Shown one piece after another: positions 1 through 64,000 of a stretch of DNA of 64,000 bases. Numbering within the stretch: position 1 is the stretch's first letter; the number at the start of each line of letters is the position of its first letter. Location: the NCBI GenBank assembly GCA_903913865.1, contig CAIWMU010000127.1:62001-126000 (forward strand), written 5' to 3'. Made by a program: the position numbers and the translations under genes. The stretch comes from an uncultured Verrucomicrobia subdivision 3 bacterium (GTDB taxonomy: Bacteria; Verrucomicrobiota; Verrucomicrobiia; Limisphaerales; UBA8199). The notes below the pieces were generated by a model. That model saw only the letters and a list, made by a program, of their open reading frames with translations. It was not told where the DNA came from and ran no database searches.

Positions 1-492
1 GTTGGTGTTATCTACAACGGATTTATTGGTGACAATGCGCGGACGGTGGCGGTAGGCGGCTGCGGCGTTCTGGCCCAACGTTTGATGGAAGTGACCGAGC
101 GTTCCCTATATTTGGGGATTGATCAGGCTCTTCCTGGAAATCGGGTTGTGGACATTTCGCGGGCCATACAGACCTATATTGAAGAGAATGGTTTTAGCGT
201 CGTTCGTGAGTTCGTCGGTCATGGTGTAGGACGGTCCATGCACGAGGAGCCACAGATTCCCAACTATGTTGAGGGAAAGTCGAGTCCGAGGCTCAGGCCT
301 GGGATGACTCTGGCGATTGAGCCGATGGTAAATGCCGGCAAGTCTCCGGTAAAAATTTTAAATGACGGCTGGACAGTGGTTACAAATGATGGTTCACTGT
401 CTGCCCATTTTGAGCATACGATTCTGGTGACAGAATCAGGCCCCGAGATCATGACATGTGTGGGGAAGCTTCATTCGAAGTTGATGCATTGA
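1..492 (+). CDS. map: Methionine aminopeptidase type I, C-terminal part (5' end outside window)
   Basis: Open from base 1; ...GDNARTVAVGG...VGHGVGRSMHEEPQIPNY...LRPGMTLAIEPM...[17 protein letters not shown] matches the MetAP signature; sits next to infA/rpmJ/rpsM. Confidence 0.95.
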   Translation, partial: VGVIYNGFIGDNARTVAVGGCGVLAQRLMEVTERSLYLGIDQALPGNRVVDISRAIQTYIEENGFSVVREFVGHGVGRSMHEEPQIPNYVEGKSSPRLRPGMTLAIEPMVNAGKSPVKILNDGWTVVTNDGSLSAHFEHTILVTESGPEIMTCVGKLHSKLMH

Positions 493-680
493 TTTTGGAA
501 GTGATGCCAAACCGCACGTGCTGGGTGGTGCTTGCGAATGGACACAAGTTGATTGGGTTTGTGCCTGGGTTGACCAGGCTCCAGCGCACGCTGCCCGTGG
601 TGGGCCAGAAGGTGCGGATCCGGCTGTCGCCGTGCGATTTGTCGCAGGGCAGGATTTTACTGGAGACAGGCAGAAGTTAA
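456..680 (+). CDS. infA: Translation initiation factor IF-1 (divergent)
   Basis: 74 aa; [32 protein letters not shown]...[24 protein letters not shown] aligns with the IF-1 OB fold; syntenic position between map and rpmJ. Confidence 0.85.
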
Positions 681-687
681 ATTTTAT

Positions 688-801
688 ATGAAAGTTCGCG
701 CATCCGTGAAGAAGCTCTGCGAGAATTGTAAGATAATTCGTCGCAAGGGAGTGATTCGTGTCATTTGCACCAACGCCCGGCATAAGCAGCGTCAGGGTTA
801 A
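688..801 (+). CDS. rpmJ: 50S ribosomal protein L36 (absent from the supplied ORF track because it is short)
   Basis: Read by hand: [37 protein letters not shown]; 37 aa with the L36 Cys/His pattern; canonical position before rpsM. Confidence 0.95.
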
Positions 802-844
802 GGGTTGATGGCCGGAATAAACATTTACAATTAAATAGAGACAT

Positions 845-1240
845 ATGGCTCGTATCATCGGAGTAGAAGTCCCGCCGCAAAAGCGCATTGACATTGCGCT
901 TCGTTATATTTACGGCATCGGCCCCACAAACGCCTTGGAGATTTTGGCCCACGCCAAAATTGATCCGTCGGTCCGCGCAAAGGATCTTACGGAGCAGCAG
1001 CTTTCCCAGATTGTTCATGCCATTCAGGATGGCAAATATGTCATTGAGGGCGATTTGCGCCGGGAAATTGGCATGAACCTCAAGCGCCTGCAGGGTATCA
1101 AGTGCTACCGTGGGGTCCGGCATTTGCGCGGGCTTCCGGTTCGCGGCCAGAGAACGCAAACCAACGCCCGTACCCGCAAGGGACCGCGCAAGACGGTCGG
1201 TGTCACACGCAATCCCGGGGCCAAGACTGGAATTCACTAA
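845..1240 (+). CDS. rpsM: 30S ribosomal protein S13
   Basis: [30 protein letters not shown]...[32 protein letters not shown]. Confidence 0.98.
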
Positions 1241-1246
1241 TTAGTT

Positions 1247-1867
1247 ATGTCTGAAGAAACCAAAAAGAAACCTGCCGCTCCCAAGAAGGATGGCAAACAG
1301 GAAGCTGGGCCCGAAAAGGCCGCGGCCAAACCCGCAACTGGTGAAGGCCACCCTGCGAAAGCCTCTAAAAAGGCGGCAGCGACTGCGGATGGTGCTCCAG
1401 CCACTGCTGATGCTGCAGCTGCTGCAGTGCCCGTGCCGGCAGTAAGCGCCCCCACCGCCGCTGAGTTGCTCGCGGATGATATGGCGGGCAAGAAGATCAT
1501 CAAGGCGAAAGGTGCTAAGAACATCAGCGCCGGGATCGCCAATATTCTTGCCACATTCAACAACACCCACGTCAGCATCACTGACATGCAGGGGCATGTC
1601 ATCGGCTGGTCCACTTCGGGCAAGGTCGGTTTTAAGGGTTCTCGTAAGAGCACGGCCTATGCGGCACAACAGGTCGCACAGGATGCTGCTCGGCAGGCGA
1701 TGTCCCATGGCATGCGCGAAGTTGAAGTGCGGGTGAAGGGTCCTGGCTCCGGCCGGGAGTCCGCGATTCGGGCTCTTCAGGCGATTGGCCTGGAGATCAC
1801 GACCATCAAGGACGTCACTCCCGTTCCGCACAACGGTTGCCGCCCCCGGAAGAAGCGCCGCGTCTAA
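1247..1867 (+). CDS. rpsK: 30S ribosomal protein S11 with ~80-aa Ala/Lys/Pro-rich N-terminal extension
   Basis: Core ...[50 protein letters not shown]...[15 protein letters not shown] is S11; low-complexity extension precedes it. Confidence 0.97.
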
Positions 1868-1900
1868 TTTTACATATCAATCTCAGGATCACTTTTAAGT

Positions 1901-2509
1901 ATGGCTCGTTATACAGGTCCCCGTGTTCGTATCAGCCGCAGGTTTGGTGTCCCCATCTTCGGCCCGTCTAAATATCTCGAGCGCCGGAATTACGGTCCCG
2001 GCGTTCACGGTCCCAAGTCCCGCAGGAAGCACACTGATTACGGTCTTGGACTGATTGAGAAGCAGAAGCTGCGTTATTTTTACGGCCTCATGGAGCGTCA
2101 GTTCCGTGGTGTCTATGAGCGCGCACTGCGTCGGCGTGGTGTCACTGGTGAGCAGATGCTGCAGATTCTCGAGACCCGCCTCGACAATGTCTGTTACCAT
2201 CTCGGCTTTGCCAATACCCGTGCTGCGGCCCGGCAATTGGTCAGTCATGGCCACGTGAAGGTTAACGGCCGCAAGGTCGATGTTCCTTCCTGTGCCTTGA
2301 AGGTCAATGATGTGGTTGAGATCAAGCAGACGAATGCCGCACGGCAGCTCGCCACACGGAATCTTGAGAGCGCGACAAGCAGGACTGTGCCTGACTGGAT
2401 CTCCCTGAACAAGGAAGGTCTGAAGGGCGTAATCATGCGCATTCCCTCCAGGGATGAGATTCAGCCCATCGCCAACGAGCAGGCCGTTGTCGAGTTTTAT
2501 TCCCGGTAA
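1901..2509 (+). CDS. rpsD: 30S ribosomal protein S4
   Basis: MARYTGPRVRISRRFG...YGLGLIEKQKLRYFYGLMERQFR...LETRLDNVCYHLGFANTRAAARQLVSHGHVKVNG. Confidence 0.98.
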   Translation: MARYTGPRVRISRRFGVPIFGPSKYLERRNYGPGVHGPKSRRKHTDYGLGLIEKQKLRYFYGLMERQFRGVYERALRRRGVTGEQMLQILETRLDNVCYHLGFANTRAAARQLVSHGHVKVNGRKVDVPSCALKVNDVVEIKQTNAARQLATRNLESATSRTVPDWISLNKEGLKGVIMRIPSRDEIQPIANEQAVVEFYSR

Positions 2510-2630
2510 TCATTTTGAACCCCAAATCTGCTGGTGTCTCTGGCATCAGCGGATTTAAAGCAATTATACGGGTCGACTGGCTGTGGGAATCAGTCCAAAT
2601 CGACCAGATTAAAATTGTTGAAAGGATACT
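2510..2630 (+). promoter_or_regulatory. Structured rpsD-rpoA intergenic region with two predicted hairpins
   Basis: Arms 2524-2536/2544-2556 (AAATCTGCTGGTG/CATCAGCGGATTT, two G-U wobbles) and 2571-2583/2591-2605 (GGTCGA.TGGCTG / CAG.CCA..TCGACC). Confidence 0.45.
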
Positions 2631-3656
2631 ATGGCAGTTAGATTAGGACGTTTTGAGATGCCGAAGCGGCTCACTAAGGAAGAGAGCACCTCGACACCAA
2701 CGTATGCAAAGTTCATGGCCGAGCCATTCGAGCCCGGCTATGGTCATACGATCGGCAACTCCCTCAGGCGAGTTTTGCTTTCATCCCTGGAAGGTGCCGC
2801 GATCACCTCCATCAAGGTGGACGGTGCGATGCACGAGTTTGCCACTATTGAAGGTGTGGTTGAGGATGTTACTGACATCGTCTTGAACCTTAAGAAGGTT
2901 CTTTTTAAGTCGGGGAACCGCGAACCCCAGACGTTACTTCTATCCGTAAACAAGGAGGGTGAGGTAACCGCTGGAGACATCCAATTGGTTCAAAACCTTG
3001 ATTTGGTGAATCCAACCCAGCACATTTGCACGCTTGATAAGAAGCGCAAGTTCGAGATGGAACTTGAGGTCAAGGTTGGCAGAGGGTTCCTGCCTGGCGA
3101 CGAAAACAAAAAGCCGAACCAACCCATTGGCGTCATTGCCATCGACTCGCTTTTCTCCCCGGTAACACGTGTGCGCTATCTGGTTGAGAGCGCCCGTGTG
3201 GGGCAGAGGACCGACTATGACCGGTTGGTTCTGGAAGTTTGGACAGACGGCCGCATCACCCCTGACGATGCTCTCACCCAGGCATCTGCAATTCTTCAGC
3301 ATCATCTCGATGTTTTTGTCGGATACGACAAGGATGCCGTCGAGTTTGAAGAGGTTGTTGACAAGCAGGATGAGGAAAAGGGCAAGCTGCGGAAGCTGCT
3401 CAATATGAGTGTCAACGAGATCGAACTGAGTGTTCGGGCAGCCAACTGTCTGAACAATGCCAACATCACCACCGTTGGCCAGTTGGCGATGAAGAGTGAG
3501 CAGGAGATGCTCAAATACAGGAATTTTGGGAAGAAATCGCTCAATGAAATTAAGGAGAAACTCCAAGCTCTCAGCCTGACACTGGGCATGACCTTTGAGT
3601 TGGATCTTCTTGAGCCCCCCAAGGAGGATGACTCCGCTACACCCGTAGCCCGATAA
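2631..3656 (+). CDS. rpoA: DNA-directed RNA polymerase subunit alpha
   Basis: EPFEPGYGHTIGNSLRRVLLSSLEGAAITSIKVDG...LSVRAANCLNNANITTVGQL...FGKKSLNEIKEKL. Confidence 0.98.
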   Translation: MAVRLGRFEMPKRLTKEESTSTPTYAKFMAEPFEPGYGHTIGNSLRRVLLSSLEGAAITSIKVDGAMHEFATIEGVVEDVTDIVLNLKKVLFKSGNREPQTLLLSVNKEGEVTAGDIQLVQNLDLVNPTQHICTLDKKRKFEMELEVKVGRGFLPGDENKKPNQPIGVIAIDSLFSPVTRVRYLVESARVGQRTDYDRLVLEVWTDGRITPDDALTQASAILQHHLDVFVGYDKDAVEFEEVVDKQDEEKGKLRKLLNMSVNEIELSVRAANCLNNANITTVGQLAMKSEQEMLKYRNFGKKSLNEIKEKLQALSLTLGMTFELDLLEPPKEDDSATPVAR

Positions 3657-3665
3657 GGAAGACCT

Positions 3666-4088
3666 ATGCGACATCTTAAGAGAACAGCCAAGCTGGGAAG
3701 AACCAGCGAACATCGCAATGCGATGTTGTCCAACATGGTATGCAGCCTGATCCTGCACAAACGGATCGTTACCACATTAGCCAAAGCAAAAGCGGCACGC
3801 TCCGTTGCTGAGAAGATGGTCACACTCGGAAAGAGTGGAACCGTTCACGACCGGCGCCTCGCCACTGCCCGCCTACATCAGGCGGACGCCGTGAAGATCC
3901 TCTTCGGAGAGATTGCTCCTTCCCAGAAGGACCGCAAAGGTGGATACACACGCATCGTGAAGATGGGACAACGCCAGGGCGATGCATGTCAGGAAGCCAT
4001 CCTCGAATGGGTGGATCTGACTGCTGTTGTGCCCGCAGCTCCTGCTGCGACCCCGGCTGTTGAGAAGACCGACGCGCCTGCCAGCTAA
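3666..4088 (+). CDS. rplQ: 50S ribosomal protein L17 with Ala/Pro-rich C-terminal tail
   Basis: MRHLKRTAKLGRTSEHRNAMLSNMVCSLILHKRIVTTLAKAKAARSVAEKMVTLG. Confidence 0.97.
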   Translation: MRHLKRTAKLGRTSEHRNAMLSNMVCSLILHKRIVTTLAKAKAARSVAEKMVTLGKSGTVHDRRLATARLHQADAVKILFGEIAPSQKDRKGGYTRIVKMGQRQGDACQEAILEWVDLTAVVPAAPAATPAVEKTDAPAS

Positions 4089-4121
4089 GCCCACTTAGCC
4101 TGGACAGTACCTTTTTCGACA

Positions 4122-4151
4122 AGCCCGCTCCATTACTGGAGCGGGCTTTTT
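4122..4151 (+). terminator. Rho-independent terminator of the alpha operon
   Basis: Perfect 10-bp stem AGCCCGCTCC-attact-GGAGCGGGCT followed by TTTTT, ~35 nt after the rplQ stop. Confidence 0.92.
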
Positions 4152-4173
4152 GACCTTATCGGATGGGGCGGCG

Positions 4174-5484
4174 TTACAGGCGCAGAAAGATCTGTCGCTT
4201 ATAGAGAAATCTGACGAAGGCGAACGCCAGCAGGAGACCCACTATGGACACGAGGAGGTCTCCCGCGCCTTTGGCGACAGATCCCTCCAGAAAGAGGCGC
4301 AGGTCGCCCCCTGTCAGTCGCAAGGCCAGCTTTCTGAAACCTCCCAGCATATTGCTCGTGAGATAGACCGTGATCGAGTTCATCCCCATCCAGATAAAGG
4401 GCTGGCACCATGCCCGGAGCTTGATGACGTCCACAATGTAATAGAACAGGGCCATCAGAAGGGCGCTGTAACCCGCCGCAACCAGAACGTAGGACGAGGT
4501 CCAAATCTTTTTGATCACTGGAAAGTGGATGTTCCAGATCCACCCAAGGGCAACTGCGGCTGCGCCCCACCCGGCCAAAATCCATACTTTCCGCATATCC
4601 GACGTGGCACCGCTTTGAAGAAGGAAGCCTGCCAGCACTCCCAGGAGGCAGGTGGCGACGGCTGGGATCGTGCTCAGGATTCCTTCTGGATCGTAGAACT
4701 GGTCGTATTTGCGGGCAGGCAGATAGTTGAAGTCAAAGTGGTTGACGGGATTCAACCCCGGCTCAAATTTACCCTTGGTCCAATTGGTCGTTACGGCATA
4801 GAGGCTTTTGGCGGTAGTCCAGGCGAGTCCATCTTTTACACCGGAGGGGTTACTGGTATCGCGCAGTGCGGTGGCCCCTTCCGCGTTTCCGGCCTTTTCA
4901 GCAAGAGTGGCCAGATTCCCTTTTTCCAGCTGGATGTCGCGGATGGGAATGAGGGAAACCATCGCCCAATACCCAATGAGGAGGCTCACGCACCAGGCCC
5001 CGATTGCCTTCGGCTTGAAGAAACAGAAGATCACGCCTGCAAAGGTGTAAGCAAGGGCGATCCTGTTTAGAACACCCATTAACCGAATATCTGGAAATGG
5101 GCTCATGATACCCCCTGAGTGGAAGATGCCGATCAGAAATAGGAGCACGCCACGCCTGAGGACTCTCTTGAGAGCATCCGTGCGACTTCCTGAGTTCGCG
5201 GCCCTTCCCAGTGAAAAAACGATGGAGATTCCCACCATGAACACGAAGAGTGGGAAGATAAGGTCGTAGAAACGAAAACCCGCCCACTCCGCATGCTCAA
5301 GTTGGTTTGCAAGAAACTGCGTTGGCCCTGACTGTGTCATGCGATTCAGCGCATAGACAAGAGAGTCCGCGCCGATGATCCAAAACATGTCAAACCCACG
5401 CAGGGCATCCAAGGACACCAGCCGGGAGGACTCCGGTTTTGGCATGGGGGTATTCGGGTTAATGGCTGCTTCGGATGTGCTCAT
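4174..5484 (-). CDS. Multi-TM acyltransferase-like protein (DUF5009 / heparan-alpha-glucosaminide N-acetyltransferase-like)
   Basis: SRLVSLDALRGFDMFWIIGADSL...FRFYDLIFPLFVFMVGISIVFSLGR; many hydrophobic helices. Confidence 0.8.
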   Translation of the reverse strand: MSTSEAAINPNTPMPKPESSRLVSLDALRGFDMFWIIGADSLVYALNRMTQSGPTQFLANQLEHAEWAGFRFYDLIFPLFVFMVGISIVFSLGRAANSGSRTDALKRVLRRGVLLFLIGIFHSGGIMSPFPDIRLMGVLNRIALAYTFAGVIFCFFKPKAIGAWCVSLLIGYWAMVSLIPIRDIQLEKGNLATLAEKAGNAEGATALRDTSNPSGVKDGLAWTTAKSLYAVTTNWTKGKFEPGLNPVNHFDFNYLPARKYDQFYDPEGILSTIPAVATCLLGVLAGFLLQSGATSDMRKVWILAGWGAAAVALGWIWNIHFPVIKKIWTSSYVLVAAGYSALLMALFYYIVDVIKLRAWCQPFIWMGMNSITVYLTSNMLGGFRKLALRLTGGDLRLFLEGSVAKGAGDLLVSIVGLLLAFAFVRFLYKRQIFLRL

Positions 5485-5567
5485 GTGATTGGGAGTGATT
5501 TAGGAGGAAAGCGTCGCACGCATCAAGCAGAATGGGACGGCAATCCCGCGAAGTAGTGTGCGGTTTT

Positions 5568-5843
5568 CTAGCGGCCTAATAGTCCGAAGAGAAGACCCGC
5601 CACAAGGAGGACTCCGACAAGCCACCAGAACCAGTGAAGGCCCTTCGGGACAGGGGACCCGCCGCCGAATTCGCGCTGCACATATTCGTTGTAATTGAAT
5701 TCCTCGTCGGGAAGATCCGTATTGGAATCCTCTGCGGCCTCACTCCACCCGGTTTCATGGTCCGCGCCGCAGGCAGGACATGCCAGTGCGCGTCTTGGAA
5801 CGGATGTCCCACAGTTGGGGCAGGTCTCGGGTGGTCTTTTCAC
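5568..5843 (-). CDS. Small zinc-ribbon protein with C-terminal transmembrane helix
   Basis: CPNCGTSVPRRALACPACGAD...; terminal FWWLVGVLLVAGLLFGLLG. Confidence 0.75.
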   Translation of the reverse strand: MKRPPETCPNCGTSVPRRALACPACGADHETGWSEAAEDSNTDLPDEEFNYNEYVQREFGGGSPVPKGLHWFWWLVGVLLVAGLLFGLLGR

Positions 5844-5937
5844 GTGGGGCGAATTCCTGGGTTTTGGTGATTCGGGGGCATGGGCGGTCCTGGATGGCGT
5901 TCTCGCAGGTGGTAATTCATCGGCTGGTTGACCGTTT

Positions 5938-6285
5938 TCATGGATGGGAGGGGGGCGAATTCGCCGTGGAGGCGGCCAGCCAATCGAGATAGCCGGGGCT
6001 GCCGGAGAGGATCGGAATCGAGAGGATCTCCGGGGTTGTGTAGGGATGGTGTGATGTGATCAGTTTTTCCAGCGTATCCATGGCCGACTTGGTGGTTTTG
6101 AGCAGCATCAGGGTCTCGGCGTTTTTCTCGATGCCTCCCTCCCACCGATAGTGGGACTCGATGGCCGGGATAATATTGGCACATGCAATCAGTCCTGCCT
6201 CCAGCGCCAGTGCGGCCAAGCGCCGGGCTGTTTCAATATCCGGAGTCGTGACGAGCACCAGACTGAACTGGTCGGCAGGAATCAT
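5938..6285 (-). CDS. cutA: Divalent-cation tolerance protein CutA
   Basis: Start trimmed to MIPADQFSLVLVTTPDIETARRLAALALEAGLIACANIIPAIESHYRWEGGIEKNAETLMLLKTT...HPYTTPEIL; ATGA overlap with the upstream stop. Confidence 0.92.
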   Translation of the reverse strand: MIPADQFSLVLVTTPDIETARRLAALALEAGLIACANIIPAIESHYRWEGGIEKNAETLMLLKTTKSAMDTLEKLITSHHPYTTPEILSIPILSGSPGYLDWLAASTANSPPSHP

Positions 6286-8018
6286 AAAGGGGTTACCTTG
6301 GGCCAGGCGAGGGGGACGCCATGAGATGTGAGCACCGCCTGAAATTCCTTGAGCAGGGCTGGTTTGGACCGCACTTCGCGGGGGCTTCGTTTCCGTGAGA
6401 CGCAAAAGGCGGCGAGGGCACCAGCGGCTTCGCCGATGTTCCATTCCACAGGGTGGAGCCTGTAGCATCCGTTGGTGATGTGCGTCACACCCAGATTTTT
6501 GCAGGCGGGAAGCAGGTTTTCAATCCGCTTTGGAATCAGGGCACCGAGGGGGATTTGGAAGGGAACCGAACTGATGTCGATATAGTTGATACCGGTGGTG
6601 CTGGGATGAAGATCGATGCGGTAACTGCCTATGCCCACGGAATCATTGAACACCTCTGCTTTGACATCCTCCGCAGAGGTCGAGGTCTCTTTCCTACGGA
6701 ACTCCGTCGAGACATGCTGCTCCAGAACCGTGAACTCCGCCTGGATCCGTCGGCTTTCACGAATGTAGGGCTGTTTGGCCAATCCATTGGCGGTTCCGGT
6801 GACATCCTCCCGGAGTCGAAGTCCCTTCCAACCCGTGGATCCATCAGGGCGTGGGGCTTCGGTTTGCAGCCAGTAGAGGAGTGAGAGGCTGAGTTGCCGC
6901 CCTCCTTCGAGATGGCGGGCAGCCTCCTCGGGGGATACACCTATCAAATTACCAGGCAGGTAGTCGTTTTGCGGCCAGTTGACTAGCGTGATGTCCCCCC
7001 GGTAGGTTCCCGGAATGAATTGAGCGCGGTCGATGATTCGACGATAGGCAAAGAGGCCCGTGGATTTGGATGGATCCGTCTCCAGCCGCCTGGGCTTGAG
7101 CGTCACAGGATGTGTGTAATCCCAGGCCAGAAGCTTGCCGGGCCAGGCGGGAGAGAGGGCAGGGGAGTAATCCCTCCAGAAACCATATTGTTCCGGCCTC
7201 TCGATGGTGTGGTCCTCCCCATCGATGTAGTCCATTGCAAAGCAGCAGGTGAAGGCCTGCATGTTGTTCGGGTCTGCCTGTTCCGGGGCATGGGGTTCGC
7301 CCGTCTGCTGGCGGGACTCGGCACCGGTCAGGAACTCTGTGCCAGTCAGAGGCAGCAGGTCACCCATGTCCGTGCCATCACAGAACCATGGAGCGTGCAA
7401 AACGAGGGGATCGCCCGTTTCAAGATCCAGCACTGTGACGGTTCTCACATGGTCATGATCGGTATCTGCCGCTGTCGGGCGGTGCCGGATGAGCAGGATC
7501 AGGGCTCGGGCGGCGATGTAGGGTGCCATCAGTTCCTGAAGCACCGCCAGGGCGATGCGAGGCTCGTGGCAAAGGCGCGAGACCATGCCATTCCCGGGAT
7601 TCAGATGCGGACTGGCGTGGGCCTCGGCGGTGAGCGGGAAATTACGGCGATAGTATTCGCGGATGCGCGTGCGGAGATTCAAATAACTCCGGGTGCCACC
7701 GAACGACTCAATCCAGGGGTTTTCATCGGGCGGCACAGCCTGGGAGGTGAGTTGTCCCCCGATCCAGTCGGTTTCCTCGGTAAGGATCACTCTCAACCCG
7801 CTGCGCAGGGCGGAAAGAGCTGCTGCGCACCCTCCGAGACTGGCTCCAATAATGACAACGTCTGCTGAAAGCTCGCGCTTCTTTCGCGGCGAATTGGCAC
7901 CTTGAGGAGGGGGAGGATTCCGTGACCATGCTCCGGGCGGGGACAGCAGGGTGGCGGGCGCCGCGAGGCCGAGGGATTTGAGGAATGTTCTTCTCCTCCA
8001 AAGAGACTCTTTACGCAT
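6282..8018 (-). CDS. FAD-dependent oxidoreductase, probably exported
   Basis: MRKESLWRRRTFLKSLGLAAPATLL (twin-Arg-like leader), VVIIGASLGGCAAALSALRSGLRVILTEETDWIGGQLTSQ (dinucleotide-binding motif); start trimmed from the 8345 ORF start. Confidence 0.85.
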   Translation of the reverse strand: MRKESLWRRRTFLKSLGLAAPATLLSPPGAWSRNPPPPQGANSPRKKRELSADVVIIGASLGGCAAALSALRSGLRVILTEETDWIGGQLTSQAVPPDENPWIESFGGTRSYLNLRTRIREYYRRNFPLTAEAHASPHLNPGNGMVSRLCHEPRIALAVLQELMAPYIAARALILLIRHRPTAADTDHDHVRTVTVLDLETGDPLVLHAPWFCDGTDMGDLLPLTGTEFLTGAESRQQTGEPHAPEQADPNNMQAFTCCFAMDYIDGEDHTIERPEQYGFWRDYSPALSPAWPGKLLAWDYTHPVTLKPRRLETDPSKSTGLFAYRRIIDRAQFIPGTYRGDITLVNWPQNDYLPGNLIGVSPEEAARHLEGGRQLSLSLLYWLQTEAPRPDGSTGWKGLRLREDVTGTANGLAKQPYIRESRRIQAEFTVLEQHVSTEFRRKETSTSAEDVKAEVFNDSVGIGSYRIDLHPSTTGINYIDISSVPFQIPLGALIPKRIENLLPACKNLGVTHITNGCYRLHPVEWNIGEAAGALAAFCVSRKRSPREVRSKPALLKEFQAVLTSHGVPLAWPKVTPL

Positions 8019-8076
8019 GGTGTTGAAATTATGTGACGGTGCTTCCACTGACAACCAGATTTGGTATTCTTTCTCT

Positions 8077-8853
8077 GTGGCCAAGCCTGCACAAATAGAA
8101 CTGCCGACCGGGGATACGATCCCGATCATATTCGAAAATCGCTCCGTGATGGCGATCGACAAGCCTGCCGGGTGGATGTTGGTTCCTCTTTCATGGCAGC
8201 GAACCAACCGCAATCTACAGGCTGCGATTAACTCTTCGATTGCGGCGGGCGATTTTTGGGCCCGCTCGCGCGGGTTGAAATTCCTCAAGTATGTCCACCG
8301 TCTGGATGCAGACACGACAGGGGTGATGTTGCTCGCCAAGAGCATGGGGGCCGTGGCCGCCTATGGGGACATGTTCGAGAACAGGAGTGTGCACAAGACC
8401 TATCTGGCAGTGGTGGCAGGCCAACCGAAGCAGCGTGAGTGGGTCTGTCGCAGCAAACTGGGCACGGACCCCAACCGAATTGGCAGCATGCGGGTGGATG
8501 ACCGGGAGGGGAAGGATGCTGAGACAACCTTCCGGGTGCTGGCCCAGCAGGGTGGGCGCACTTTGATTCAGGCCGAGCCGCTGACCGGCCGGACTCATCA
8601 GATTCGTGTCCACCTCGCAACCTCCGGATGCCCGATCTTCGGGGATGATCTTTACGGGAGCGGGGACAGTAAGCGTTTGCCTGATCTTGGGCTGCGTGCC
8701 ATCCGTATTGAGTTTCAGGATCCCTTCACCCGACAGCGGGTTCGGGTTGAAGCGCCGGTGGAGCATTTTCTCAAGGAATTCGGTTTTCCTGCCACTGCCA
8801 TGGCAGGAGGAAAGGCGGAGAAGAAGGAAGGGGGAAGTGCCGATGCGGCCTAA
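8077..8853 (+). CDS. RNA pseudouridine synthase, RluA family (start uncertain; ATG 8017 or GTG 8077)
   Basis: VMAIDKPAGWMLVP...YVHRLDADTTGVMLLAKS...LIQAEPLTGRTHQIRVHLATSGCPIFGDDLYG. Confidence 0.88.
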   Translation: MAKPAQIELPTGDTIPIIFENRSVMAIDKPAGWMLVPLSWQRTNRNLQAAINSSIAAGDFWARSRGLKFLKYVHRLDADTTGVMLLAKSMGAVAAYGDMFENRSVHKTYLAVVAGQPKQREWVCRSKLGTDPNRIGSMRVDDREGKDAETTFRVLAQQGGRTLIQAEPLTGRTHQIRVHLATSGCPIFGDDLYGSGDSKRLPDLGLRAIRIEFQDPFTRQRVRVEAPVEHFLKEFGFPATAMAGGKAEKKEGGSADAA

Positions 8854-9355
8854 GGTGGCCAGGCAGGGAAAGGCGCCAGCCAAAACCGAGGTGGGCCGCA
8901 ATGAATGGCTTGTTTTCAGGCGCTCCGGAATCCACGGCATCGGTGCGTTTGCCCTGGTGTCCATCCCCTCCGGGACGGAGGTTATTGAATACGTTGGGGA
9001 GAGGATCTCCAAGGCGGAATCCCTCCGAAGATGCGAGGCTGATAACCAATATATTTTCCATGTGAACGAGGAGTCGGATCTGGATGGGAACGTGGATTGG
9101 AATCTGGCCCGATACATCAACCACGGATGCTCTCCTAATTGTGAAGCAGAGATGGATGGTGAGCGAATTCTGATCAAGGCAATCAAGGACATTCCCCCGG
9201 GTGCGGAGGTGACGTTCAACTATGGATATGACCTTGAGGACTACAGGGATCACCCCTGCCGATGCGGACAGCCGGGATGCGTTGGCTACATCGTCGCCGA
9301 GGAGTTCTTTGAGCAGGTGCGCAGATCATCCGGGACCACCCTCGGCCTGGAATAG
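8843..9355 (+). CDS. SET-domain protein with post-SET-like Cys cluster (putative protein lysine methyltransferase)
   Basis: FRRSGIHGIGAFALVSIPSGTEVIEYVGE...NLARYINHGCSPNCEAEM...IPPGAEVTFNYGYD...CRCGQPGCVGYI; overlaps the preceding stop by 11 nt. Confidence 0.9.
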   Translation: MRPKVARQGKAPAKTEVGRNEWLVFRRSGIHGIGAFALVSIPSGTEVIEYVGERISKAESLRRCEADNQYIFHVNEESDLDGNVDWNLARYINHGCSPNCEAEMDGERILIKAIKDIPPGAEVTFNYGYDLEDYRDHPCRCGQPGCVGYIVAEEFFEQVRRSSGTTLGLE

Positions 9356-9404
9356 GGCGGTTGGTTGAGGGTGACCGGTCCTGTGTGGCGTGTTCGGTGG
9401 GGCT

Positions 9405-10274
9405 TCAACCCAGTGGCGGGGTGGAGCGTGCTGCCCGGTGTTGCTCCTCAAGATAGCTGATCCAGCCCTCCATTCCCAACCCGGTGCGGGACGATACCTC
9501 GAAAACAGTCGCACGCGGGGCCGACAGGCTGATGTTTTTCAACGCCGTGCTGCGATCGAATGCACAGGGCCCGGCCAAGTCCATTTTGCTCACGACCACC
9601 GCGCCTGCAGATTGAAATATGGGCGGATATTTCAAGGGCTTGTCCTCCCCTTCAGTCACCGAGAGCAGCACCACGCGGAGGTCCTCCCCCAGATCGTAGG
9701 AGGAGGGGCAAACGAGATTGCCGACGTTCTCGATGATCAGCAGATCCAGATCCCGGGATGGGAGTTCTGCGACAGCCCGGCCTATCATTCCCGCATCCAA
9801 ATGGCAGACTGTGCCGGTTGTGATCTGCACAACAGGAGCGCCCGACTCCCGCAATCGCAAGCCGTCATTTTCAGTGGCCAGATCACCCACAATGACACCA
9901 GCGCGAAGCCTGCCTTTAAGACGGATCAGTGTTTCCCGCAGAAACGCCGTCTTGCCCGAGCCGGGGGAGGAGACGACGTTCAGAACGAACAGGTTCCTGG
10001 CCCGGAAGTAGCCTCGATTCCGCTCGGCGAGGCGGTCGTTCTGGTCGAGAATGGCGCGCCCCACCTGCAGCTGGCGTCGATTGGCCCCGGCGGTGGCATC
10101 AGCCGGAGCATGGGAATGGTCGTGATCATGAGTGTGCGGGTGCTCATGGTCGTGACCGTGTGAATGGGGGTGGTCGTGGGAGTGGGGATGATGGTGGGCA
10201 TGGTGTGCCATCCCGGGAATTGTTATTTTGGGCGGTTTTTCAGAGGGTGTTCCACATCCGCAATCGTTACACAT
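9405..10274 (-). CDS. hypB: Hydrogenase nickel incorporation GTPase HypB with His-rich N-terminal region
   Basis: MCNDCGCG... (CxxCGC), HHAHHHPHSHDHPHSHGHDHEHPHTHDHDHSH, NVVSSPGSGKTAFLRETL, GDLATENDGLRLRESGAPVVQITTGTVCHLDAGM. Confidence 0.95.
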   Translation of the reverse strand: MCNDCGCGTPSEKPPKITIPGMAHHAHHHPHSHDHPHSHGHDHEHPHTHDHDHSHAPADATAGANRRQLQVGRAILDQNDRLAERNRGYFRARNLFVLNVVSSPGSGKTAFLRETLIRLKGRLRAGVIVGDLATENDGLRLRESGAPVVQITTGTVCHLDAGMIGRAVAELPSRDLDLLIIENVGNLVCPSSYDLGEDLRVVLLSVTEGEDKPLKYPPIFQSAGAVVVSKMDLAGPCAFDRSTALKNISLSAPRATVFEVSSRTGLGMEGWISYLEEQHRAARSTPPLG

Positions 10275-10615
10275 TATTCAACCTCCAGTGAAGTGAGTTC
10301 AAGTTCCCGCCCCCCGAGCAATTCACGGCTCAGGCTCTGGCAGCTTGGGCAAACCGCCAGCAGGTTGTCTGCCTGAAAACGTGCCTGACAGGCAGAACAC
10401 CAGAAACTGGCCGGAACCGTCTCAATGCGCAGTTCCGCCCCCCCGGCGGGGGTGCCTGGTGACAGGGCGTCGAAGGCGAAGCGGAGTGCATCCGGGACAA
10501 CGCCGCTTAGGCTGCCAATCCTCAGTGTGACAACACAAATGCGGTCCGCCCCCGCCTTGCGAGCTTGTCCAGCCGCCACCTCCAGAGTGGCTTCCATGAT
10601 CGACATTTCGTGCAT
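10274..10615 (-). CDS. hypA: Hydrogenase maturation nickel metallochaperone HypA
   Basis: MHEMSIMEATLEVAAGQARKAGADRICVVTLRIGSLSGVVPDALRFAFD...FWCSACQARF...CPSCQS; TAATG overlap with hypB. Confidence 0.94.
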   Translation of the reverse strand: MHEMSIMEATLEVAAGQARKAGADRICVVTLRIGSLSGVVPDALRFAFDALSPGTPAGGAELRIETVPASFWCSACQARFQADNLLAVCPSCQSLSRELLGGRELELTSLEVE

Positions 10616-10800
10616 GCCCAGTGGTCTGCTGCCTCGAATCATAGCTGCCGGAGGGTGGGGCATCCAATCTAAAACCGCGACCTTTTCGCACTCCTCTGTT
10701 GGAATCGTCCGTCCTTCAAGGCTGCTTATCGCGAGGCCTCCCAAACCCATGCTTGATTTATGGTCGGGAATTTGCAACAAACAGGGTCAGCAGCCTTGTT

Positions 10801-11595
10801 ATGAATTCGAGAAAAATCAAGCTGGGGGGAACCCCGATCATCCGGGCATTTACCCTTATTGAGCTGTTGGTGGTGATTGCCATCATAGCCATACTCGCGG
10901 CGATGTTGCTTCCGGCGTTGAGTCGGGCCAAGGAGAAGGGGAAGCGGGTCCAGTGTCTTGGGAATTTGCGTCAGGTGGGTGTTGGCGTGACGATGTATGC
11001 CAATGACTATCAGGACCGGGTGCTGCAGGCCCGCTGGTCGGCGGATAGTTTCGTTCAGACGTGTCTGAATCCCCCCGAGGCGTCCGCAGCCGGTCAGGTG
11101 GGCTTGACCGTTCAATCCAATACTCCATCCATCTGGACGTGTGCGAATCGGCCCGGTTTGCCACGTCTGGAACCGCAGTTTCCCCAGTGGGTTTTGGGAC
11201 TTCTTTATTATGGTGGTATCACGAATTGGGACAGCCCTATCGCACGCCTGCCATCGCACAGTCCCGTCAAGATCACCACATCCAAGCCCTATTGGGTCCT
11301 TGCAACGGATGCCATCATGAAGGTGAACGGAACATGGGGAGGATTGGAGGCAGGGCGGGAGTTTGTCTATGAGAACATGCCGCAGCATCGTGGGTCAGGT
11401 GGTTCCAAGGTGCCTGAGGGGGGACAGCAGTTGACCATTGATGGATCAGCCCGCTGGCACAAGTTTGAGACGATGTCCTTTTTTCACAGCTGGAGCACCG
11501 GGGCGCGGCAGGCTTTCTTTTATCAGGACCGCACGGATTTCGAGCCATCAATTCTGGCGGCCATGCCGTCCCTGCGCTCCGCCCTTTTTCGTTGA
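10801..11595 (+). CDS. Type II secretion/pseudopilin-like protein with prepilin N-terminal cleavage site
   Basis: [55 protein letters not shown]. Confidence 0.9.
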
Positions 11596-11761
11596 TGTCC
11601 GCCTGAAGATCGTCGGGGGGCGGGGAATCCGAACTTGTGCAGGAATTCCTGCTTCGGGATGGGCGTTTCGATGTTTGGCAATGTCACAGCTTTAAACACA
11701 CAAGAAATGTGGTTGCCTGCGGTGCCGAGGGATCATAAGATAGATCAACCGTGTGTATTTG

Positions 11762-11782
11762 GGCGCACCCTGTTGGTGCGCC
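11762..11782. terminator. GC-rich hairpin between convergent genes, possible terminator
   Basis: GGCGCACC-ctgtt-GGTGCGCC followed on + by ttctcta; weak T-tract. Confidence 0.35.
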
Positions 11783-11786
11783 TTCT

Positions 11787-12389
11787 CTATTTCAACTTCC
11801 CCCACCTGCTGATAGAGCAGAGGATGTCTTCCCTCCACTTTTGAAGCACGGAGATAAACACGGCATCCACCCTGGCGTTGAAGGTGCCCACGACTGAAAA
11901 TTTGCGGGAGATGGCAAGTTGCAGGGACCAGCAGAAGAGGGCTACGGTTACCACTCTCAATGGCCAGGCATCAAGCCGCCATTGGCCTTTCCAGATCCAC
12001 ATGGGATCCTTGTCGAAGGGGCCAAGATAGAAGATTGGCCAGAGATCCTCGGGGGATGGGCCACGGGATCCAAGGAAGTCACAAAGGAAGTGGATGTGGG
12101 TGACCAGGAGGGCCAGAATCAAGACCCGCCACCTGCTTTCAGCGAACAGGGTCAAAGCGATGGCAATCAAAGCAGCACCCAAGGCACCATGAAGCAGGTA
12201 ATGGTGATAGTGTGCGTAGAACTGGGTGGGTCTGAGACCGAACCCCCTGCTGCAGAGATCCCCAATCAGGCCGAGCCCGTCCAAGTCCGGCAATATTCCC
12301 GCGAGGGTAACCAGGCGGCAATCCCGGGGAGTTTTTGTCGTGTGGACCGCTATGACCCAACTACCGAGCAGATGGGTCAATGGGGACAT
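11787..12389 (-). CDS. Membrane metal-dependent hydrolase-like protein (YdjM/DUF457-like)
   Basis: MSPLTHLLGSWVIA...LAGILPDLDGLG...YAHYHHYLLHGALGAALI...THIHFLCDFLGS. Confidence 0.75.
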   Translation of the reverse strand: MSPLTHLLGSWVIAVHTTKTPRDCRLVTLAGILPDLDGLGLIGDLCSRGFGLRPTQFYAHYHHYLLHGALGAALIAIALTLFAESRWRVLILALLVTHIHFLCDFLGSRGPSPEDLWPIFYLGPFDKDPMWIWKGQWRLDAWPLRVVTVALFCWSLQLAISRKFSVVGTFNARVDAVFISVLQKWREDILCSISRWGKLK

Positions 12390-12421
12390 TGCAGGGATCT
12401 CTCGCCGACTGAAAGGAGATG

Positions 12422-12862
12422 CTACTTGGTTTGTCCGAAGAGCATGAGCACCCGTGGACCCTTGTCGGTGTCGAGTTGAAAACGCTCCTCATCATGGCCA
12501 TGGGGCACGGCAAGCCCATCGCAGCTTTTGTCGTAAACAGGAAGGCCATCGACAAGCATCATATAATGGTGTGTGCGATTGCCCTGGATGTGATGAAGGG
12601 TGACATGCCAGGCATCCAGAATGCTGTCGCGGATCAGGGGCACTTTTTGCCAGTGCGTGAAGGAGCCCACGATGTCGACCGAATCGGGTTCCTCGGTCTG
12701 TCCGGCTGGCAGGCGCCAGCGGAACACACGGGAATAAACCTGCTTGTTACGCTCTGATCCAGTCTGCTGCAGTGGGGATTGTGTTGTGTATGCCTCCCGA
12801 ACCATGGGCCCGCCTTTGCCGGCGGGCTTCTTCGAGAAAAGATTGGTAAAGTTCTCAAACAT
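12422..12862 (-). CDS. Single-domain CBM48/AMPK-beta glycogen-binding-like protein
   Basis: VDIVGSFTHWQKVPLIRDSILDAWHVTLHHIQGNRTHHYMMLVDGLPVYDKSCDGLAVPHGHDE; start trimmed to MFENFTNLF. Confidence 0.65.
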   Translation of the reverse strand: MFENFTNLFSKKPAGKGGPMVREAYTTQSPLQQTGSERNKQVYSRVFRWRLPAGQTEEPDSVDIVGSFTHWQKVPLIRDSILDAWHVTLHHIQGNRTHHYMMLVDGLPVYDKSCDGLAVPHGHDEERFQLDTDKGPRVLMLFGQTK

Positions 12863-12973
12863 AAAAATTCGCACGAACACTACGGCATGAACCTCAATCT
12901 CTCAAGAGAGGTTGCATCGTTTGCCCAAATTTTTTCCATGAGCAGTTGTTGAGGTGGAGGGTGGCCACGAATT

Positions 12974-15900
12974 CTAATCGGAGAACAGGAACTGGAGGTC
13001 GTTGAGCGTCAATCCTTGCGCGAATTTTTCCTCGCCAAGGACGTCCTGAACCAGGGCGCTTTTCTGTTTTTGGAGGGCTCGGATTTTTTCCTCAATGCTG
13101 CCCTTGATGAGGAGCCGGTAGGCAATCACCTTGCGCGTTTGCCCGATGCGGTGGGTTCGGTCGATAGCCTGATTTTCCACTGCGGGATTCCACCAGGGAT
13201 CAAACAGGACAACGTAGCTTGCAGAGGTGAGGTTCAAACCGAACCCTCCGGCCTTGAGGGAGATCAGGAATACCGCCCCCCCCTCATGGGCCTGAAACTG
13301 CTCGACGAGGGCCCCCCGGTTTTCTGTTTCTCCAGCGAGATAGTAGATGGGCCACTCCTTCCTTTCGAGTTCGGGCTTGAGGAGTTGCAGCAGTTCCACG
13401 AACTGTGAAAAAATGAGCACCTTGTGCCCTTCCTCCATCAACGGTTCCACCTGGCCGATCAAGGCCTCCAATTTGGCGCTCTGCCCGACCACCGACGGAT
13501 TGACGAGCCGGGGGTCGCAACAGATCTGACGCAGGCGAAGCATGCTGGTCAGAAAGTGGAAAGTCTGCTTCGCGAGTTGTTTTTGGGTCTGCACCCGGAG
13601 CAGCATCTGCTGGGCATGTTTGAGTTCAGCGCGGTAGAGTGTTTTCTGCTCGCCTTCCATTTCGCAGAAGATGTCCTCCTCGATGCGGTCCGGCAGATCC
13701 TTGGCCACCTGTGATTTGGTTCGGCGCAGCAGGAACGGGCGGACGCGGGCGGCAAGACGGCGCCGGGCGAGGGGATCAGTCTTGCCATCGTAGATTCTGA
13801 GGAAAGAGGCCCGTGTGCCGAGCACTCCGGGCATCGCAAAGCTCATCAGGCTCCACAGATCGAGCAGGCGGTTTTCGATAGGGGTGCCTGTGAGGATGAG
13901 GCGGTGGCCCGCCTTGACAGTGCGGGCAATTTGCGCGGTTTGGGAATTCGGGTTCTTGATGTATTGACCTTCATCCAACACCACAGCGAGCCAGGTCATG
14001 TCGAGGAGATCTGTCTCAAGCGTTCTCAACTGGCTGTAGTTGATCACGTTCAAGTCTGAAGCGTGGGCCTCCTCCTTGAACTTGGGCAGTTCCGTGGCGG
14101 ACCATGTCCGGACGCGAAGGTCAGGGGCGAACCGGGTGGGCTCGGCCCTCCAGTTGTCCATCACGCTTTTAGGACAAACCACCAGGGATGGGGCAGGGGG
14201 TTTGTCAGGCGCGTTTTTCAGCGCTTCGGCACGGAGCCAGATGAACCAGGCCAAAGTTTGGAGGGTTTTGCCGAGACCCATGTCATCGGCGAGAATTCCG
14301 CCGAAGTTGTTGGTGCTCAGGTATGCCAAAAAGTGAAAGCCCTCAAGCTGGTAGGGGCGCAGTGTGGCCTTGATCTCAGTGGGTAGAGGCGGGGCGACGG
14401 ATGTGCGGATCTCGCTCGCCCGGCGACTGACTTGCTCAACCTGTTCAGCGGGAAGAAATTTGCGCGCACCCTCGTCAGCAAGTTGCAAGGCATGGAGGCG
14501 TTGTGGTTCATCCGAAAATTCGTGAGGGCTCAAGCCCAGCCCTGCAAGCCGTTGATCATCCTCGGGGGTGAGATTGTAAACAAGCTTTCGCCAGCCGCGC
14601 CCCGGTAGGCGGACAAGCCCGCCCCGTGCCTTGAGGAGGAGGTTTACCTCCTCGGGGGTGAGAGTGGTGTCATCCATTTGCAGGACGATCTTGAGGTCGA
14701 ACCAGTCGATCTGGGCTTCCTGAACATCAAGTCTGACAGTGCCCGAGACCTCAGGATTGGCGAGGCTTTCCAGTTCGCTATCGAGCACCAGTTCGACCTC
14801 GGGTGGAAGTCCCTTTACCCAGTTCGAAAATAGATCAGGGAAGGCGCGCGTGACCTTGCAGTGGGGATCCCTGATAGGGTAATCGGAAGGCTTCAACTGG
14901 AGTGGCGCGAGCAGGGCAGGTGTTCGCACCAGCCACTCCCGCTCGTTGATCACGATCTTTTTTGAATCGCCCCCGGCCGGTTTCGCCTCCTTGATAATGA
15001 ACCAGGTGGAATCGTTGAAGCTTAGAACCTCTCCCAGACGGTTTCTCGCCTGAACGGAGACGTAGCACCGTTCTGTTTTGGTTTTGGAGCGATCCGGCTT
15101 GAGGGCGCACTCGATCTTGATTTTATAGGGGACAATTTCGACCTGATTCTGCAGTGATTCCGGAATCTCCAACCCAAGTTTCATCAGGAACCTGATACCC
15201 TCCGTCCGCTCAATGGCCGGTGCCGGGATCACAATCGATTCATCCAGATCAAATCCATCCGGGGCGAGTGGACCAGTGTAGATGCCTTCCTGGGTGAGGT
15301 AGAGGTAGGGAATCCCGGCCACCGATTTCATAATGCCGGGGGCGGAACTTCCATCGCTCATGACGAGGCGCAGGCGGTAGTCTCCATCGACCGATTCCGG
15401 GGGCGTCAGCCGCCACTTGAGCGGGGCGGTGGGACGTTCCAGGGGAACGCGGTTCACATTTACAAAATAGCTTTCGAGGTGGCGTGCCCTGAGCAGTCTG
15501 TTGAGTGTCGTCTGACTGCCGGGGGAGTTGTAGGGAATCGTGGTTGCGGCCGAATTATAATTGGCGTTCGCAAAGAAATCACAGATCAACTCCGATTCCG
15601 GGGAGTTCCAGAGCTGGCTGACGGTATGAAGTTGAAGAAGATCACGAAACTTCGTTGGGGTGATTTTCTGGAATTCACTGCCACCGGGAGATTTGATTTC
15701 GAGCTTCAATCCGTCGAATTCTGCGGCGATGCGCAACTCATGACCTGTCCCAAGCGGAACAGCCCTGCTGGGTTCGGGCACATGGAAGAATGTGTTCTGC
15801 CATCTGGTGATCACCAATTCACGCTCTGCCCGGGCCCGAATCTCACGGATGCTTTCGAGGTTGGTGATGGGGTCTAAAAAGGAGGGGATGCTCCCCTTCC

Positions 15901-16516
15901 TGTCCAGAATCGCCTGAGCAATGTGGAGCCAGAATTCCCACTCGTTTTCAGGATAGGCAACCCAGGGCTTGAGTGCCTCCCAACCCACACCCCTAACGGG
16001 AAGACCCAGATCATGAAGATCCCACAGGGACACCCGCTGGGAGGATTTGCTCCGCTCGTAAAGCCGGGAAACCAATTTGCAGAAATGTGACTCGTTTGAG
16101 TTGAGCGGCCGGTTCAGGATGTTGCGGACAGATTCCTCAAATCCCCCCCGTGGCGGGGGTTTTTGGGTGGGTTGGCGAACGGCTTTCCCGGAACTGATTT
16201 CCCGCACGCTGGCCTGGGAAAACTCACTCATCAGGAGGGTGCCAAGGGCGAAAATGTGGGGGCAGTCATCCTCCTCCATGTCAATGGGGATGCAAGCACA
16301 ATCTCCAAACCAGATCCGCTCGGAGGGCAGATACTCGAGGGTTGTTTCAAACTCTTCCATCAGAGCGCATGCAAATTGTCCATCCTCACGCGCCTGAAAA
16401 TCGGTTATGGAGCCGGACAGGGAGATGGAACGTCCTGCTATGCGATGTTCTTCTTCAAAAGTTCCCAGGTAACGGCGCAGATCATCAAGGAGATTGGTTT
16501 TTGACGGTTTAGCCAC
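12974..16516 (-). CDS. SNF2/RapA-family helicase with N-terminal SWIM-like zinc finger
   Basis: CAC...CPHIFAL; GGILADDMGLGKTLQTLAWF; VVLDEGQYIKNPNSQTAQIAR; LTGTPIENRLLDLWSL; DPWWNPAVENQAIDRTHRIGQTRKV. Confidence 0.93.
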   Translation of the reverse strand: MAKPSKTNLLDDLRRYLGTFEEEHRIAGRSISLSGSITDFQAREDGQFACALMEEFETTLEYLPSERIWFGDCACIPIDMEEDDCPHIFALGTLLMSEFSQASVREISSGKAVRQPTQKPPPRGGFEESVRNILNRPLNSNESHFCKLVSRLYERSKSSQRVSLWDLHDLGLPVRGVGWEALKPWVAYPENEWEFWLHIAQAILDRKGSIPSFLDPITNLESIREIRARAERELVITRWQNTFFHVPEPSRAVPLGTGHELRIAAEFDGLKLEIKSPGGSEFQKITPTKFRDLLQLHTVSQLWNSPESELICDFFANANYNSAATTIPYNSPGSQTTLNRLLRARHLESYFVNVNRVPLERPTAPLKWRLTPPESVDGDYRLRLVMSDGSSAPGIMKSVAGIPYLYLTQEGIYTGPLAPDGFDLDESIVIPAPAIERTEGIRFLMKLGLEIPESLQNQVEIVPYKIKIECALKPDRSKTKTERCYVSVQARNRLGEVLSFNDSTWFIIKEAKPAGGDSKKIVINEREWLVRTPALLAPLQLKPSDYPIRDPHCKVTRAFPDLFSNWVKGLPPEVELVLDSELESLANPEVSGTVRLDVQEAQIDWFDLKIVLQMDDTTLTPEEVNLLLKARGGLVRLPGRGWRKLVYNLTPEDDQRLAGLGLSPHEFSDEPQRLHALQLADEGARKFLPAEQVEQVSRRASEIRTSVAPPLPTEIKATLRPYQLEGFHFLAYLSTNNFGGILADDMGLGKTLQTLAWFIWLRAEALKNAPDKPPAPSLVVCPKSVMDNWRAEPTRFAPDLRVRTWSATELPKFKEEAHASDLNVINYSQLRTLETDLLDMTWLAVVLDEGQYIKNPNSQTAQIARTVKAGHRLILTGTPIENRLLDLWSLMSFAMPGVLGTRASFLRIYDGKTDPLARRRLAARVRPFLLRRTKSQVAKDLPDRIEEDIFCEMEGEQKTLYRAELKHAQQMLLRVQTQKQLAKQTFHFLTSMLRLRQICCDPRLVNPSVVGQSAKLEALIGQVEPLMEEGHKVLIFSQFVELLQLLKPELERKEWPIYYLAGETENRGALVEQFQAHEGGAVFLISLKAGGFGLNLTSASYVVLFDPWWNPAVENQAIDRTHRIGQTRKVIAYRLLIKGSIEEKIRALQKQKSALVQDVLGEEKFAQGLTLNDLQFLFSD

Positions 16517-16641
16517 AGATTGAAGGTAGTCCTTTCATGCCAGGGTGTTCAAGCTTTCGGTGGAATAGAGTGGATCATTGGCCACAGTGTTTGTGTGAGG
16601 CAGGGCAAATGGGCTTGGCATGATGCACCAGGCAGGAGGAA

Positions 16642-18177
16642 TCAGGCCGGGGCACTGCCAAAAAGGGAGTCGATTTTCGCGCGGACCTTCGGATCCATCC
16701 GGACCAGCGGAGGCCATGCGCGTTTGAAGGCTTCCCCGGGGAGTTTGCGGGTGGCGTCGATGCCCAGTTTGCTGCCCATGCCGATATCGGTGGTGGCATG
16801 GTCGAGCACATCTGCGGGGCCACGGGTGAAAATGGAATCACGCTGCGGGTCGGTGTTGGCGCACAGGTGGAAGAGGACCTCGCTTGTATTGTGGACATCC
16901 ACGTCATCATCCACAACCACGATATACTTGGTGAACATCATCTGGCCCATGCCCCAGAGGCCATGCATTATTTTGAAGGCCTGCAGGGGATAGGTCTTGC
17001 GAATGCTCACGAACACCAGGTTGTGGAAGGTGCCCTCCGCCGGCAGGGCGATGTCGATGATCTCGGGGAAATTCATCCGGAACACCGGCAGGAAAAGCTT
17101 CACCGAGGCGGCACCCATGTAAAAGTCCTCCATCGGCGGCTGACCAACGATGGTGGCCGGATAGATCGCATCCCGCCGGTGGGTGATGGCGGTGATGTGG
17201 AAAACCGGATAAGGCTCGGGCAGGGTGTAGAAGCCGGTGTGGTCACCGAATGGCCCCTCATCCCGCAGCGGTTCCCGGGGATCGACGTAACCCTCGATCA
17301 CAAAGTCTGCGTTCGCGGGCACTTCGAGATCGACGCTGACGCATTTGACGAGTTCTACGGATTTCCTGCGCAAATAGCCTGCGAGCAGGAATTCATCCAG
17401 TCCATCCGGCAGCGGGGCAGTTGCGGCGAAGGCGAACATCGGATCGCCGCCGAGAAAGATGGCCACAGGCATCCGGGTTCCTGTCTCGTAGTAGCGGCGT
17501 CCATGCCGGGCACCCACCTTCTGCAACTGCCAGTGCATGCCAGTGCTATGGGGGTCATAAATCTGGATGCGATACATGCCCACGTTGCGCTCTCCAGTGT
17601 CCGGATCCTTTGTGACCACGCCGGGCAGGGTGATGAAACGTCCGCCATCCAGCGGCCAGCATTTGAGGATTGGCAAATCGAGCAGGGTGGGGGATGCGCC
17701 GGTGAGTGGCAGCGACTCCATCGCGGGGGCGGCAGGCCAGGGAGTGGTGCGGGGCGGCGGGGCATCGAACCTGTGGATGACTTCCCGGCAGGGCCCGTTC
17801 CCAACCAGCTTCGGCCGGGCATGGCGGAGTTCGAGTGCGGTGCCGAGCAGTTTGATGGCTTCCTTGAGCGAACCGGGTGGCTTCGCCTTGACGATGGCCC
17901 CGAGCTCCCGGGCGGCTTCATCCACTGATGAACAGCCCATCGCCATCGCCATGCGCTTCCACGAGCCCATGGTGTTGACCGCAACCGGAAAGCGGGATGC
18001 CTTGCCATTGATTGTCGGGTTTTCAAACAGCAGCGCCTTGCCACCGTTGGGTGCCTTCATCTCCCGGTCTGCCGCTTCGGTGATCTCAAGCTCGGTCGCG
18101 ACAGGGGCCGTGATGCGCTTCAACTCCCCCTTTTCCTCAAGGAAGTTGATGAAATCTCGATAACTTTCATAGGCCAT
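16642..18177 (-). CDS. UbiD-family decarboxylase (possibly menaquinone pathway)
   Basis: MAYESYRDFINFLEEKGELKRITAPVATELEITEAADREMKAPNGGKALLFENP...GPFGDHTGFYTLPEPYPVFHITAITHRRDAIYPATIVGQPPMED. Confidence 0.93.
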   Translation of the reverse strand: MAYESYRDFINFLEEKGELKRITAPVATELEITEAADREMKAPNGGKALLFENPTINGKASRFPVAVNTMGSWKRMAMAMGCSSVDEAARELGAIVKAKPPGSLKEAIKLLGTALELRHARPKLVGNGPCREVIHRFDAPPPRTTPWPAAPAMESLPLTGASPTLLDLPILKCWPLDGGRFITLPGVVTKDPDTGERNVGMYRIQIYDPHSTGMHWQLQKVGARHGRRYYETGTRMPVAIFLGGDPMFAFAATAPLPDGLDEFLLAGYLRRKSVELVKCVSVDLEVPANADFVIEGYVDPREPLRDEGPFGDHTGFYTLPEPYPVFHITAITHRRDAIYPATIVGQPPMEDFYMGAASVKLFLPVFRMNFPEIIDIALPAEGTFHNLVFVSIRKTYPLQAFKIMHGLWGMGQMMFTKYIVVVDDDVDVHNTSEVLFHLCANTDPQRDSIFTRGPADVLDHATTDIGMGSKLGIDATRKLPGEAFKRAWPPLVRMDPKVRAKIDSLFGSAPA

Positions 18178-18251
18178 GACGCGACAAGGCTAACACAGAC
18201 CGAACGTCTGGCAACCCCGGGGAATCTGTGGATGGGACTTGTGTGCGGGTC

Positions 18252-18295
18252 AAAAAAAGGGGAGTGGCCACCGATTTGCGCGGATGGCCACTCCC
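18252..18295 (-). terminator. Rho-independent terminator of the giant C25 gene
   Basis: Minus strand: GGGAGTGGCCA-tccgcgcaaatcgg-TGGCCACTCCCCTTTTTTT; 11-bp perfect stem plus seven T, ~24 nt past the stop. Confidence 0.9.
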
Positions 18296-18318
18296 AACTG
18301 CCTTCGACCTTTCTAATC

Positions 18319-21300
18319 CTATTGGATCCTAAGCCGGAAGAACCGGTTTGTGTGGGTGTCGATGGGGACCGGATAGTTGATGATCGCGCCGTTGCCCGGG
18401 ATGGATGTCCAGTTGCTCCAGATGTTTCCGGGCTTGATCCCGTCCGTATATTCCACAGCGTAGTTCAACCCCGCGCTTGAAGTGAAGGTGAGCTGAAGGT
18501 TGTTGCCTACACGTGCGGATGTGAGCGGGATGGCGGGTGAACAGCAGGCGGGAGTGCCCTGTTCCAGCACCAATTCCCATCCATTGGCAATCACTCCCGA
18601 ATCCGAACTCGTGTCATCAACGACGAAGAGTTGCCACGGACCGTTGGGATCCTGTCCCGTGAAGACGGTCAAGTCCGCTCCATAAGGACCGGCAGGAGCC
18701 GGGAGGGGCAGGATGTCTCCCGCTCCCGAATTGAGTGTTGAAAAGATGCCGGACTCCAACGTTGAATTGGCGATAAGCGTGCTCGCCCCTTCGAAGAATG
18801 TGAGGTTCAGATTTGTCACAAGCACACCCCCGCCCACATCGGAGAGCAGCATCGCAGTTTGGCCACGAGGCCCCATCAGGAGGATGTCGATGTCTGCCGG
18901 GTAGCTGTGGCTCAGTCCTTTGAGGCTCACCCAGACCCGGCTGGGAGTGCCTGAGTAACCGGTCACGTTGACCATGGAGGGATAGGTTCCTGCCGGTCCA
19001 CTGGATGGGATGGAGATTAGATTCGGGTTGGTAAACTTTGTGGTGGTCAAGCCGGATCCTCCGACACGGATGGGCAGCTTCACGGTGCCCAGATTGGTGC
19101 CTGCATTCTGCAGGGCAATATTCAGGACCACCATTCCTCCGCAGGGGCGGGCGACTGTGAAGGTGAATGGCTGCGAGACCGTCTGGCCGGAGGCTATGCG
19201 GCCGTAACTTGCCGGTGCGGTGGGTGCGGCGACTCCATCCGCCTCGAGCAATGTGGCCACCAGTGAAGCAGAGGGCGCAGGGCCTGTGTTGCGGAGTTGA
19301 ACTCCCAGGGTCACACGCTCAGCAGGATCCAGCTCGCCATTTCCGGGCGGGCAACTTTCGGTGAGGAATGAAGCGCCTGCTGCCACGATGACCGGCACCC
19401 GGGGAGCAGCGGTGACGGAGATGTTGTCGAAGGCGATGCCATCGGTCGGCGCGGGGTAGTTGTCGTATTGGACGAACCGGAGATACAACGGGGTCGTGTA
19501 TTCGAGACCGTAGAGTTCCAGAGTGTCATCCAGATTTGCGACGAATTCCTGATAGCCGGGTGTCAGGGATCCGAGCCCAAGGACAGGGAACCACCAGATG
19601 CCATCCGGACTGATGGCGACGCCATCAAAATCAGCTCCGAACTGGAATGGGAGCGGTGGCGGGGCCTGATAATCATCGGTAAAGCCCTTGGCAAAGAATC
19701 GAAGTTGGGCGTTCGTGTAGCCGCTCATGGCCAAGTTCACCGTGGCTTCGTTCCGGGCAAAGCTGCCGCTGATCGTGCTGTCCATGATCAGATGGTTGGC
19801 TCCCGCATAGGGGGTGTTGCTCGTGGTAATCGAGGCGTGGTAAGTCCCAGCCCCTCCGAGAGTCCAGAAGGGTCGCAAACCGGACTCCCAGGTTTCAGAG
19901 AAGGGCAGGGCGGCAAGGAAAATGTCGTCATTCAAAATGGTCCCCTGACCTGAGGAATCGAGAATGACGCAATTGGTCGGATTACTTACGTTCAGGAAAA
20001 ATGTTTCCGTCGATTCGCCGATTGTATCACCCAGAACGGCGACATTAATGACTGCATATTGTGATCCGGCCGGGAACACCAGAACTCCGTTGGTGGCGAT
20101 GAAATCGACACCCGAGGTTGCGGATCCTCCGGCGGTTGCGAAGTTCACGGAGACCGGGGCGACATCCCTCCTGCTCATCGATACCGTGAATGCGGCCCTG
20201 GTGGTTCCTGAATCACCCTCGATCACCTCGGCATTGGAGACATAGATATAGGGCTTCGGATCAGCTGCCCAGGCCAGAATGTTGGCCTGCAGGTTGGCGG
20301 CATTGAGGACGGGGCTGTGGTAGTTGGCGGTCGTCATTGTGCCGTAGAGGACGGTGCCGCTGCCGTAAGGCTTCTCAGCCAGAACGGCTGTTCCGTTAGC
20401 GGAATTGGTGAGAAGGTTCAGGAGACCGGTGCCAGTGAGGATGCCGTGGGCGAACTGGGTTCCTGTGTAGGAGGTTCCTGTGGGGGTGGACGGTCCGGCG
20501 AACAGCGGGTGTGCGGGCAGCGCAGATTGCACTGAGGCAGCCGTGTTGGACCCGGTGTAGCTGATGAAAACCCCGTTGCCACAATACATGCCATTACCAG
20601 TGGTGGGAGCCGCATTGATGAAGGCGTTTCCACCGGCATACACCCAATTGTAGAGGGCTGTCGAGTTGGTCCCGAGCCATGCCTCCAAAGCGGGGGCCGC
20701 GGACTGGCTGCCTTCAAAGAAGATGAATTTTGTAGCCGGTGACAGGAGCGTCAATGGATCGGCTGACTCGATGAACAGGCTCTGCCAGCCTCCGATTCCG
20801 AAGGCCTGATTGAGGGCATTGCTATTGGCCAGACTGCCCCACGGCTCTCCCGCATTTGAGCGAACATAGGCGACGGAAGGCAGTTCGTTGTCAATGATGG
20901 TTCCTATCCCGAAGGAGTCCACGATCATGGCGTTGGTGGCTGATGTGAGGACCAGCTTGAACGTTTCGTGCCCTTCGAGAAGTTTGTCACCCATCATCCG
21001 GACAGGCACTGTGAGAGCCACCGTTCCCGGGGTGAAGACGAGTGTGCCGTTCGTTGCGACGTAGTCCAACCCTGCAAAAGCGGTCAGACCCGAGGTTCCG
21101 AAGTTCACGCTCACGTTGGTCTTGGATTCCCTGTTGAGGCGCACGGTGAAAAAGATGTTGCTCGTGCCCGTATCCGGTTCGATGGAAACCGTGTCATCAA
21201 TGCTGGCGTAAGGTTTGGGATCCGAAGCCCACTTGAGGATGTTGAGGAACAGGTTGGATGCCTGAATGGATGGGGTATGGAATGTGAATGTTGTGAGGCC

Positions 21301-24300
21301 GCCGAACACCACGTTGCCGTCCCCATAGGCTTTTTCAGCAACCAGGTATCTGGTCGTGTTGGTCGCGTCTGTGACCAGGGGATACAAACCGGTGCCCTGG
21401 ATGGTGGCATGTGCGAAACTTCCCCCAACCCATGAGAGTCCGACGGGTGAGAAAGGTGTGCTTGCGATCGGGTGGGTGGCCCGGTAAAGGAGCCCGGTCC
21501 GTGTTTGGTCGGGGTAATTCAGCGTCACACCAAACCCGGCACTGATGTCCGCGCCCTCATTGGGTGCGGCATTGAGGAACATGAGGCCGCCGGCGGTGAC
21601 CCAGTCCTGGATCAAGGTCCGGTTTGCAGCCAGGAACGCGTTGCACTCAATAGCGTTGTCATCCCCGCCTTCGATGTAAACAAACCGGGTTGCGGCTGAG
21701 AACAGGGCATTTGCGTTGACGGTCTCAAAGAACAGGGACTGCCAGGCAGAAGCCCCGAAGGCGGCATTGATCGCGTTTGTGTAGGCGGTGCCGTTAGCCC
21801 AGGGTTCGCCAACATTGGAGCGGAGGAAGGCGGTGTGAGGCTGGTCATCATCGATGATGGTGCCGGTGCCATCGTGCAGGATGACGCCATTGACGGCGGA
21901 ACTTAAGTGGAGGGACAGCCTTTCAGGTTGTTCAATGAGGAGGTCGCCAAGTACCGGGATAGCAACATTTACAGTTGTTACTCCTGGAGGGAACGTTGCT
22001 GTTCCGCTCGTAACGGTATAGTCAACCCCGGCCGTCGCAGTGATTCCCAAAGTGCCATAATTGACGGTCACATTGGATCCGTAAGCCCTGCTAAGTGTGA
22101 TCGGGAAGTAAAGATTGGTGCTGCCCCGGTCGTTCTCGATGACGTAGGCATCCTGACACTCAATGTAGGGTTTGGGGTCGGAGGCCCACGCGATCAGGTT
22201 GGCGCGGAGATTGTCCGCATTGGGCTGGGGTTGGTGGTAGGTGGGGGCAGTCAAACCGCCCATCACAACATTTCCGAGTCCGTAGGATTCCTCTGCAACC
22301 AGGATCTGGTTTGTGTTCTGAAGATCCCAGATCAAAGGTCGCAGGCCCAACCCGCTCACGGAGGCGTGGGCGAAGGCGTTGCCGCTATAGGTTGTGCCTG
22401 CCGGTGTGAAGGGACCGGTCGCGAGGGGGTGTGTCGCCATGGCCACCCGACCTGTCGATCCGTTGGCGATCGGATACGTCAGAGTGTTTCCCAGATAGAG
22501 GCTCATCCCATTCCCCTGATTCGGGGCCGAGTTGATGAATGCAAGGCCACCAGCCGCCACCCAGGTTGTGTAGCGGGCCGAATTGGTTTGCATGAACGCC
22601 TCCATCGTCAGGGCGTTGTCGTCGCTGCCATCCATGTAGATGAACTTGATGGCGGAGGAGAAGAGCACATCCGGATTGATGGTTTCAAAGTAAACCTCCA
22701 TCCAGTTGGCGCCGAGTGCCTGCCTCATCGCCTCGGCGTTGTCAGGCCGGTTCCAAGGTTGGCCCACTGCCGAGTGGACGTATAGATTGGGGGGAAGTTC
22801 GTCGTCCCAGATCACGCATTTTGCCACTGAATTGCTGAGCAGAGCGTTGAATGGGGAGGAGAGCGTGAGGGTGAAGAACTCGTTGCCCTCGGCCAGATTA
22901 TCACTCAGGACGGTGACGCTGACCGTCTTGACGATCTGGCCCGAGGTGAAGCTCAATTCCCCGGATGTTGCCAGATAGTCAGTGCCTGCGGTTGCGGTGC
23001 CATTCGCAGTTGCGAATGCTACCGTCACGTTCGTGGCGGAGGAGGGGTTCAGCCTCACCGAGAACGTCACCTGATGTGATCCGGTCTCACCCTCCACGGT
23101 GCTGATATCAGAGACAGAGATGGCCGGGTGTGTGTTGATCGAGACATTGAACCGCCCGCTCTGGCCCTTGTTGCCGGAGCTGTCCTCCGCCAGCAAAACC
23201 ATGTTTGTGGCGGGCTCCATCACCGCCACGCTGCCACTCCAATAGCCATCCACAAAACCGGGGGATTTCGTTGGGGAGACAGCGATCTGTGAGACCTGAT
23301 TGCTGGAGATGATCTGAAAATCGTCCCACCAGGACTGGGTGTTGTCAAAATTGTAGATCTGCAGCGTTGTGAGGCTTGCAACCCCGGAGGAACGGAACGG
23401 AATGTTGCTCTCAACGAGGACCCCATCGCGCTTATAATGGATGCGGTTGGCATCCCAATCGAAGACGAGTTCAATCTGATACCATTGATTCGGTTCGTAA
23501 GGGACCGTGTGGGGTCCCACAACATCCTCATAAACACCCATCGTTCCATCAGCCCTTGCATAGAAGAAGGCTGCAGCGGAGGAGGGGTCGATACTGTCGC
23601 CAAGCACGACGTATGCTGCATACTTGGTGTTGGCAGCCGTCTGAACACTGAATTTCACGCTTTCAGGCTTGATCACCCCCAGATTGTATGAGAGGCCATT
23701 CCCGTGCGTGGAATTGCCGCCAATGAGCGTAACGCTGTTCGATCCAGCTGCGGACGTCGAATTGGTGACCATGCGGACGTAGGTTCCAGCGCCCACCGTC
23801 CAACCACCAAAATTTCCGTCCTCGAAGCTTTCGGAAAACAGGCTGTATGCCGGGCTTCCCACGAGGCCGGAGATGCTGACCGCCTGGGTGAAGTTGGTGA
23901 CAACGGTGTTGAATTCGTCCCGGGCGCTCACGATGACCCCGAACGGATTGATAGCCATTTCAGGGGAAACGATGGTGGACCAGGTGAAGTGGTCCACTCC
24001 GCGTGTTGAGAATTTCCATACAGGGCCCGCAGTTGAGAGGTTGCCACGGCGGGTTATGACGCGCCAGTAGTAGGTTTCCATTGGGGCGAGCCGGGTGGGA
24101 GTCCAGACTGTGGCGGCCGTGACACCCAGCTTGTTCGCGGATGTGAGGGTTGAGCTGGTTCCGAGATAGACTTCGTTGCTGCAATCCTTGCCGCTGATGG
24201 CGAAGTAACTCCAATCCAGAGTGGTCGTCACGATCACGTTGTCAGCCGCGTCTGCAGGAATAGGGTTGTATGGGGCGGGGGGGCTTTCGTCGTCATACAC

Positions 24301-27300
24301 GGTGATGGAATTGGTTGCGCGGCCCAGTCCGAAGGGTGTTGCCCCCAGCAGAACGGTTTGGGGACCATCCACCAGAGCGTCGTTGATCATCGTGATTGTG
24401 AACACGGCGGAGGTGGATCCTGTGGGAATGATGAGGGTTGGCGGAACAGTAAGTTCAGTAGGGTCGGAGGAACTCAGTGCCACCACGACGTTTGTCGCAA
24501 GAGTGCCACCGATCGTCACCCTGCCCGCGCCTGCGAGAGTTCCTGCACTCTCCATCAGGATCTCCGGGGTTTCCAGGCCGATGGCCAATGATTCATCGTC
24601 AGCGATCTGTATGGATGCGGTGCCGCTGGTGTGCCCCGTGCGGGACGCGGTGATGACTGCCGTTTTTGTGCCATCGATCTCCCGGTCATCCATGGGGGTG
24701 ATTGTGAATGAAGCACTTGTCGTATAGGCGGGGATGGTGACTGTGGCCGGGACCACGAGCTCTGAGGGATCGCTCGATGTGAGGGTGACGGTGAAATTAT
24801 ACTGCGGTGTCAAATTCAGGGAGACGGTTGCCTGATAGGGGGAGTTCCCCTCCTTTGTCTTCGATGCGGCGGAAACACTGATCACGGCATTCTCATTGTC
24901 CATGATGAAGAGGGCATCCGAGGCATCCCCGAAGCCGACCGCTGAGGCTTTGACCACAGCGATGGCCGTGCCGTCGAGGATCGCATCGTCAACAACTGTG
25001 AAGCTGAAGTAGCCGGTGTTGGTGTTTGCTGGGATTGTGAAGGAGGCAGGCACGGTGATCTCGGTCGTGTCAAGGGATTGCAGGCTCACTGTCACTGGTG
25101 TTGCCATCGGGTTGGGAATGCGCACGCTTCCTGCCAAAAGGCGGAGTCCGTCCCCTTCGGTCACCACTGTAGGGAGGCTGAGCACCATGCCGAGGGTGTT
25201 GATCAGGATTGAGTTTGTGTAAGGCTTGTAGTCCGGGTGGCTGATGACGATCGACATGCGGTTGCTGCCACCCACGGGAGCACTCGGAGTGAAGTTGAAG
25301 TTCGCAACACCGCCTGCGGAGGTTGTGGCGGTGTGGTAATCACCGGGATCAAGCACCAGAGCCACTTTTGCTCCAGCCAGGGGAGAGCCGCCACTGGTGA
25401 CTGTAACATTGAAGTTTGTGGCAATCGTTGAAACGAGGGTCCCGGGGTAGGTTGCAGCGATCGTATTTGGGAACGTATGGCGGGGGCTATGTTCAGGGTC
25501 TCCGAGGAGCGTCATGATCTCAAATTCAACGAGGCAGAGGCCCACCTGGGAGCCTCCGGCGTATTTGTCATACATCATCATCTTCCCATAGTTGAGAATC
25601 TGGCCAATATGGGTTCCCTTGCCGACGTAGTTGTTCCCGTAACTCAGGGTCGGTTTGTAGCCTGAGAACCCTGCGAGGGTTTCCATATAGTTGGGATACA
25701 TGCACTCATAAAAACCGTGCACCATCCAGTCATTCCACCAGGAGTAGCTCACCCGGGTTGCACCTATCACGCAGTGTGAGCCGCCGGTGGCTTTCTTAAG
25801 CCAGGCTTCGGAGAAGCAGTCAGTCCCGTCGTCAAACCAGGCGGTCTGGCAGTTAATAGTCATAACCACGGGGTATTTGTTGCTGTTTGCAAGCCGGTTG
25901 ACTTCGGAGGTGCTGAACGGGGGATCTCCCCAGCCGGAGGTGCTGCCATGATCCCGGTGCTGCACCAGCCAGACACCCGCGTTCACGGAGTTCGAAACGG
26001 CGGTTCGGGCTGCGGATGCCGCCAGGTATGTGGGAGAGCTGGCATACACAGCACCGTTTGTGTGGAGGAGGCTGTCCCAGTTGTAGCGGCGGGGAGTGGT
26101 AGTGGTTTCGGCCACAAAACTGGTGTCCACCGAATAGCCTTGGGATGTGAAGAAGTCCTTCACCGCAACGCCCGTCTCCATGAAAAGCCTGCCTTCGTAG
26201 CCATCCGAGGGATCAACGTCGGTTTTATCCTGGAAGTAAGCAGCCACCAAAACGCTGTTGTAAAAACCGGCATCTGTTGTCGGGTTTTTTTCCATCTCCA
26301 GCGTCTTGTTCACCATTCGTGTGCACTCGGTTCCGGTTGCACAGGGGAAGCGGCCCAGGAAGATGTCGGGGAACAGGTCCGTTCCATCCGTGGTGGCGTA
26401 GTAGAGGTCGGTGGCGGTCTTCGTCCCATGATAGGGATGGGTGCTCTTGTAATGCGCGGGAATGAACCCTGAATCCCCGACGAGCAGCACATAGGTCGGC
26501 GCGGGATTCCAGGTGTCGTAGGCGTCCTGAATGTAATCTTTGATCGCTGTGGCAGTGACGGGGGATGCTATGGAAGTGGTCGTAACCACCTTTGTCTTGT
26601 AGCCCTTCTGGTGCTTCCAGTTTGCCAGGGGCATGATCTCATCCTCGAAATTTGGGTCCACAATGATCAGGTAGTCCGCGCCGTTCCCTGTGACGAGATT
26701 GGGTTGGATCGTTGCCTTTTCAGGGGCAGGGTCAGGCCTGACGTCCATCGCCCGGGCGACCATCGGAGCAAATGCTTCCGTGCCCAGAGCGTCTTGCGCG
26801 GAGCGGTCTGTCCGGCCTGTGCTTGCTGTGCCTTCTTTGATTTCAAGGTGCCAACGAACAAAGCGGGCGGCTCGCATGGTGCCGAGTTCCGGGTTCCATG
26901 CGATGGGGGTGTACATGACATAAACCATGTCATTATGGCGAATTTTCATCCGGTCGGCCAATTTCACTGGTTGGGCCGGAAGAAACTCATTTCCCTGATA
27001 GGCGGCGGCATTCTGGCGGAAGGGGGGGCTCTTGGCACCCACGACGTCAGCAGGGGGCTCCTGGCGTGGCATGATGGTGAACTGCCCCGCAATATCCACC
27101 CACTGAACTTCGTCAATTACGAGCCTCACCTGGCTCCCCTCCGGCACCTGAATAAACTGGCCGTGATTGGGAATCTGGGGATCACCAATCTCCCCTCCAA
27201 CCCCTCCTCCATCCAGTTCCAGCATGCTGAAATCCCGGCCATCCAAAGTGCGCGGGTGGACCCAGACACCATCTGATGAGGCTTCGAAATCAGAGCGATC

Positions 27301-27546
27301 TGTTGCTTTGGTCACCAACCGGATCGGTGGTGTAACTTGTGCGCCACCGCTGGCGATAGCAGTCCGGGCTGGGGGAGCATAGCTGATGCGGCGACTGTCG
27401 GCCGCGCTGGTGGACATGGTCAGGCAGACCATGGCCAGAAACAGTGTTCTCCCAGCGAAGGAATGCAACGCTGAACGTTCATATTTCGCTGTCGGGTTTG
27501 CGCAGTCCGAACTGCACGATATTTCAAACGTCTTTTGTATCTTCAT
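18319..27546 (-). CDS. Giant secreted modular protein: gingipain-like (peptidase C25) domain, Calx-beta repeats, GATase-like repeats, proprotein-convertase P domain
   Basis: Start at MKIQKTFE; C25-like H...HRDHGSTSGWGDPPF and C...VVMTINCQTAWFDD; Calx-beta VEGETGSHQVTFSVRLN...GTATAGTDYLATSGELSFTSGQ; P-domain GYSGTPSRVWVSLKGLSHSYPADIDILLMGPRG. Confidence 0.88.
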   Translation of the reverse strand: MKIQKTFEISCSSDCANPTAKYERSALHSFAGRTLFLAMVCLTMSTSAADSRRISYAPPARTAIASGGAQVTPPIRLVTKATDRSDFEASSDGVWVHPRTLDGRDFSMLELDGGGVGGEIGDPQIPNHGQFIQVPEGSQVRLVIDEVQWVDIAGQFTIMPRQEPPADVVGAKSPPFRQNAAAYQGNEFLPAQPVKLADRMKIRHNDMVYVMYTPIAWNPELGTMRAARFVRWHLEIKEGTASTGRTDRSAQDALGTEAFAPMVARAMDVRPDPAPEKATIQPNLVTGNGADYLIIVDPNFEDEIMPLANWKHQKGYKTKVVTTTSIASPVTATAIKDYIQDAYDTWNPAPTYVLLVGDSGFIPAHYKSTHPYHGTKTATDLYYATTDGTDLFPDIFLGRFPCATGTECTRMVNKTLEMEKNPTTDAGFYNSVLVAAYFQDKTDVDPSDGYEGRLFMETGVAVKDFFTSQGYSVDTSFVAETTTTPRRYNWDSLLHTNGAVYASSPTYLAASAARTAVSNSVNAGVWLVQHRDHGSTSGWGDPPFSTSEVNRLANSNKYPVVMTINCQTAWFDDGTDCFSEAWLKKATGGSHCVIGATRVSYSWWNDWMVHGFYECMYPNYMETLAGFSGYKPTLSYGNNYVGKGTHIGQILNYGKMMMYDKYAGGSQVGLCLVEFEIMTLLGDPEHSPRHTFPNTIAATYPGTLVSTIATNFNVTVTSGGSPLAGAKVALVLDPGDYHTATTSAGGVANFNFTPSAPVGGSNRMSIVISHPDYKPYTNSILINTLGMVLSLPTVVTEGDGLRLLAGSVRIPNPMATPVTVSLQSLDTTEITVPASFTIPANTNTGYFSFTVVDDAILDGTAIAVVKASAVGFGDASDALFIMDNENAVISVSAASKTKEGNSPYQATVSLNLTPQYNFTVTLTSSDPSELVVPATVTIPAYTTSASFTITPMDDREIDGTKTAVITASRTGHTSGTASIQIADDESLAIGLETPEILMESAGTLAGAGRVTIGGTLATNVVVALSSSDPTELTVPPTLIIPTGSTSAVFTITMINDALVDGPQTVLLGATPFGLGRATNSITVYDDESPPAPYNPIPADAADNVIVTTTLDWSYFAISGKDCSNEVYLGTSSTLTSANKLGVTAATVWTPTRLAPMETYYWRVITRRGNLSTAGPVWKFSTRGVDHFTWSTIVSPEMAINPFGVIVSARDEFNTVVTNFTQAVSISGLVGSPAYSLFSESFEDGNFGGWTVGAGTYVRMVTNSTSAAGSNSVTLIGGNSTHGNGLSYNLGVIKPESVKFSVQTAANTKYAAYVVLGDSIDPSSAAAFFYARADGTMGVYEDVVGPHTVPYEPNQWYQIELVFDWDANRIHYKRDGVLVESNIPFRSSGVASLTTLQIYNFDNTQSWWDDFQIISSNQVSQIAVSPTKSPGFVDGYWSGSVAVMEPATNMVLLAEDSSGNKGQSGRFNVSINTHPAISVSDISTVEGETGSHQVTFSVRLNPSSATNVTVAFATANGTATAGTDYLATSGELSFTSGQIVKTVSVTVLSDNLAEGNEFFTLTLSSPFNALLSNSVAKCVIWDDELPPNLYVHSAVGQPWNRPDNAEAMRQALGANWMEVYFETINPDVLFSSAIKFIYMDGSDDNALTMEAFMQTNSARYTTWVAAGGLAFINSAPNQGNGMSLYLGNTLTYPIANGSTGRVAMATHPLATGPFTPAGTTYSGNAFAHASVSGLGLRPLIWDLQNTNQILVAEESYGLGNVVMGGLTAPTYHQPQPNADNLRANLIAWASDPKPYIECQDAYVIENDRGSTNLYFPITLSRAYGSNVTVNYGTLGITATAGVDYTVTSGTATFPPGVTTVNVAIPVLGDLLIEQPERLSLHLSSAVNGVILHDGTGTIIDDDQPHTAFLRSNVGEPWANGTAYTNAINAAFGASAWQSLFFETVNANALFSAATRFVYIEGGDDNAIECNAFLAANRTLIQDWVTAGGLMFLNAAPNEGADISAGFGVTLNYPDQTRTGLLYRATHPIASTPFSPVGLSWVGGSFAHATIQGTGLYPLVTDATNTTRYLVAEKAYGDGNVVFGGLTTFTFHTPSIQASNLFLNILKWASDPKPYASIDDTVSIEPDTGTSNIFFTVRLNRESKTNVSVNFGTSGLTAFAGLDYVATNGTLVFTPGTVALTVPVRMMGDKLLEGHETFKLVLTSATNAMIVDSFGIGTIIDNELPSVAYVRSNAGEPWGSLANSNALNQAFGIGGWQSLFIESADPLTLLSPATKFIFFEGSQSAAPALEAWLGTNSTALYNWVYAGGNAFINAAPTTGNGMYCGNGVFISYTGSNTAASVQSALPAHPLFAGPSTPTGTSYTGTQFAHGILTGTGLLNLLTNSANGTAVLAEKPYGSGTVLYGTMTTANYHSPVLNAANLQANILAWAADPKPYIYVSNAEVIEGDSGTTRAAFTVSMSRRDVAPVSVNFATAGGSATSGVDFIATNGVLVFPAGSQYAVINVAVLGDTIGESTETFFLNVSNPTNCVILDSSGQGTILNDDIFLAALPFSETWESGLRPFWTLGGAGTYHASITTSNTPYAGANHLIMDSTISGSFARNEATVNLAMSGYTNAQLRFFAKGFTDDYQAPPPLPFQFGADFDGVAISPDGIWWFPVLGLGSLTPGYQEFVANLDDTLELYGLEYTTPLYLRFVQYDNYPAPTDGIAFDNISVTAAPRVPVIVAAGASFLTESCPPGNGELDPAERVTLGVQLRNTGPAPSASLVATLLEADGVAAPTAPASYGRIASGQTVSQPFTFTVARPCGGMVVLNIALQNAGTNLGTVKLPIRVGGSGLTTTKFTNPNLISIPSSGPAGTYPSMVNVTGYSGTPSRVWVSLKGLSHSYPADIDILLMGPRGQTAMLLSDVGGGVLVTNLNLTFFEGASTLIANSTLESGIFSTLNSGAGDILPLPAPAGPYGADLTVFTGQDPNGPWQLFVVDDTSSDSGVIANGWELVLEQGTPACCSPAIPLTSARVGNNLQLTFTSSAGLNYAVEYTDGIKPGNIWSNWTSIPGNGAIINYPVPIDTHTNRFFRLRIQ
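20250..23120 (-). repeat. Three tandem ~950-bp (~315 aa) coding modules, each Calx-beta + GATase-like
   Basis: Repeated landmarks: [SR]NxGEPW..., [FI]ETxN..LFS.A..F.Y..G.DDNA, W[VT].AGG..F.NAAP, HP.A..PF.P.G, AEK.YG.GNV..GGLT...H.P....NL..N...WASDPKPY[IA]; boundaries approximate. Confidence 0.85.
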
Positions 27547-27807
27547 GATGTCTCCCAACTCCTTCCACGAGCCCCCCAGCCCGTCATGCACACGATGAGT
27601 TTTGCGGGGCTATTTCCAACGATCCTAATCCCAGTCTTCCGGCAAGACAATGGTTTTTTGTGGTGACAACAACCTTTTTTTATTCCCGGATCCACCCCGA
27701 CCGAGGGATTGTGATATGCCACCTGAGATATTACTGGTGCGATGGGGTGACGCACATGGGAACAGCTCGAATCCCACATTCAGTGACGACGTCAGGGTCG
27801 GTAGAAA

Positions 27808-28800
27808 TCAACCCCGGGGCGGGGTCGCAGCGAGGAGGACTTTCCCCATCGGGCCTTGTGCAAGATGTTCGAATGCCTGGGGGAGGCGATCGAATGGAAA
27901 TACGGAGTCCACGATTGGCTTGAAACCTGCTTGCTGCAGAAGTGCCAGAACCTGTTCCCACGCTTTGATGCTTTCATCCCGGGTGGTGGCACCCACTGCC
28001 ACCCCACCCAGGCGGAGACGGCGGAAAAACAGTGTGGCTGTGTTGAAGTCGGGGACTGTCCCCGCAAGCCTTCCGACAAGGCTCACAACGCCATTATCAG
28101 CGAGGGTGTCGATCACCTCCGGGAGCAGGGTTCCGCCGACATTGTCGATTGCAAGGTTCACCCTGAGGCGGGCTTGTGTCTTGACTTGCGTCCTCCAAGC
28201 CGGATTTGCCGGGTCCAAAGCCAGCAGGCAACCCATCTGCTCCAGAGCCTGCCGCTTCTCAGGCCTTCGGGATAGAGAGATCACCCTATGGCCCATGGCG
28301 AGTGCCAGCTGGACGGAGGCGATTCCAACCCCGCCGGATGCGCCCGTGACCAGCACAACGCTCCCGGGAGGCAGATTTCCCCACATGGTCAACGCCTGAT
28401 GGGCTGTGAGATACACCAGCACGGCACCTGATGCCTGTTCTTCAGTCCATCCTTCCGGGGGTGCTGCCAAATCGTTCACTGCCACAATAACATACTCTGC
28501 AAAGGTTCCCGCCCGGCTTCCCCCTGTTTCCCCGCGCAGGATCATCCGCACATCGCCAAGTTTGATGCCATCCACATTGGAGCCGAGCTTCACTACAGTT
28601 CCAAGACCATCCCTGCCAAGTATGTGGGGCAAGGGCGGGCGTAGAGGATACAGTTTTTCGGCGAGGTAGCGGTCCGCCGGATTCAATGCCGCGAAATGCA
28701 CCCTAAGCAGGACTTCCCCGGGTCCCGGGACGGGGTCTGGGACTTCTGCAAGGTGGAGTGCTCCCAGACCAGAGAAATCGTTTATCAACCAGGCACGCAT
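27808..28800 (-). CDS. Zinc-independent MDR/quinone-oxidoreductase-like alcohol dehydrogenase superfamily protein
   Basis: EVLLRVHFAALNPADRYLAEKLYP...LGRDGLGTVV...GSVVLVTGASGGVGIASVQLALAMGHRVI. Confidence 0.9.
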   Translation of the reverse strand: MRAWLINDFSGLGALHLAEVPDPVPGPGEVLLRVHFAALNPADRYLAEKLYPLRPPLPHILGRDGLGTVVKLGSNVDGIKLGDVRMILRGETGGSRAGTFAEYVIVAVNDLAAPPEGWTEEQASGAVLVYLTAHQALTMWGNLPPGSVVLVTGASGGVGIASVQLALAMGHRVISLSRRPEKRQALEQMGCLLALDPANPAWRTQVKTQARLRVNLAIDNVGGTLLPEVIDTLADNGVVSLVGRLAGTVPDFNTATLFFRRLRLGGVAVGATTRDESIKAWEQVLALLQQAGFKPIVDSVFPFDRLPQAFEHLAQGPMGKVLLAATPPRG

Positions 28801-28806
28801 GGGGGA

Positions 28807-29514
28807 TCAAAATTTGAGATTCCGTCTTCGCAGAGCCACTTCCCGGGCCATCACTTCCGGGCTGTCATAGGGCGTAAAATCCTTTGGAGGGGCAAACAGA
28901 TCCGCCCCGGGGGAGGTCAACCTGACGCGGGACAGCCTGACATGGGTGGCGCCGGGGCCCGACCCGACGCTAAAGGCGACCGGAAAATCATTCAGGCTGC
29001 GGGATTTTTCGACAACCACGGCGGATGAGAGTGCGGTTGCAGAGTTTGTCGCATTCGCAATCTGAATTGTCGGGGAGGATTGGCCTGTTGTGGTGGCCGG
29101 ATTCCCGCCGAAGGTGACAGGGGCATACCCCTGCAGGGCATCGTTGAGCACATAGCCGCTGTGTGCCTGAACATTCCAGATGAAGGTGAACAGTTCTTCA
29201 GGTGCCTTTTTTGCTGTCGCGAGGTCCGGGTCCGGGGCAAAAACGAGAATCCCATCCTTCCCAAACACCTCTCCTGAAACGCGGAGATCCGCCTGGGTCT
29301 CCTCGATGTGCGCGGCGAACGGCTGGGCTCCAGCGAGCAGGATCCCGATGGGGCCGGTCAGGAAAGCGGGGGGCAGTGGTGCATAGACGGGGGTGAACAG
29401 TTCCGGCATCGCCAGATCCTTGTCCTTGGCACATCCTCCCGTGAGCATCAGAAAACAGGTGGTCGCAGCCAGCAGCATTCCGGATTTGAGGGCTTTCATG
29501 AGGAGCTGTTTCAT
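28807..29514 (-). CDS. Hypothetical lipoprotein
   Basis: MKQLLMKALKSGMLLAATTCFLMLTGGCAKDKD (lipobox LTGGC); start trimmed. Confidence 0.65.
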   Translation of the reverse strand: MKQLLMKALKSGMLLAATTCFLMLTGGCAKDKDLAMPELFTPVYAPLPPAFLTGPIGILLAGAQPFAAHIEETQADLRVSGEVFGKDGILVFAPDPDLATAKKAPEELFTFIWNVQAHSGYVLNDALQGYAPVTFGGNPATTTGQSSPTIQIANATNSATALSSAVVVEKSRSLNDFPVAFSVGSGPGATHVRLSRVRLTSPGADLFAPPKDFTPYDSPEVMAREVALRRRNLKF

Positions 29515-29588
29515 GGAGTATATGTTATCTGGCAATCGGCGGGATGGCAACAGTCGGGCAGGAGTCAAAGAATCGCATGCGAACAGCC

Positions 29589-32048
29589 CTATTCCCGGTT
29601 CATCAGGTGAAGCAGTGAGGATCGGATGGTCAACTTCACCACATCATTCACCACATCCAATGGTGTGAACTTGCGCACGTGGCCCCAAGCCTCCGTCTCA
29701 GAGGCTGTTCCAACATGCAGGAGCAGGGAGTAGAGCATTTCCCGGGTATCTCTTCGTGCCAGAAGCCGCTCAAATGCGCGGCGAACCGGCTGGATGGCTG
29801 CGCGTGAAAGGTTGGTGTGGAGCAGGGTTGCCTCGTGGGCGAACTGGAGCAGCGTCCTGATTTCCCCGGATGAGAGTGTGGAGGGGTGGCGTGATGGATC
29901 GCGGGGTTCAGCCTTTCCTGAAATTTGCCCCCCCGAGGTGGCACCGGGGGAGAGCAGAAGGTTCAAGGCCCTGAATCTTGGACGCTGGGCGCCCGGCTCC
30001 AGCCAGGGATCGTGCCGCAAGGAACGGAGAATGGGGAGCGCGGGGTGGGATTTGTTTTGCAGATGTACCGCGAGCGGAGTTCCAGCCACGCGCTCATCCT
30101 CCCACCATCCCGGGATCTCAATGAGCTGTCGGCGCGACTCCCGGGCCATCCGCAGGTCGAAGTCGCGCACCAGGCGGAGTTCCTGATGCAGGTAGGGGGA
30201 TGCCACCGGGGTCAGAGCTGCTTTGCGAAGCCGGAGAGGCAGGGGAACGAGGTCCGGCAGGTCGAGGCGCAGTTCCATCTGACCGCCATGGTGCTCGAGG
30301 GCGGTCCGCATGCAGAGGTCCCAGCTGCCTTCGATCTTCGGGAGTGACTGATGGAGGTTAATGCCTGCAAGCAGGGAGATAGCCGCCGCGTGGCTTATCT
30401 CGCAGTTGAGCAGGGGGGTCAATCCGTGCCGGCGTGCCAACTGGTAGAGGCACTCACTCATGCTGGCCTGGCTTTTGGACGTGAACATCTGATGCCACTC
30501 ACAAAACTGGCTGAGGGTGCATTGCCAGAAGACCTGGGGGAAAGCGTCCCGGTTTTTGCACTCGAGGGATTCGCCTGGCGTGTCTATTGCGGATGTTTGC
30601 CGGTCCGGTATTTCACAGATCGTGCCGAGGCCCAGATCATAAAGGGCGTAGGAGTAGGCACTGCGGAGACGTGCCCGGCCCCGGGGACCTTTCCATTTGC
30701 CATGTTCCTGTTCGACCTCCCACGGCTTGATTTGCGCGCATCCCCATCCGAAGTGCCGTGGGGCGATTCGCCGGAGGGCGGTGAAGGCAGACACACCAAA
30801 GCGGGAAAGGATCTGGGGTGAGATTTCATCGAAGTAGCGGGCCCAGCAGCGGAAGGAACGGGCTGCTTCATAATCGAGATCCCCGCCATCTGTAAAAAGG
30901 CGCTGCTCGGTGGTCCGAACCCGCTCCATCACCGTTCTCGCCACCTGATCCAAACCGTTCCAGATGGATTGGTCATCGTCGTGGCAAATGCGCTGAGGCA
31001 GGGATGCGACCTTTCCGAGCACCTCAGGCGGGAGGTTTCCCCGACCGATCCGGTCGATGCAGCGGGAGAGCACCCCACGCCAGTCGAGAAGACCACTGGG
31101 GCGCATGAGGGATGGGGCCACACGAACCCCAAGGGAGAGAAACGCATCCTCCCAGACCGTGCGCCGGAATGCCCCGATGTGCCACACCGGTTTCCCGCCC
31201 GCGAGACTGACCAACCCCAGCCCATGTTTGATCTTCCAGATCCCGGCAGTGATCAGCAGCTCAGCAGTTCGTTCATCATTCAATTCCTGCCGCAGGGTGA
31301 GTTTCCACGGTCGGACTGGAGGATCATCCCCCCTGGTGATTCCCGGGAAGCAGAATTCCGGGACTGTGCTGGGGCGGATGAGTCGAAACCCCGCGCTGCG
31401 CAGCAGATGCCGCATATCGGCGGTTTCGAGCTCGGAGCAGGTTCGGAGGTGGAACTTCTCCATCAGCAGAAAGCGGAGATAGATGGGAGCCCGCCGTTCA
31501 AAAATAAACTGTTCACGTGGCGAGAGGGCCGCCAATGCGGTGGGCGGGGACAGGTGCGGCAGGGGGCAGAGCAACGCCTTGGGGTAGGATGTGAGGAATC
31601 CACCCACTCCGGGGCGCACCACATGCCAGGCGGTGAGGATGAGAAGGGTGTCGTAGTTCAGGGAGTTTTCGACTTCGGGCACCCCCCCGAGGGTTGCAGC
31701 GGCCCGAAAGACTTTCTCGAAATGGGGGAGATGCTGCTGTTCGGGCAGGTCAACCGTGGTGCGGCGGGTCCGGTGTTCCTGCTCCGCCTGCGGATACCAA
31801 TCAGAGATGGCGCGGGCTTGCGCCAGAACGAGAGGGTCAAATTCCGGCAGGGTGATCAAGGTCCGGGCCTCCTCCGGGTTTGTCGAGACCGTGAATGGGG
31901 TTGGCCACCCATGCAGGTCAAAAACGGGCACTGGACCCGAGTCCAGATCACAACCCGGAGCAGGCGGAAGATCCAGGGCATAATTCAGCCCCGGGGACGC
32001 TTCAGCCTCCATCATCAGAGTTGACTGATCTGGCGGATTGGGTTGCAT
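29589..32048 (-). CDS. Large hypothetical protein, no family recognised
   Basis: 819-aa uninterrupted ORF in an operon-like minus-strand run; no motif I can name. Confidence 0.7.
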   Translation of the reverse strand: MQPNPPDQSTLMMEAEASPGLNYALDLPPAPGCDLDSGPVPVFDLHGWPTPFTVSTNPEEARTLITLPEFDPLVLAQARAISDWYPQAEQEHRTRRTTVDLPEQQHLPHFEKVFRAAATLGGVPEVENSLNYDTLLILTAWHVVRPGVGGFLTSYPKALLCPLPHLSPPTALAALSPREQFIFERRAPIYLRFLLMEKFHLRTCSELETADMRHLLRSAGFRLIRPSTVPEFCFPGITRGDDPPVRPWKLTLRQELNDERTAELLITAGIWKIKHGLGLVSLAGGKPVWHIGAFRRTVWEDAFLSLGVRVAPSLMRPSGLLDWRGVLSRCIDRIGRGNLPPEVLGKVASLPQRICHDDDQSIWNGLDQVARTVMERVRTTEQRLFTDGGDLDYEAARSFRCWARYFDEISPQILSRFGVSAFTALRRIAPRHFGWGCAQIKPWEVEQEHGKWKGPRGRARLRSAYSYALYDLGLGTICEIPDRQTSAIDTPGESLECKNRDAFPQVFWQCTLSQFCEWHQMFTSKSQASMSECLYQLARRHGLTPLLNCEISHAAAISLLAGINLHQSLPKIEGSWDLCMRTALEHHGGQMELRLDLPDLVPLPLRLRKAALTPVASPYLHQELRLVRDFDLRMARESRRQLIEIPGWWEDERVAGTPLAVHLQNKSHPALPILRSLRHDPWLEPGAQRPRFRALNLLLSPGATSGGQISGKAEPRDPSRHPSTLSSGEIRTLLQFAHEATLLHTNLSRAAIQPVRRAFERLLARRDTREMLYSLLLHVGTASETEAWGHVRKFTPLDVVNDVVKLTIRSSLLHLMNRE

Positions 32049-32170
32049 TCAAGACATCAATCCCTGCGGAGCGATGCAGGGAAATGTTTACAAACAATAC
32101 CATCAAATGTCACGGATGGAAAGCAGTGGAAACCAATGTGCCGTTGGCGGCCGTTGCATCACGAGGTCTC

Positions 32171-32213
32171 ACGGGAAGGGGGGAATTCGTGCGGGCTGCA
32201 CGAATCCCTTTCC
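32171..32213 (+). promoter_or_regulatory. Leader hairpin upstream of trpF
   Basis: GGGA-a-TTCGTGC-gggct-GCACGAA-TCCC, partly extended by GGAA/TTCC, ~40 nt before the ATG at 32251. Confidence 0.4.
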
Positions 32214-32250
32214 GATTGTCCGGATCCCGGCGATCTGAGATTGTTTGGTG

Positions 32251-32877
32251 ATGTCTGTCACAGTGAAAATCTGCGGGATCACGAGCCGCGAGGATGCCTT
32301 TTGTGCGGTTGATTCCGGCGCGAATGCGCTGGGTTTTGTTTTTCATCCTCCCAGCCCCCGGGCACTCAGTGTGGAGCAAGCCTCCCTGATCTGCGGGGAA
32401 CTTCCACCCTGGGTCGCCCGAGTGGGTGTCTTTGTGAATCCGACGGAGCAGTTGGTTCAGGCTGCGGTCAATGCCTGCGGATTGACGATCCTCCAGTGGC
32501 ATGGGGAGGAGACGCCAGAGTTTTGCGTCCAGTTCGGCCTCCTATGCATGAAAGCCTTCCGGTTGAGAGACCGGGAGTCTCTCGGCGCCATCGCGGACTA
32601 TGGGACGAACGCGATCCTGCTGGATGCCTATAATCCGGGACTGCGGGGTGGAACGGGTGAGGTTTGCGATTGGGGCCTTGCGATTGAGGCGAAGAAGTTT
32701 GGAAGGCCCATTTTTCTTGCGGGGGGCCTGACCCCGGAAAACATAGGAGCTGCCATCCAGCAGGTTCGACCATTCGGGGTGGATGTCTCAAGCGGAGTTG
32801 AGGCATCCCCCGGAAAGAAGGATCACGACAAAGTGCGGCGGTTTATCGCCGCCGCAAAGGCTGCTGCGATCGCCTAG
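32251..32877 (+). CDS. trpF: Phosphoribosylanthranilate isomerase
   Basis: VKICGITSREDAFCAVDSGANALGFVFHPPSPR...FLAGGLTPENIGAAIQQVRPFGVDVSSGVEASPGKKDHDKV. Confidence 0.95.
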   Translation: MSVTVKICGITSREDAFCAVDSGANALGFVFHPPSPRALSVEQASLICGELPPWVARVGVFVNPTEQLVQAAVNACGLTILQWHGEETPEFCVQFGLLCMKAFRLRDRESLGAIADYGTNAILLDAYNPGLRGGTGEVCDWGLAIEAKKFGRPIFLAGGLTPENIGAAIQQVRPFGVDVSSGVEASPGKKDHDKVRRFIAAAKAAAIA

Positions 32878-33914
32878 ACTGGGACGACCGACCCGGAGCG
32901 GATCGACTTTTCCTCCGCCTCGCAGATTTTGAGTGCGCTGAATCCATCGGCGGCCGTCACCACCTGGGGACGCTGACCGGAGGCTGCGCAGCCGACGACG
33001 TAGCGGATCTCCTCGAGGTAACCGTCCGTCGAGTAGTGAATGAAGTGGGAGTCCTGCCCTGGTTCGGCAACGCGCATCGCATCGGTGCCTCTGGACAGGT
33101 CAAAGTCGAGGGTCGCCTTCTCGAAATAGATGGTGTAGGCCATCTCGAATCCCTTCTTCAAGAGCCAGTTGCCTTCGGCGTGGACGGCCGGGCCGCCGGG
33201 ATATATGTAGTGGGTGACGACGTGGGTGATCGGACCCGCCCCATGGAATGCGCCCGTTGAGAATACAGACTGCGGGGTGCCGAAGAGAAACTGTACGAAA
33301 TCCGTGTCGTGGATGTGCAGGTCGAAGAGGGCCCCGCCCAGATCCGAGCCTGCCGAATAGGTTCCCTGGGCACTCCAGCCGGGCATCTCGGAAACCCGGC
33401 GGAACCGGGCGGCGATGACCTTTCCGTATGTCCCGTCAGTCACCACCTGTTTGAGCCAGCTCCAACCGGGCCAGAACCGCATGCACATGGCAGGCATCAG
33501 GAATCCGGGCGAATCCTTGGCAACATCCAGGATCATCTGCGCCTCGGCAGATGTGCGGGCCATCGGTTTTTCACAGAAAACATTCTTGCCCGCCTTCAAA
33601 CACCGGATGGCCTGTTCAGCGTGGAGGGGGGTTGGGGTGCAGAGGTCAACGAGGTCAATCGTTGGGTCCGACAGCACTTCATCCAGCTGGCGGTAAACTC
33701 CGACCTCGGGCCCGAGGTTGATGTCATCCGACTTCTTGATGTTCCCAGCCACGCCCGCCAGCACCCCGTTGACGGGGAGCCGCACGGCATCGCACACTGC
33801 GGCGACCCGCGCCTGTGGTGTCTGGAGGTATGCCCGTAAATGGGTGACTCCCATGAATCCAAGGCCCACCACGGCGACGTTCACAATCTTTCCCGGCTCG
33901 TTGTTATTATTCAT
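32874..33914 (-). CDS. Gfo/Idh/MocA family oxidoreductase
   Basis: VNVAVVGLGFMGVTHLRAYLQTPQARVAAVCD...DLVDLCTPTPLHAEQAIRCLKAGKNVFCEKPMART. Confidence 0.93.
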   Translation of the reverse strand: MNNNNEPGKIVNVAVVGLGFMGVTHLRAYLQTPQARVAAVCDAVRLPVNGVLAGVAGNIKKSDDINLGPEVGVYRQLDEVLSDPTIDLVDLCTPTPLHAEQAIRCLKAGKNVFCEKPMARTSAEAQMILDVAKDSPGFLMPAMCMRFWPGWSWLKQVVTDGTYGKVIAARFRRVSEMPGWSAQGTYSAGSDLGGALFDLHIHDTDFVQFLFGTPQSVFSTGAFHGAGPITHVVTHYIYPGGPAVHAEGNWLLKKGFEMAYTIYFEKATLDFDLSRGTDAMRVAEPGQDSHFIHYSTDGYLEEIRYVVGCAASGQRPQVVTAADGFSALKICEAEEKSIRSGSVVPV

Positions 33915-33916
33915 GA

Positions 33917-34783
33917 TCAAATATTTCCAGAATGGCACTGTTCGAACACTCTCCGCGCAGTGCGAATATCCTCCACTCGCTGTGCCCCAGCCTCCCGCTC
34001 AATGACGCAGTTGCCGGTGAATCCGATGGATTTCAGTGTGGTGAAGAATTCGAGCCAGGGCACATGTCCCGACCCTGCAGCTACTTCCGCACCCCAGGTT
34101 CCCGGGAGTATGGTTGCCAGCGCGTCCTTGATATGCACCTGACGAACCCACGGACCCAGCGTGACGAGTGCGGCGATGGGATCCCCCTTTCCATAGAGGA
34201 TCATGTTTGCCGGGTCAAAGTTCACCCCGAGATTCGGGCGGTTGAGCTGCGTCAGAAAATCGAGAAGTTCTCCTGCGGTTTCCTGGCCTGTTTCCAGCCC
34301 CAGTTGGAGGCCCCGAGATTGGAACGTCTCCGCCACGATCCCGAGCCGGTCCGCCAGTTTCTGGTAATCGGGGGCGGCGGGGTCGTGCGGCAAGAATCCG
34401 GCGTGGAAGGTGACAAACGAAAGACCAAGATCCCTGGCAAGGGATGCGGTGGTCTGGATGTTCTTCCAGTTCCGGTCCCACGTCGCATCCGGGGCGATTC
34501 CACCGGTGGCTCTGATGGTCTCAAGGGTGGTGTAGTCTTCTCCAACGCATCCGAACATTCCGGAGACAATGGTCACGCCCTCACGGGCCAGCAGCGTTGC
34601 CGTGTTCCCCCAGACTGCCTGGTTCTCGTGGAGGGGATCCAGCGCCAGTTGAATACGTTTGATCCCGGTGTCTGACAGGCGGGAAATCAATTCATCCGGA
34701 TTTGCCGGCTGCAGAGACCAGCTGCACACTGCCAATCGTTCCATCCAGTTACCATTCATGCTCATCAATCTTCTCTCGTTCAT
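33917..34783 (-). CDS. Sugar phosphate isomerase/epimerase (xylose-isomerase-like TIM barrel)
   Basis: LGLETGQETAGELLDFLTQLNRPNLGVNFDPANMILYGKGDPIAALVTLGPWVRQVHIKDA. Confidence 0.85.
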   Translation of the reverse strand: MNERRLMSMNGNWMERLAVCSWSLQPANPDELISRLSDTGIKRIQLALDPLHENQAVWGNTATLLAREGVTIVSGMFGCVGEDYTTLETIRATGGIAPDATWDRNWKNIQTTASLARDLGLSFVTFHAGFLPHDPAAPDYQKLADRLGIVAETFQSRGLQLGLETGQETAGELLDFLTQLNRPNLGVNFDPANMILYGKGDPIAALVTLGPWVRQVHIKDALATILPGTWGAEVAAGSGHVPWLEFFTTLKSIGFTGNCVIEREAGAQRVEDIRTARRVFEQCHSGNI

Positions 34784-36171
34784 TGCGTCCGTGAATTCTG
34801 CTTCTGAGTGCGGACCGCCAGATCCGCATTCAGAAGGGTCCGAACGCCACTTACAATAACATTTTCAACACCCGGCGCAAACCGTGCCGGTAAATCATAA
34901 TAGACCATCGATCCGCCCCCCTCGTAGCCACCTTCATCAAGGATCCGCTCTGAGGGGATATAGCAGGGAACCCCGTTCGCATAGGCTGTCACCCATATCG
35001 GTGCCCCTGCAAACTCACGTTTCAGACGGGTGGAATAATCCACCACGACCTCGCCTGCAAGAAAAACAATGGAAAGGTCGCTGCCAAAAGACCAGGTCTG
35101 AATCAGATAGGGGACTGTATTCGGGATCGATTCTCCCCGGTCCAGTCGGGCGAGATTCATTCTGGCCTGATAACCGGCGTGTGCGGGTCGGGTGGCCAGC
35201 TCTTCCCAGTCCGCACGGGAGGGCAGGGGCTCGAGATCCAGGTTCATCCGCTTCAACCCGCAGTGCAGGGGAGTGTTGAGAGGCTGGGAATGGGTCCGCT
35301 GAACATCCACAACATTCGTGGCTATTTCCATCCCATGCCCGCGTGCCAGCTCCAAGCCGGGTCTTGGAAACGGATTTTGATCCCCTCCGCAGCCGATAGT
35401 GATCATTGCCACCGCCCCAGGGAACTCCTTCTCAAGGGACTCCTGCGCAAAACCGGCCCAATCGCCACAAATCTGGTTCGATTCACCAGTCAAAGTGGTG
35501 CAGTGGCAGGCATAGCCCGCGAGAACGGCCTGAATCCGGCCATCCTGACCGGTTGCAAAAAGGGCTGGCAAATCGTGATCCACAGGACCGCCCTTGGTCC
35601 GCCGATTGACTGCAAACATGGCCGTGCCCTGACCCCAACTCAGTTTTGCGGTCTGGCGGTTTTTCAGCGCCTCCAGCGCGACCTGCTCCAATGCCTGCCC
35701 GAATTCGACGGTATAGCGATGAATTCGGGCCTGTTCCTCCAGCTTCATTGGCCCGCCAAACAGGTTCGGGAGGTAGCCCTCCAGGAGAGGGGCCGAATGG
35801 GTGTGGCTGCAACAAACTGCCACCCGGGTCGGGTCGATTCCCTTGATTGCCAGACGGGCGACCAGATTGTCGCGAAGGCTGGTGGGGATGCCGCATGTGT
35901 CGACCGTGATCAGGATCGCTGGCTTCTCCTTATCCGCTCCAATCACGAGGGCCTTGGCCCACAGCTTGTGGGTAATCCCCTCGGATTCTGTTTTTCGGGC
36001 CGCATATCCGGCAAGTCGGACGGGGTAATTCGGAGTGATATCCACCCGCGCGACGCCGATCTGGCGCCATTCTGAGTTGACCTCTTTGGTTCCGGACAGA
36101 GTGCAGGCGTCCAGAGCCAGACACAGCCCTGCCAATAAGATGAGACGCCAGCGCATGGGCCTAATATGCAC
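34780..36171 (-). CDS. Neutral/alkaline ceramidase-like lipoprotein
   Basis: LILLAGLCLALDACTL lipobox; IGVARVDITPNYPVRLAGYAARKTESEGITHKLWAKALVI; VAVCCSHTHSAPLLEGYLPN; ATGA overlap with next gene. Confidence 0.8.
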   Translation of the reverse strand: MHIRPMRWRLILLAGLCLALDACTLSGTKEVNSEWRQIGVARVDITPNYPVRLAGYAARKTESEGITHKLWAKALVIGADKEKPAILITVDTCGIPTSLRDNLVARLAIKGIDPTRVAVCCSHTHSAPLLEGYLPNLFGGPMKLEEQARIHRYTVEFGQALEQVALEALKNRQTAKLSWGQGTAMFAVNRRTKGGPVDHDLPALFATGQDGRIQAVLAGYACHCTTLTGESNQICGDWAGFAQESLEKEFPGAVAMITIGCGGDQNPFPRPGLELARGHGMEIATNVVDVQRTHSQPLNTPLHCGLKRMNLDLEPLPSRADWEELATRPAHAGYQARMNLARLDRGESIPNTVPYLIQTWSFGSDLSIVFLAGEVVVDYSTRLKREFAGAPIWVTAYANGVPCYIPSERILDEGGYEGGGSMVYYDLPARFAPGVENVIVSGVRTLLNADLAVRTQKQNSRTQ

Positions 36172-36276
36172 GGTGCGGTCTGGGAAGAAAAGGGGATAAT
36201 TTTAGGTGACGGATTTTCACACCCCAACGCAGGCCCACATTGGATCTGGACACCGGTCGTTTGGCGTGAGGATTTG

Positions 36277-36400
36277 CCCCGCTCACAAAGCGGGGGGATT
36301 TGCATGGCCGGGGTGGATCAGAGAGCCAGATCCACTCCCGGCTGAACAGGAATCCTGACAGGGGGCACCAGCTGCCCCCGGTTGCTTCGGTAGAACCGAA
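36277..36400. repeat. Cluster of four short inverted repeats downstream of the glucan phosphorylase gene
   Basis: CCCCGCT/AGCGGGG (36277-36295), CCGGGGTGGATC/GATCCACTCCCGG (36308-36341), GGGGGCA/TGCCCCC (36361-36379), TTCGGT/ACCGAA (36386-36400). Confidence 0.6.
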
Positions 36401-36411
36401 TTTATTATCTC

Positions 36412-38580
36412 CTATTTGGTGTGATAATATTTTTCGGCGTATTCCCGGACCATCCGGTCGGTTGTGAACTGTGGCACCAGAGTGCTCATGGCCCGGCGGA
36501 TGCGATGTATCCACTGCCGGGGTATCCCATCCGCATCGCGCATGAAAAAGAGCGGAACGACCTGCTCAGTCAGGGTTTTGAAGAGGTTGGCACTGTCGAT
36601 CCGATCCTGCTCATCAATGGATTCCGAGTGGGAATCTTCGCCGATTGCGAATCCGTTGGTGCCGTCATAGCCCTCGCGCCACCATCCATCGAGGATGCTG
36701 AAGTTGAGACATCCGTGGCATCCGGCCTTCATGCCGCTGGTGCCGGAAGCCTCAAGTGGCCGGCGTGGGGTGTTCAGCCACACATCGCAACCTGAAACCA
36801 TCTGCCGGGCCACGTGAACGTCGTAGTTTTCAAGAAACACGAGGTGCCCCTGCAGATCGCTGTATTTGCTGAGATGGATGATGTGCTGGATGAAGCGCTT
36901 CCCTTCATCATCCCGGGGATGGGCTTTGCCTGCGAACACGAACTGTACCGGGCGGGCCTTTTCGCGGGTGAGGCGGACGATGTTCTCCATCTGCTGGAAG
37001 ATCAGCGGTGCACGCTTGTAAGTCGCGAAGCGCCGCGCAAAGCCGATGGTGAGGGCATCCGGATCCAGAAGGGCATCAAAGGCGATGAAATCCCCCTGAG
37101 TGAGCCGCTGGCGCTGAATGAGCAGGCGACGGCGGGCAAATTCGATGAGTTCCCGGCGGAGCCTGTAGCGGAGGGCCCAGAGTTCCTCATCTGAGATGAA
37201 CGCAGGGTCTTCGACGCTTGCCCAGAATTCAGGGGTATTAATGGCTTTTTCCCAATCTGAGCCTGAAATTCTGCCGGCATGCCTGGCCCCCTCCCCTGAA
37301 AGTCGGGCGTGCCAGAAGCGGCGAACCGTTCCCTTCATCCAACCCTGAAGATGGATTCCGTTGGTGATGTGGCCGATGGGAACCTGCTCGACAGTTTTGC
37401 CGGGGTAGAGGCACTGCCACATCTGGCGGCTCACCTGACCATGCAACTCGCTCACTGCATTGGCTGCACGGCTGAGTTTCAGTGCCAGAACGGTCATACA
37501 GAACGGTTCCGTTTCGGAGGCTGGGTTGACGCGGCCCAGTTTCATCAACTCTGTGAAGGGGATGGGAAGCTGGGAACGGAACCGGTGCATCGCATACTCC
37601 ATCAACTCGGGGCTGAAGCGGTCATGGCCAGCCTCTACCGGTGTGTGGGTGGTGAAGATGCACTCCTGCCGCGTGGCGTTGAGGGCGTCCTGATAGGATT
37701 TGCCGGACGCCAGCTTCTCCCGGACCAGTTCGAGTGTCAGGAAGGCCGCATGGCCTTCGTTCATGTGGAAAACACATGGCTGGAGGCCCAGCTGCCGGAG
37801 CAGGCGCACGCCGCCAATGCCCAACAGAACCTCCTGCATGATTCGGGTGGTGCTGTCTCCCCCATAAACCCGGAGGGTAAGATCCCGAAAGTGCTGCTCG
37901 TTTTCGGGCCGGTTCATGTCCAGCAGATAAACGGAGACCCGTCCCACATTCACACGCCAGGCCTGGAAGGTCACCTGGGTGACACCGATCTCCACGGAGC
38001 AAACGAGCGGCTCACCGCGTGCGTTCAGCACCGGCTCCATCGGCAGGTTCTTCGGATTCAGCTGGGTGTAGTATTCCGTCTGCCAGTTGTTCGCATCAAT
38101 GGCCTGTTGAAAATAGCCTTCACGATAGAAGAGGCTGATCCCGACAAATCCCAGACCCAGATCACTGGCCGATTTTGTATGATCTCCCGCGAGCATGCCC
38201 AGACCGCCTGCTGCGATCGGGAGGGTTTCATGGAAGCCAAACTCAGCAGAGAAATAGGCGATGGGATGGCCCTTTTTTTGCGGGTGGTTGCGGCTGGACC
38301 AGGTGTCCTTCTCCTGCATGTAGGCGTCGAAGGCCCGCAGAACGGTGCGAACCTTGGCAGCGAGACCGGGATCCTGCAGGCGCACCCGCAGTTCGTAATC
38401 TGACAGTTCGTGAAGGATGGCAACCGCGTTGTGGTAGAGATTCTGCCAGCCACGTGGGGAGAGTTCCTGGAAAATCTCCTGTGCGCCTTGATCCCACGTC
38501 CACCAAAGGTTGCGGGCCAGCCGGTTTAATCCAACAGTCAATTCAGTGATTTCTTCGCTGCTTAACGGTTTGTTCGTCAT
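36412..38580 (-). CDS. glgP: Alpha-glucan/glycogen phosphorylase
   Basis: AYFSAEFGFHETLPIAAGGLGMLAGDHTKSASDLGLGFVGISLFYREGYFQQ...FAGKAHPRDDEGKRFIQ...NTPRRPLEASGTSGMKAGCHGCLNFSILDGWW. Confidence 0.95.
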   Translation of the reverse strand: MTNKPLSSEEITELTVGLNRLARNLWWTWDQGAQEIFQELSPRGWQNLYHNAVAILHELSDYELRVRLQDPGLAAKVRTVLRAFDAYMQEKDTWSSRNHPQKKGHPIAYFSAEFGFHETLPIAAGGLGMLAGDHTKSASDLGLGFVGISLFYREGYFQQAIDANNWQTEYYTQLNPKNLPMEPVLNARGEPLVCSVEIGVTQVTFQAWRVNVGRVSVYLLDMNRPENEQHFRDLTLRVYGGDSTTRIMQEVLLGIGGVRLLRQLGLQPCVFHMNEGHAAFLTLELVREKLASGKSYQDALNATRQECIFTTHTPVEAGHDRFSPELMEYAMHRFRSQLPIPFTELMKLGRVNPASETEPFCMTVLALKLSRAANAVSELHGQVSRQMWQCLYPGKTVEQVPIGHITNGIHLQGWMKGTVRRFWHARLSGEGARHAGRISGSDWEKAINTPEFWASVEDPAFISDEELWALRYRLRRELIEFARRRLLIQRQRLTQGDFIAFDALLDPDALTIGFARRFATYKRAPLIFQQMENIVRLTREKARPVQFVFAGKAHPRDDEGKRFIQHIIHLSKYSDLQGHLVFLENYDVHVARQMVSGCDVWLNTPRRPLEASGTSGMKAGCHGCLNFSILDGWWREGYDGTNGFAIGEDSHSESIDEQDRIDSANLFKTLTEQVVPLFFMRDADGIPRQWIHRIRRAMSTLVPQFTTDRMVREYAEKYYHTK

Positions 38581-38764
38581 AATTTGCTATTAACTTCCCC
38601 ATCAGGCCAGAGTCTGCCCCGGATTTCGGGTCAGGGTTCCCACCTGCCGACCTACTGGCAGGCAAACCCTAGTGCCACCAGCCTCCCGCTGCAAACAAAA
38701 ATACCTTTACCCAAAATGTCGGTTTTCAAAACGGGCCGGAAGTAGTAACTTTGCGCCATCCGAA

Positions 38765-39568
38765 ATGAAAAAATACTGGCATGTGTTGGGCATAGGGATC
38801 CAACACAACCTCACCTACCGGTTCAACTTTCTCGCCCGAACAGTTTTTGGGTTCATTCCGCTTTTGGCGATGTTGTATGTCTGGCGGGCCATTTATGCGG
38901 GAAAGGCCCAACCCGAGGTGGGTTCCTATTCCCTTTCCCAAATGACCTCCTACTACCTGCTCATCACAGTGGTGGATGCCCTGACCGCTGTGAACGAGGA
39001 TGACTGGCAGATCGCCGCAGACATCAAGGATGGCAACATCAGCAACTTTCTCATCAAGCCCATCGACTACCTCTCCTACAGGTTGTTTCTTTTCTTCTCC
39101 GGGCGTTTGGCTTATCTGGCGGTCGCGGTCATTCCGGTCACATTGTTCGTGGTGGGTTTCCGCCAATACTTTGTTTTTCCGCGGGATGGCACAACTCTGG
39201 CCCTGTTTCTCCTGTCAACCGGGTTGACAGCGCTCCTCCAGTTCTTCATCTCCTATACGATGGCCATGCTGGCCTTCTGGGTGCTGGAGGTGTCCACCTT
39301 CATCTTTATCATGTTTGCCCTGGAATACATCGCCAGTGGCCACATGTTTCCGCTGGATATCCTGCCTGCCGCGTGGCAGCGGGTTCTCGCCTTCACCCCG
39401 TTTCCCTACCAACTCTATTTTCCCGTGAGTGTGTATCTTGGCAGGATCAGCGGTGTCGAGCTGTTGCAGGGGTTTCTGGCACAGATCTTCTGGGTGGTTG
39501 CGGCTTGGGCAGCGGCGCGGCTGGCCTGGAGCCGGGGTATTCGGAGGTATTCGGCAGTGGGAGGATGA
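38765..39568 (+). CDS. ABC-2 type transporter permease
   Basis: MKKYWHVLGIGIQHNLTYRFNFLARTVFGFIPLLAMLYVWRAIY; ~6 hydrophobic segments. Confidence 0.85.
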   Translation: MKKYWHVLGIGIQHNLTYRFNFLARTVFGFIPLLAMLYVWRAIYAGKAQPEVGSYSLSQMTSYYLLITVVDALTAVNEDDWQIAADIKDGNISNFLIKPIDYLSYRLFLFFSGRLAYLAVAVIPVTLFVVGFRQYFVFPRDGTTLALFLLSTGLTALLQFFISYTMAMLAFWVLEVSTFIFIMFALEYIASGHMFPLDILPAAWQRVLAFTPFPYQLYFPVSVYLGRISGVELLQGFLAQIFWVVAAWAAARLAWSRGIRRYSAVGG

Positions 39569-40428
39569 CCATGGAATTTGCTGACAAGAGACAATCCGGC
39601 AGTGAGGGTGGCCCCTCCTGGAATCGAAGGGGGATAATCCGGCGGTATGCTGGAATTTACGCGGCGCTTTGGAGGAATTCCGTGGCGCGGGAGATGAGCT
39701 TCAAGGCGAACTTCCTGATGTGGATTCTTGTCGAGGTACTCTGGTTCGCACTGCAACTGGCGTTCGTGAGTGTGCTCTACCTGCACACGGAGACGATCGG
39801 GACCTGGACCAAATGGCAGGTGGTGCTGCTGATCGGCGCGAGCCATCTGATCCAGCAGGTTTTCCAGGCCTTTTTTCTCATCAATTGCACCAACCTCTCG
39901 GAGCTGGTCCGGACCGGAAAAATGGATTTTCTGCTGATGCTGCCGGTCAATTCGCGGTTTGTGGTTTCACTCAGGCAGGTGGATTTGGGGGCTTTCGTCA
40001 ATGCCGCCTGGGCTTTGATGGTGATGGCCTATGCAGCGCGGCAGCTGCAACTTTCCCCCGGGTTTCTCCAGATTGCGGGATTTGCCGTCCTTTGTGTGGC
40101 GGGAGTGTTCATCCATTACTCCCTCATGTTCCTGCTTTCAATCATCAGCTTCTGGACGGTGCGCGCACAGGGGATCGTGTATGGTTACTACAACCTGTTT
40201 CAGATTGCCCGCATGCCGGATGAGGCATTCTCGGGGGCATTCCGGATCGCCTTCACCTTCGCGGTTCCGATGCTGCTGGTATCGAATGTGCCTGTGAGGA
40301 TTCTGGTGGGGAAAATCGAGAATCCCTGGATGCCGCTGCTAACATTGGCAATGAGTGTGGGATGCCTCATTGCCTCAGAGTGGGGATGGAGAGTATCCCT
40401 CAAGCAATACACCAGCGCCAGTTCCTGA
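39565..40428 (+). CDS. ABC-2 type transporter permease (second subunit)
   Basis: ARRYAGIYAALWRNSVAREMSFKANFLMWILVEVLWFALQLAFV-type topology; ATGA overlap with preceding gene. Confidence 0.85.
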   Translation: MTMEFADKRQSGSEGGPSWNRRGIIRRYAGIYAALWRNSVAREMSFKANFLMWILVEVLWFALQLAFVSVLYLHTETIGTWTKWQVVLLIGASHLIQQVFQAFFLINCTNLSELVRTGKMDFLLMLPVNSRFVVSLRQVDLGAFVNAAWALMVMAYAARQLQLSPGFLQIAGFAVLCVAGVFIHYSLMFLLSIISFWTVRAQGIVYGYYNLFQIARMPDEAFSGAFRIAFTFAVPMLLVSNVPVRILVGKIENPWMPLLTLAMSVGCLIASEWGWRVSLKQYTSASS

Positions 40429-40467
40429 GGGCGTGTTGACGACCAATCCCTGTGGGGGGGAACTGAC

Positions 40468-41313
40468 TCAGACCACGAATTCGAGTTCCTGACGGTGGGG
40501 CAGAATCCCGCGCTCGAAGGCCTGTCCTAAAAAGCGGCGGATGGATTCACGACCCTTTTCACCGTAATCGAGGGTCCAATGGTTCACATACATCCCCACA
40601 AATTTGTCGGCCAGATCCCGTCCCATGTCCCTCGCGTATTGGAGGGCGTGCTGGACGGCTTCCGGGCGGTGATCTAGGCTGAATTGGATGCTGGATGTGA
40701 GAATGTCGGAGACCACCTTGCGCGTGCGGGGATCGTGCCGCTTGTGGATGACATTGCCACCCAGAGGTAGCGGCAGGCCATCATTCTGGCTCCCCCACCA
40801 GATTCCCAGATCTTCACACAGTTCCAGATTCTCGTTGCGGTAGGTCAGCTGGCCCTCATGAATGATGAGACCGACATCCGCCCTTCCGGAATGGACTGTT
40901 TGAAAAATGGTGTCGAAGGGGACAACGACATAATCGATCTCGCTGGCAGGCTTTCCCATCCACAACTGCAGTGCCAGAAAGGCGCTTGTCATCGTTCCGG
41001 GAACGGCGATCCGCTTCTTTGAGATTTCGGCACGGGTGAGCTTTTTCGGAGCCACCAGCATCGGGCCGTAACCATCGCCCATGCTCGCGCCTGAGGGCAG
41101 GAGGGCGTATTTGTCACTCACGTAGGCATACGCGTGAATGCTGACGGCGGAGATATCCAATTCTCCCCGTGTGGCCCTCTCGTTCAGGGTCTGAATGTCC
41201 TGAAGAATGTGTTCGAACTCGAACCCCGCAGCTGGCACGAGGTTCTTCGCAAGTCCATAAAACATGAAGGCATCGTCCGGATCCGGCGAATGCCCGAGAG
41301 TCAATCTGGCCAT
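40468..41313 (-). CDS. mqnD: 1,4-dihydroxy-6-naphthoate synthase-like (futalosine pathway)
   Basis: LTLGHSPDPDDAFMFYGLA...RGELDISAVSIHAYAYVSDKYALLPSGASMGDGYGPMLVA...IAVPGTMTSAFLALQLWMG. Confidence 0.9.
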   Translation of the reverse strand: MARLTLGHSPDPDDAFMFYGLAKNLVPAAGFEFEHILQDIQTLNERATRGELDISAVSIHAYAYVSDKYALLPSGASMGDGYGPMLVAPKKLTRAEISKKRIAVPGTMTSAFLALQLWMGKPASEIDYVVVPFDTIFQTVHSGRADVGLIIHEGQLTYRNENLELCEDLGIWWGSQNDGLPLPLGGNVIHKRHDPRTRKVVSDILTSSIQFSLDHRPEAVQHALQYARDMGRDLADKFVGMYVNHWTLDYGEKGRESIRRFLGQAFERGILPHRQELEFVV

Positions 41314-41327
41314 GGTTGCGGTTATGT

Positions 41328-43211
41328 TCAGGCTGCGGCTTCTTCCTCACTCTCGAGGAAGCCCTGCAGATGGCGGACCCGCGTGGGGTGCCGGAGCTTG
41401 CGGAGGGCTTTGGCTTCGATCTGGCGGATGCGCTCGCGGGTGACGTTATACATCTTTCCGATCTCTTCGAGTGTGCGCTCATAGCCATCTACAAGGCCAA
41501 ATCGCATCTCAAGAATCTTCCGTTCCCGTTCGGTGAGGCTGGTCAGCACATCCCCGAGCTTTTCCTTGAGGAGACTGTAGCTGGTCACATCGGAGGGGTT
41601 CTCCGCGCTCTTGTCCTCAATGAAATCTCCAACACTCACGTCACCGTCGTCGCCAACGGGGGCATGGAGGGAAATCGGTTGCTGGGCCATTTTCAGCAGG
41701 GAATTGATGCGGATCACCGGCATGTGCATCTCATCAGCGATCTCCTCGGGAGTTGGCTCGCGGCCAAGTTCCTGAGTCAGCTGCTTCTGGGCCCTCCAGA
41801 GCTTGTTCATGATCTCGATCATGTGCACCGGAATCCGGATTGTCCGGGCCTGGTCGGCGATCGAGCGGGTGATGGCCTGCCGGATCCACCAGATGGCATA
41901 GGTGGAGAATTTGTAGCCCCGGCGGTATTCAAATTTTTCAACCCCCTTCATCAGGCCGATGTTGCCTTCCTGAATCAAATCGAGGAAAGACTGGCCGCGG
42001 TTGGTGTATTTCTTTGCCACGGAAACGACCAGTCGCAGATTGGCCTCAGCCATGTGGGTCTTCGCCTGATGGGCCCGGTCTGCGGCCCTCTTCAACTGTG
42101 TGAAGACGACGTAAAAGTCCTCACGCTGCATGCGGACGAATTGTTCGAGGGCTTTGATCTTAACCTTCTCACCTGCGATGGATGCCTGCTGTTCAGCGGT
42201 CTTTCGCTGCGGTTCCAACTCGTTCAGGCGCCTGAGGCTGGCCTGGAATTTTTCGTGGATGTTTCCGGCCACGACGATCATGTCCTCAAGAACACGTTGT
42301 TTGTAATAGAACTTGGGGAAGGTATCCTGGAGCTTCTTGTCCTCTTTCTGAAAATCCTTGAGCGGTTTCTCCCTTTTTGCCTGGGCAACCTTCTGTAGTT
42401 CGTCGTAAAGCTTGTCCACATCATCATCAAGAACACGAACCTTCTTGATGAGGTTTCTCAAATCCTTCAGATGGCGCTCCCGGTTGGCAACCTTCTTGTC
42501 CACAACCACCCTGTCGAACCGCTCCTTCGGCGGGTCGGAAAGAAGTTTTTCAGCAATGGCGATATGTTCCTTCGCTGTGAAGCCCAGTCCGTAGACCAGT
42601 TTCTTCATCTCCGATTCCGCCTCCTCGATCTTTTTGCAGATCTCGACTTCCTGCTCTCGTGTCAGCAGGGGAACCTTGCCCATCTGGTTCATGTACATCC
42701 GGACGGGGTCGTCCAAAACCTCAAGCCGGGAATCCTCTTCCTCCTCCTGCTCGGCGGGTTTGGCACGTTCCACCTCGGCGGCATCGACAATTTCGATATC
42801 CAGATTCCGCAGCTTTGTATAAAGCTCGTCCAGATCATCCGGCGACATCCCATCGGGGAGGACGTCGTTGATGTCGTCGTAGGTCACATGGCCGTTTTCA
42901 TGGGCCAGGTGGAGGAGGGTTTTGATGACCTCAGCCAGATCCATGGCCGAGGGTGGGGATGACGAAATCGGGGTGGTGGGGGGAACGGGAGCTGCTCCAG
43001 GGGTGGCAGTCGCCTTGGGGGCTGGTTTTGTCGCGGGTTTGGCAGGTGCCTTGGCTGGAGCTTCCTTTTGGCCGGGGGTTTGCGCTCTTGCCTTGTTTGA
43101 AATGATGAAACGGCGCCTGACGGGACGAGATTTGGACGCCGGTTCGCGATTTTCCACGCGTGGCTCTTTTTCTGTTCCGTGTGCCGATTTGCTCAGTTTC
43201 CTTTTCACCAT
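41328..43211 (-). CDS. rpoD: RNA polymerase primary sigma factor (sigma-70/RpoD)
   Basis: [32 protein letters not shown]...[79 protein letters not shown]. Confidence 0.98.
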
Positions 43212-43595
43212 AAATAATAAGACGTGCAGAATCCGTTTTGGTTCAGAAGGTCCATGCGTTCCCGGCAATCCGCCGGTCAGACGAGCGAACTAAAACGCAG
43301 TTCTGAGATGGGGACGGATAAAGCCGCCCCGAATCTCAAAGGGAGATTCTTGATTAGGTTACCATCCGATGGTTAAAAAATCAAACGTAACCAGACTTCA
43401 AAGCTAAAATGCAGACCTGATGAACCCAATCCGAACAGTAGGACATACTTCCGGCCGGGTTTCAAGCTTGAAATTTAAAAAAATTATCATCTCCACATTA
43501 GACACAATGGCAGGGGGGCGGAACCGATCAACCAGCACTGCCCGGGTGATGAGGCAAAGCTTGAATTTGAGTCCGTGGCATGGGAAAACGGGGTG

Positions 43596-44555
43596 ATGCA
43601 AAATAATCGGGTAAATCGACGCAAATTTCTGGGGGGTGTCGCCGGCATGCTGGCGGTCGGGGTGGCAAGTCCCCTTTGGCTGAATGCTGCACCAAAGCGG
43701 GCTTCAGGAAAATCTGTCCGTCTGGGAGGTCCCGTGTTCGACCCGCCCGGGGATCCGGACAAACTGGCACGGGCCCATCGGTTGATGGGGTATCGGGCTG
43801 CCTACTGCCCCAACATCCCGATCAAAGATGGCGCCCTGATTCGCTCGTTTGAAGATGCATTTGCCCGTGAGGACGTGGTGATCGCGGAGGTGGGGCGTTG
43901 GGTCAATCTGATGGATGCCAACCCTGAGAAGCGGCAGAAAAATCTGGAGACGGTTATTGAAGGGCTGGCACTGGCGGACGCAGTTGGTGCCTGTTGTTGC
44001 GTTGACATTGCCGGTTCCTTCAGCCCGGAATCCTGGTTTGGTCCCCACCCCCGTAATTTCTCCCGTGAGCATTTTGATGCCAGTGTGGAGAATGCCCGGA
44101 AAATCATTGATGCTGTGAAGCCGAAGCGGGCCAAGTTTTGCTACGAGATGATGGGATGGGCCTGGCCACACAGCCCGGAGGCTGGGGTCAAGCTGATTCG
44201 GGCAGTGGACCGCAAAGGGTTCGGTGCACATCTGGACCCCTGTAACCTGATTAATTCCCCCGAGAAGTTCTACGACAACACAGCGCTGCTGAACGAGTCG
44301 TTCGACAAACTCGGGAAGTGGATTGTCAGTTGCCATGCCAAGGACCTTGCTTGGGAGGTCGAGTTAAACCTGCACTTCAAGGAGGTCATTCCGGGGCGGG
44401 GCAGGCTCGATTATGCTACTTACCTGCGCCGTGTTTCCCAGTTGCCGCAGAACACTCCCCTGATGCTCGAGCATCTGAACGGGGCAGGGGAATATCAGGA
44501 GGCCAGAAACTATATCTTTGCAGCTGGAAAGACGGCCGGTGTGTGCTTTGACTGA
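43596..44555 (+). CDS. Tat-exported sugar phosphate isomerase/epimerase (TIM barrel)
   Basis: NRRKFLGGVAGMLAVGVASPLWLNAAPK twin-Arg leader; FGAHLDPCNLINSPEKFYDNTALLNESFDKLGKWIVSCHAKDL. Confidence 0.85.
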   Translation: MQNNRVNRRKFLGGVAGMLAVGVASPLWLNAAPKRASGKSVRLGGPVFDPPGDPDKLARAHRLMGYRAAYCPNIPIKDGALIRSFEDAFAREDVVIAEVGRWVNLMDANPEKRQKNLETVIEGLALADAVGACCCVDIAGSFSPESWFGPHPRNFSREHFDASVENARKIIDAVKPKRAKFCYEMMGWAWPHSPEAGVKLIRAVDRKGFGAHLDPCNLINSPEKFYDNTALLNESFDKLGKWIVSCHAKDLAWEVELNLHFKEVIPGRGRLDYATYLRRVSQLPQNTPLMLEHLNGAGEYQEARNYIFAAGKTAGVCFD

Positions 44556-44587
44556 TTGTTCACGGGGGATTCCGGGCTCCAGCCGAT

Positions 44588-45472
44588 TCAGCTCAGGGTG
44601 AGATTCGCCACCACCCGCAGGGTTGAGGCGGATTTGTTGAGGCTGTAGAAATGCAGGCCGGGCACTCCCTGCGCCAGCAGTTCGCGGCATTGTTGGGATG
44701 CGTATTCGATCCCGAATTCAGCGGCCGCATCGTCGTTATGTTCCAGCTGGTCAAGTCGAGTGGCGAGCGCCGGGGGGATCTTCGCCCCGCACAACTGGGT
44801 GAACCTGCGGATTTGTGAGGCGCTTAGTATTGAAATGACCCCCGGTATCACGGGGATTGAAACACCTGCCTTGACCAGACTGTCCCTGAATTCAAAGAAG
44901 TCTGTATTGTCAAAGAACAGCTGGGTGATGATGAAATCGGCACCGGCATCCACTTTGGCCTTGAGGTGGCGCCAATCTTGATGTTTCCCACCCTTGCAGG
45001 CAACATGGCCCTCGGGAAATCCCGCAACACCGACCGAAAAATCACCCCGTTCCCGTGCATATTTGACGAGCTGGCTGGCGTATTCGAATCCGCCCGGAGT
45101 GGTTTGGAAGTCGGTCCCGCTCGGCGGATCACCACGGAGGGCGAGGATGTTTCTGCATCCCAGGGACTGAATGCGATCCAGCAGTTCCCCGACCTGAACC
45201 TCGGTGTGGCCGACGCAGGTGAGATGCGCCAGGGCGGTCAGGTTGTGGCGTTTTGTGATTTCATCGACGATCTGGAGGGTTTTCTCCCGCGTGCTGCCCC
45301 CGGCCCCATAGGTTACGGAGCAGTAATCGGGCTTGATCGCCATCAGCGCCGGAATCGTTTTCTCATACAGGTTCCTGTCCCCCTCGGCAGTTTTTGGGGG
45401 GAATACCTCGAACGAGATGACCGGGCGGCCCTGAGCCGCACGGGTTGAGTAGATGTCCTTGATGAACTGCAT
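44588..45472 (-). CDS. metF: Methylenetetrahydrofolate reductase
   Basis: VISFEVFPPKTAEGDRNLYEKTIPALMAIKPDYCSVTYGAGGSTREKTLQIV...CRNILALRGDPP...ITQLFFDN. Confidence 0.96.
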   Translation of the reverse strand: MQFIKDIYSTRAAQGRPVISFEVFPPKTAEGDRNLYEKTIPALMAIKPDYCSVTYGAGGSTREKTLQIVDEITKRHNLTALAHLTCVGHTEVQVGELLDRIQSLGCRNILALRGDPPSGTDFQTTPGGFEYASQLVKYARERGDFSVGVAGFPEGHVACKGGKHQDWRHLKAKVDAGADFIITQLFFDNTDFFEFRDSLVKAGVSIPVIPGVISILSASQIRRFTQLCGAKIPPALATRLDQLEHNDDAAAEFGIEYASQQCRELLAQGVPGLHFYSLNKSASTLRVVANLTLS

Positions 45473-45492
45473 GCGGCTGAAAGGAATGGCCC

Positions 45493-47094
45493 TTAGCGGA
45501 TGTTCAGATTGACGTGGCGCCGCTCGAGGGTGGTTCCCTCATACTGGGCGAGTTGAGCCAGTGCGATATTGTAATCGGCCAGGGAACGGATTTCGGAGGA
45601 GCGGCTGGTGGTGAGGTCGCGTTGGAGGCGCAGGACCTCAAAACTGGTGCTCTTGCCGCTTGCCAACTTCTTTTGCTCAGCCTCAAGGGCTGCTTCCGCA
45701 TAAATCCGGGCTTCCCGTGTGGCGCCCACCCTCTGAAAACTGGTGTTCACGGAGGCGATGGCGTTTTCAATCTGGATCATGACACCCTGCTCAAGCTGGC
45801 GGAGGGTGAGGGCGATCTGCTCCTTGGTGGCTTTGGCTGCCCGGTAGCTGTTGCGGCTGGAGGTCTGGCTGAGCGGCATGGTGACCTGCCCGCCATAGGA
45901 CCAGAAGGGGTAGTCACCGGTTGAAAACTGGTTGAACACGCCCGAGTATTCGGTTGATGAACCCGCATGGCCGTAAGTGCCCACCACGTCCAATTGGGGC
46001 AGAATCTGGTTCTTTTGGTAGCGAACGATGTAACCCTGCTTTTCGAGGCTGATCCGCTGTTGCACGAGATCCGGGCGGAGCCTCAGGCCGTTCTGCCAGG
46101 ATTCCTGAAGGTCAAATTTCTGGGGCACCGCGATCAGCGCCAGAGTGGGAAGAACGTGTGCTTTGGACCATTTCGTGTAGTCATCGCTGAGGAGGTTTTT
46201 CAGAACACGCTGTGCTGTGTCCTCGTTGCCCTGGGAGGCGAGAAGGTCGGCCCTGCTGCTGGCAGCCTGAGCCTCGGATTGCTTCTCATCCAAAGGAGCG
46301 AGGGCCCCTACTTCCACACGTTTGCGGTTCTCCAGTAGGAGTCGATCGGCCAGTTCCAGTGCCTTTTCCTGCACGCGAACACTTTCCTGAGCGAAAATGA
46401 GGTTGTAATAGGCCATTTCCACCGCCGTCACCGTGGAAACGATCTGGTTTCGCAGATCCCAATCGGAGATCTCGACATTTTTCTTATCCAGAAAGATCTG
46501 CATCCGTGCCGAGTCCACCAGAAATCCCTTCAGCAGGGGTTGCCTGAGGGAAAGGGCCCCCATGGACCCGCTGCTGTTTTCAAAGGGGCTGCGGATGGAA
46601 ACGGATTGGAAGTTGGTGCTCCGGTAGGAGAGGGTGTTGCCTGTCGTGATATCCTGAAAACTGTTGGTGACGACGAAGGGTTGCGTCAGGTCTGCAGCGA
46701 AGGATGGGCGTGTCCCATAGGCATCGGTCACGTTCGCCCCGAGGCTGTAGGTCATACCCCAGGGAGCAAGGCCCTGAACACCGGCCCGGAAGCTGTCCGC
46801 CTCCGATTCGTTTCCGGTGTAGGGACGTCCCTGTGGGTCAACACCACCAGCAGAAAGGCTGTATTGATGCTCGCCGGACAGAGAAAGCGAGGGGTCATAG
46901 GCGCCGTAAGCCGCTTTGAGGGAGTATCGCGAAATCTCTGGGGAGTATCGACGGATCTGGATGTCCAAATTATGGCGCAAAGCCGTTTCAATGCATTCCT
47001 CGAGGGAAAGCTTGCGGATCTCCTGGCCGGAAGTCTGGCCGAACGCGACGGTGGCAGCCGTCGCCAGTGCTGCTCCAATGCTCAAAATTCTCAT
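45493..47094 (-). CDS. TolC-family outer membrane efflux protein
   Basis: Signal-like N-terminus; LSLEECIETALRHNLDIQIRRYSPEISRYSLKAAYGAYDPSLSLSG...LEAEQKKLASGKSTSFEVLRLQRDLTTSRSSEIRSLADYNIALAQLAQYEGTTLE. Confidence 0.9.
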   Translation of the reverse strand: MRILSIGAALATAATVAFGQTSGQEIRKLSLEECIETALRHNLDIQIRRYSPEISRYSLKAAYGAYDPSLSLSGEHQYSLSAGGVDPQGRPYTGNESEADSFRAGVQGLAPWGMTYSLGANVTDAYGTRPSFAADLTQPFVVTNSFQDITTGNTLSYRSTNFQSVSIRSPFENSSGSMGALSLRQPLLKGFLVDSARMQIFLDKKNVEISDWDLRNQIVSTVTAVEMAYYNLIFAQESVRVQEKALELADRLLLENRKRVEVGALAPLDEKQSEAQAASSRADLLASQGNEDTAQRVLKNLLSDDYTKWSKAHVLPTLALIAVPQKFDLQESWQNGLRLRPDLVQQRISLEKQGYIVRYQKNQILPQLDVVGTYGHAGSSTEYSGVFNQFSTGDYPFWSYGGQVTMPLSQTSSRNSYRAAKATKEQIALTLRQLEQGVMIQIENAIASVNTSFQRVGATREARIYAEAALEAEQKKLASGKSTSFEVLRLQRDLTTSRSSEIRSLADYNIALAQLAQYEGTTLERRHVNLNIR

Positions 47095-47128
47095 TGAGGG
47101 GGCATCTTGGAACATTTTTGCCCAAACG

Positions 47129-48172
47129 TCAAACGATAGCTCCAGCGCGGGAGAGCCGGTCGGTCACGCCTCCCCATTCCGAACCCCCGGGTGGAGCCTC
47201 GGCAACGATCCACCGGGCCCCCGCCTCGTCGCAGGCGTGGAGTTCCCCATAAATGGCACGGGCGAAGGCCTCCGCATCGTGGGGAATCACCGCCACTCTG
47301 GCCAGACCTTCGACGGAGGGTATCCTGTCGTAGGCAATGACATGGCAGCCTGTTCCGCAGATCCCGTGTGCGCTCAATTGCTGGTGCAGATCGGCGTCGT
47401 TCCTCCATTGTAGGAGCAGGAGTTTTCCTTTGGGCGAGTAATGTTTTGGGAGCAACCCGGGGCTTCTGAGTTGCCCCTCCGCCTGACCAGCAACTGCAAG
47501 ATCACCAAGTATTGTGAGCAGGGCTTCCGCGTGGACCATTCCGGGGCGCAAAATTCTCGGCGGATTGACGCAAAGATCCAGCACTGTGGATTCGATGCCG
47601 ACTTGTGATTGGCCTCCATCCACCACAAGGGGAATGCGATTTCCAAGGTTGCGCAGCACATGCCGGGCGTTCGTGGGGGATATCTCATTCGAGGGATTCG
47701 CGCTGGGGGCTGCCAGAGGGAATCCGCAACGGCGGATCACCTCCTGCATGAACGGATGGCCCGGCCAGCGGATGCCCACGGTATCCCCGCCTGCAGTCAC
47801 GATGTCCGGGATCCTGCGGGAGCGGGGCAGGACAAGAGTCAGGGGACCGGGCCAGAAGGCCCTGGCCAGTTTTTCAGCGGCAGGGGGCCATTCCCGGGCG
47901 CATTCCCGGGCCATCTCGAGGCCGGTCACGTGGACAATGATCGGATTGTGCGAAGGACGCCCTTTTACCTGATAAATTTTTTCAACCGCACGCGCATCCA
48001 ATGCGTTGGCCGCCAGCCCGTAAACCGTCTCTGTGGGAAGCGCAACAACCTCCCCCTTTTTCAGAAGGAAGGCTGCCCGCTCCAGCGCGCGCTCAAAGAG
48101 CTCCGGAGTATGCGTCGGAAGCAGCTCGGCCTGATGGTTTGTTCCAGATTCCACGGTCGGTATTATAGACAT
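47129..48172 (-). CDS. L-threonylcarbamoyladenylate synthase (Sua5/YwlC type)
   Basis: LLKKGEVVALPTETVYGLAANALDARAVEKIYQVKGRPSHNPIIVHV...FWPGPLTLVLPRS...VGIRWPGHPFMQEVIRRCGFPLAAPSANPSNEISPT. Confidence 0.95.
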   Translation of the reverse strand: MSIIPTVESGTNHQAELLPTHTPELFERALERAAFLLKKGEVVALPTETVYGLAANALDARAVEKIYQVKGRPSHNPIIVHVTGLEMARECAREWPPAAEKLARAFWPGPLTLVLPRSRRIPDIVTAGGDTVGIRWPGHPFMQEVIRRCGFPLAAPSANPSNEISPTNARHVLRNLGNRIPLVVDGGQSQVGIESTVLDLCVNPPRILRPGMVHAEALLTILGDLAVAGQAEGQLRSPGLLPKHYSPKGKLLLLQWRNDADLHQQLSAHGICGTGCHVIAYDRIPSVEGLARVAVIPHDAEAFARAIYGELHACDEAGARWIVAEAPPGGSEWGGVTDRLSRAGAIV

Positions 48173-48239
48173 TTACAGCACCGGGAGAAGTGCCGATTGC
48201 CCGGTTCCGGTTCTTGATCGTCCCGCAAACTCTCTCTGC

Positions 48240-48626
48240 TCACCGTGAATGCAGACCTTTGGTAATCAGCAGCTCACGCTGTTTCTTCGTGAGCCTTTTT
48301 TGGGGTGTCACCGGGTATTTTGCCCGGTTCTGAATCATTTTGGCGGTGAAGGCCTGCTCCAGATCGATATTCAGCGTGTCGGCTATGCGGAGCACGTAAA
48401 AGAAAATGTCCGCAAGTTCATCGGTCACGGCCCTGGCCCTGACCGGATTTTTCATCACCTCCAGGGACTCCGCCTCGCTGAGCCACTGAAAAATCTCCAG
48501 CAACTCGGCAGCTTCCCCTGTGAGGGCCATGCTGAGGTTTTTGGGGGTGTGAAACTTGTCCCACTTCCGCTCGGCGACAAAGGCCCTTTGGGCCGCAATC
48601 AAAGCACCAACATTCAGCGTTTCCAT
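48240..48626 (-). CDS. MazG-like nucleotide pyrophosphohydrolase (dCTP pyrophosphatase-like)
   Basis: RKWDKFHTPKNLSMALTGEAAELLEIFQWLSEAES...RARAVTDELADIFFYVLRIADTLNIDLEQAFTAKMIQNRAKYP. Confidence 0.92.
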   Translation of the reverse strand: METLNVGALIAAQRAFVAERKWDKFHTPKNLSMALTGEAAELLEIFQWLSEAESLEVMKNPVRARAVTDELADIFFYVLRIADTLNIDLEQAFTAKMIQNRAKYPVTPQKRLTKKQRELLITKGLHSR

Positions 48627-48722
48627 GGGGTGCAAGGGTATGAATGCGACAGGGGAAGGCCAGCGGGAAAGGAGTTGCCTTTTGCGGCTTGGTCTACGGC
48701 AAGGATTGAATATCATTTGCCC

Positions 48723-49787
48723 ATGCTGCAAACCTTGACAAACGAACTGGGCCGGGGGAGGCATCTGACGGATGATCAGGTGCGGGACGCCATTGTCTGC
48801 CTGACCGACGAACACATTCCGGTCGTCACCAAGGCGGATTTTCTCACCGCTCTGGCGCGCAAGGGGGAAACGATCGGGGAAATAGCGGGTTTTGTCAGGG
48901 AGTTGCGTGGGCGCAGCATCGCACCGTTGTTGGATGAGGGGATCCGGGGCGGGACCCTGCTGGATGTCGTGGGGACGGGGGGGGATCGGCTGAGCACATT
49001 TAACATTTCGACGACTGTTGCGCTGCTGGCGGCGGCAGCCGGGGTCTGCGTCGTGAAGCATGGAAACCGTGGAAGCACTTCACCTGTGGGTAGTGCCGAT
49101 GTGATGGAGGCGCTCGGAATTCCGTTTGATTTGGGGGCGGATCAGGTGGGGGCTTTTCTGGTCCGCCACCGTTTTGCCTTCTTCTTTGCCCCGAAATACC
49201 ATCCCGCATTCCGGCACATTGTTCCCGCCAGAAAACTGTGTGCGGAGCGGGGGCAGGGAACCATTTTCAACTTTCTTGGGCCATTGCTGAATCCCGCCCG
49301 GCCGGATGTGATGCTGGTTGGGGTTTCGAGGCCGGACTTGTGCGAACCGCTGGCCAAAGTCCTCCAATCGGTGGGGGTGCGCCGCGCCATGGTGGTGTGC
49401 GGTTCGGTGCCAATGGCTGATGGAACGGTTCGGCATCTGGATGAACTTTCCAGCCTGGGGCCGACAACGATTGCGGAGTTCCATCAGGACCATGCTTTTT
49501 GCGTTTCTGCGCTCGATCCCTCATCGTTTCCCATCCAACCGGTCTGTTTGGAGGATCTCAAAGGGGGGGGGCGGGAGGAGAACGCGGGTTTGATCAAAGC
49601 GGTGTTGAAGGGGGATGACCGTGGTCCCCGCCGGGATGTCGTCCTGCTGAACGCGGCGGCGGCCCTCTTTGTGGCCGGGAGGGCGATGAGCCTGACCGAA
49701 GGATGGGAAGTGGCTGCTTCGACCATCGACAGCGGGGCGGCCTGGAGTAAATTCCTGGAGTTGGTCGCCTTGACGCCCCCCCGCTAG
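48723..49787 (+). CDS. trpD: Anthranilate phosphoribosyltransferase
   Basis: LDVVGTGGDRLSTFNISTTVALLAAAAGVCVVKHGNRGSTSPVGSADVMEALGI...FFAPKYHPAFRHIVPARKLCAERGQGTIFNFLGPLLNPARP. Confidence 0.95.
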   Translation: MLQTLTNELGRGRHLTDDQVRDAIVCLTDEHIPVVTKADFLTALARKGETIGEIAGFVRELRGRSIAPLLDEGIRGGTLLDVVGTGGDRLSTFNISTTVALLAAAAGVCVVKHGNRGSTSPVGSADVMEALGIPFDLGADQVGAFLVRHRFAFFFAPKYHPAFRHIVPARKLCAERGQGTIFNFLGPLLNPARPDVMLVGVSRPDLCEPLAKVLQSVGVRRAMVVCGSVPMADGTVRHLDELSSLGPTTIAEFHQDHAFCVSALDPSSFPIQPVCLEDLKGGGREENAGLIKAVLKGDDRGPRRDVVLLNAAAALFVAGRAMSLTEGWEVAASTIDSGAAWSKFLELVALTPPR

Positions 49788-49827
49788 GCTGGTACGGTGC
49801 TGCCGCTCATGGTTGCTTGTTTACATT

Positions 49828-50205
49828 ATGACATCTGAGCAGGGGCCTTATCTATTTTTGACCCTGCTGGGGGTTGCGGCGCTGTTGTTTGCGCTCACAC
49901 CCCTTGCTCTTGCCTGGCTCTGGGCACGCGTGTTCTCCCCTGCGAAGCCGGGGTTGGACAAGAACTCCATTTATGAGTGCGGCCTCGAGTCAAAGGGGGA
50001 TGCCTGGGTGCCGTTTCGATCGGAATATTACCTCTATGCGATCATCTTTCTGGTTCTGGATGTGGAGACCCTGTTTCTGATGCCGTTTGCGGTCTCCTTC
50101 AGCGGGCTTTCCACCGGGGCCGTTCTGGCGATGCTGGTATTTCTGCTGTTGCTTGTGGAGGGGCTGGTCTGGGCGTGGGGCAAAGGTGTGTTGAATTGGA
50201 AATGA
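49828..50205 (+). CDS. nuoA: NADH-quinone oxidoreductase subunit A
   Basis: [50 protein letters not shown]. Confidence 0.95.
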
Positions 50206-50236
50206 AGCCGGTTCGTTGCAACCCATTTTGAACACC

Positions 50237-50857
50237 ATGGACGAACAACTCCGCCACGAGCTTGGGAGACAGGGGATTTTTGTCACAACCCTGGAGGAAC
50301 TCTACAATTGGGGCCGCAAGAATTCACTCTGGCCGCTGGGCTTTGGTCTTGCTTGTTGTGCCATCGAAATGATCGCCACATCCATGGCCCGGTTCGATCT
50401 GGCCCGCTTTGGTGCCGAGGTCTTCCGGCCCTCACCGAGGCAGGCCGACCTGATGATTGTGGCCGGAACGGTCACCAAGAAGATGGCTCCCCAGGTGGTG
50501 CGTCTTTACAACCAGATGGCCGAGCCGAAGTATGTCATCGCCATGGGTGCCTGCGCCATTTCTGGTGGTCCTTTCAAACAGGGTTACAACGTGCTGAAGG
50601 GAATAGACCGGTATCTTCCCGTGGATGTTCACATTCCGGGGTGCCCTCCACGTCCCGAGGCCCTCTTGGACGCGTTCATGGCTCTGCAACAGAAGATTGC
50701 CCAACAATCGTTGACCGGGGAGCATCGCCCCCGGCATTTGAGGGCCGATGTCCCCGGTGAATTTCCGGTGCCGGTATTCGGCGCCCACGATCTGCAACCG
50801 CCGAGCAACCCGCAGGTGTGGTCCGCGCCGCAGATGCGGCGGGGGGAGGGGGCGTGA
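50237..50857 (+). CDS. nuoB: NADH-quinone oxidoreductase subunit B
   Basis: [57 protein letters not shown]...[18 protein letters not shown]. Confidence 0.97.
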
Positions 50858-50867
50858 GGGCGTTCTG

Positions 50868-51497
50868 ATGGAAACTCTGGAACAGATCAAAGCCCGTGCT
50901 GAGGCGGCCGTCCCCGGTGCCATTCTGGGGATCCTGCTGAATAGCAGCCCATCGGCACAGCACTCCCTGGTCGTGGACAACGAACATGCCCTGGCCGTGG
51001 CTGGATTCCTAAGAGATGATCCTCAATTGCGGCTGGATTACCTTTCCAATGCAACCGGGGTGGACTGGCTGGATCGGGAGGTGAAGGAGTCGAATATCAC
51101 CCGCCAGGTGGTGGATGGGGTGGAACGTGATATTGAGGTGACCTCCGTTCGGGTCGTGCCCGGCTATCTGGAAGCTGTTTATCACCTGTATTCCATGGAA
51201 TTAAGGCACGGCCCGGTGATCCTGCGGCTGCGCACGGGAAACCGCTCCGATCTCGTGCAAATTCCCTCACTCACACCCCTGTGGCGCGGGGCGGAGTTTC
51301 AGGAGCGGGAGATTTACGATCTCTATGGGATACAGTTTACCGGGCATCCGGACCTCCGCCGCATTCTGATGTGGGACGGGTTCGAAGATCATCCCATGCG
51401 CAAGGACTACGTTGATCCGGACGATTTTGAATACGAGCCGACACCCCATGACGAGGTGCTGGAGCGGGCGGCGAGGCATTATCCGACAACCAAATGA
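50868..51497 (+). CDS. nuoC: NADH-quinone oxidoreductase subunit C
   Basis: [50 protein letters not shown]. Confidence 0.96.
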
Positions 51498-52699
51498 CGC
51501 CTGATCATGCACATCAGAAAGCGGGTGGGGGAGGGGAAGGAACCCTGCCACAGGCATGGGGGGGGCCCTCTTATGAACTGCGATCCAGCCCGGAGGGAGA
51601 TGGCGGGCTGCTGGAGATTTCGATGGGGCCGCAGCACCCTTCCACCCACGGGGTTTTCCGGATGGATGTGGTTCTGGATGGCGAGCGGGTGGTGAAACTC
51701 AAGCCGGTGTTCGGCTACCTGCACCGGAACCATGAGAAAATCGGGGAAGGCACGACTTACCTGGGCTCAATGCCCTACACGGACCGGTTGGACTACTTTT
51801 GTTCCCTGACCAACAACTGGGCCTACGCACTGGCTGTCGAGAAACTGGCGGGGTTGGAAGCGCCGGAAAGGGCCCAATACATCCGGGTGATCACCGCTGA
51901 GTTGACCCGGCTGCAAAACCACGCATGCCTGGGAGGGTTCCTGCTGCAGGACATGGGAGCCAGTGGCACACCGTTGATGTATGCCTTCCGTGAGCGGGAG
52001 AAGATCCTTGATCTTTTTGAATCCCTGACCGGGGCCCGGATGATGTGCAATTACATGCGCTTCGGTGGTTGCAGGTGCGATCTGCCCCCCGGGTGGCTGG
52101 AGCAGGCGCGAACGGTGGTTGCGGAATTCCCCAAATTCCTGGATGAGTTTGAATCGCTTCTGAACGGGAACGAAATTCTGATGTCCCGGACACAGGGGGT
52201 GGGGGTGTTGCCACGAGACTTGGCCATCAACGCCAGCATCACTGGTCCCGTGCTGCGGGCCAGCGGGGTGAATTATGACATCCGCAAGGCTGAGCCCTAT
52301 GGCATTTATGACCGGTTCCAATTCCGCGTGCCGCTGGGGGATCACGGGGATGTGTATGACCGTTACATGATGCGGGTGCTGGAGATGCGCGAATCGATCA
52401 AGATTCTCGAACAGGCGATGGCGGCCATACCCGGCGGACCGATCATGGATCCGAAGGCCAAAATTCGCGGGTTCAGGCCCAAAGCCGGTGAGGCTTACGG
52501 GCGCATTGAAGGGCCCAAAGGGGAACTGGGTTTCTATCTCATTAGCGATGGATCGCCAAACCCCTGCCGTTATCGGGTGCGTCCCCCCAGCTTTATCAAT
52601 CTGACAGTTCTTGAGGATATGTGTCTGGGCCATCACGTGGCGGATGTGGTGGTCATTTTGGGGAGTGTGGATATTGTTCTGGGAGAGGTGGACCGGTGA
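51494..52699 (+). CDS. nuoD: NADH-quinone oxidoreductase subunit D
   Basis: [42 protein letters not shown]...[39 protein letters not shown]...[16 protein letters not shown]. Confidence 0.97.
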
Positions 52700-52741
52700 T
52701 GTGTTCCGATCCGGCGCCGCCAGATAACAAATGAAGCTCAG

Positions 52742-53368
52742 ATGTTAGGCACAGGCATATTAAAAGGCATGGTAGAGACCGGCCGGAACTTCCTCGGCAG
52801 CTATGTGAGCGAGGACCGGTTGGTCACTGTCCAATACCCCGAGCAGCGCATTCCCCGGCAGGAGGCGGCGCGCAGTTTTCCATTTCTTGTGTTTGATGGG
52901 AGCGATCCCGTGTGGGGCTTGCGCTGTGTGGCCTGTCAGATCTGTGAAAAGGAGTGCCCTCCTAAGTGCATCTACATCATCAAGGACAGCCTCCGGAAGG
53001 CGGACCACATCGGCAAGATGCAGTTCCAACCCCGGGTGTTCGACATAGACATCTCCGTCTGCATGAGTTGCCAGATCTGCGTGGAGGTCTGCCCTTTCGA
53101 TGCGATCAAGATGGATGTGGAGGTGGATTTCAGCACGGGCGACCGCTTTGGCGGGCTGCTCATGAACAAGCAACGCCTTGCAAAGCCCAATTCCTATTTT
53201 CATAAAATTCACCCTTCCGATGCTTCGGAGGTGGATGGGAGGCTCGCGGCTGATCGGTTGAAGGCGCAGGCAAAGGCCAAAGCGGACGCCGAGGCGAAGG
53301 GCAAACCTGCCGCCGGTCCGGCGGGCAAAAGTTTTGCTGTTGGAAAAGCCGGAACCGGTTCCGCATGA
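52742..53368 (+). CDS. nuoI: NADH-quinone oxidoreductase subunit I-like 2x[4Fe-4S] protein
   Basis: CVACQICEKECPPKCIYI and CMSCQICVEVCPFDAIKMD; N-terminal YPEQRIP; Ala/Lys-rich tail. Confidence 0.93.
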   Translation: MLGTGILKGMVETGRNFLGSYVSEDRLVTVQYPEQRIPRQEAARSFPFLVFDGSDPVWGLRCVACQICEKECPPKCIYIIKDSLRKADHIGKMQFQPRVFDIDISVCMSCQICVEVCPFDAIKMDVEVDFSTGDRFGGLLMNKQRLAKPNSYFHKIHPSDASEVDGRLAADRLKAQAKAKADAEAKGKPAAGPAGKSFAVGKAGTGSA

Positions 53369-53801
53369 CCTTGTGAAACGCACGATTCTTGTTTCGGTTG
53401 GGTGGATGCTCACTGTTGCCCTCTTTTACTTTTTGATGGGTGTGCTGGAGACCTACTGGAACCTGATGGATTGGAGCCCCTCGGTCGACTTTCTGAGCAT
53501 CTCCCTGCTGGGGGGGCTTGTGTTGATGCAGTTTACGAGTTGGTTGCTGGCCCGGGTATCCTGTGGCACGTGCGCCCGCTGGATGGGTGGATTTGCATGT
53601 CTCAGCTTGCTGGTATTGGGCCTCTATCTCGCCTTTCCCGAGCGGCTGGGGTCCGGTTTGTTCGGACGCACATCCCCGAGCGCCGCATGGTACCGGTGGG
53701 GTCGGATGATCCTTCTCGCCTTGCCCGGTCTTTGTTGGGTTGCCTGTTCCCGGCGCAAGCCGGTTGAGGTGGTGGAAAAGGTCCCGTCACAAATCGCATG
53801 A
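53334..53801 (+). CDS. Small multi-TM hypothetical membrane protein (GTG 53373 an alternative start)
   Basis: Four hydrophobic stretches; sits directly after nuoI; ATGA overlap with the downstream gene. Confidence 0.6.
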   Translation: MLLEKPEPVPHDLVKRTILVSVGWMLTVALFYFLMGVLETYWNLMDWSPSVDFLSISLLGGLVLMQFTSWLLARVSCGTCARWMGGFACLSLLVLGLYLAFPERLGSGLFGRTSPSAAWYRWGRMILLALPGLCWVACSRRKPVEVVEKVPSQIA

Positions 53802-54535
53802 AAACAAAAATGAACGCACACACGACCATGCTGTCCTCAATAACCCTGGCTGCCAGGCGGTGCCTCTCGCTTGCATCTGTCCTCATGCTGGCGTTGGTCC
53901 TGGCGGGATGCGCAACCGTGGTGCCCAACACCCTCTCGACGCACGATTCATCCAGATGGGCGAAAGAGATTGCCGGGATGACGGCTTCGGATGTCACCAA
54001 CCTGCCACCGCAAGGGGGCATCGTCTTTGTGGGCAGCTCCAGTGTCCGCCTTTGGAAGACACTGTCGGCCGATTTCCCGGGTTATCCCGTGATCAACCGC
54101 GGGTTTGGAGGATCGCAGATTGCTGATTCAGTCCACTATGCGGACCGGATCATCAAACCGTACCATCCCCGCCAGGTTGTGATTTATGCCGGGGGCAACG
54201 ACATTGCTGCGGGGAAGGATCCGAAGCTGGTCTTTGGGGATTTTGTCGCGCTGGCTGAGCGGATCCACAAGGACAATCCCCGGGCGAAGATCTCATTCAT
54301 GAGCGTTGGGCCAAGCCCGTCCCGCTGGTCCCAGGTGGTCAGAGTGCGGGAATTGAACCGGCTCGCGGCGGAATATTGTCGGAAGCACCATCTGGATTTT
54401 ATCAATGTGTTCCCTTTGATGCTTGGGCCTGATGGGTTGCCCAAGCCGGACATTTTTGTGGCAGACCGACTCCATATGAACCCGAAAGGTTACGCGATCT
54501 GGCGGGAGGCGGTTGGACCACATCTGGTGCGCTGA
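53798..54535 (+). CDS. SGNH/GDSL-family hydrolase, lipoprotein
   Basis: LMLALVLAGCATVV lipobox; IVFVGSSSVRLWKTL; VINRGFGGSQIAD; VVIYAGGNDIAAGK; DRLHMNPKGYAIW. Confidence 0.88.
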   Translation: MKTKMNAHTTMLSSITLAARRCLSLASVLMLALVLAGCATVVPNTLSTHDSSRWAKEIAGMTASDVTNLPPQGGIVFVGSSSVRLWKTLSADFPGYPVINRGFGGSQIADSVHYADRIIKPYHPRQVVIYAGGNDIAAGKDPKLVFGDFVALAERIHKDNPRAKISFMSVGPSPSRWSQVVRVRELNRLAAEYCRKHHLDFINVFPLMLGPDGLPKPDIFVADRLHMNPKGYAIWREAVGPHLVR

Positions 54536-54627
54536 GGGCCGACCTGGAGGATTCCCGGCTCCCCGGGGAGTTCCTCCTGCAGCAGCCTTGATTTGACACC
54601 GGTCCTGCAAACTGGTTGATTCAGATC

Positions 54628-55875
54628 ATGACAACTCCAACCACTCCTCGAACCGGGGCAAATCCGGCATCCGCACTGTCACGCCGCCAATTCATCGCCA
54701 GCACCGGGGCGTCATTGGTAGCCATCAACTTGCTTCGTCCGGGCCTTGTCGGGGGATCTGAGGCGAACTCGAAGATCGACATTGGCCTGATCGGTTGCGG
54801 TGGTCGTGGGCGGTGGATCGCCGACCTGTTTCGCAAGAATGGGAACTACAACATTGTGGCCCTGGCAGACTATTTCAAGGACCCTGTGGATCAGGCCGGG
54901 AAGCAGTTTGATGTGCCGGAAAGCTGCCGGTTCACCGGGTTGTCCGGTTACAAGAAGTTGCTCGGGCAGAAGTTGGACGCCGTGGTTATCGAGACACCTC
55001 CCTACTTTCACCCGGAGCAGGCAGCGACCGCAGTTCAGGCCGGGAAACATGTCTATCTTGCCAAGCCGATCGCCGTGGATGTTCCCGGTTGTCTTACGGT
55101 GGAGGAAAGCGGCAGGCTCGCCACCAGCGCAAAGCTGTGCTTTCAGGTCGATTTCCAGACCCGTGCCAACAAGCTGTATCAGGATGCGATCGGGCGGATG
55201 CACCAGGGGGAACTCGGAAAGTTGGTCTCCCTTGAGGCGAACTACCACTGTGGTGCAACGTGGGACCATATGGACACGGTTCTGCGCCAGAATCCGGCCG
55301 ATCCGGAAGTCCGTCTGAAGGCGTGGGGGGTGAGCCGCCTCCTGTCTGGCGACATCATCACCGAGCAGAACATTCACGCGCTCGATGTCGCCTGCTGGAT
55401 GATGAACGCCAATCCTGTGAAAGCCTGGGGAACCGGCGGGCGGACCCGCGGGTTTTTGGGCGATTGCTGGGACCATTTTTCAGTGGTGTTCACCTTTCCG
55501 AACGACCTGCAGGTGAGTTTTGCGTCCCATCAATCCGGTTTTGGTTACGACGATATCATGTGCCGGGCTTTCGGACTCAAAGGCACCGTGGACACCCATT
55601 ACTTTGGGAACGTCATGATCAAGACCACGGACTACTACAACTCCGCGTCTGTGGGCAATCTCTACACGGATGGGGCTGTGACGAACATCGGAACCTTCCA
55701 CGACAACATCGTGAAGGGGGACCACTCGAATCCATCTGTGGCCCCCAGCGTCCGCAGCAACCTGACCACCATTCTGGGCCGGACGGCTGCATACCGGGGG
55801 GAGGTAGTGACCTGGGATCAGATGATGCGCAAGAAAGAGGCCTTCAAGCCGGACCTCAAGGGTCTGAAGGCGTGA
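54628..55875 (+). CDS. Tat-exported Gfo/Idh/MocA family oxidoreductase
   Basis: SRRQFIASTGASLVAINLLRPGLVGG; IDIGLIGCGGRGRWIADLF...VVIETPPYFHPEQAATAVQAGKHVYLAKPIAVD. Confidence 0.93.
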   Translation: MTTPTTPRTGANPASALSRRQFIASTGASLVAINLLRPGLVGGSEANSKIDIGLIGCGGRGRWIADLFRKNGNYNIVALADYFKDPVDQAGKQFDVPESCRFTGLSGYKKLLGQKLDAVVIETPPYFHPEQAATAVQAGKHVYLAKPIAVDVPGCLTVEESGRLATSAKLCFQVDFQTRANKLYQDAIGRMHQGELGKLVSLEANYHCGATWDHMDTVLRQNPADPEVRLKAWGVSRLLSGDIITEQNIHALDVACWMMNANPVKAWGTGGRTRGFLGDCWDHFSVVFTFPNDLQVSFASHQSGFGYDDIMCRAFGLKGTVDTHYFGNVMIKTTDYYNSASVGNLYTDGAVTNIGTFHDNIVKGDHSNPSVAPSVRSNLTTILGRTAAYRGEVVTWDQMMRKKEAFKPDLKGLKA

Positions 55876-55934
55876 GCCGCGCAGGGCGGATCAATTGCGC
55901 ACTCAGTTCCGTGGTCCTTGCCGACAGTCAGGAA

Positions 55935-55960
55935 GCTGGTGATCCACGTGGATCACCAGC
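55935..55960. repeat. 26-bp perfect palindrome
   Basis: GCTGGTGATCCAC|GTGGATCACCAGC, 13-bp arms, no spacer. Confidence 0.95.
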
Positions 55961-56467
55961 GATGCGTCCTGCAATCCTGAGGGTGTGCAGCCGTTCGCAA
56001 TTGGTGGCCACGGATGAGTTTGCAAGTTCCCTGCTGCAGGCCACTTGAATCGTGGGCGCTGGGCGGATTTGCGTGTCTCATCGCAGGGTCGGACGGCGAG
56101 CTTCTGATTCCGGTCGGGGTGGGTCAGGCACCCCGCTGCTGGGGTGTGGTTCACATACGCTGCTTATTGTCAGTCTTCCTCCATGAAAGCACGCGACAGC
56201 AGCTTGTTCGGGGTGTGTCATTAATTGTTAGGATTTTAAAAAATGGACGCTTGACACTTACGCTCTTACAGGGGGAATATGGTCGATAGCATACTAATCA
56301 CACGCAGCGCCAGCTGGAACTTCATAACTGGAGTATCGCGTCTGGGAATGGGCTTTTGTCCGGCTGTGGAGTGACTACCCATGCGAAAATGATTCTGACT
56401 TCGCAACTGGAATTGATTTGAGGTCAGAAAAAGGAAGAAGACGGAAACAACAACAAAAAAGTTCATC

Positions 56468-59400
56468 ATGAAACCTAAATACACACTAAAGCTGGCGGCG
56501 GCTTTGACTGCCTGCCTTGCAGGAACTGCCGTTCAGGCGCAGATCACCGATGGTCTGGTCGTTCACCTGCCATTTGACAATGCCTACACCAACAGTCGTG
56601 CCAACGGGATTGACGGGACGCCGGTGGGTACCCCGACCTTTGGCCCCGGCAAAATCGGCCAATCTGTGGCGGTAACCACGATCCGTGATGGATCAGTCAT
56701 CAACTATGTCACGTTGGGGTACCCCGACCTTCTCAAATTCGGGTCGGTGCGGGACGGGACTGCTGTGGATTTCTCGATCGCATTCTGGTGCAATTACACA
56801 AACCAGATTGACGACCCTGCCTTCATTTCGAACAAGGACTGGGGCTCCAGCAACAATCGCGGGTGGGGAATTTTCACCCAGGGGGGCGGAGCCACGCGGA
56901 TTAACACAACCGACGATACCGGTTCTGGTGGAAAACAGAACACGACATCGACACCGGTGGTCCGAGATGGAAACTGGCATCATATGGTGGTCACCTGGGT
57001 GCGCACCAACGCCGTTGCGGTTTATGTGGACGGGGCACCCGTCACATCAAGTTCGCTTTTGAACGTGCTTGGAACGGTTGACACGGATGACCTCGGTTAT
57101 TCCGTAAACATTGGTGAGGATGGAACAGGCGGTTACACCGACGGTGGAAGTGCCGAGATGACGGATGTTCGCTTAGACGATCTGGGAATCTGGCGGCGGG
57201 CGATCAGCCCGGGCGAGGTGTCTGCAATTTATACTGCCGGTCTGGGGGGCACGAATCTGGCGAAGGTGCCGGCGATCGTGAACCCATACCTGAACGCATC
57301 ATCTCCAGCGAACGGCGACAGTGCGGTCGCGCCGAATCGGGCGAAGTTAACCGCTGCATTGACCGAAGGGTTGAATGCCGTTGGCGCTGGATCGATCAGC
57401 CTCAGCCTAAACGGGGTTTCCGTGCCTGTGACGACTTCCAAGGTCGGATCGGTTACCACGGTGACCTATGCAAACACCGGGCTTCTGCCGATGGGTCCGA
57501 ACACCATGCGGTTGGTCTTTGGGAACAATGCATCCCCGCAGAGGCTTTTCACCAACACCTGGACTTTCTCCGTGGCCTCCTATCTGGCGCTGACCGCGGA
57601 AGACCGTGTGACGCCCGATGTTTCCAAGCCGGGATTTGTGTTCAACATTTTTGCCAATCAGGCGAATCAGGTGAACACCACATTCCGCACGGAAGCTGCA
57701 CTGGCGGGACAGTTGGTGGATGTGAACGGCGACGCTCTTGCGAATCTGGCCGATCCGAACGCTCAGGGGATTGCCCTGAATGTGGGCAGCACACCGGTTC
57801 AGGCGAACGATCCGGTCAAGTTTGAAATTGCTTCGACGATCAACCTGAATGTCGCTGGCGGCAACAGCGTGGGTAACTTCCCGAACGACGACCAGATGCC
57901 TGGTCTGCCCTCGACTGATTATGTGAACAATGGTGCCTCCGCTGAGATTTTGACCTACATCAATCTTCCAGCCGGTCTCACCGTGATGGGAGTGAACAGC
58001 GATGATGGTTTCCGGACCTTGACCGGGAAACAGGCGCAGGACTCGCTCCATGCAAAGGTTGCCGGGGAATTTGATGGGGGACGTGGCTCGGCTGACACGA
58101 TCTTCTATGTGAACGTGACGCAGGCGGGAGTCTATGCCTTCCGTACCACATGGGAAAATGGGAATAGCAGCGGCATGATTGAATGGTTCACTGTCAAGGC
58201 CGATGGCACCAAGGTGTTGGTCAATGATACCGCCAATGGCGGGCTTGCAGCCTATCGGGCCATCACAGGTGCCACACAGCCGTATGTGAAGTTTGTCTCC
58301 CCGGCACCGGTTCCGCGCCAGGTTAATCAGCCGAGCAGGACAGTCTCCATCGTTCTGGCCGATGGATCAACCGCAGTGGATACCGCTTCGATCGTTCTCA
58401 AGATTGATGGCGCTGTGGTTCCCGCAACCCCTGTGCGGTCTGGAGGTTCAGTGGTCGTGAAGTATGCGCCGACTGCAGTTCAGTTCCCGGAAGAACAACA
58501 TCAGGCGCTATTGACGTTCAAAAATGTGGGAGCCACCTACAGCAGCGAGACAAAGTGGACTTTCCAGAATCTGAAAAACGTCGTCCTTCCGGCCGCTTCG
58601 GTGTTTGAAAGCTTTGATTCCTATGCTGACGGCAGCATTCCCACCGGCTGGGCTGAAACAAACTACACTTCGACTGATACTGCGGGTCTGGATCTCAACG
58701 ACCTTAGCTCTGACACATATAAAGGTTGGGTGGTGGTGAGCCGGGATCTGCTGTCGACTCTCAAGGGACGGATTTTCAACGGTCCAGCGGTTGGCCAGGT
58801 CTCAAATGGCGTGCCGGTGGACAGTCTTGCCTCGGGCAGCATGCTCTATGCCGAGTCTGACGTGCGCGGTGGGCGTCAGATCCAGTTCATCTATACGAAG
58901 CCCTACAACCTTTCGGCTCTTCAAAATGTTGCCGTTGGTTATGCCAACCTCTATGAGCAAAATCAGAACAGCAGTGGCTCTGTGGAGTATTCGGTGGATG
59001 GTGGCAAGAACTGGCTTCCTGTGGCCTATTACCTGGACTACACAGATGGGGGTGGCGATATCCGCCTCAGCGCGGACGGCACTGTTGATGCCGTTCAGAC
59101 GTTCAACACGGCAACAGCCGAGGTTGGAGTCTGGACCGTTGACGGTGTGCAGCACGGCGGCAGCTATGGTGCCGGCATTGCGGCACCCATCACTCAGGGT
59201 TTGGGCCGGTTCGTTGCTCCCCGGGTGAACGACGACAGCATCGAGGGCAAGCGGATTGAAATTCACAGGTTGCCGCTGGCTGGTGGAAAGTCCGACGTGC
59301 GTCTGCGGTTCAGCCAGCTGGGTAATGGAAGCTGGTATTTTGGCATCGACGACCTCGGGTTCTACAACGTTCCGGCGCCTGCTGCTTCCCGGCTGACTCT

Positions 59401-59566
59401 GGCCCGTGCGGCCGGGAACGGCCTGGACATCTCCTGGGTTGGCAACGGCACACTGCTTGAGGCCTCCTCAATCACGGGTCCATGGACTGCTTCAGCCGTT
59501 CAGACAAACCCGCAAACCGTATCAGTCGGCGTTGGTGCGAAGTTCTATCGCATTGGCACCCAGTAA
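56468..59566 (+). CDS. Large secreted LamG/concanavalin-like multidomain protein
   Basis: Signal peptide MKPKYTLKLAAALTACLAGTAVQAQ; ITDGLVVHLPFDNAYTNSRANGIDGTPVGTPTFGPGKIGQSVAV...WHHMVVTWVRTNAVAVYVDGAPV...RLDDLGIWRRAISPGEVSAIY. Confidence 0.87.
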   Translation: MKPKYTLKLAAALTACLAGTAVQAQITDGLVVHLPFDNAYTNSRANGIDGTPVGTPTFGPGKIGQSVAVTTIRDGSVINYVTLGYPDLLKFGSVRDGTAVDFSIAFWCNYTNQIDDPAFISNKDWGSSNNRGWGIFTQGGGATRINTTDDTGSGGKQNTTSTPVVRDGNWHHMVVTWVRTNAVAVYVDGAPVTSSSLLNVLGTVDTDDLGYSVNIGEDGTGGYTDGGSAEMTDVRLDDLGIWRRAISPGEVSAIYTAGLGGTNLAKVPAIVNPYLNASSPANGDSAVAPNRAKLTAALTEGLNAVGAGSISLSLNGVSVPVTTSKVGSVTTVTYANTGLLPMGPNTMRLVFGNNASPQRLFTNTWTFSVASYLALTAEDRVTPDVSKPGFVFNIFANQANQVNTTFRTEAALAGQLVDVNGDALANLADPNAQGIALNVGSTPVQANDPVKFEIASTINLNVAGGNSVGNFPNDDQMPGLPSTDYVNNGASAEILTYINLPAGLTVMGVNSDDGFRTLTGKQAQDSLHAKVAGEFDGGRGSADTIFYVNVTQAGVYAFRTTWENGNSSGMIEWFTVKADGTKVLVNDTANGGLAAYRAITGATQPYVKFVSPAPVPRQVNQPSRTVSIVLADGSTAVDTASIVLKIDGAVVPATPVRSGGSVVVKYAPTAVQFPEEQHQALLTFKNVGATYSSETKWTFQNLKNVVLPAASVFESFDSYADGSIPTGWAETNYTSTDTAGLDLNDLSSDTYKGWVVVSRDLLSTLKGRIFNGPAVGQVSNGVPVDSLASGSMLYAESDVRGGRQIQFIYTKPYNLSALQNVAVGYANLYEQNQNSSGSVEYSVDGGKNWLPVAYYLDYTDGGGDIRLSADGTVDAVQTFNTATAEVGVWTVDGVQHGGSYGAGIAAPITQGLGRFVAPRVNDDSIEGKRIEIHRLPLAGGKSDVRLRFSQLGNGSWYFGIDDLGFYNVPAPAASRLTLARAAGNGLDISWVGNGTLLEASSITGPWTASAVQTNPQTVSVGVGAKFYRIGTQ

Positions 59567-59652
59567 GACGACGTGCGCGAGTGGGTGGCGGGGCGGAGTT
59601 TCGTCTCCCCGATACGGATCACCCGGCGCATAAGTCCGCCAATCAGTTCACG

Positions 59653-59694
59653 GGGCCGTGTTTGCCATCAGGGCAGGCACGGCCCGCTTCTTTT
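59653..59694 (+). terminator. Rho-independent terminator of the LamG-like gene
   Basis: GGGCCGTGTTTGCC-atcag-GGCAGGCACGGCCC (14 bp with two G-U) followed by gcttctttt. Confidence 0.75.
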
Positions 59695-59843
59695 GGCCGG
59701 GGGGATTGGTTCTGTCGGGTTCGCGAAAACCTTGCGCCTCTCGATCTGTCCCCTTATCGTTTTGTGACATCCATGGTCCAGAAAAACAACGATCTCTCAT
59801 CGCATTATCCAACACGGGGGATCCAAGCTGCTTGGTTTGCACT

Positions 59844-60719
59844 ATGAAAACTCTCAATTCGGAGCATTTGCCCCCGGTCAGGAAGGGAAAGTCTGCCGGG
59901 ACAGGAGCCTTCACACTCATTGAGTTGCTGGTGGTGATCGCCATTATCGCCATTCTGGCAGCGATGCTTTTGCCAGCCCTGAACAAGGCCAAGGAAAAAG
60001 CCCGTGGAATCAGTTGCCTCAGCAACGTGAGCCAGATTTCGAAGGCGACAAAAATGTATGTGGATGAGAATGCCGGCAAGTTGATGCCCCTCTGGCGGGA
60101 TCGCAATACGCCGGGGTGGGCCGCCTGGGTTTATGATCCCCCATCGTTTGTGGTGCACAATCCCCAGGTGCTCTGGTGGCAGGATGCGCTGCGGGTAGGC
60201 GGCTACATGCCCTCCCGCAAGGTGTTCGACTGTCCATCGGTGAAGGGAATGGCAGTCTCCAGTGGTGGTGGATCAGTAAGCACCAACAACTCCCTCGGGA
60301 TTGCTATGAACCACCGGGAGTTTGCCCAAACGATGAACGCTTCCGTGGCCACCCGTCCCATGCGTTCGGAAGCCCAGGTTCAAAGGCCCGCAGCGGCCAT
60401 CATCTACGCTGATGCCGGGGCGGTGACGGATGCCAGCAAGGGACTGGGCCCGGATGATTGGTTGCCGGATCTCAAGTTCGACGCCGTAGCGGCGGCTTAT
60501 GGTGGTGGTGGGTGCAGCTATTTTCGGGTGCCCTCGGATGGCGGCTTTTCCGTCGGGGATTCCCGTTCCCTAGCCAGACATTCCAGGAGGGCCAATTTTG
60601 GCTTTTTTGATGGGCATGCGGAGTCCCGAAGGAACAGTTCGGTGGGCTACAACCTTCCCCGCACCTCAGAGGGGGCTTTGTGGGCTATTGACCACCTGAG
60701 CCTGAATGAACCGCCCTGA
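59844..60719 (+). CDS. Pseudopilin-like protein with prepilin N-terminal cleavage site
   Basis: [56 protein letters not shown]; ...[13 protein letters not shown]. Confidence 0.92.
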
Positions 60720-60809
60720 CCCAGGTATATCAGCGGCATGCTGTTGGGATGGAACAGGTTGCAGCAAAAATGTTGTGGCCGTAGTCCGGTTAACAGCTGG
60801 CCATTGAAA

Positions 60810-61415
60810 TCAGGACTTGAGAGGTCGGTTCAAGAGCAACCTCCACTCCCTGCGGAGCAGGTTCGTCAGGTGGAATTTCGCATACCAGACCTCGAGACGG
60901 GATGTGCAGAAGCGGCGGGCCACGGTTGAGCCGTCCAGCCCTTGAAGCACCCGGGCTTCGAAGATCTGCCATTCCTGCGGCCTGGCCTCGGCGCAGATGC
61001 GGGCGAGGCAGGTTTCCAACAAACGCTGCTCAAGTTCCAACTGTGCCACCGGGTCGGTCGTAGGGTTCACCCCGCCGGAGATCCGTTCGATCAAGGGTTG
61101 CCAGGAGGTTTCCGGGGCGCGCGCCTTTCGGCGATAGTGGCGGATCTCAAGAATCCGTTGGTTGATGGTCTGGTTCAGCCATCTGCCGTATCTTGAGATG
61201 GTTCGGTCATATTCGTAGCCGGGCAGGCAGGCTGCGGCATTTGTGATGGTTGTGTTGACGACATCCTCCGCCTCTTCTCTGGAAAGCCCGCTGCGTATGG
61301 CATGGTCAAGGATGGCCCCGGCGTGACGATCGTGAAATCGACGCCAGCCGTCATCCTTCCGCCAGTCTTTTTCCTGGCTCGGGAGATCCCCTTCCATGTT
61401 GGTGGGTTTGCGCAT
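60810..61415 (-). CDS. Sigma-70 family (ECF-like) RNA polymerase sigma factor
   Basis: WRRFHDRHAGAILDHAIRSGLSREEAEDVVNTTITNAAACLPGYEYDRTISRYGRWLNQTINQRILEIRHYRRKA...LQGLDGSTVARRFCTSRLEVWYAKFHL. Confidence 0.75.
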   Translation of the reverse strand: MRKPTNMEGDLPSQEKDWRKDDGWRRFHDRHAGAILDHAIRSGLSREEAEDVVNTTITNAAACLPGYEYDRTISRYGRWLNQTINQRILEIRHYRRKARAPETSWQPLIERISGGVNPTTDPVAQLELEQRLLETCLARICAEARPQEWQIFEARVLQGLDGSTVARRFCTSRLEVWYAKFHLTNLLRREWRLLLNRPLKS

Positions 61416-61774
61416 GCTGCCAGCTATGCTTGTTAAGCCACTGAAGAACCCATATTACTTATGTTACCCATATTAATTTCGCTTGACCAGTTTTTATAGA
61501 TGTGAATTACAACCCATCCATCTTTCCGGTCCTCCAAAAGCCTGATGCCGCCAGTTTAGCAACGATCAAACTTTCACCCTGTATAAACCCTCCCCGGAGG
61601 AGAACCTTACAGGGAATTTTCATAAAATCTCATTTTTTCCCGGACCCGTAAAGAGGGTAAGCGTCCAAGAATAGAGTCGGGGCTGGTCATTCGGCGGGAA
61701 AATGCCGGGGGCGAAGAGGGGGTGGGGATACATTCCATGTTTGCGACTGCCGGGCAACATGTTACGGTTGGACC

Positions 61775-62899
61775 GTGAACAGCAACAAGATCCGGGACTG
61801 GCGAACCATTTTGAAGATGGCTCTGAAAACTGTTTTTGGTTTGATCCTGGCCCTGGTGGTGGTGCTTTGGGGAGCCAAAGCCTACAAGGATGCCCATTAT
61901 TTCGATAATTATGATCCTGCCGCCCCCCTCAACATCACGGTTTCCGACAGCACCGAACTGAACAAGGAAACATCGGGCAAGGGTTATTCGGTCACCCGGT
62001 TCACGTTCGATGGCTACAAGGGGGAGAAAGTCCCCACGTTGATATCCATGCCACTGAAAAAAGGGGGGAAGCTGCCGGTGGTCGTGTTTCTGCATGGAAT
62101 TGGTCAGAACAAGAATTTTCTCAAGGAGATCACTCCGGCATTCAACGGGGCCGGGTTCGCTTTGGTGTGTTTCGATCAGTATTGTCAGGGGGAACGGAAG
62201 CTGGTGGGCAAGCAGACCTTCCGATCCCAGCTCGAGGCGTTTGCAGCGAGACCTGCCAAGACCATCAATGAGGCCCGGCGGCTGATCGATTACCTCTCAA
62301 ACCATCCCGAGATCGATCCCAAGCGGATTTATCTGGTGGGTGCGAGCTATGGGGCCATCACCGGGAGCACTGTGATGGCCCGGGACAAGCGCTTGAGGGC
62401 GGGGGTTTTGGTATATGGCGGGGGAGATCTCGGGAAACTGGTGGATTCCTATGCCAATCATCTTGGGGCGGCTGTCATGTTGGGGTTGATCGATGGGAAA
62501 AATTTGAACCCGGAGAAGCCGCCTTTGCCGAAATTGACCGAAGCCCAGGAACGTAAAGTGAGCATTTTGCTTGGCTGTGTCACTCCGCTGGTTCGTTACT
62601 ACCTGGGAGTTATGGATCCCATTCATTATGTCAGCCATATTTCCCCAACACCGGTTTACTTTCAGAATGGCCGTTATGATGTTCTGGTGGCGGCACCGGC
62701 CGGAAAAGCACTGCAGGACGCAGCGGGAGAGCCCAAGAAAATCACCTGGTATGAGACGGACCACGTGGGCATCAATCTGGAGCACACCCTCCGTGTGTTG
62801 GAGGATGGCTTAAAGTGGTTGCTGGAGCAGGACAACGACCTGAGGGCGCCGGAAGATCGGATCACCGAGCTTCCCCCCTTCCAAATCAACAAGACCTGA
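61775..62899 (+). CDS. Alpha/beta hydrolase with N-terminal membrane anchor
   Basis: KTVFGLILALVVVLWGAKAY; LPVVVFLHGIGQNKNF; IYLVGASYGAITGSTVMA; YETDHVGINLEHTLRV. Confidence 0.85.
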   Translation: MNSNKIRDWRTILKMALKTVFGLILALVVVLWGAKAYKDAHYFDNYDPAAPLNITVSDSTELNKETSGKGYSVTRFTFDGYKGEKVPTLISMPLKKGGKLPVVVFLHGIGQNKNFLKEITPAFNGAGFALVCFDQYCQGERKLVGKQTFRSQLEAFAARPAKTINEARRLIDYLSNHPEIDPKRIYLVGASYGAITGSTVMARDKRLRAGVLVYGGGDLGKLVDSYANHLGAAVMLGLIDGKNLNPEKPPLPKLTEAQERKVSILLGCVTPLVRYYLGVMDPIHYVSHISPTPVYFQNGRYDVLVAAPAGKALQDAAGEPKKITWYETDHVGINLEHTLRVLEDGLKWLLEQDNDLRAPEDRITELPPFQINKT

Positions 62900-62961
62900 G
62901 ATCCGGGCGATAGTCGCAACCGTTTGCCACAGGGTAGTCCGCCATCGGCACTGGGGATGGG

Positions 62962-64000
62962 TTACTTTTTACCCCCTCCAGCCGGGGGCAGAATCGTTCC
63001 TGCCGGCTTGCTTCCACTGGGGACCATGAAAACAGCCTGATCTTTTTCCAACGACAAAGTCACAGTTGATTGTTGGACAGGAATTTGTCGTTTCACCAGG
63101 GTGCCCCCGTGTAGGGAGATGGCATAGAGATCAACCGAAGCCGTGTGGCTCCACTCAACCGGGAGTTGCCAGGATTTTGCGGTGTAGCCTGTCCTGCTGT
63201 AGGCGATGATTTCCTTTTTGGCCCAGAGCGCCGGGACAAAGAGGTCATCATTTTCGCGCAGGATGAAACCACCGTCGCGGATGATCCGTTTGCCATCCTC
63301 CTTGCTCGCCAGCAGGGCGCCACTGTAAAAGAGCGTGTCATTTTCGAACTTCAGACGCTCATGGCGGCTCAGGTAATACCAAGGCAGGGTGGTGCGGCAG
63401 AACATGCCCAGGAACCCCGGCAGTTCCTCCCGGTCCTTTTGGTAGATTTCCTCCCCGTGCATGCTGGAGCCGAACCGGAAATCCCCGTCACTCCCCCGGT
63501 CGGTGCGCCCCCGGGCCATCAGGCACTCGGGGATCTGCATCTGGTAGCCGGGATCTCCGGGATACCACCAGGACATGGACTGCAACCCGGTGAAGCCCTC
63601 CCCCGGCGGGTGGGCCCAGAATATGCCTTCCCCGGTGACATCGAATCCGCGATCCCGCCAGTAATGGAAGATGTTGCGCTGGGTCTCGACGTATTTATCC
63701 GGGGTCAATCCACCATTTTCAGGTTTCGCGTGCCAGGGGCTGATGGGGGCACCCCCGTCCCGCTGGGCGATGAACACATCGACATGGATCGTGTGCCCTT
63801 CCTTGAGTTCGGGAATCATGCGGATCAGTCGATCGATCCTCTTTTGTGCCAATCCTGCCGCCCATTCGCGGGGATAGACCACGTTGAACATGTCCTCCCC
63901 CTTCATCTGAATTCCCGCCACCAGCAGTTGACCGTTTGCGTCCTTTGCGAAGCAATCGTTGGCGACGTATTCGTCCCAGAGCGGGCTTTGCCTGTAGGCA
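62962..64000 (-). CDS. C-terminal part of a large protein, possibly glycosidase-like (5' end outside window)
   Basis: Frame stays open to base 64000 (AYRQSPLWDEYVANDCFAKDANGQLLVAGIQMKGEDMFN...), so M63921 is probably internal; Trp/Tyr-rich, family uncertain. Confidence 0.55.
   Translation of the reverse strand, partial: AYRQSPLWDEYVANDCFAKDANGQLLVAGIQMKGEDMFNVVYPREWAAGLAQKRIDRLIRMIPELKEGHTIHVDVFIAQRDGGAPISPWHAKPENGGLTPDKYVETQRNIFHYWRDRGFDVTGEGIFWAHPPGEGFTGLQSMSWWYPGDPGYQMQIPECLMARGRTDRGSDGDFRFGSSMHGEEIYQKDREELPGFLGMFCRTTLPWYYLSRHERLKFENDTLFYSGALLASKEDGKRIIRDGGFILRENDDLFVPALWAKKEIIAYSRTGYTAKSWQLPVEWSHTASVDLYAISLHGGTLVKRQIPVQQSTVTLSLEKDQAVFMVPSGSKPAGTILPPAGGGKK

Follow-up and report, generated by a model that had tools for sequence, protein, structure and literature searches.

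What does a small bacterial SET-domain protein methylate when its gene adjoins that of an RNA-modifying enzyme? The question is raised by a gene in the window, the 64,000-nucleotide stretch of DNA from an uncultured Verrucomicrobia subdivision 3 bacterium that was analyzed here. We know of no settled substrate for bacterial SET proteins outside pathogens. Bacterial SET proteins as such are already known, and the window protein is one more of these; what is new here is the gene context, namely a conserved link to an RluA-family gene and a fusion of SET to a divergent RsmH-like protein (RsmH2), neither of which was found in the literature searched, whose coverage was incomplete.

A SET and Post-SET Protein in the Window

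The SET gene (8843-9355, + strand) encodes a protein of 170 amino acids that is predicted to be a protein-lysine N-methyltransferase, based on its motifs, Pfam match, orthologs, profile search against the PDB and structural model. The Pfam SET domain (PF00856, E=5.7e-21) spans residues 32-128 (8936-9226), scores 75.3 bits against a curated cut-off of 22.4, and covers positions 1-105 of the 105 in the profile; no domain besides SET was found by Pfam in the 170-residue protein. The pseudoknot motifs NHxCxPN and ELxFxYxY are present as NHGCSPN (NHGC, residues 93-96) and EVTFNYGYD, the latter containing the catalytic-type Tyr127. The sequence-only reading of this DNA had quoted these motifs as RYINHGCSPNCE and NYGYD, along with a post-SET-like CRCGQPGC, and the translated open reading frame contains all three as quoted. 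CRCGQPGC corresponds to the zinc-site pattern CxCx4C (C139, C141 and C146; 9257-9280), and C96 of NHGC (9128-9130), the fourth zinc ligand, completes the four-cysteine post-SET set. These features support the earlier proposal that a bacterium here encodes a protein with the architecture of a SET plus post-SET lysine methyltransferase, and make a cytoplasmic SAM-dependent protein-lysine N-methyltransferase the most likely function of the protein. The gene is the sole SET match in the source genome (6.27 Mb, Verrucomicrobiota). Neither the SET protein nor the RluA protein of the window scored over the cut-off of a specific NCBIfam equivalog.

Conservation of the protein was assessed in 51 aligned orthologs from Verrucomicrobiota, in which N93, H94, C96, N99, E122, Y127, C139, C141 and C146 are invariant. 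Values of dN/dS ranged from 0.04 to 0.24 in the seven related pairs for which they were computable (synonymous sites were saturated in two further pairs), demonstrating that the gene evolves under purifying selection. The single match in the genome, the retention of the motifs in 51 orthologs and the low dN/dS place the SET assignment far beyond chance; judged by its sequence, the gene is real, functional-looking and well conserved. An AlphaFold2 model of the protein had a mean pLDDT of 90.6, and its top Foldseek matches in the PDB were the SET domains of MLL1 and MLL3 (E ~1e-12, ~33% identity, TM 0.60-0.68 on query length). The profile search against the PDB placed KMT2D first at 5.7e-37, followed by MLL and SET1.

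Arrangement of the RluA and SET Genes

The gene upstream of SET (8077-8853, + strand) encodes an RluA-family pseudouridine synthase, with a match to PF00849 (PseudoU_synth_2) of 3.7e-29 and 102.3 bits against a cut-off of 26.8. It scored 175.9 bits with TIGR00005, under that model's cut-off of 192.7, and no equivalog reached its cut-off. The open frame extends further 5', and the conserved sequence begins at GTG 8077, which is most likely the start codon because the orthologs begin M(A/P)KPxHIELPTGE. The RluA stop codon occupies 8851-8853 and the SET gene has an ATG at 8843, so the two genes overlap by 11 nt (8843-8853) if this ATG is the start. A Shine-Dalgarno-like AAGGAAGGGGG, read from the sequence at 8824-8834 within the 3' end of the RluA gene, lies 8 nt 5' of the ATG, and this spacing favors ATG 8843. 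The exact 11-nt overlap, as given in the sequence-only reading, is likely but short of proof, since two further codons, GTG 8837 and GTG 8855, could serve as in-frame starts; use of the latter would abolish the overlap. The overlap is also not general, in that the spacing between RluA and SET varies among loci from overlaps of ~11-29 nt up to gaps of ~18-42 nt, indicating that the arrangement in the window belongs to one lineage.

The RluA-SET pair is flanked by a divergent frame resembling an FAD-dependent oxidoreductase and by a convergent HypB-like frame, both named by reading the sequence. No sigma-70 promoter or intrinsic terminator beyond chance was found bounding the pair, and no Rfam families or tRNA genes were found in the window. 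The HypB-like frame (His-rich N-terminus, GTPase) and an adjoining HypA-like frame lie at 9405-10780 (- strand), convergent with the SET gene; their side-by-side position suggests that hydrogenase maturation genes are located nearby.

Distribution and Phylogeny of the SET Orthologs

Of 293 genomes examined in the order, 139 have an ortholog of the SET protein (profile search, E<=1e-25), as do 53 of 289 genomes drawn from the phylum; orthologs are widespread in environmental MAGs (lake, bog, Baikal). The presence of SET in Verrucomicrobiota is thus wide but patchy. Full post-SET sites had been described as typical of eukaryotic and chlamydial enzymes. This description is misleading: CxCx4C and NHxC are present by pattern in 143 of the 146 SET sequences collected, and the complete set also occurs in Burkholderiales (Paraburkholderia, Variovorax), in a xanthomonad (Xanthomonas), in a Patescibacteria MAG (Kaiserbacteria) and in marine viral (phage) contigs.

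Phylogeny of the SET domain had been put forward as a check. A quickly built tree joins the Verrucomicrobiota sequences in one cluster (86-92% SH-aLRT), inside which the marine viral sequences are nested. Sequences from the window's own order make up a starred clade, except for those of families f2 and f36, which fall among the rest of the class. The tree covers two eukaryotic sequences only and few other phyla, too narrow a sampling to separate a eukaryotic from a bacterial origin of the family.

Marine viral contigs from IMG/VR (L246-L264) encode SET plus post-SET proteins, mostly 40-45% identical to the window protein's family (for example L249:2983-3471 and L251:2935-3444). These genes adjoin a DnaB-like helicase or an ATP-dependent DNA ligase, which suggests phage, and a Synechococcus phage (PV340850) carries a SET gene. 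In a separate genome, two tandem SET matches share a strand, with ~120 nt between them (G075:C90:54901-55851, L176).

A Recurrent Neighborhood with RluA

To place the window pair in context, SET neighborhoods were gathered from ~140 loci. Among the 80 upstream neighbors on the same strand, PseudoU_synth_2 was the commonest Pfam family (19/80) and MraW/RsmH the second (4/80). For the 49 divergent upstream neighbors, neither of these families, nor any other RNA-modification family, was among the 25 commonest. Among the 109 loci of the order, a similarity count places an orthologous RluA gene directly upstream of SET in 24, representing eight families, and nearby without adjacency in four more. 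The 24 include two loci with longer RluA frames that were counted as direct neighbors on inspection, L108 and L123 (the latter a long open frame). At L108 (4091-5647, - strand) the RluA protein that precedes SET has 519 amino acids, with a long C-terminal extension that has no Pfam match. An apparent in-frame RluA-SET fusion at L142/L145 was ruled out by an RluA stop codon followed 42 nt on by an ATG. The source genome contains seven PF00849 matches, the window RluA among them; assuming ~5000 genes, we roughly estimate the chance of RluA-SET adjacency in one genome at ~0.1-0.2%.

This linkage has clear bounds. Parsimony gave 16 changes of context label on the SET tree, and part of the linkage with RNA-modification genes is inherited by descent rather than independent. 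A genome of the same genus (G001) carries SET without the RluA link, and about two thirds of the SET loci have unrelated neighbors (exchangers, sulfatases, transporters and others). When RluA orthologs were called at E<=1e-55 across the 293 genomes of the order, both genes were present in 77, SET only in 62, RluA only in 128 and neither in 26. There was no positive co-occurrence (Fisher odds ratio 0.25 across the 293 genomes, phylogeny ignored); with 62 of 139 SET genomes lacking RluA and 128 of 205 RluA genomes lacking SET, neither gene requires the other. An obligate RluA-SET pair is rejected by these counts together with the adjacency in only 24 of 109 loci. The pairing with RluA noted earlier is supported as a two-gene unit in the window but does not extend to most orthologs, which have other neighbors.

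Adjacency and Fusion of SET with RsmH2

A second link is with RsmH2, which is directly upstream of SET or fused to it in 7 of 109 loci from four families, three of the seven being fusions; an RsmH-like gene is nearby without being adjacent in one more locus. In three genomes of family f41, RsmH2 and SET form a single uninterrupted frame containing SET and post-SET (L048:304-1932, with the same gene in L077; L122; L136). At L048, Pfam identifies Methyltransf_5 (PF01795) and SET in one protein of 543 amino acids. RsmH2 is a second paralog with an N-terminal extension, scoring 217-256 bits, compared to 324-362 bits for the canonical RsmH in the same genomes. Both paralogs were present in 10 of 12 genomes tested, most of which were chosen for having the link. 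The source genome also has both, the second on contig C9 (L272:4654-5796, - strand), where the N-terminal extension includes RRRPRYSGKYPRKF. Dependence of SET on RsmH2 was rejected, as SET is also present in genomes G005 and G008, each of which has only one RsmH. In locus L086, RsmH2 and RluA are both found within 5.4 kb upstream of SET, with RluA on the opposite strand; this co-location indicates that both links may derive from one old neighborhood.

Candidate Substrates of the SET Protein

The geometry by which SAM and lysine meet in the active site, and the closure of the lysine channel by post-SET, are established for SET enzymes. In the window protein, the NHxC/YxY active site would accordingly be where SAM and the substrate lysine come together, with the zinc-bound post-SET loop closing the lysine channel. 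RluA and SET would be made together from the two-gene unit, and in the window lineage the overlap may give coupled translation and a similar dosage of the two proteins. Protein methylation and rRNA or tRNA modification could then take place on the same assembling particle. It is from this gene context, RluA and RsmH2, that the ribosome or its assembly emerges as the candidate target. We therefore favor, with not quite an even chance of being correct, a translation-related substrate, in the form of an endogenous basic nucleic-acid-binding protein that most likely belongs to the ribosome or its assembly. The suggestion in the sequence-only reading that the substrate might be linked to the ribosome or to RNA was a reasonable hypothesis, which gains support from RluA adjacency in eight families and RsmH2-SET fusions in one. 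A bolder version is doubtful: that a verrucomicrobial SET1-like branch serves the ribosome exclusively, being expressed together with RluA, bifunctional when fused to RsmH2 as in some lineages, and active in methylating a ribosomal protein or assembly factor in concert with the modification of rRNA.

The SET protein could instead methylate lysines of nucleoid proteins, such as HU or another basic DNA-binding protein, the RNA-modification neighbors being incidental. This we regard as somewhat improbable. The kinship of the enzyme points in this direction, its nearest solved relatives being chromatin enzymes, and nucleoid targets have precedents in bacteria and archaea, with cpnSET reported to methylate chlamydial Hc1 and Go1-SET reported to methylate archaeal MC1-alpha (PMC3980110). 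HU genes were present in 12 of 12 genomes tested, and in one genus of family f2 the SET protein itself bears a lysine-rich C-terminal tail resembling histone H1. On the other side, no nucleoid gene is prominent among the neighbors of SET, and the HU matches are mostly in open frames of 96-132 codons; judged by frame length, long lysine-rich HU tails are unlikely. Hc1 of the chlamydial type was rejected as a substrate, since none of the 293 genomes searched in the order gave a PF07432 match. The tailed SET protein is encoded at L045:1444-2022 (genus g12, family f2), and its long tail is rich in lysine and alanine KKSKKAKKAKKKAAKKTVKGKKKSKKKAKK.

It is unlikely that SET is a patchy accessory gene whose target lies outside both translation and the nucleoid, or whose specificity is broad, with the RluA and RsmH2 links reflecting an inherited neighborhood. 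The patchy presence described above, the varied neighbors and the lack of positive co-occurrence with RluA are what such a gene would show. However, RluA adjacency persists in eight families, whereas most other neighbors are common to only a few loci, and the in-frame fusion in three genomes is with a homolog of an rRNA methyltransferase.

NUE of Chlamydia and RomA/LegAS4 of Legionella are effectors that methylate histones of the eukaryotic host. A comparable role for the window protein, secreted to methylate the histones of a eukaryotic host or predator, is very improbable, even though its sequence and fold are nearest to eukaryotic H3K4 methyltransferases. The window protein matches the Legionella AnkI/LegAS4 model weakly, at 29.6 bits where the cut-off is 550, and this reflects the shared SET domain only. 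The 170 amino acids hold no added targeting domain, the orthologs are spread through environmental MAGs, and co-transcription or fusion with rRNA-modification enzymes speaks for a cytoplasmic role. A SET-fold binding module lacking methyltransferase activity can practically be set aside, given the purifying selection on the gene and the invariance, across the 51 orthologs, of all residues expected for catalysis and zinc binding.

The recurrence of rRNA-modifying genes next to SET is a hint that the SET protein may target the translation machinery of its own cell, and the RluA neighborhood and the RsmH2-SET fusion make ribosomes a testable place to look. If the translation-related reading is correct, bacterial SET chemistry would serve translation, and close relatives of the eukaryotic histone methyltransferases would be at work in bacteria on a different basic nucleoprotein. 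If the ribosome-dedicated version is correct, bacteria would possess a SET enzyme that works in translation, and also a bifunctional rRNA and protein methyltransferase. Should the translation-related reading be false, the protein would still offer a well-conserved case from the PVC group in which the targets of prokaryotic SET enzymes can be sought.

Comparison with Known Systems

SET genes of free-living bacteria were reviewed in 2014, including those of the verrucomicrobium Opitutus terrae (YP_001821399) and of Gemmata (PMC3980110). Their hosts are free-living, as here, and Opitutus belongs to the same phylum; those genes were listed from a genome search without context or substrate, whereas the window gene is in tandem with RluA and has RsmH2 fusions in its relatives. 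The Paraburkholderia and Caballeronia proteins, annotated by PGAP as SET domain-containing protein-lysine N-methyltransferase, are 33-41% identical to the window protein, and the two Burkholderiales proteins read out have the post-SET CxCx4C as it does. In contrast, their genes are on large plasmids beside transporters, with no rRNA-modification neighbor in the two stretches read. The chlamydial proteins cpnSET and NUE, for which methylation of histones or Hc1 has been reported and of which NUE is secreted (PMC3980110, PMC2904774), are likened to the window protein by description, as SET-domain proteins of related bacteria. Their host is an intracellular pathogen, and their Hc1 substrate family is absent from the window's order. 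As to the partner, RsmH2 shares PF01795 with the 16S rRNA methyltransferase RsmH (MraW), from which it differs as a divergent second paralog with an N-terminal extension.

The closest comparison is with the KMT2/SET1 enzymes (MLL, yeast Set1), which gave the best profile match in sequence (5.7e-37) and, through MLL1 and MLL3 at ~33% identity, the best match in fold. The NHxC and CxCx4C zinc set and the active-site motifs are common to both. The KMT2/SET1 enzymes are large multidomain proteins with big N-terminal regions, whereas the window protein is a single bacterial domain of 170 amino acids, in which H3K4 specificity and COMPASS-type partners are not expected. The window protein is not classed as a KMT2 member; KMT2/SET1 proteins are its closest solved relatives in both sequence and fold.
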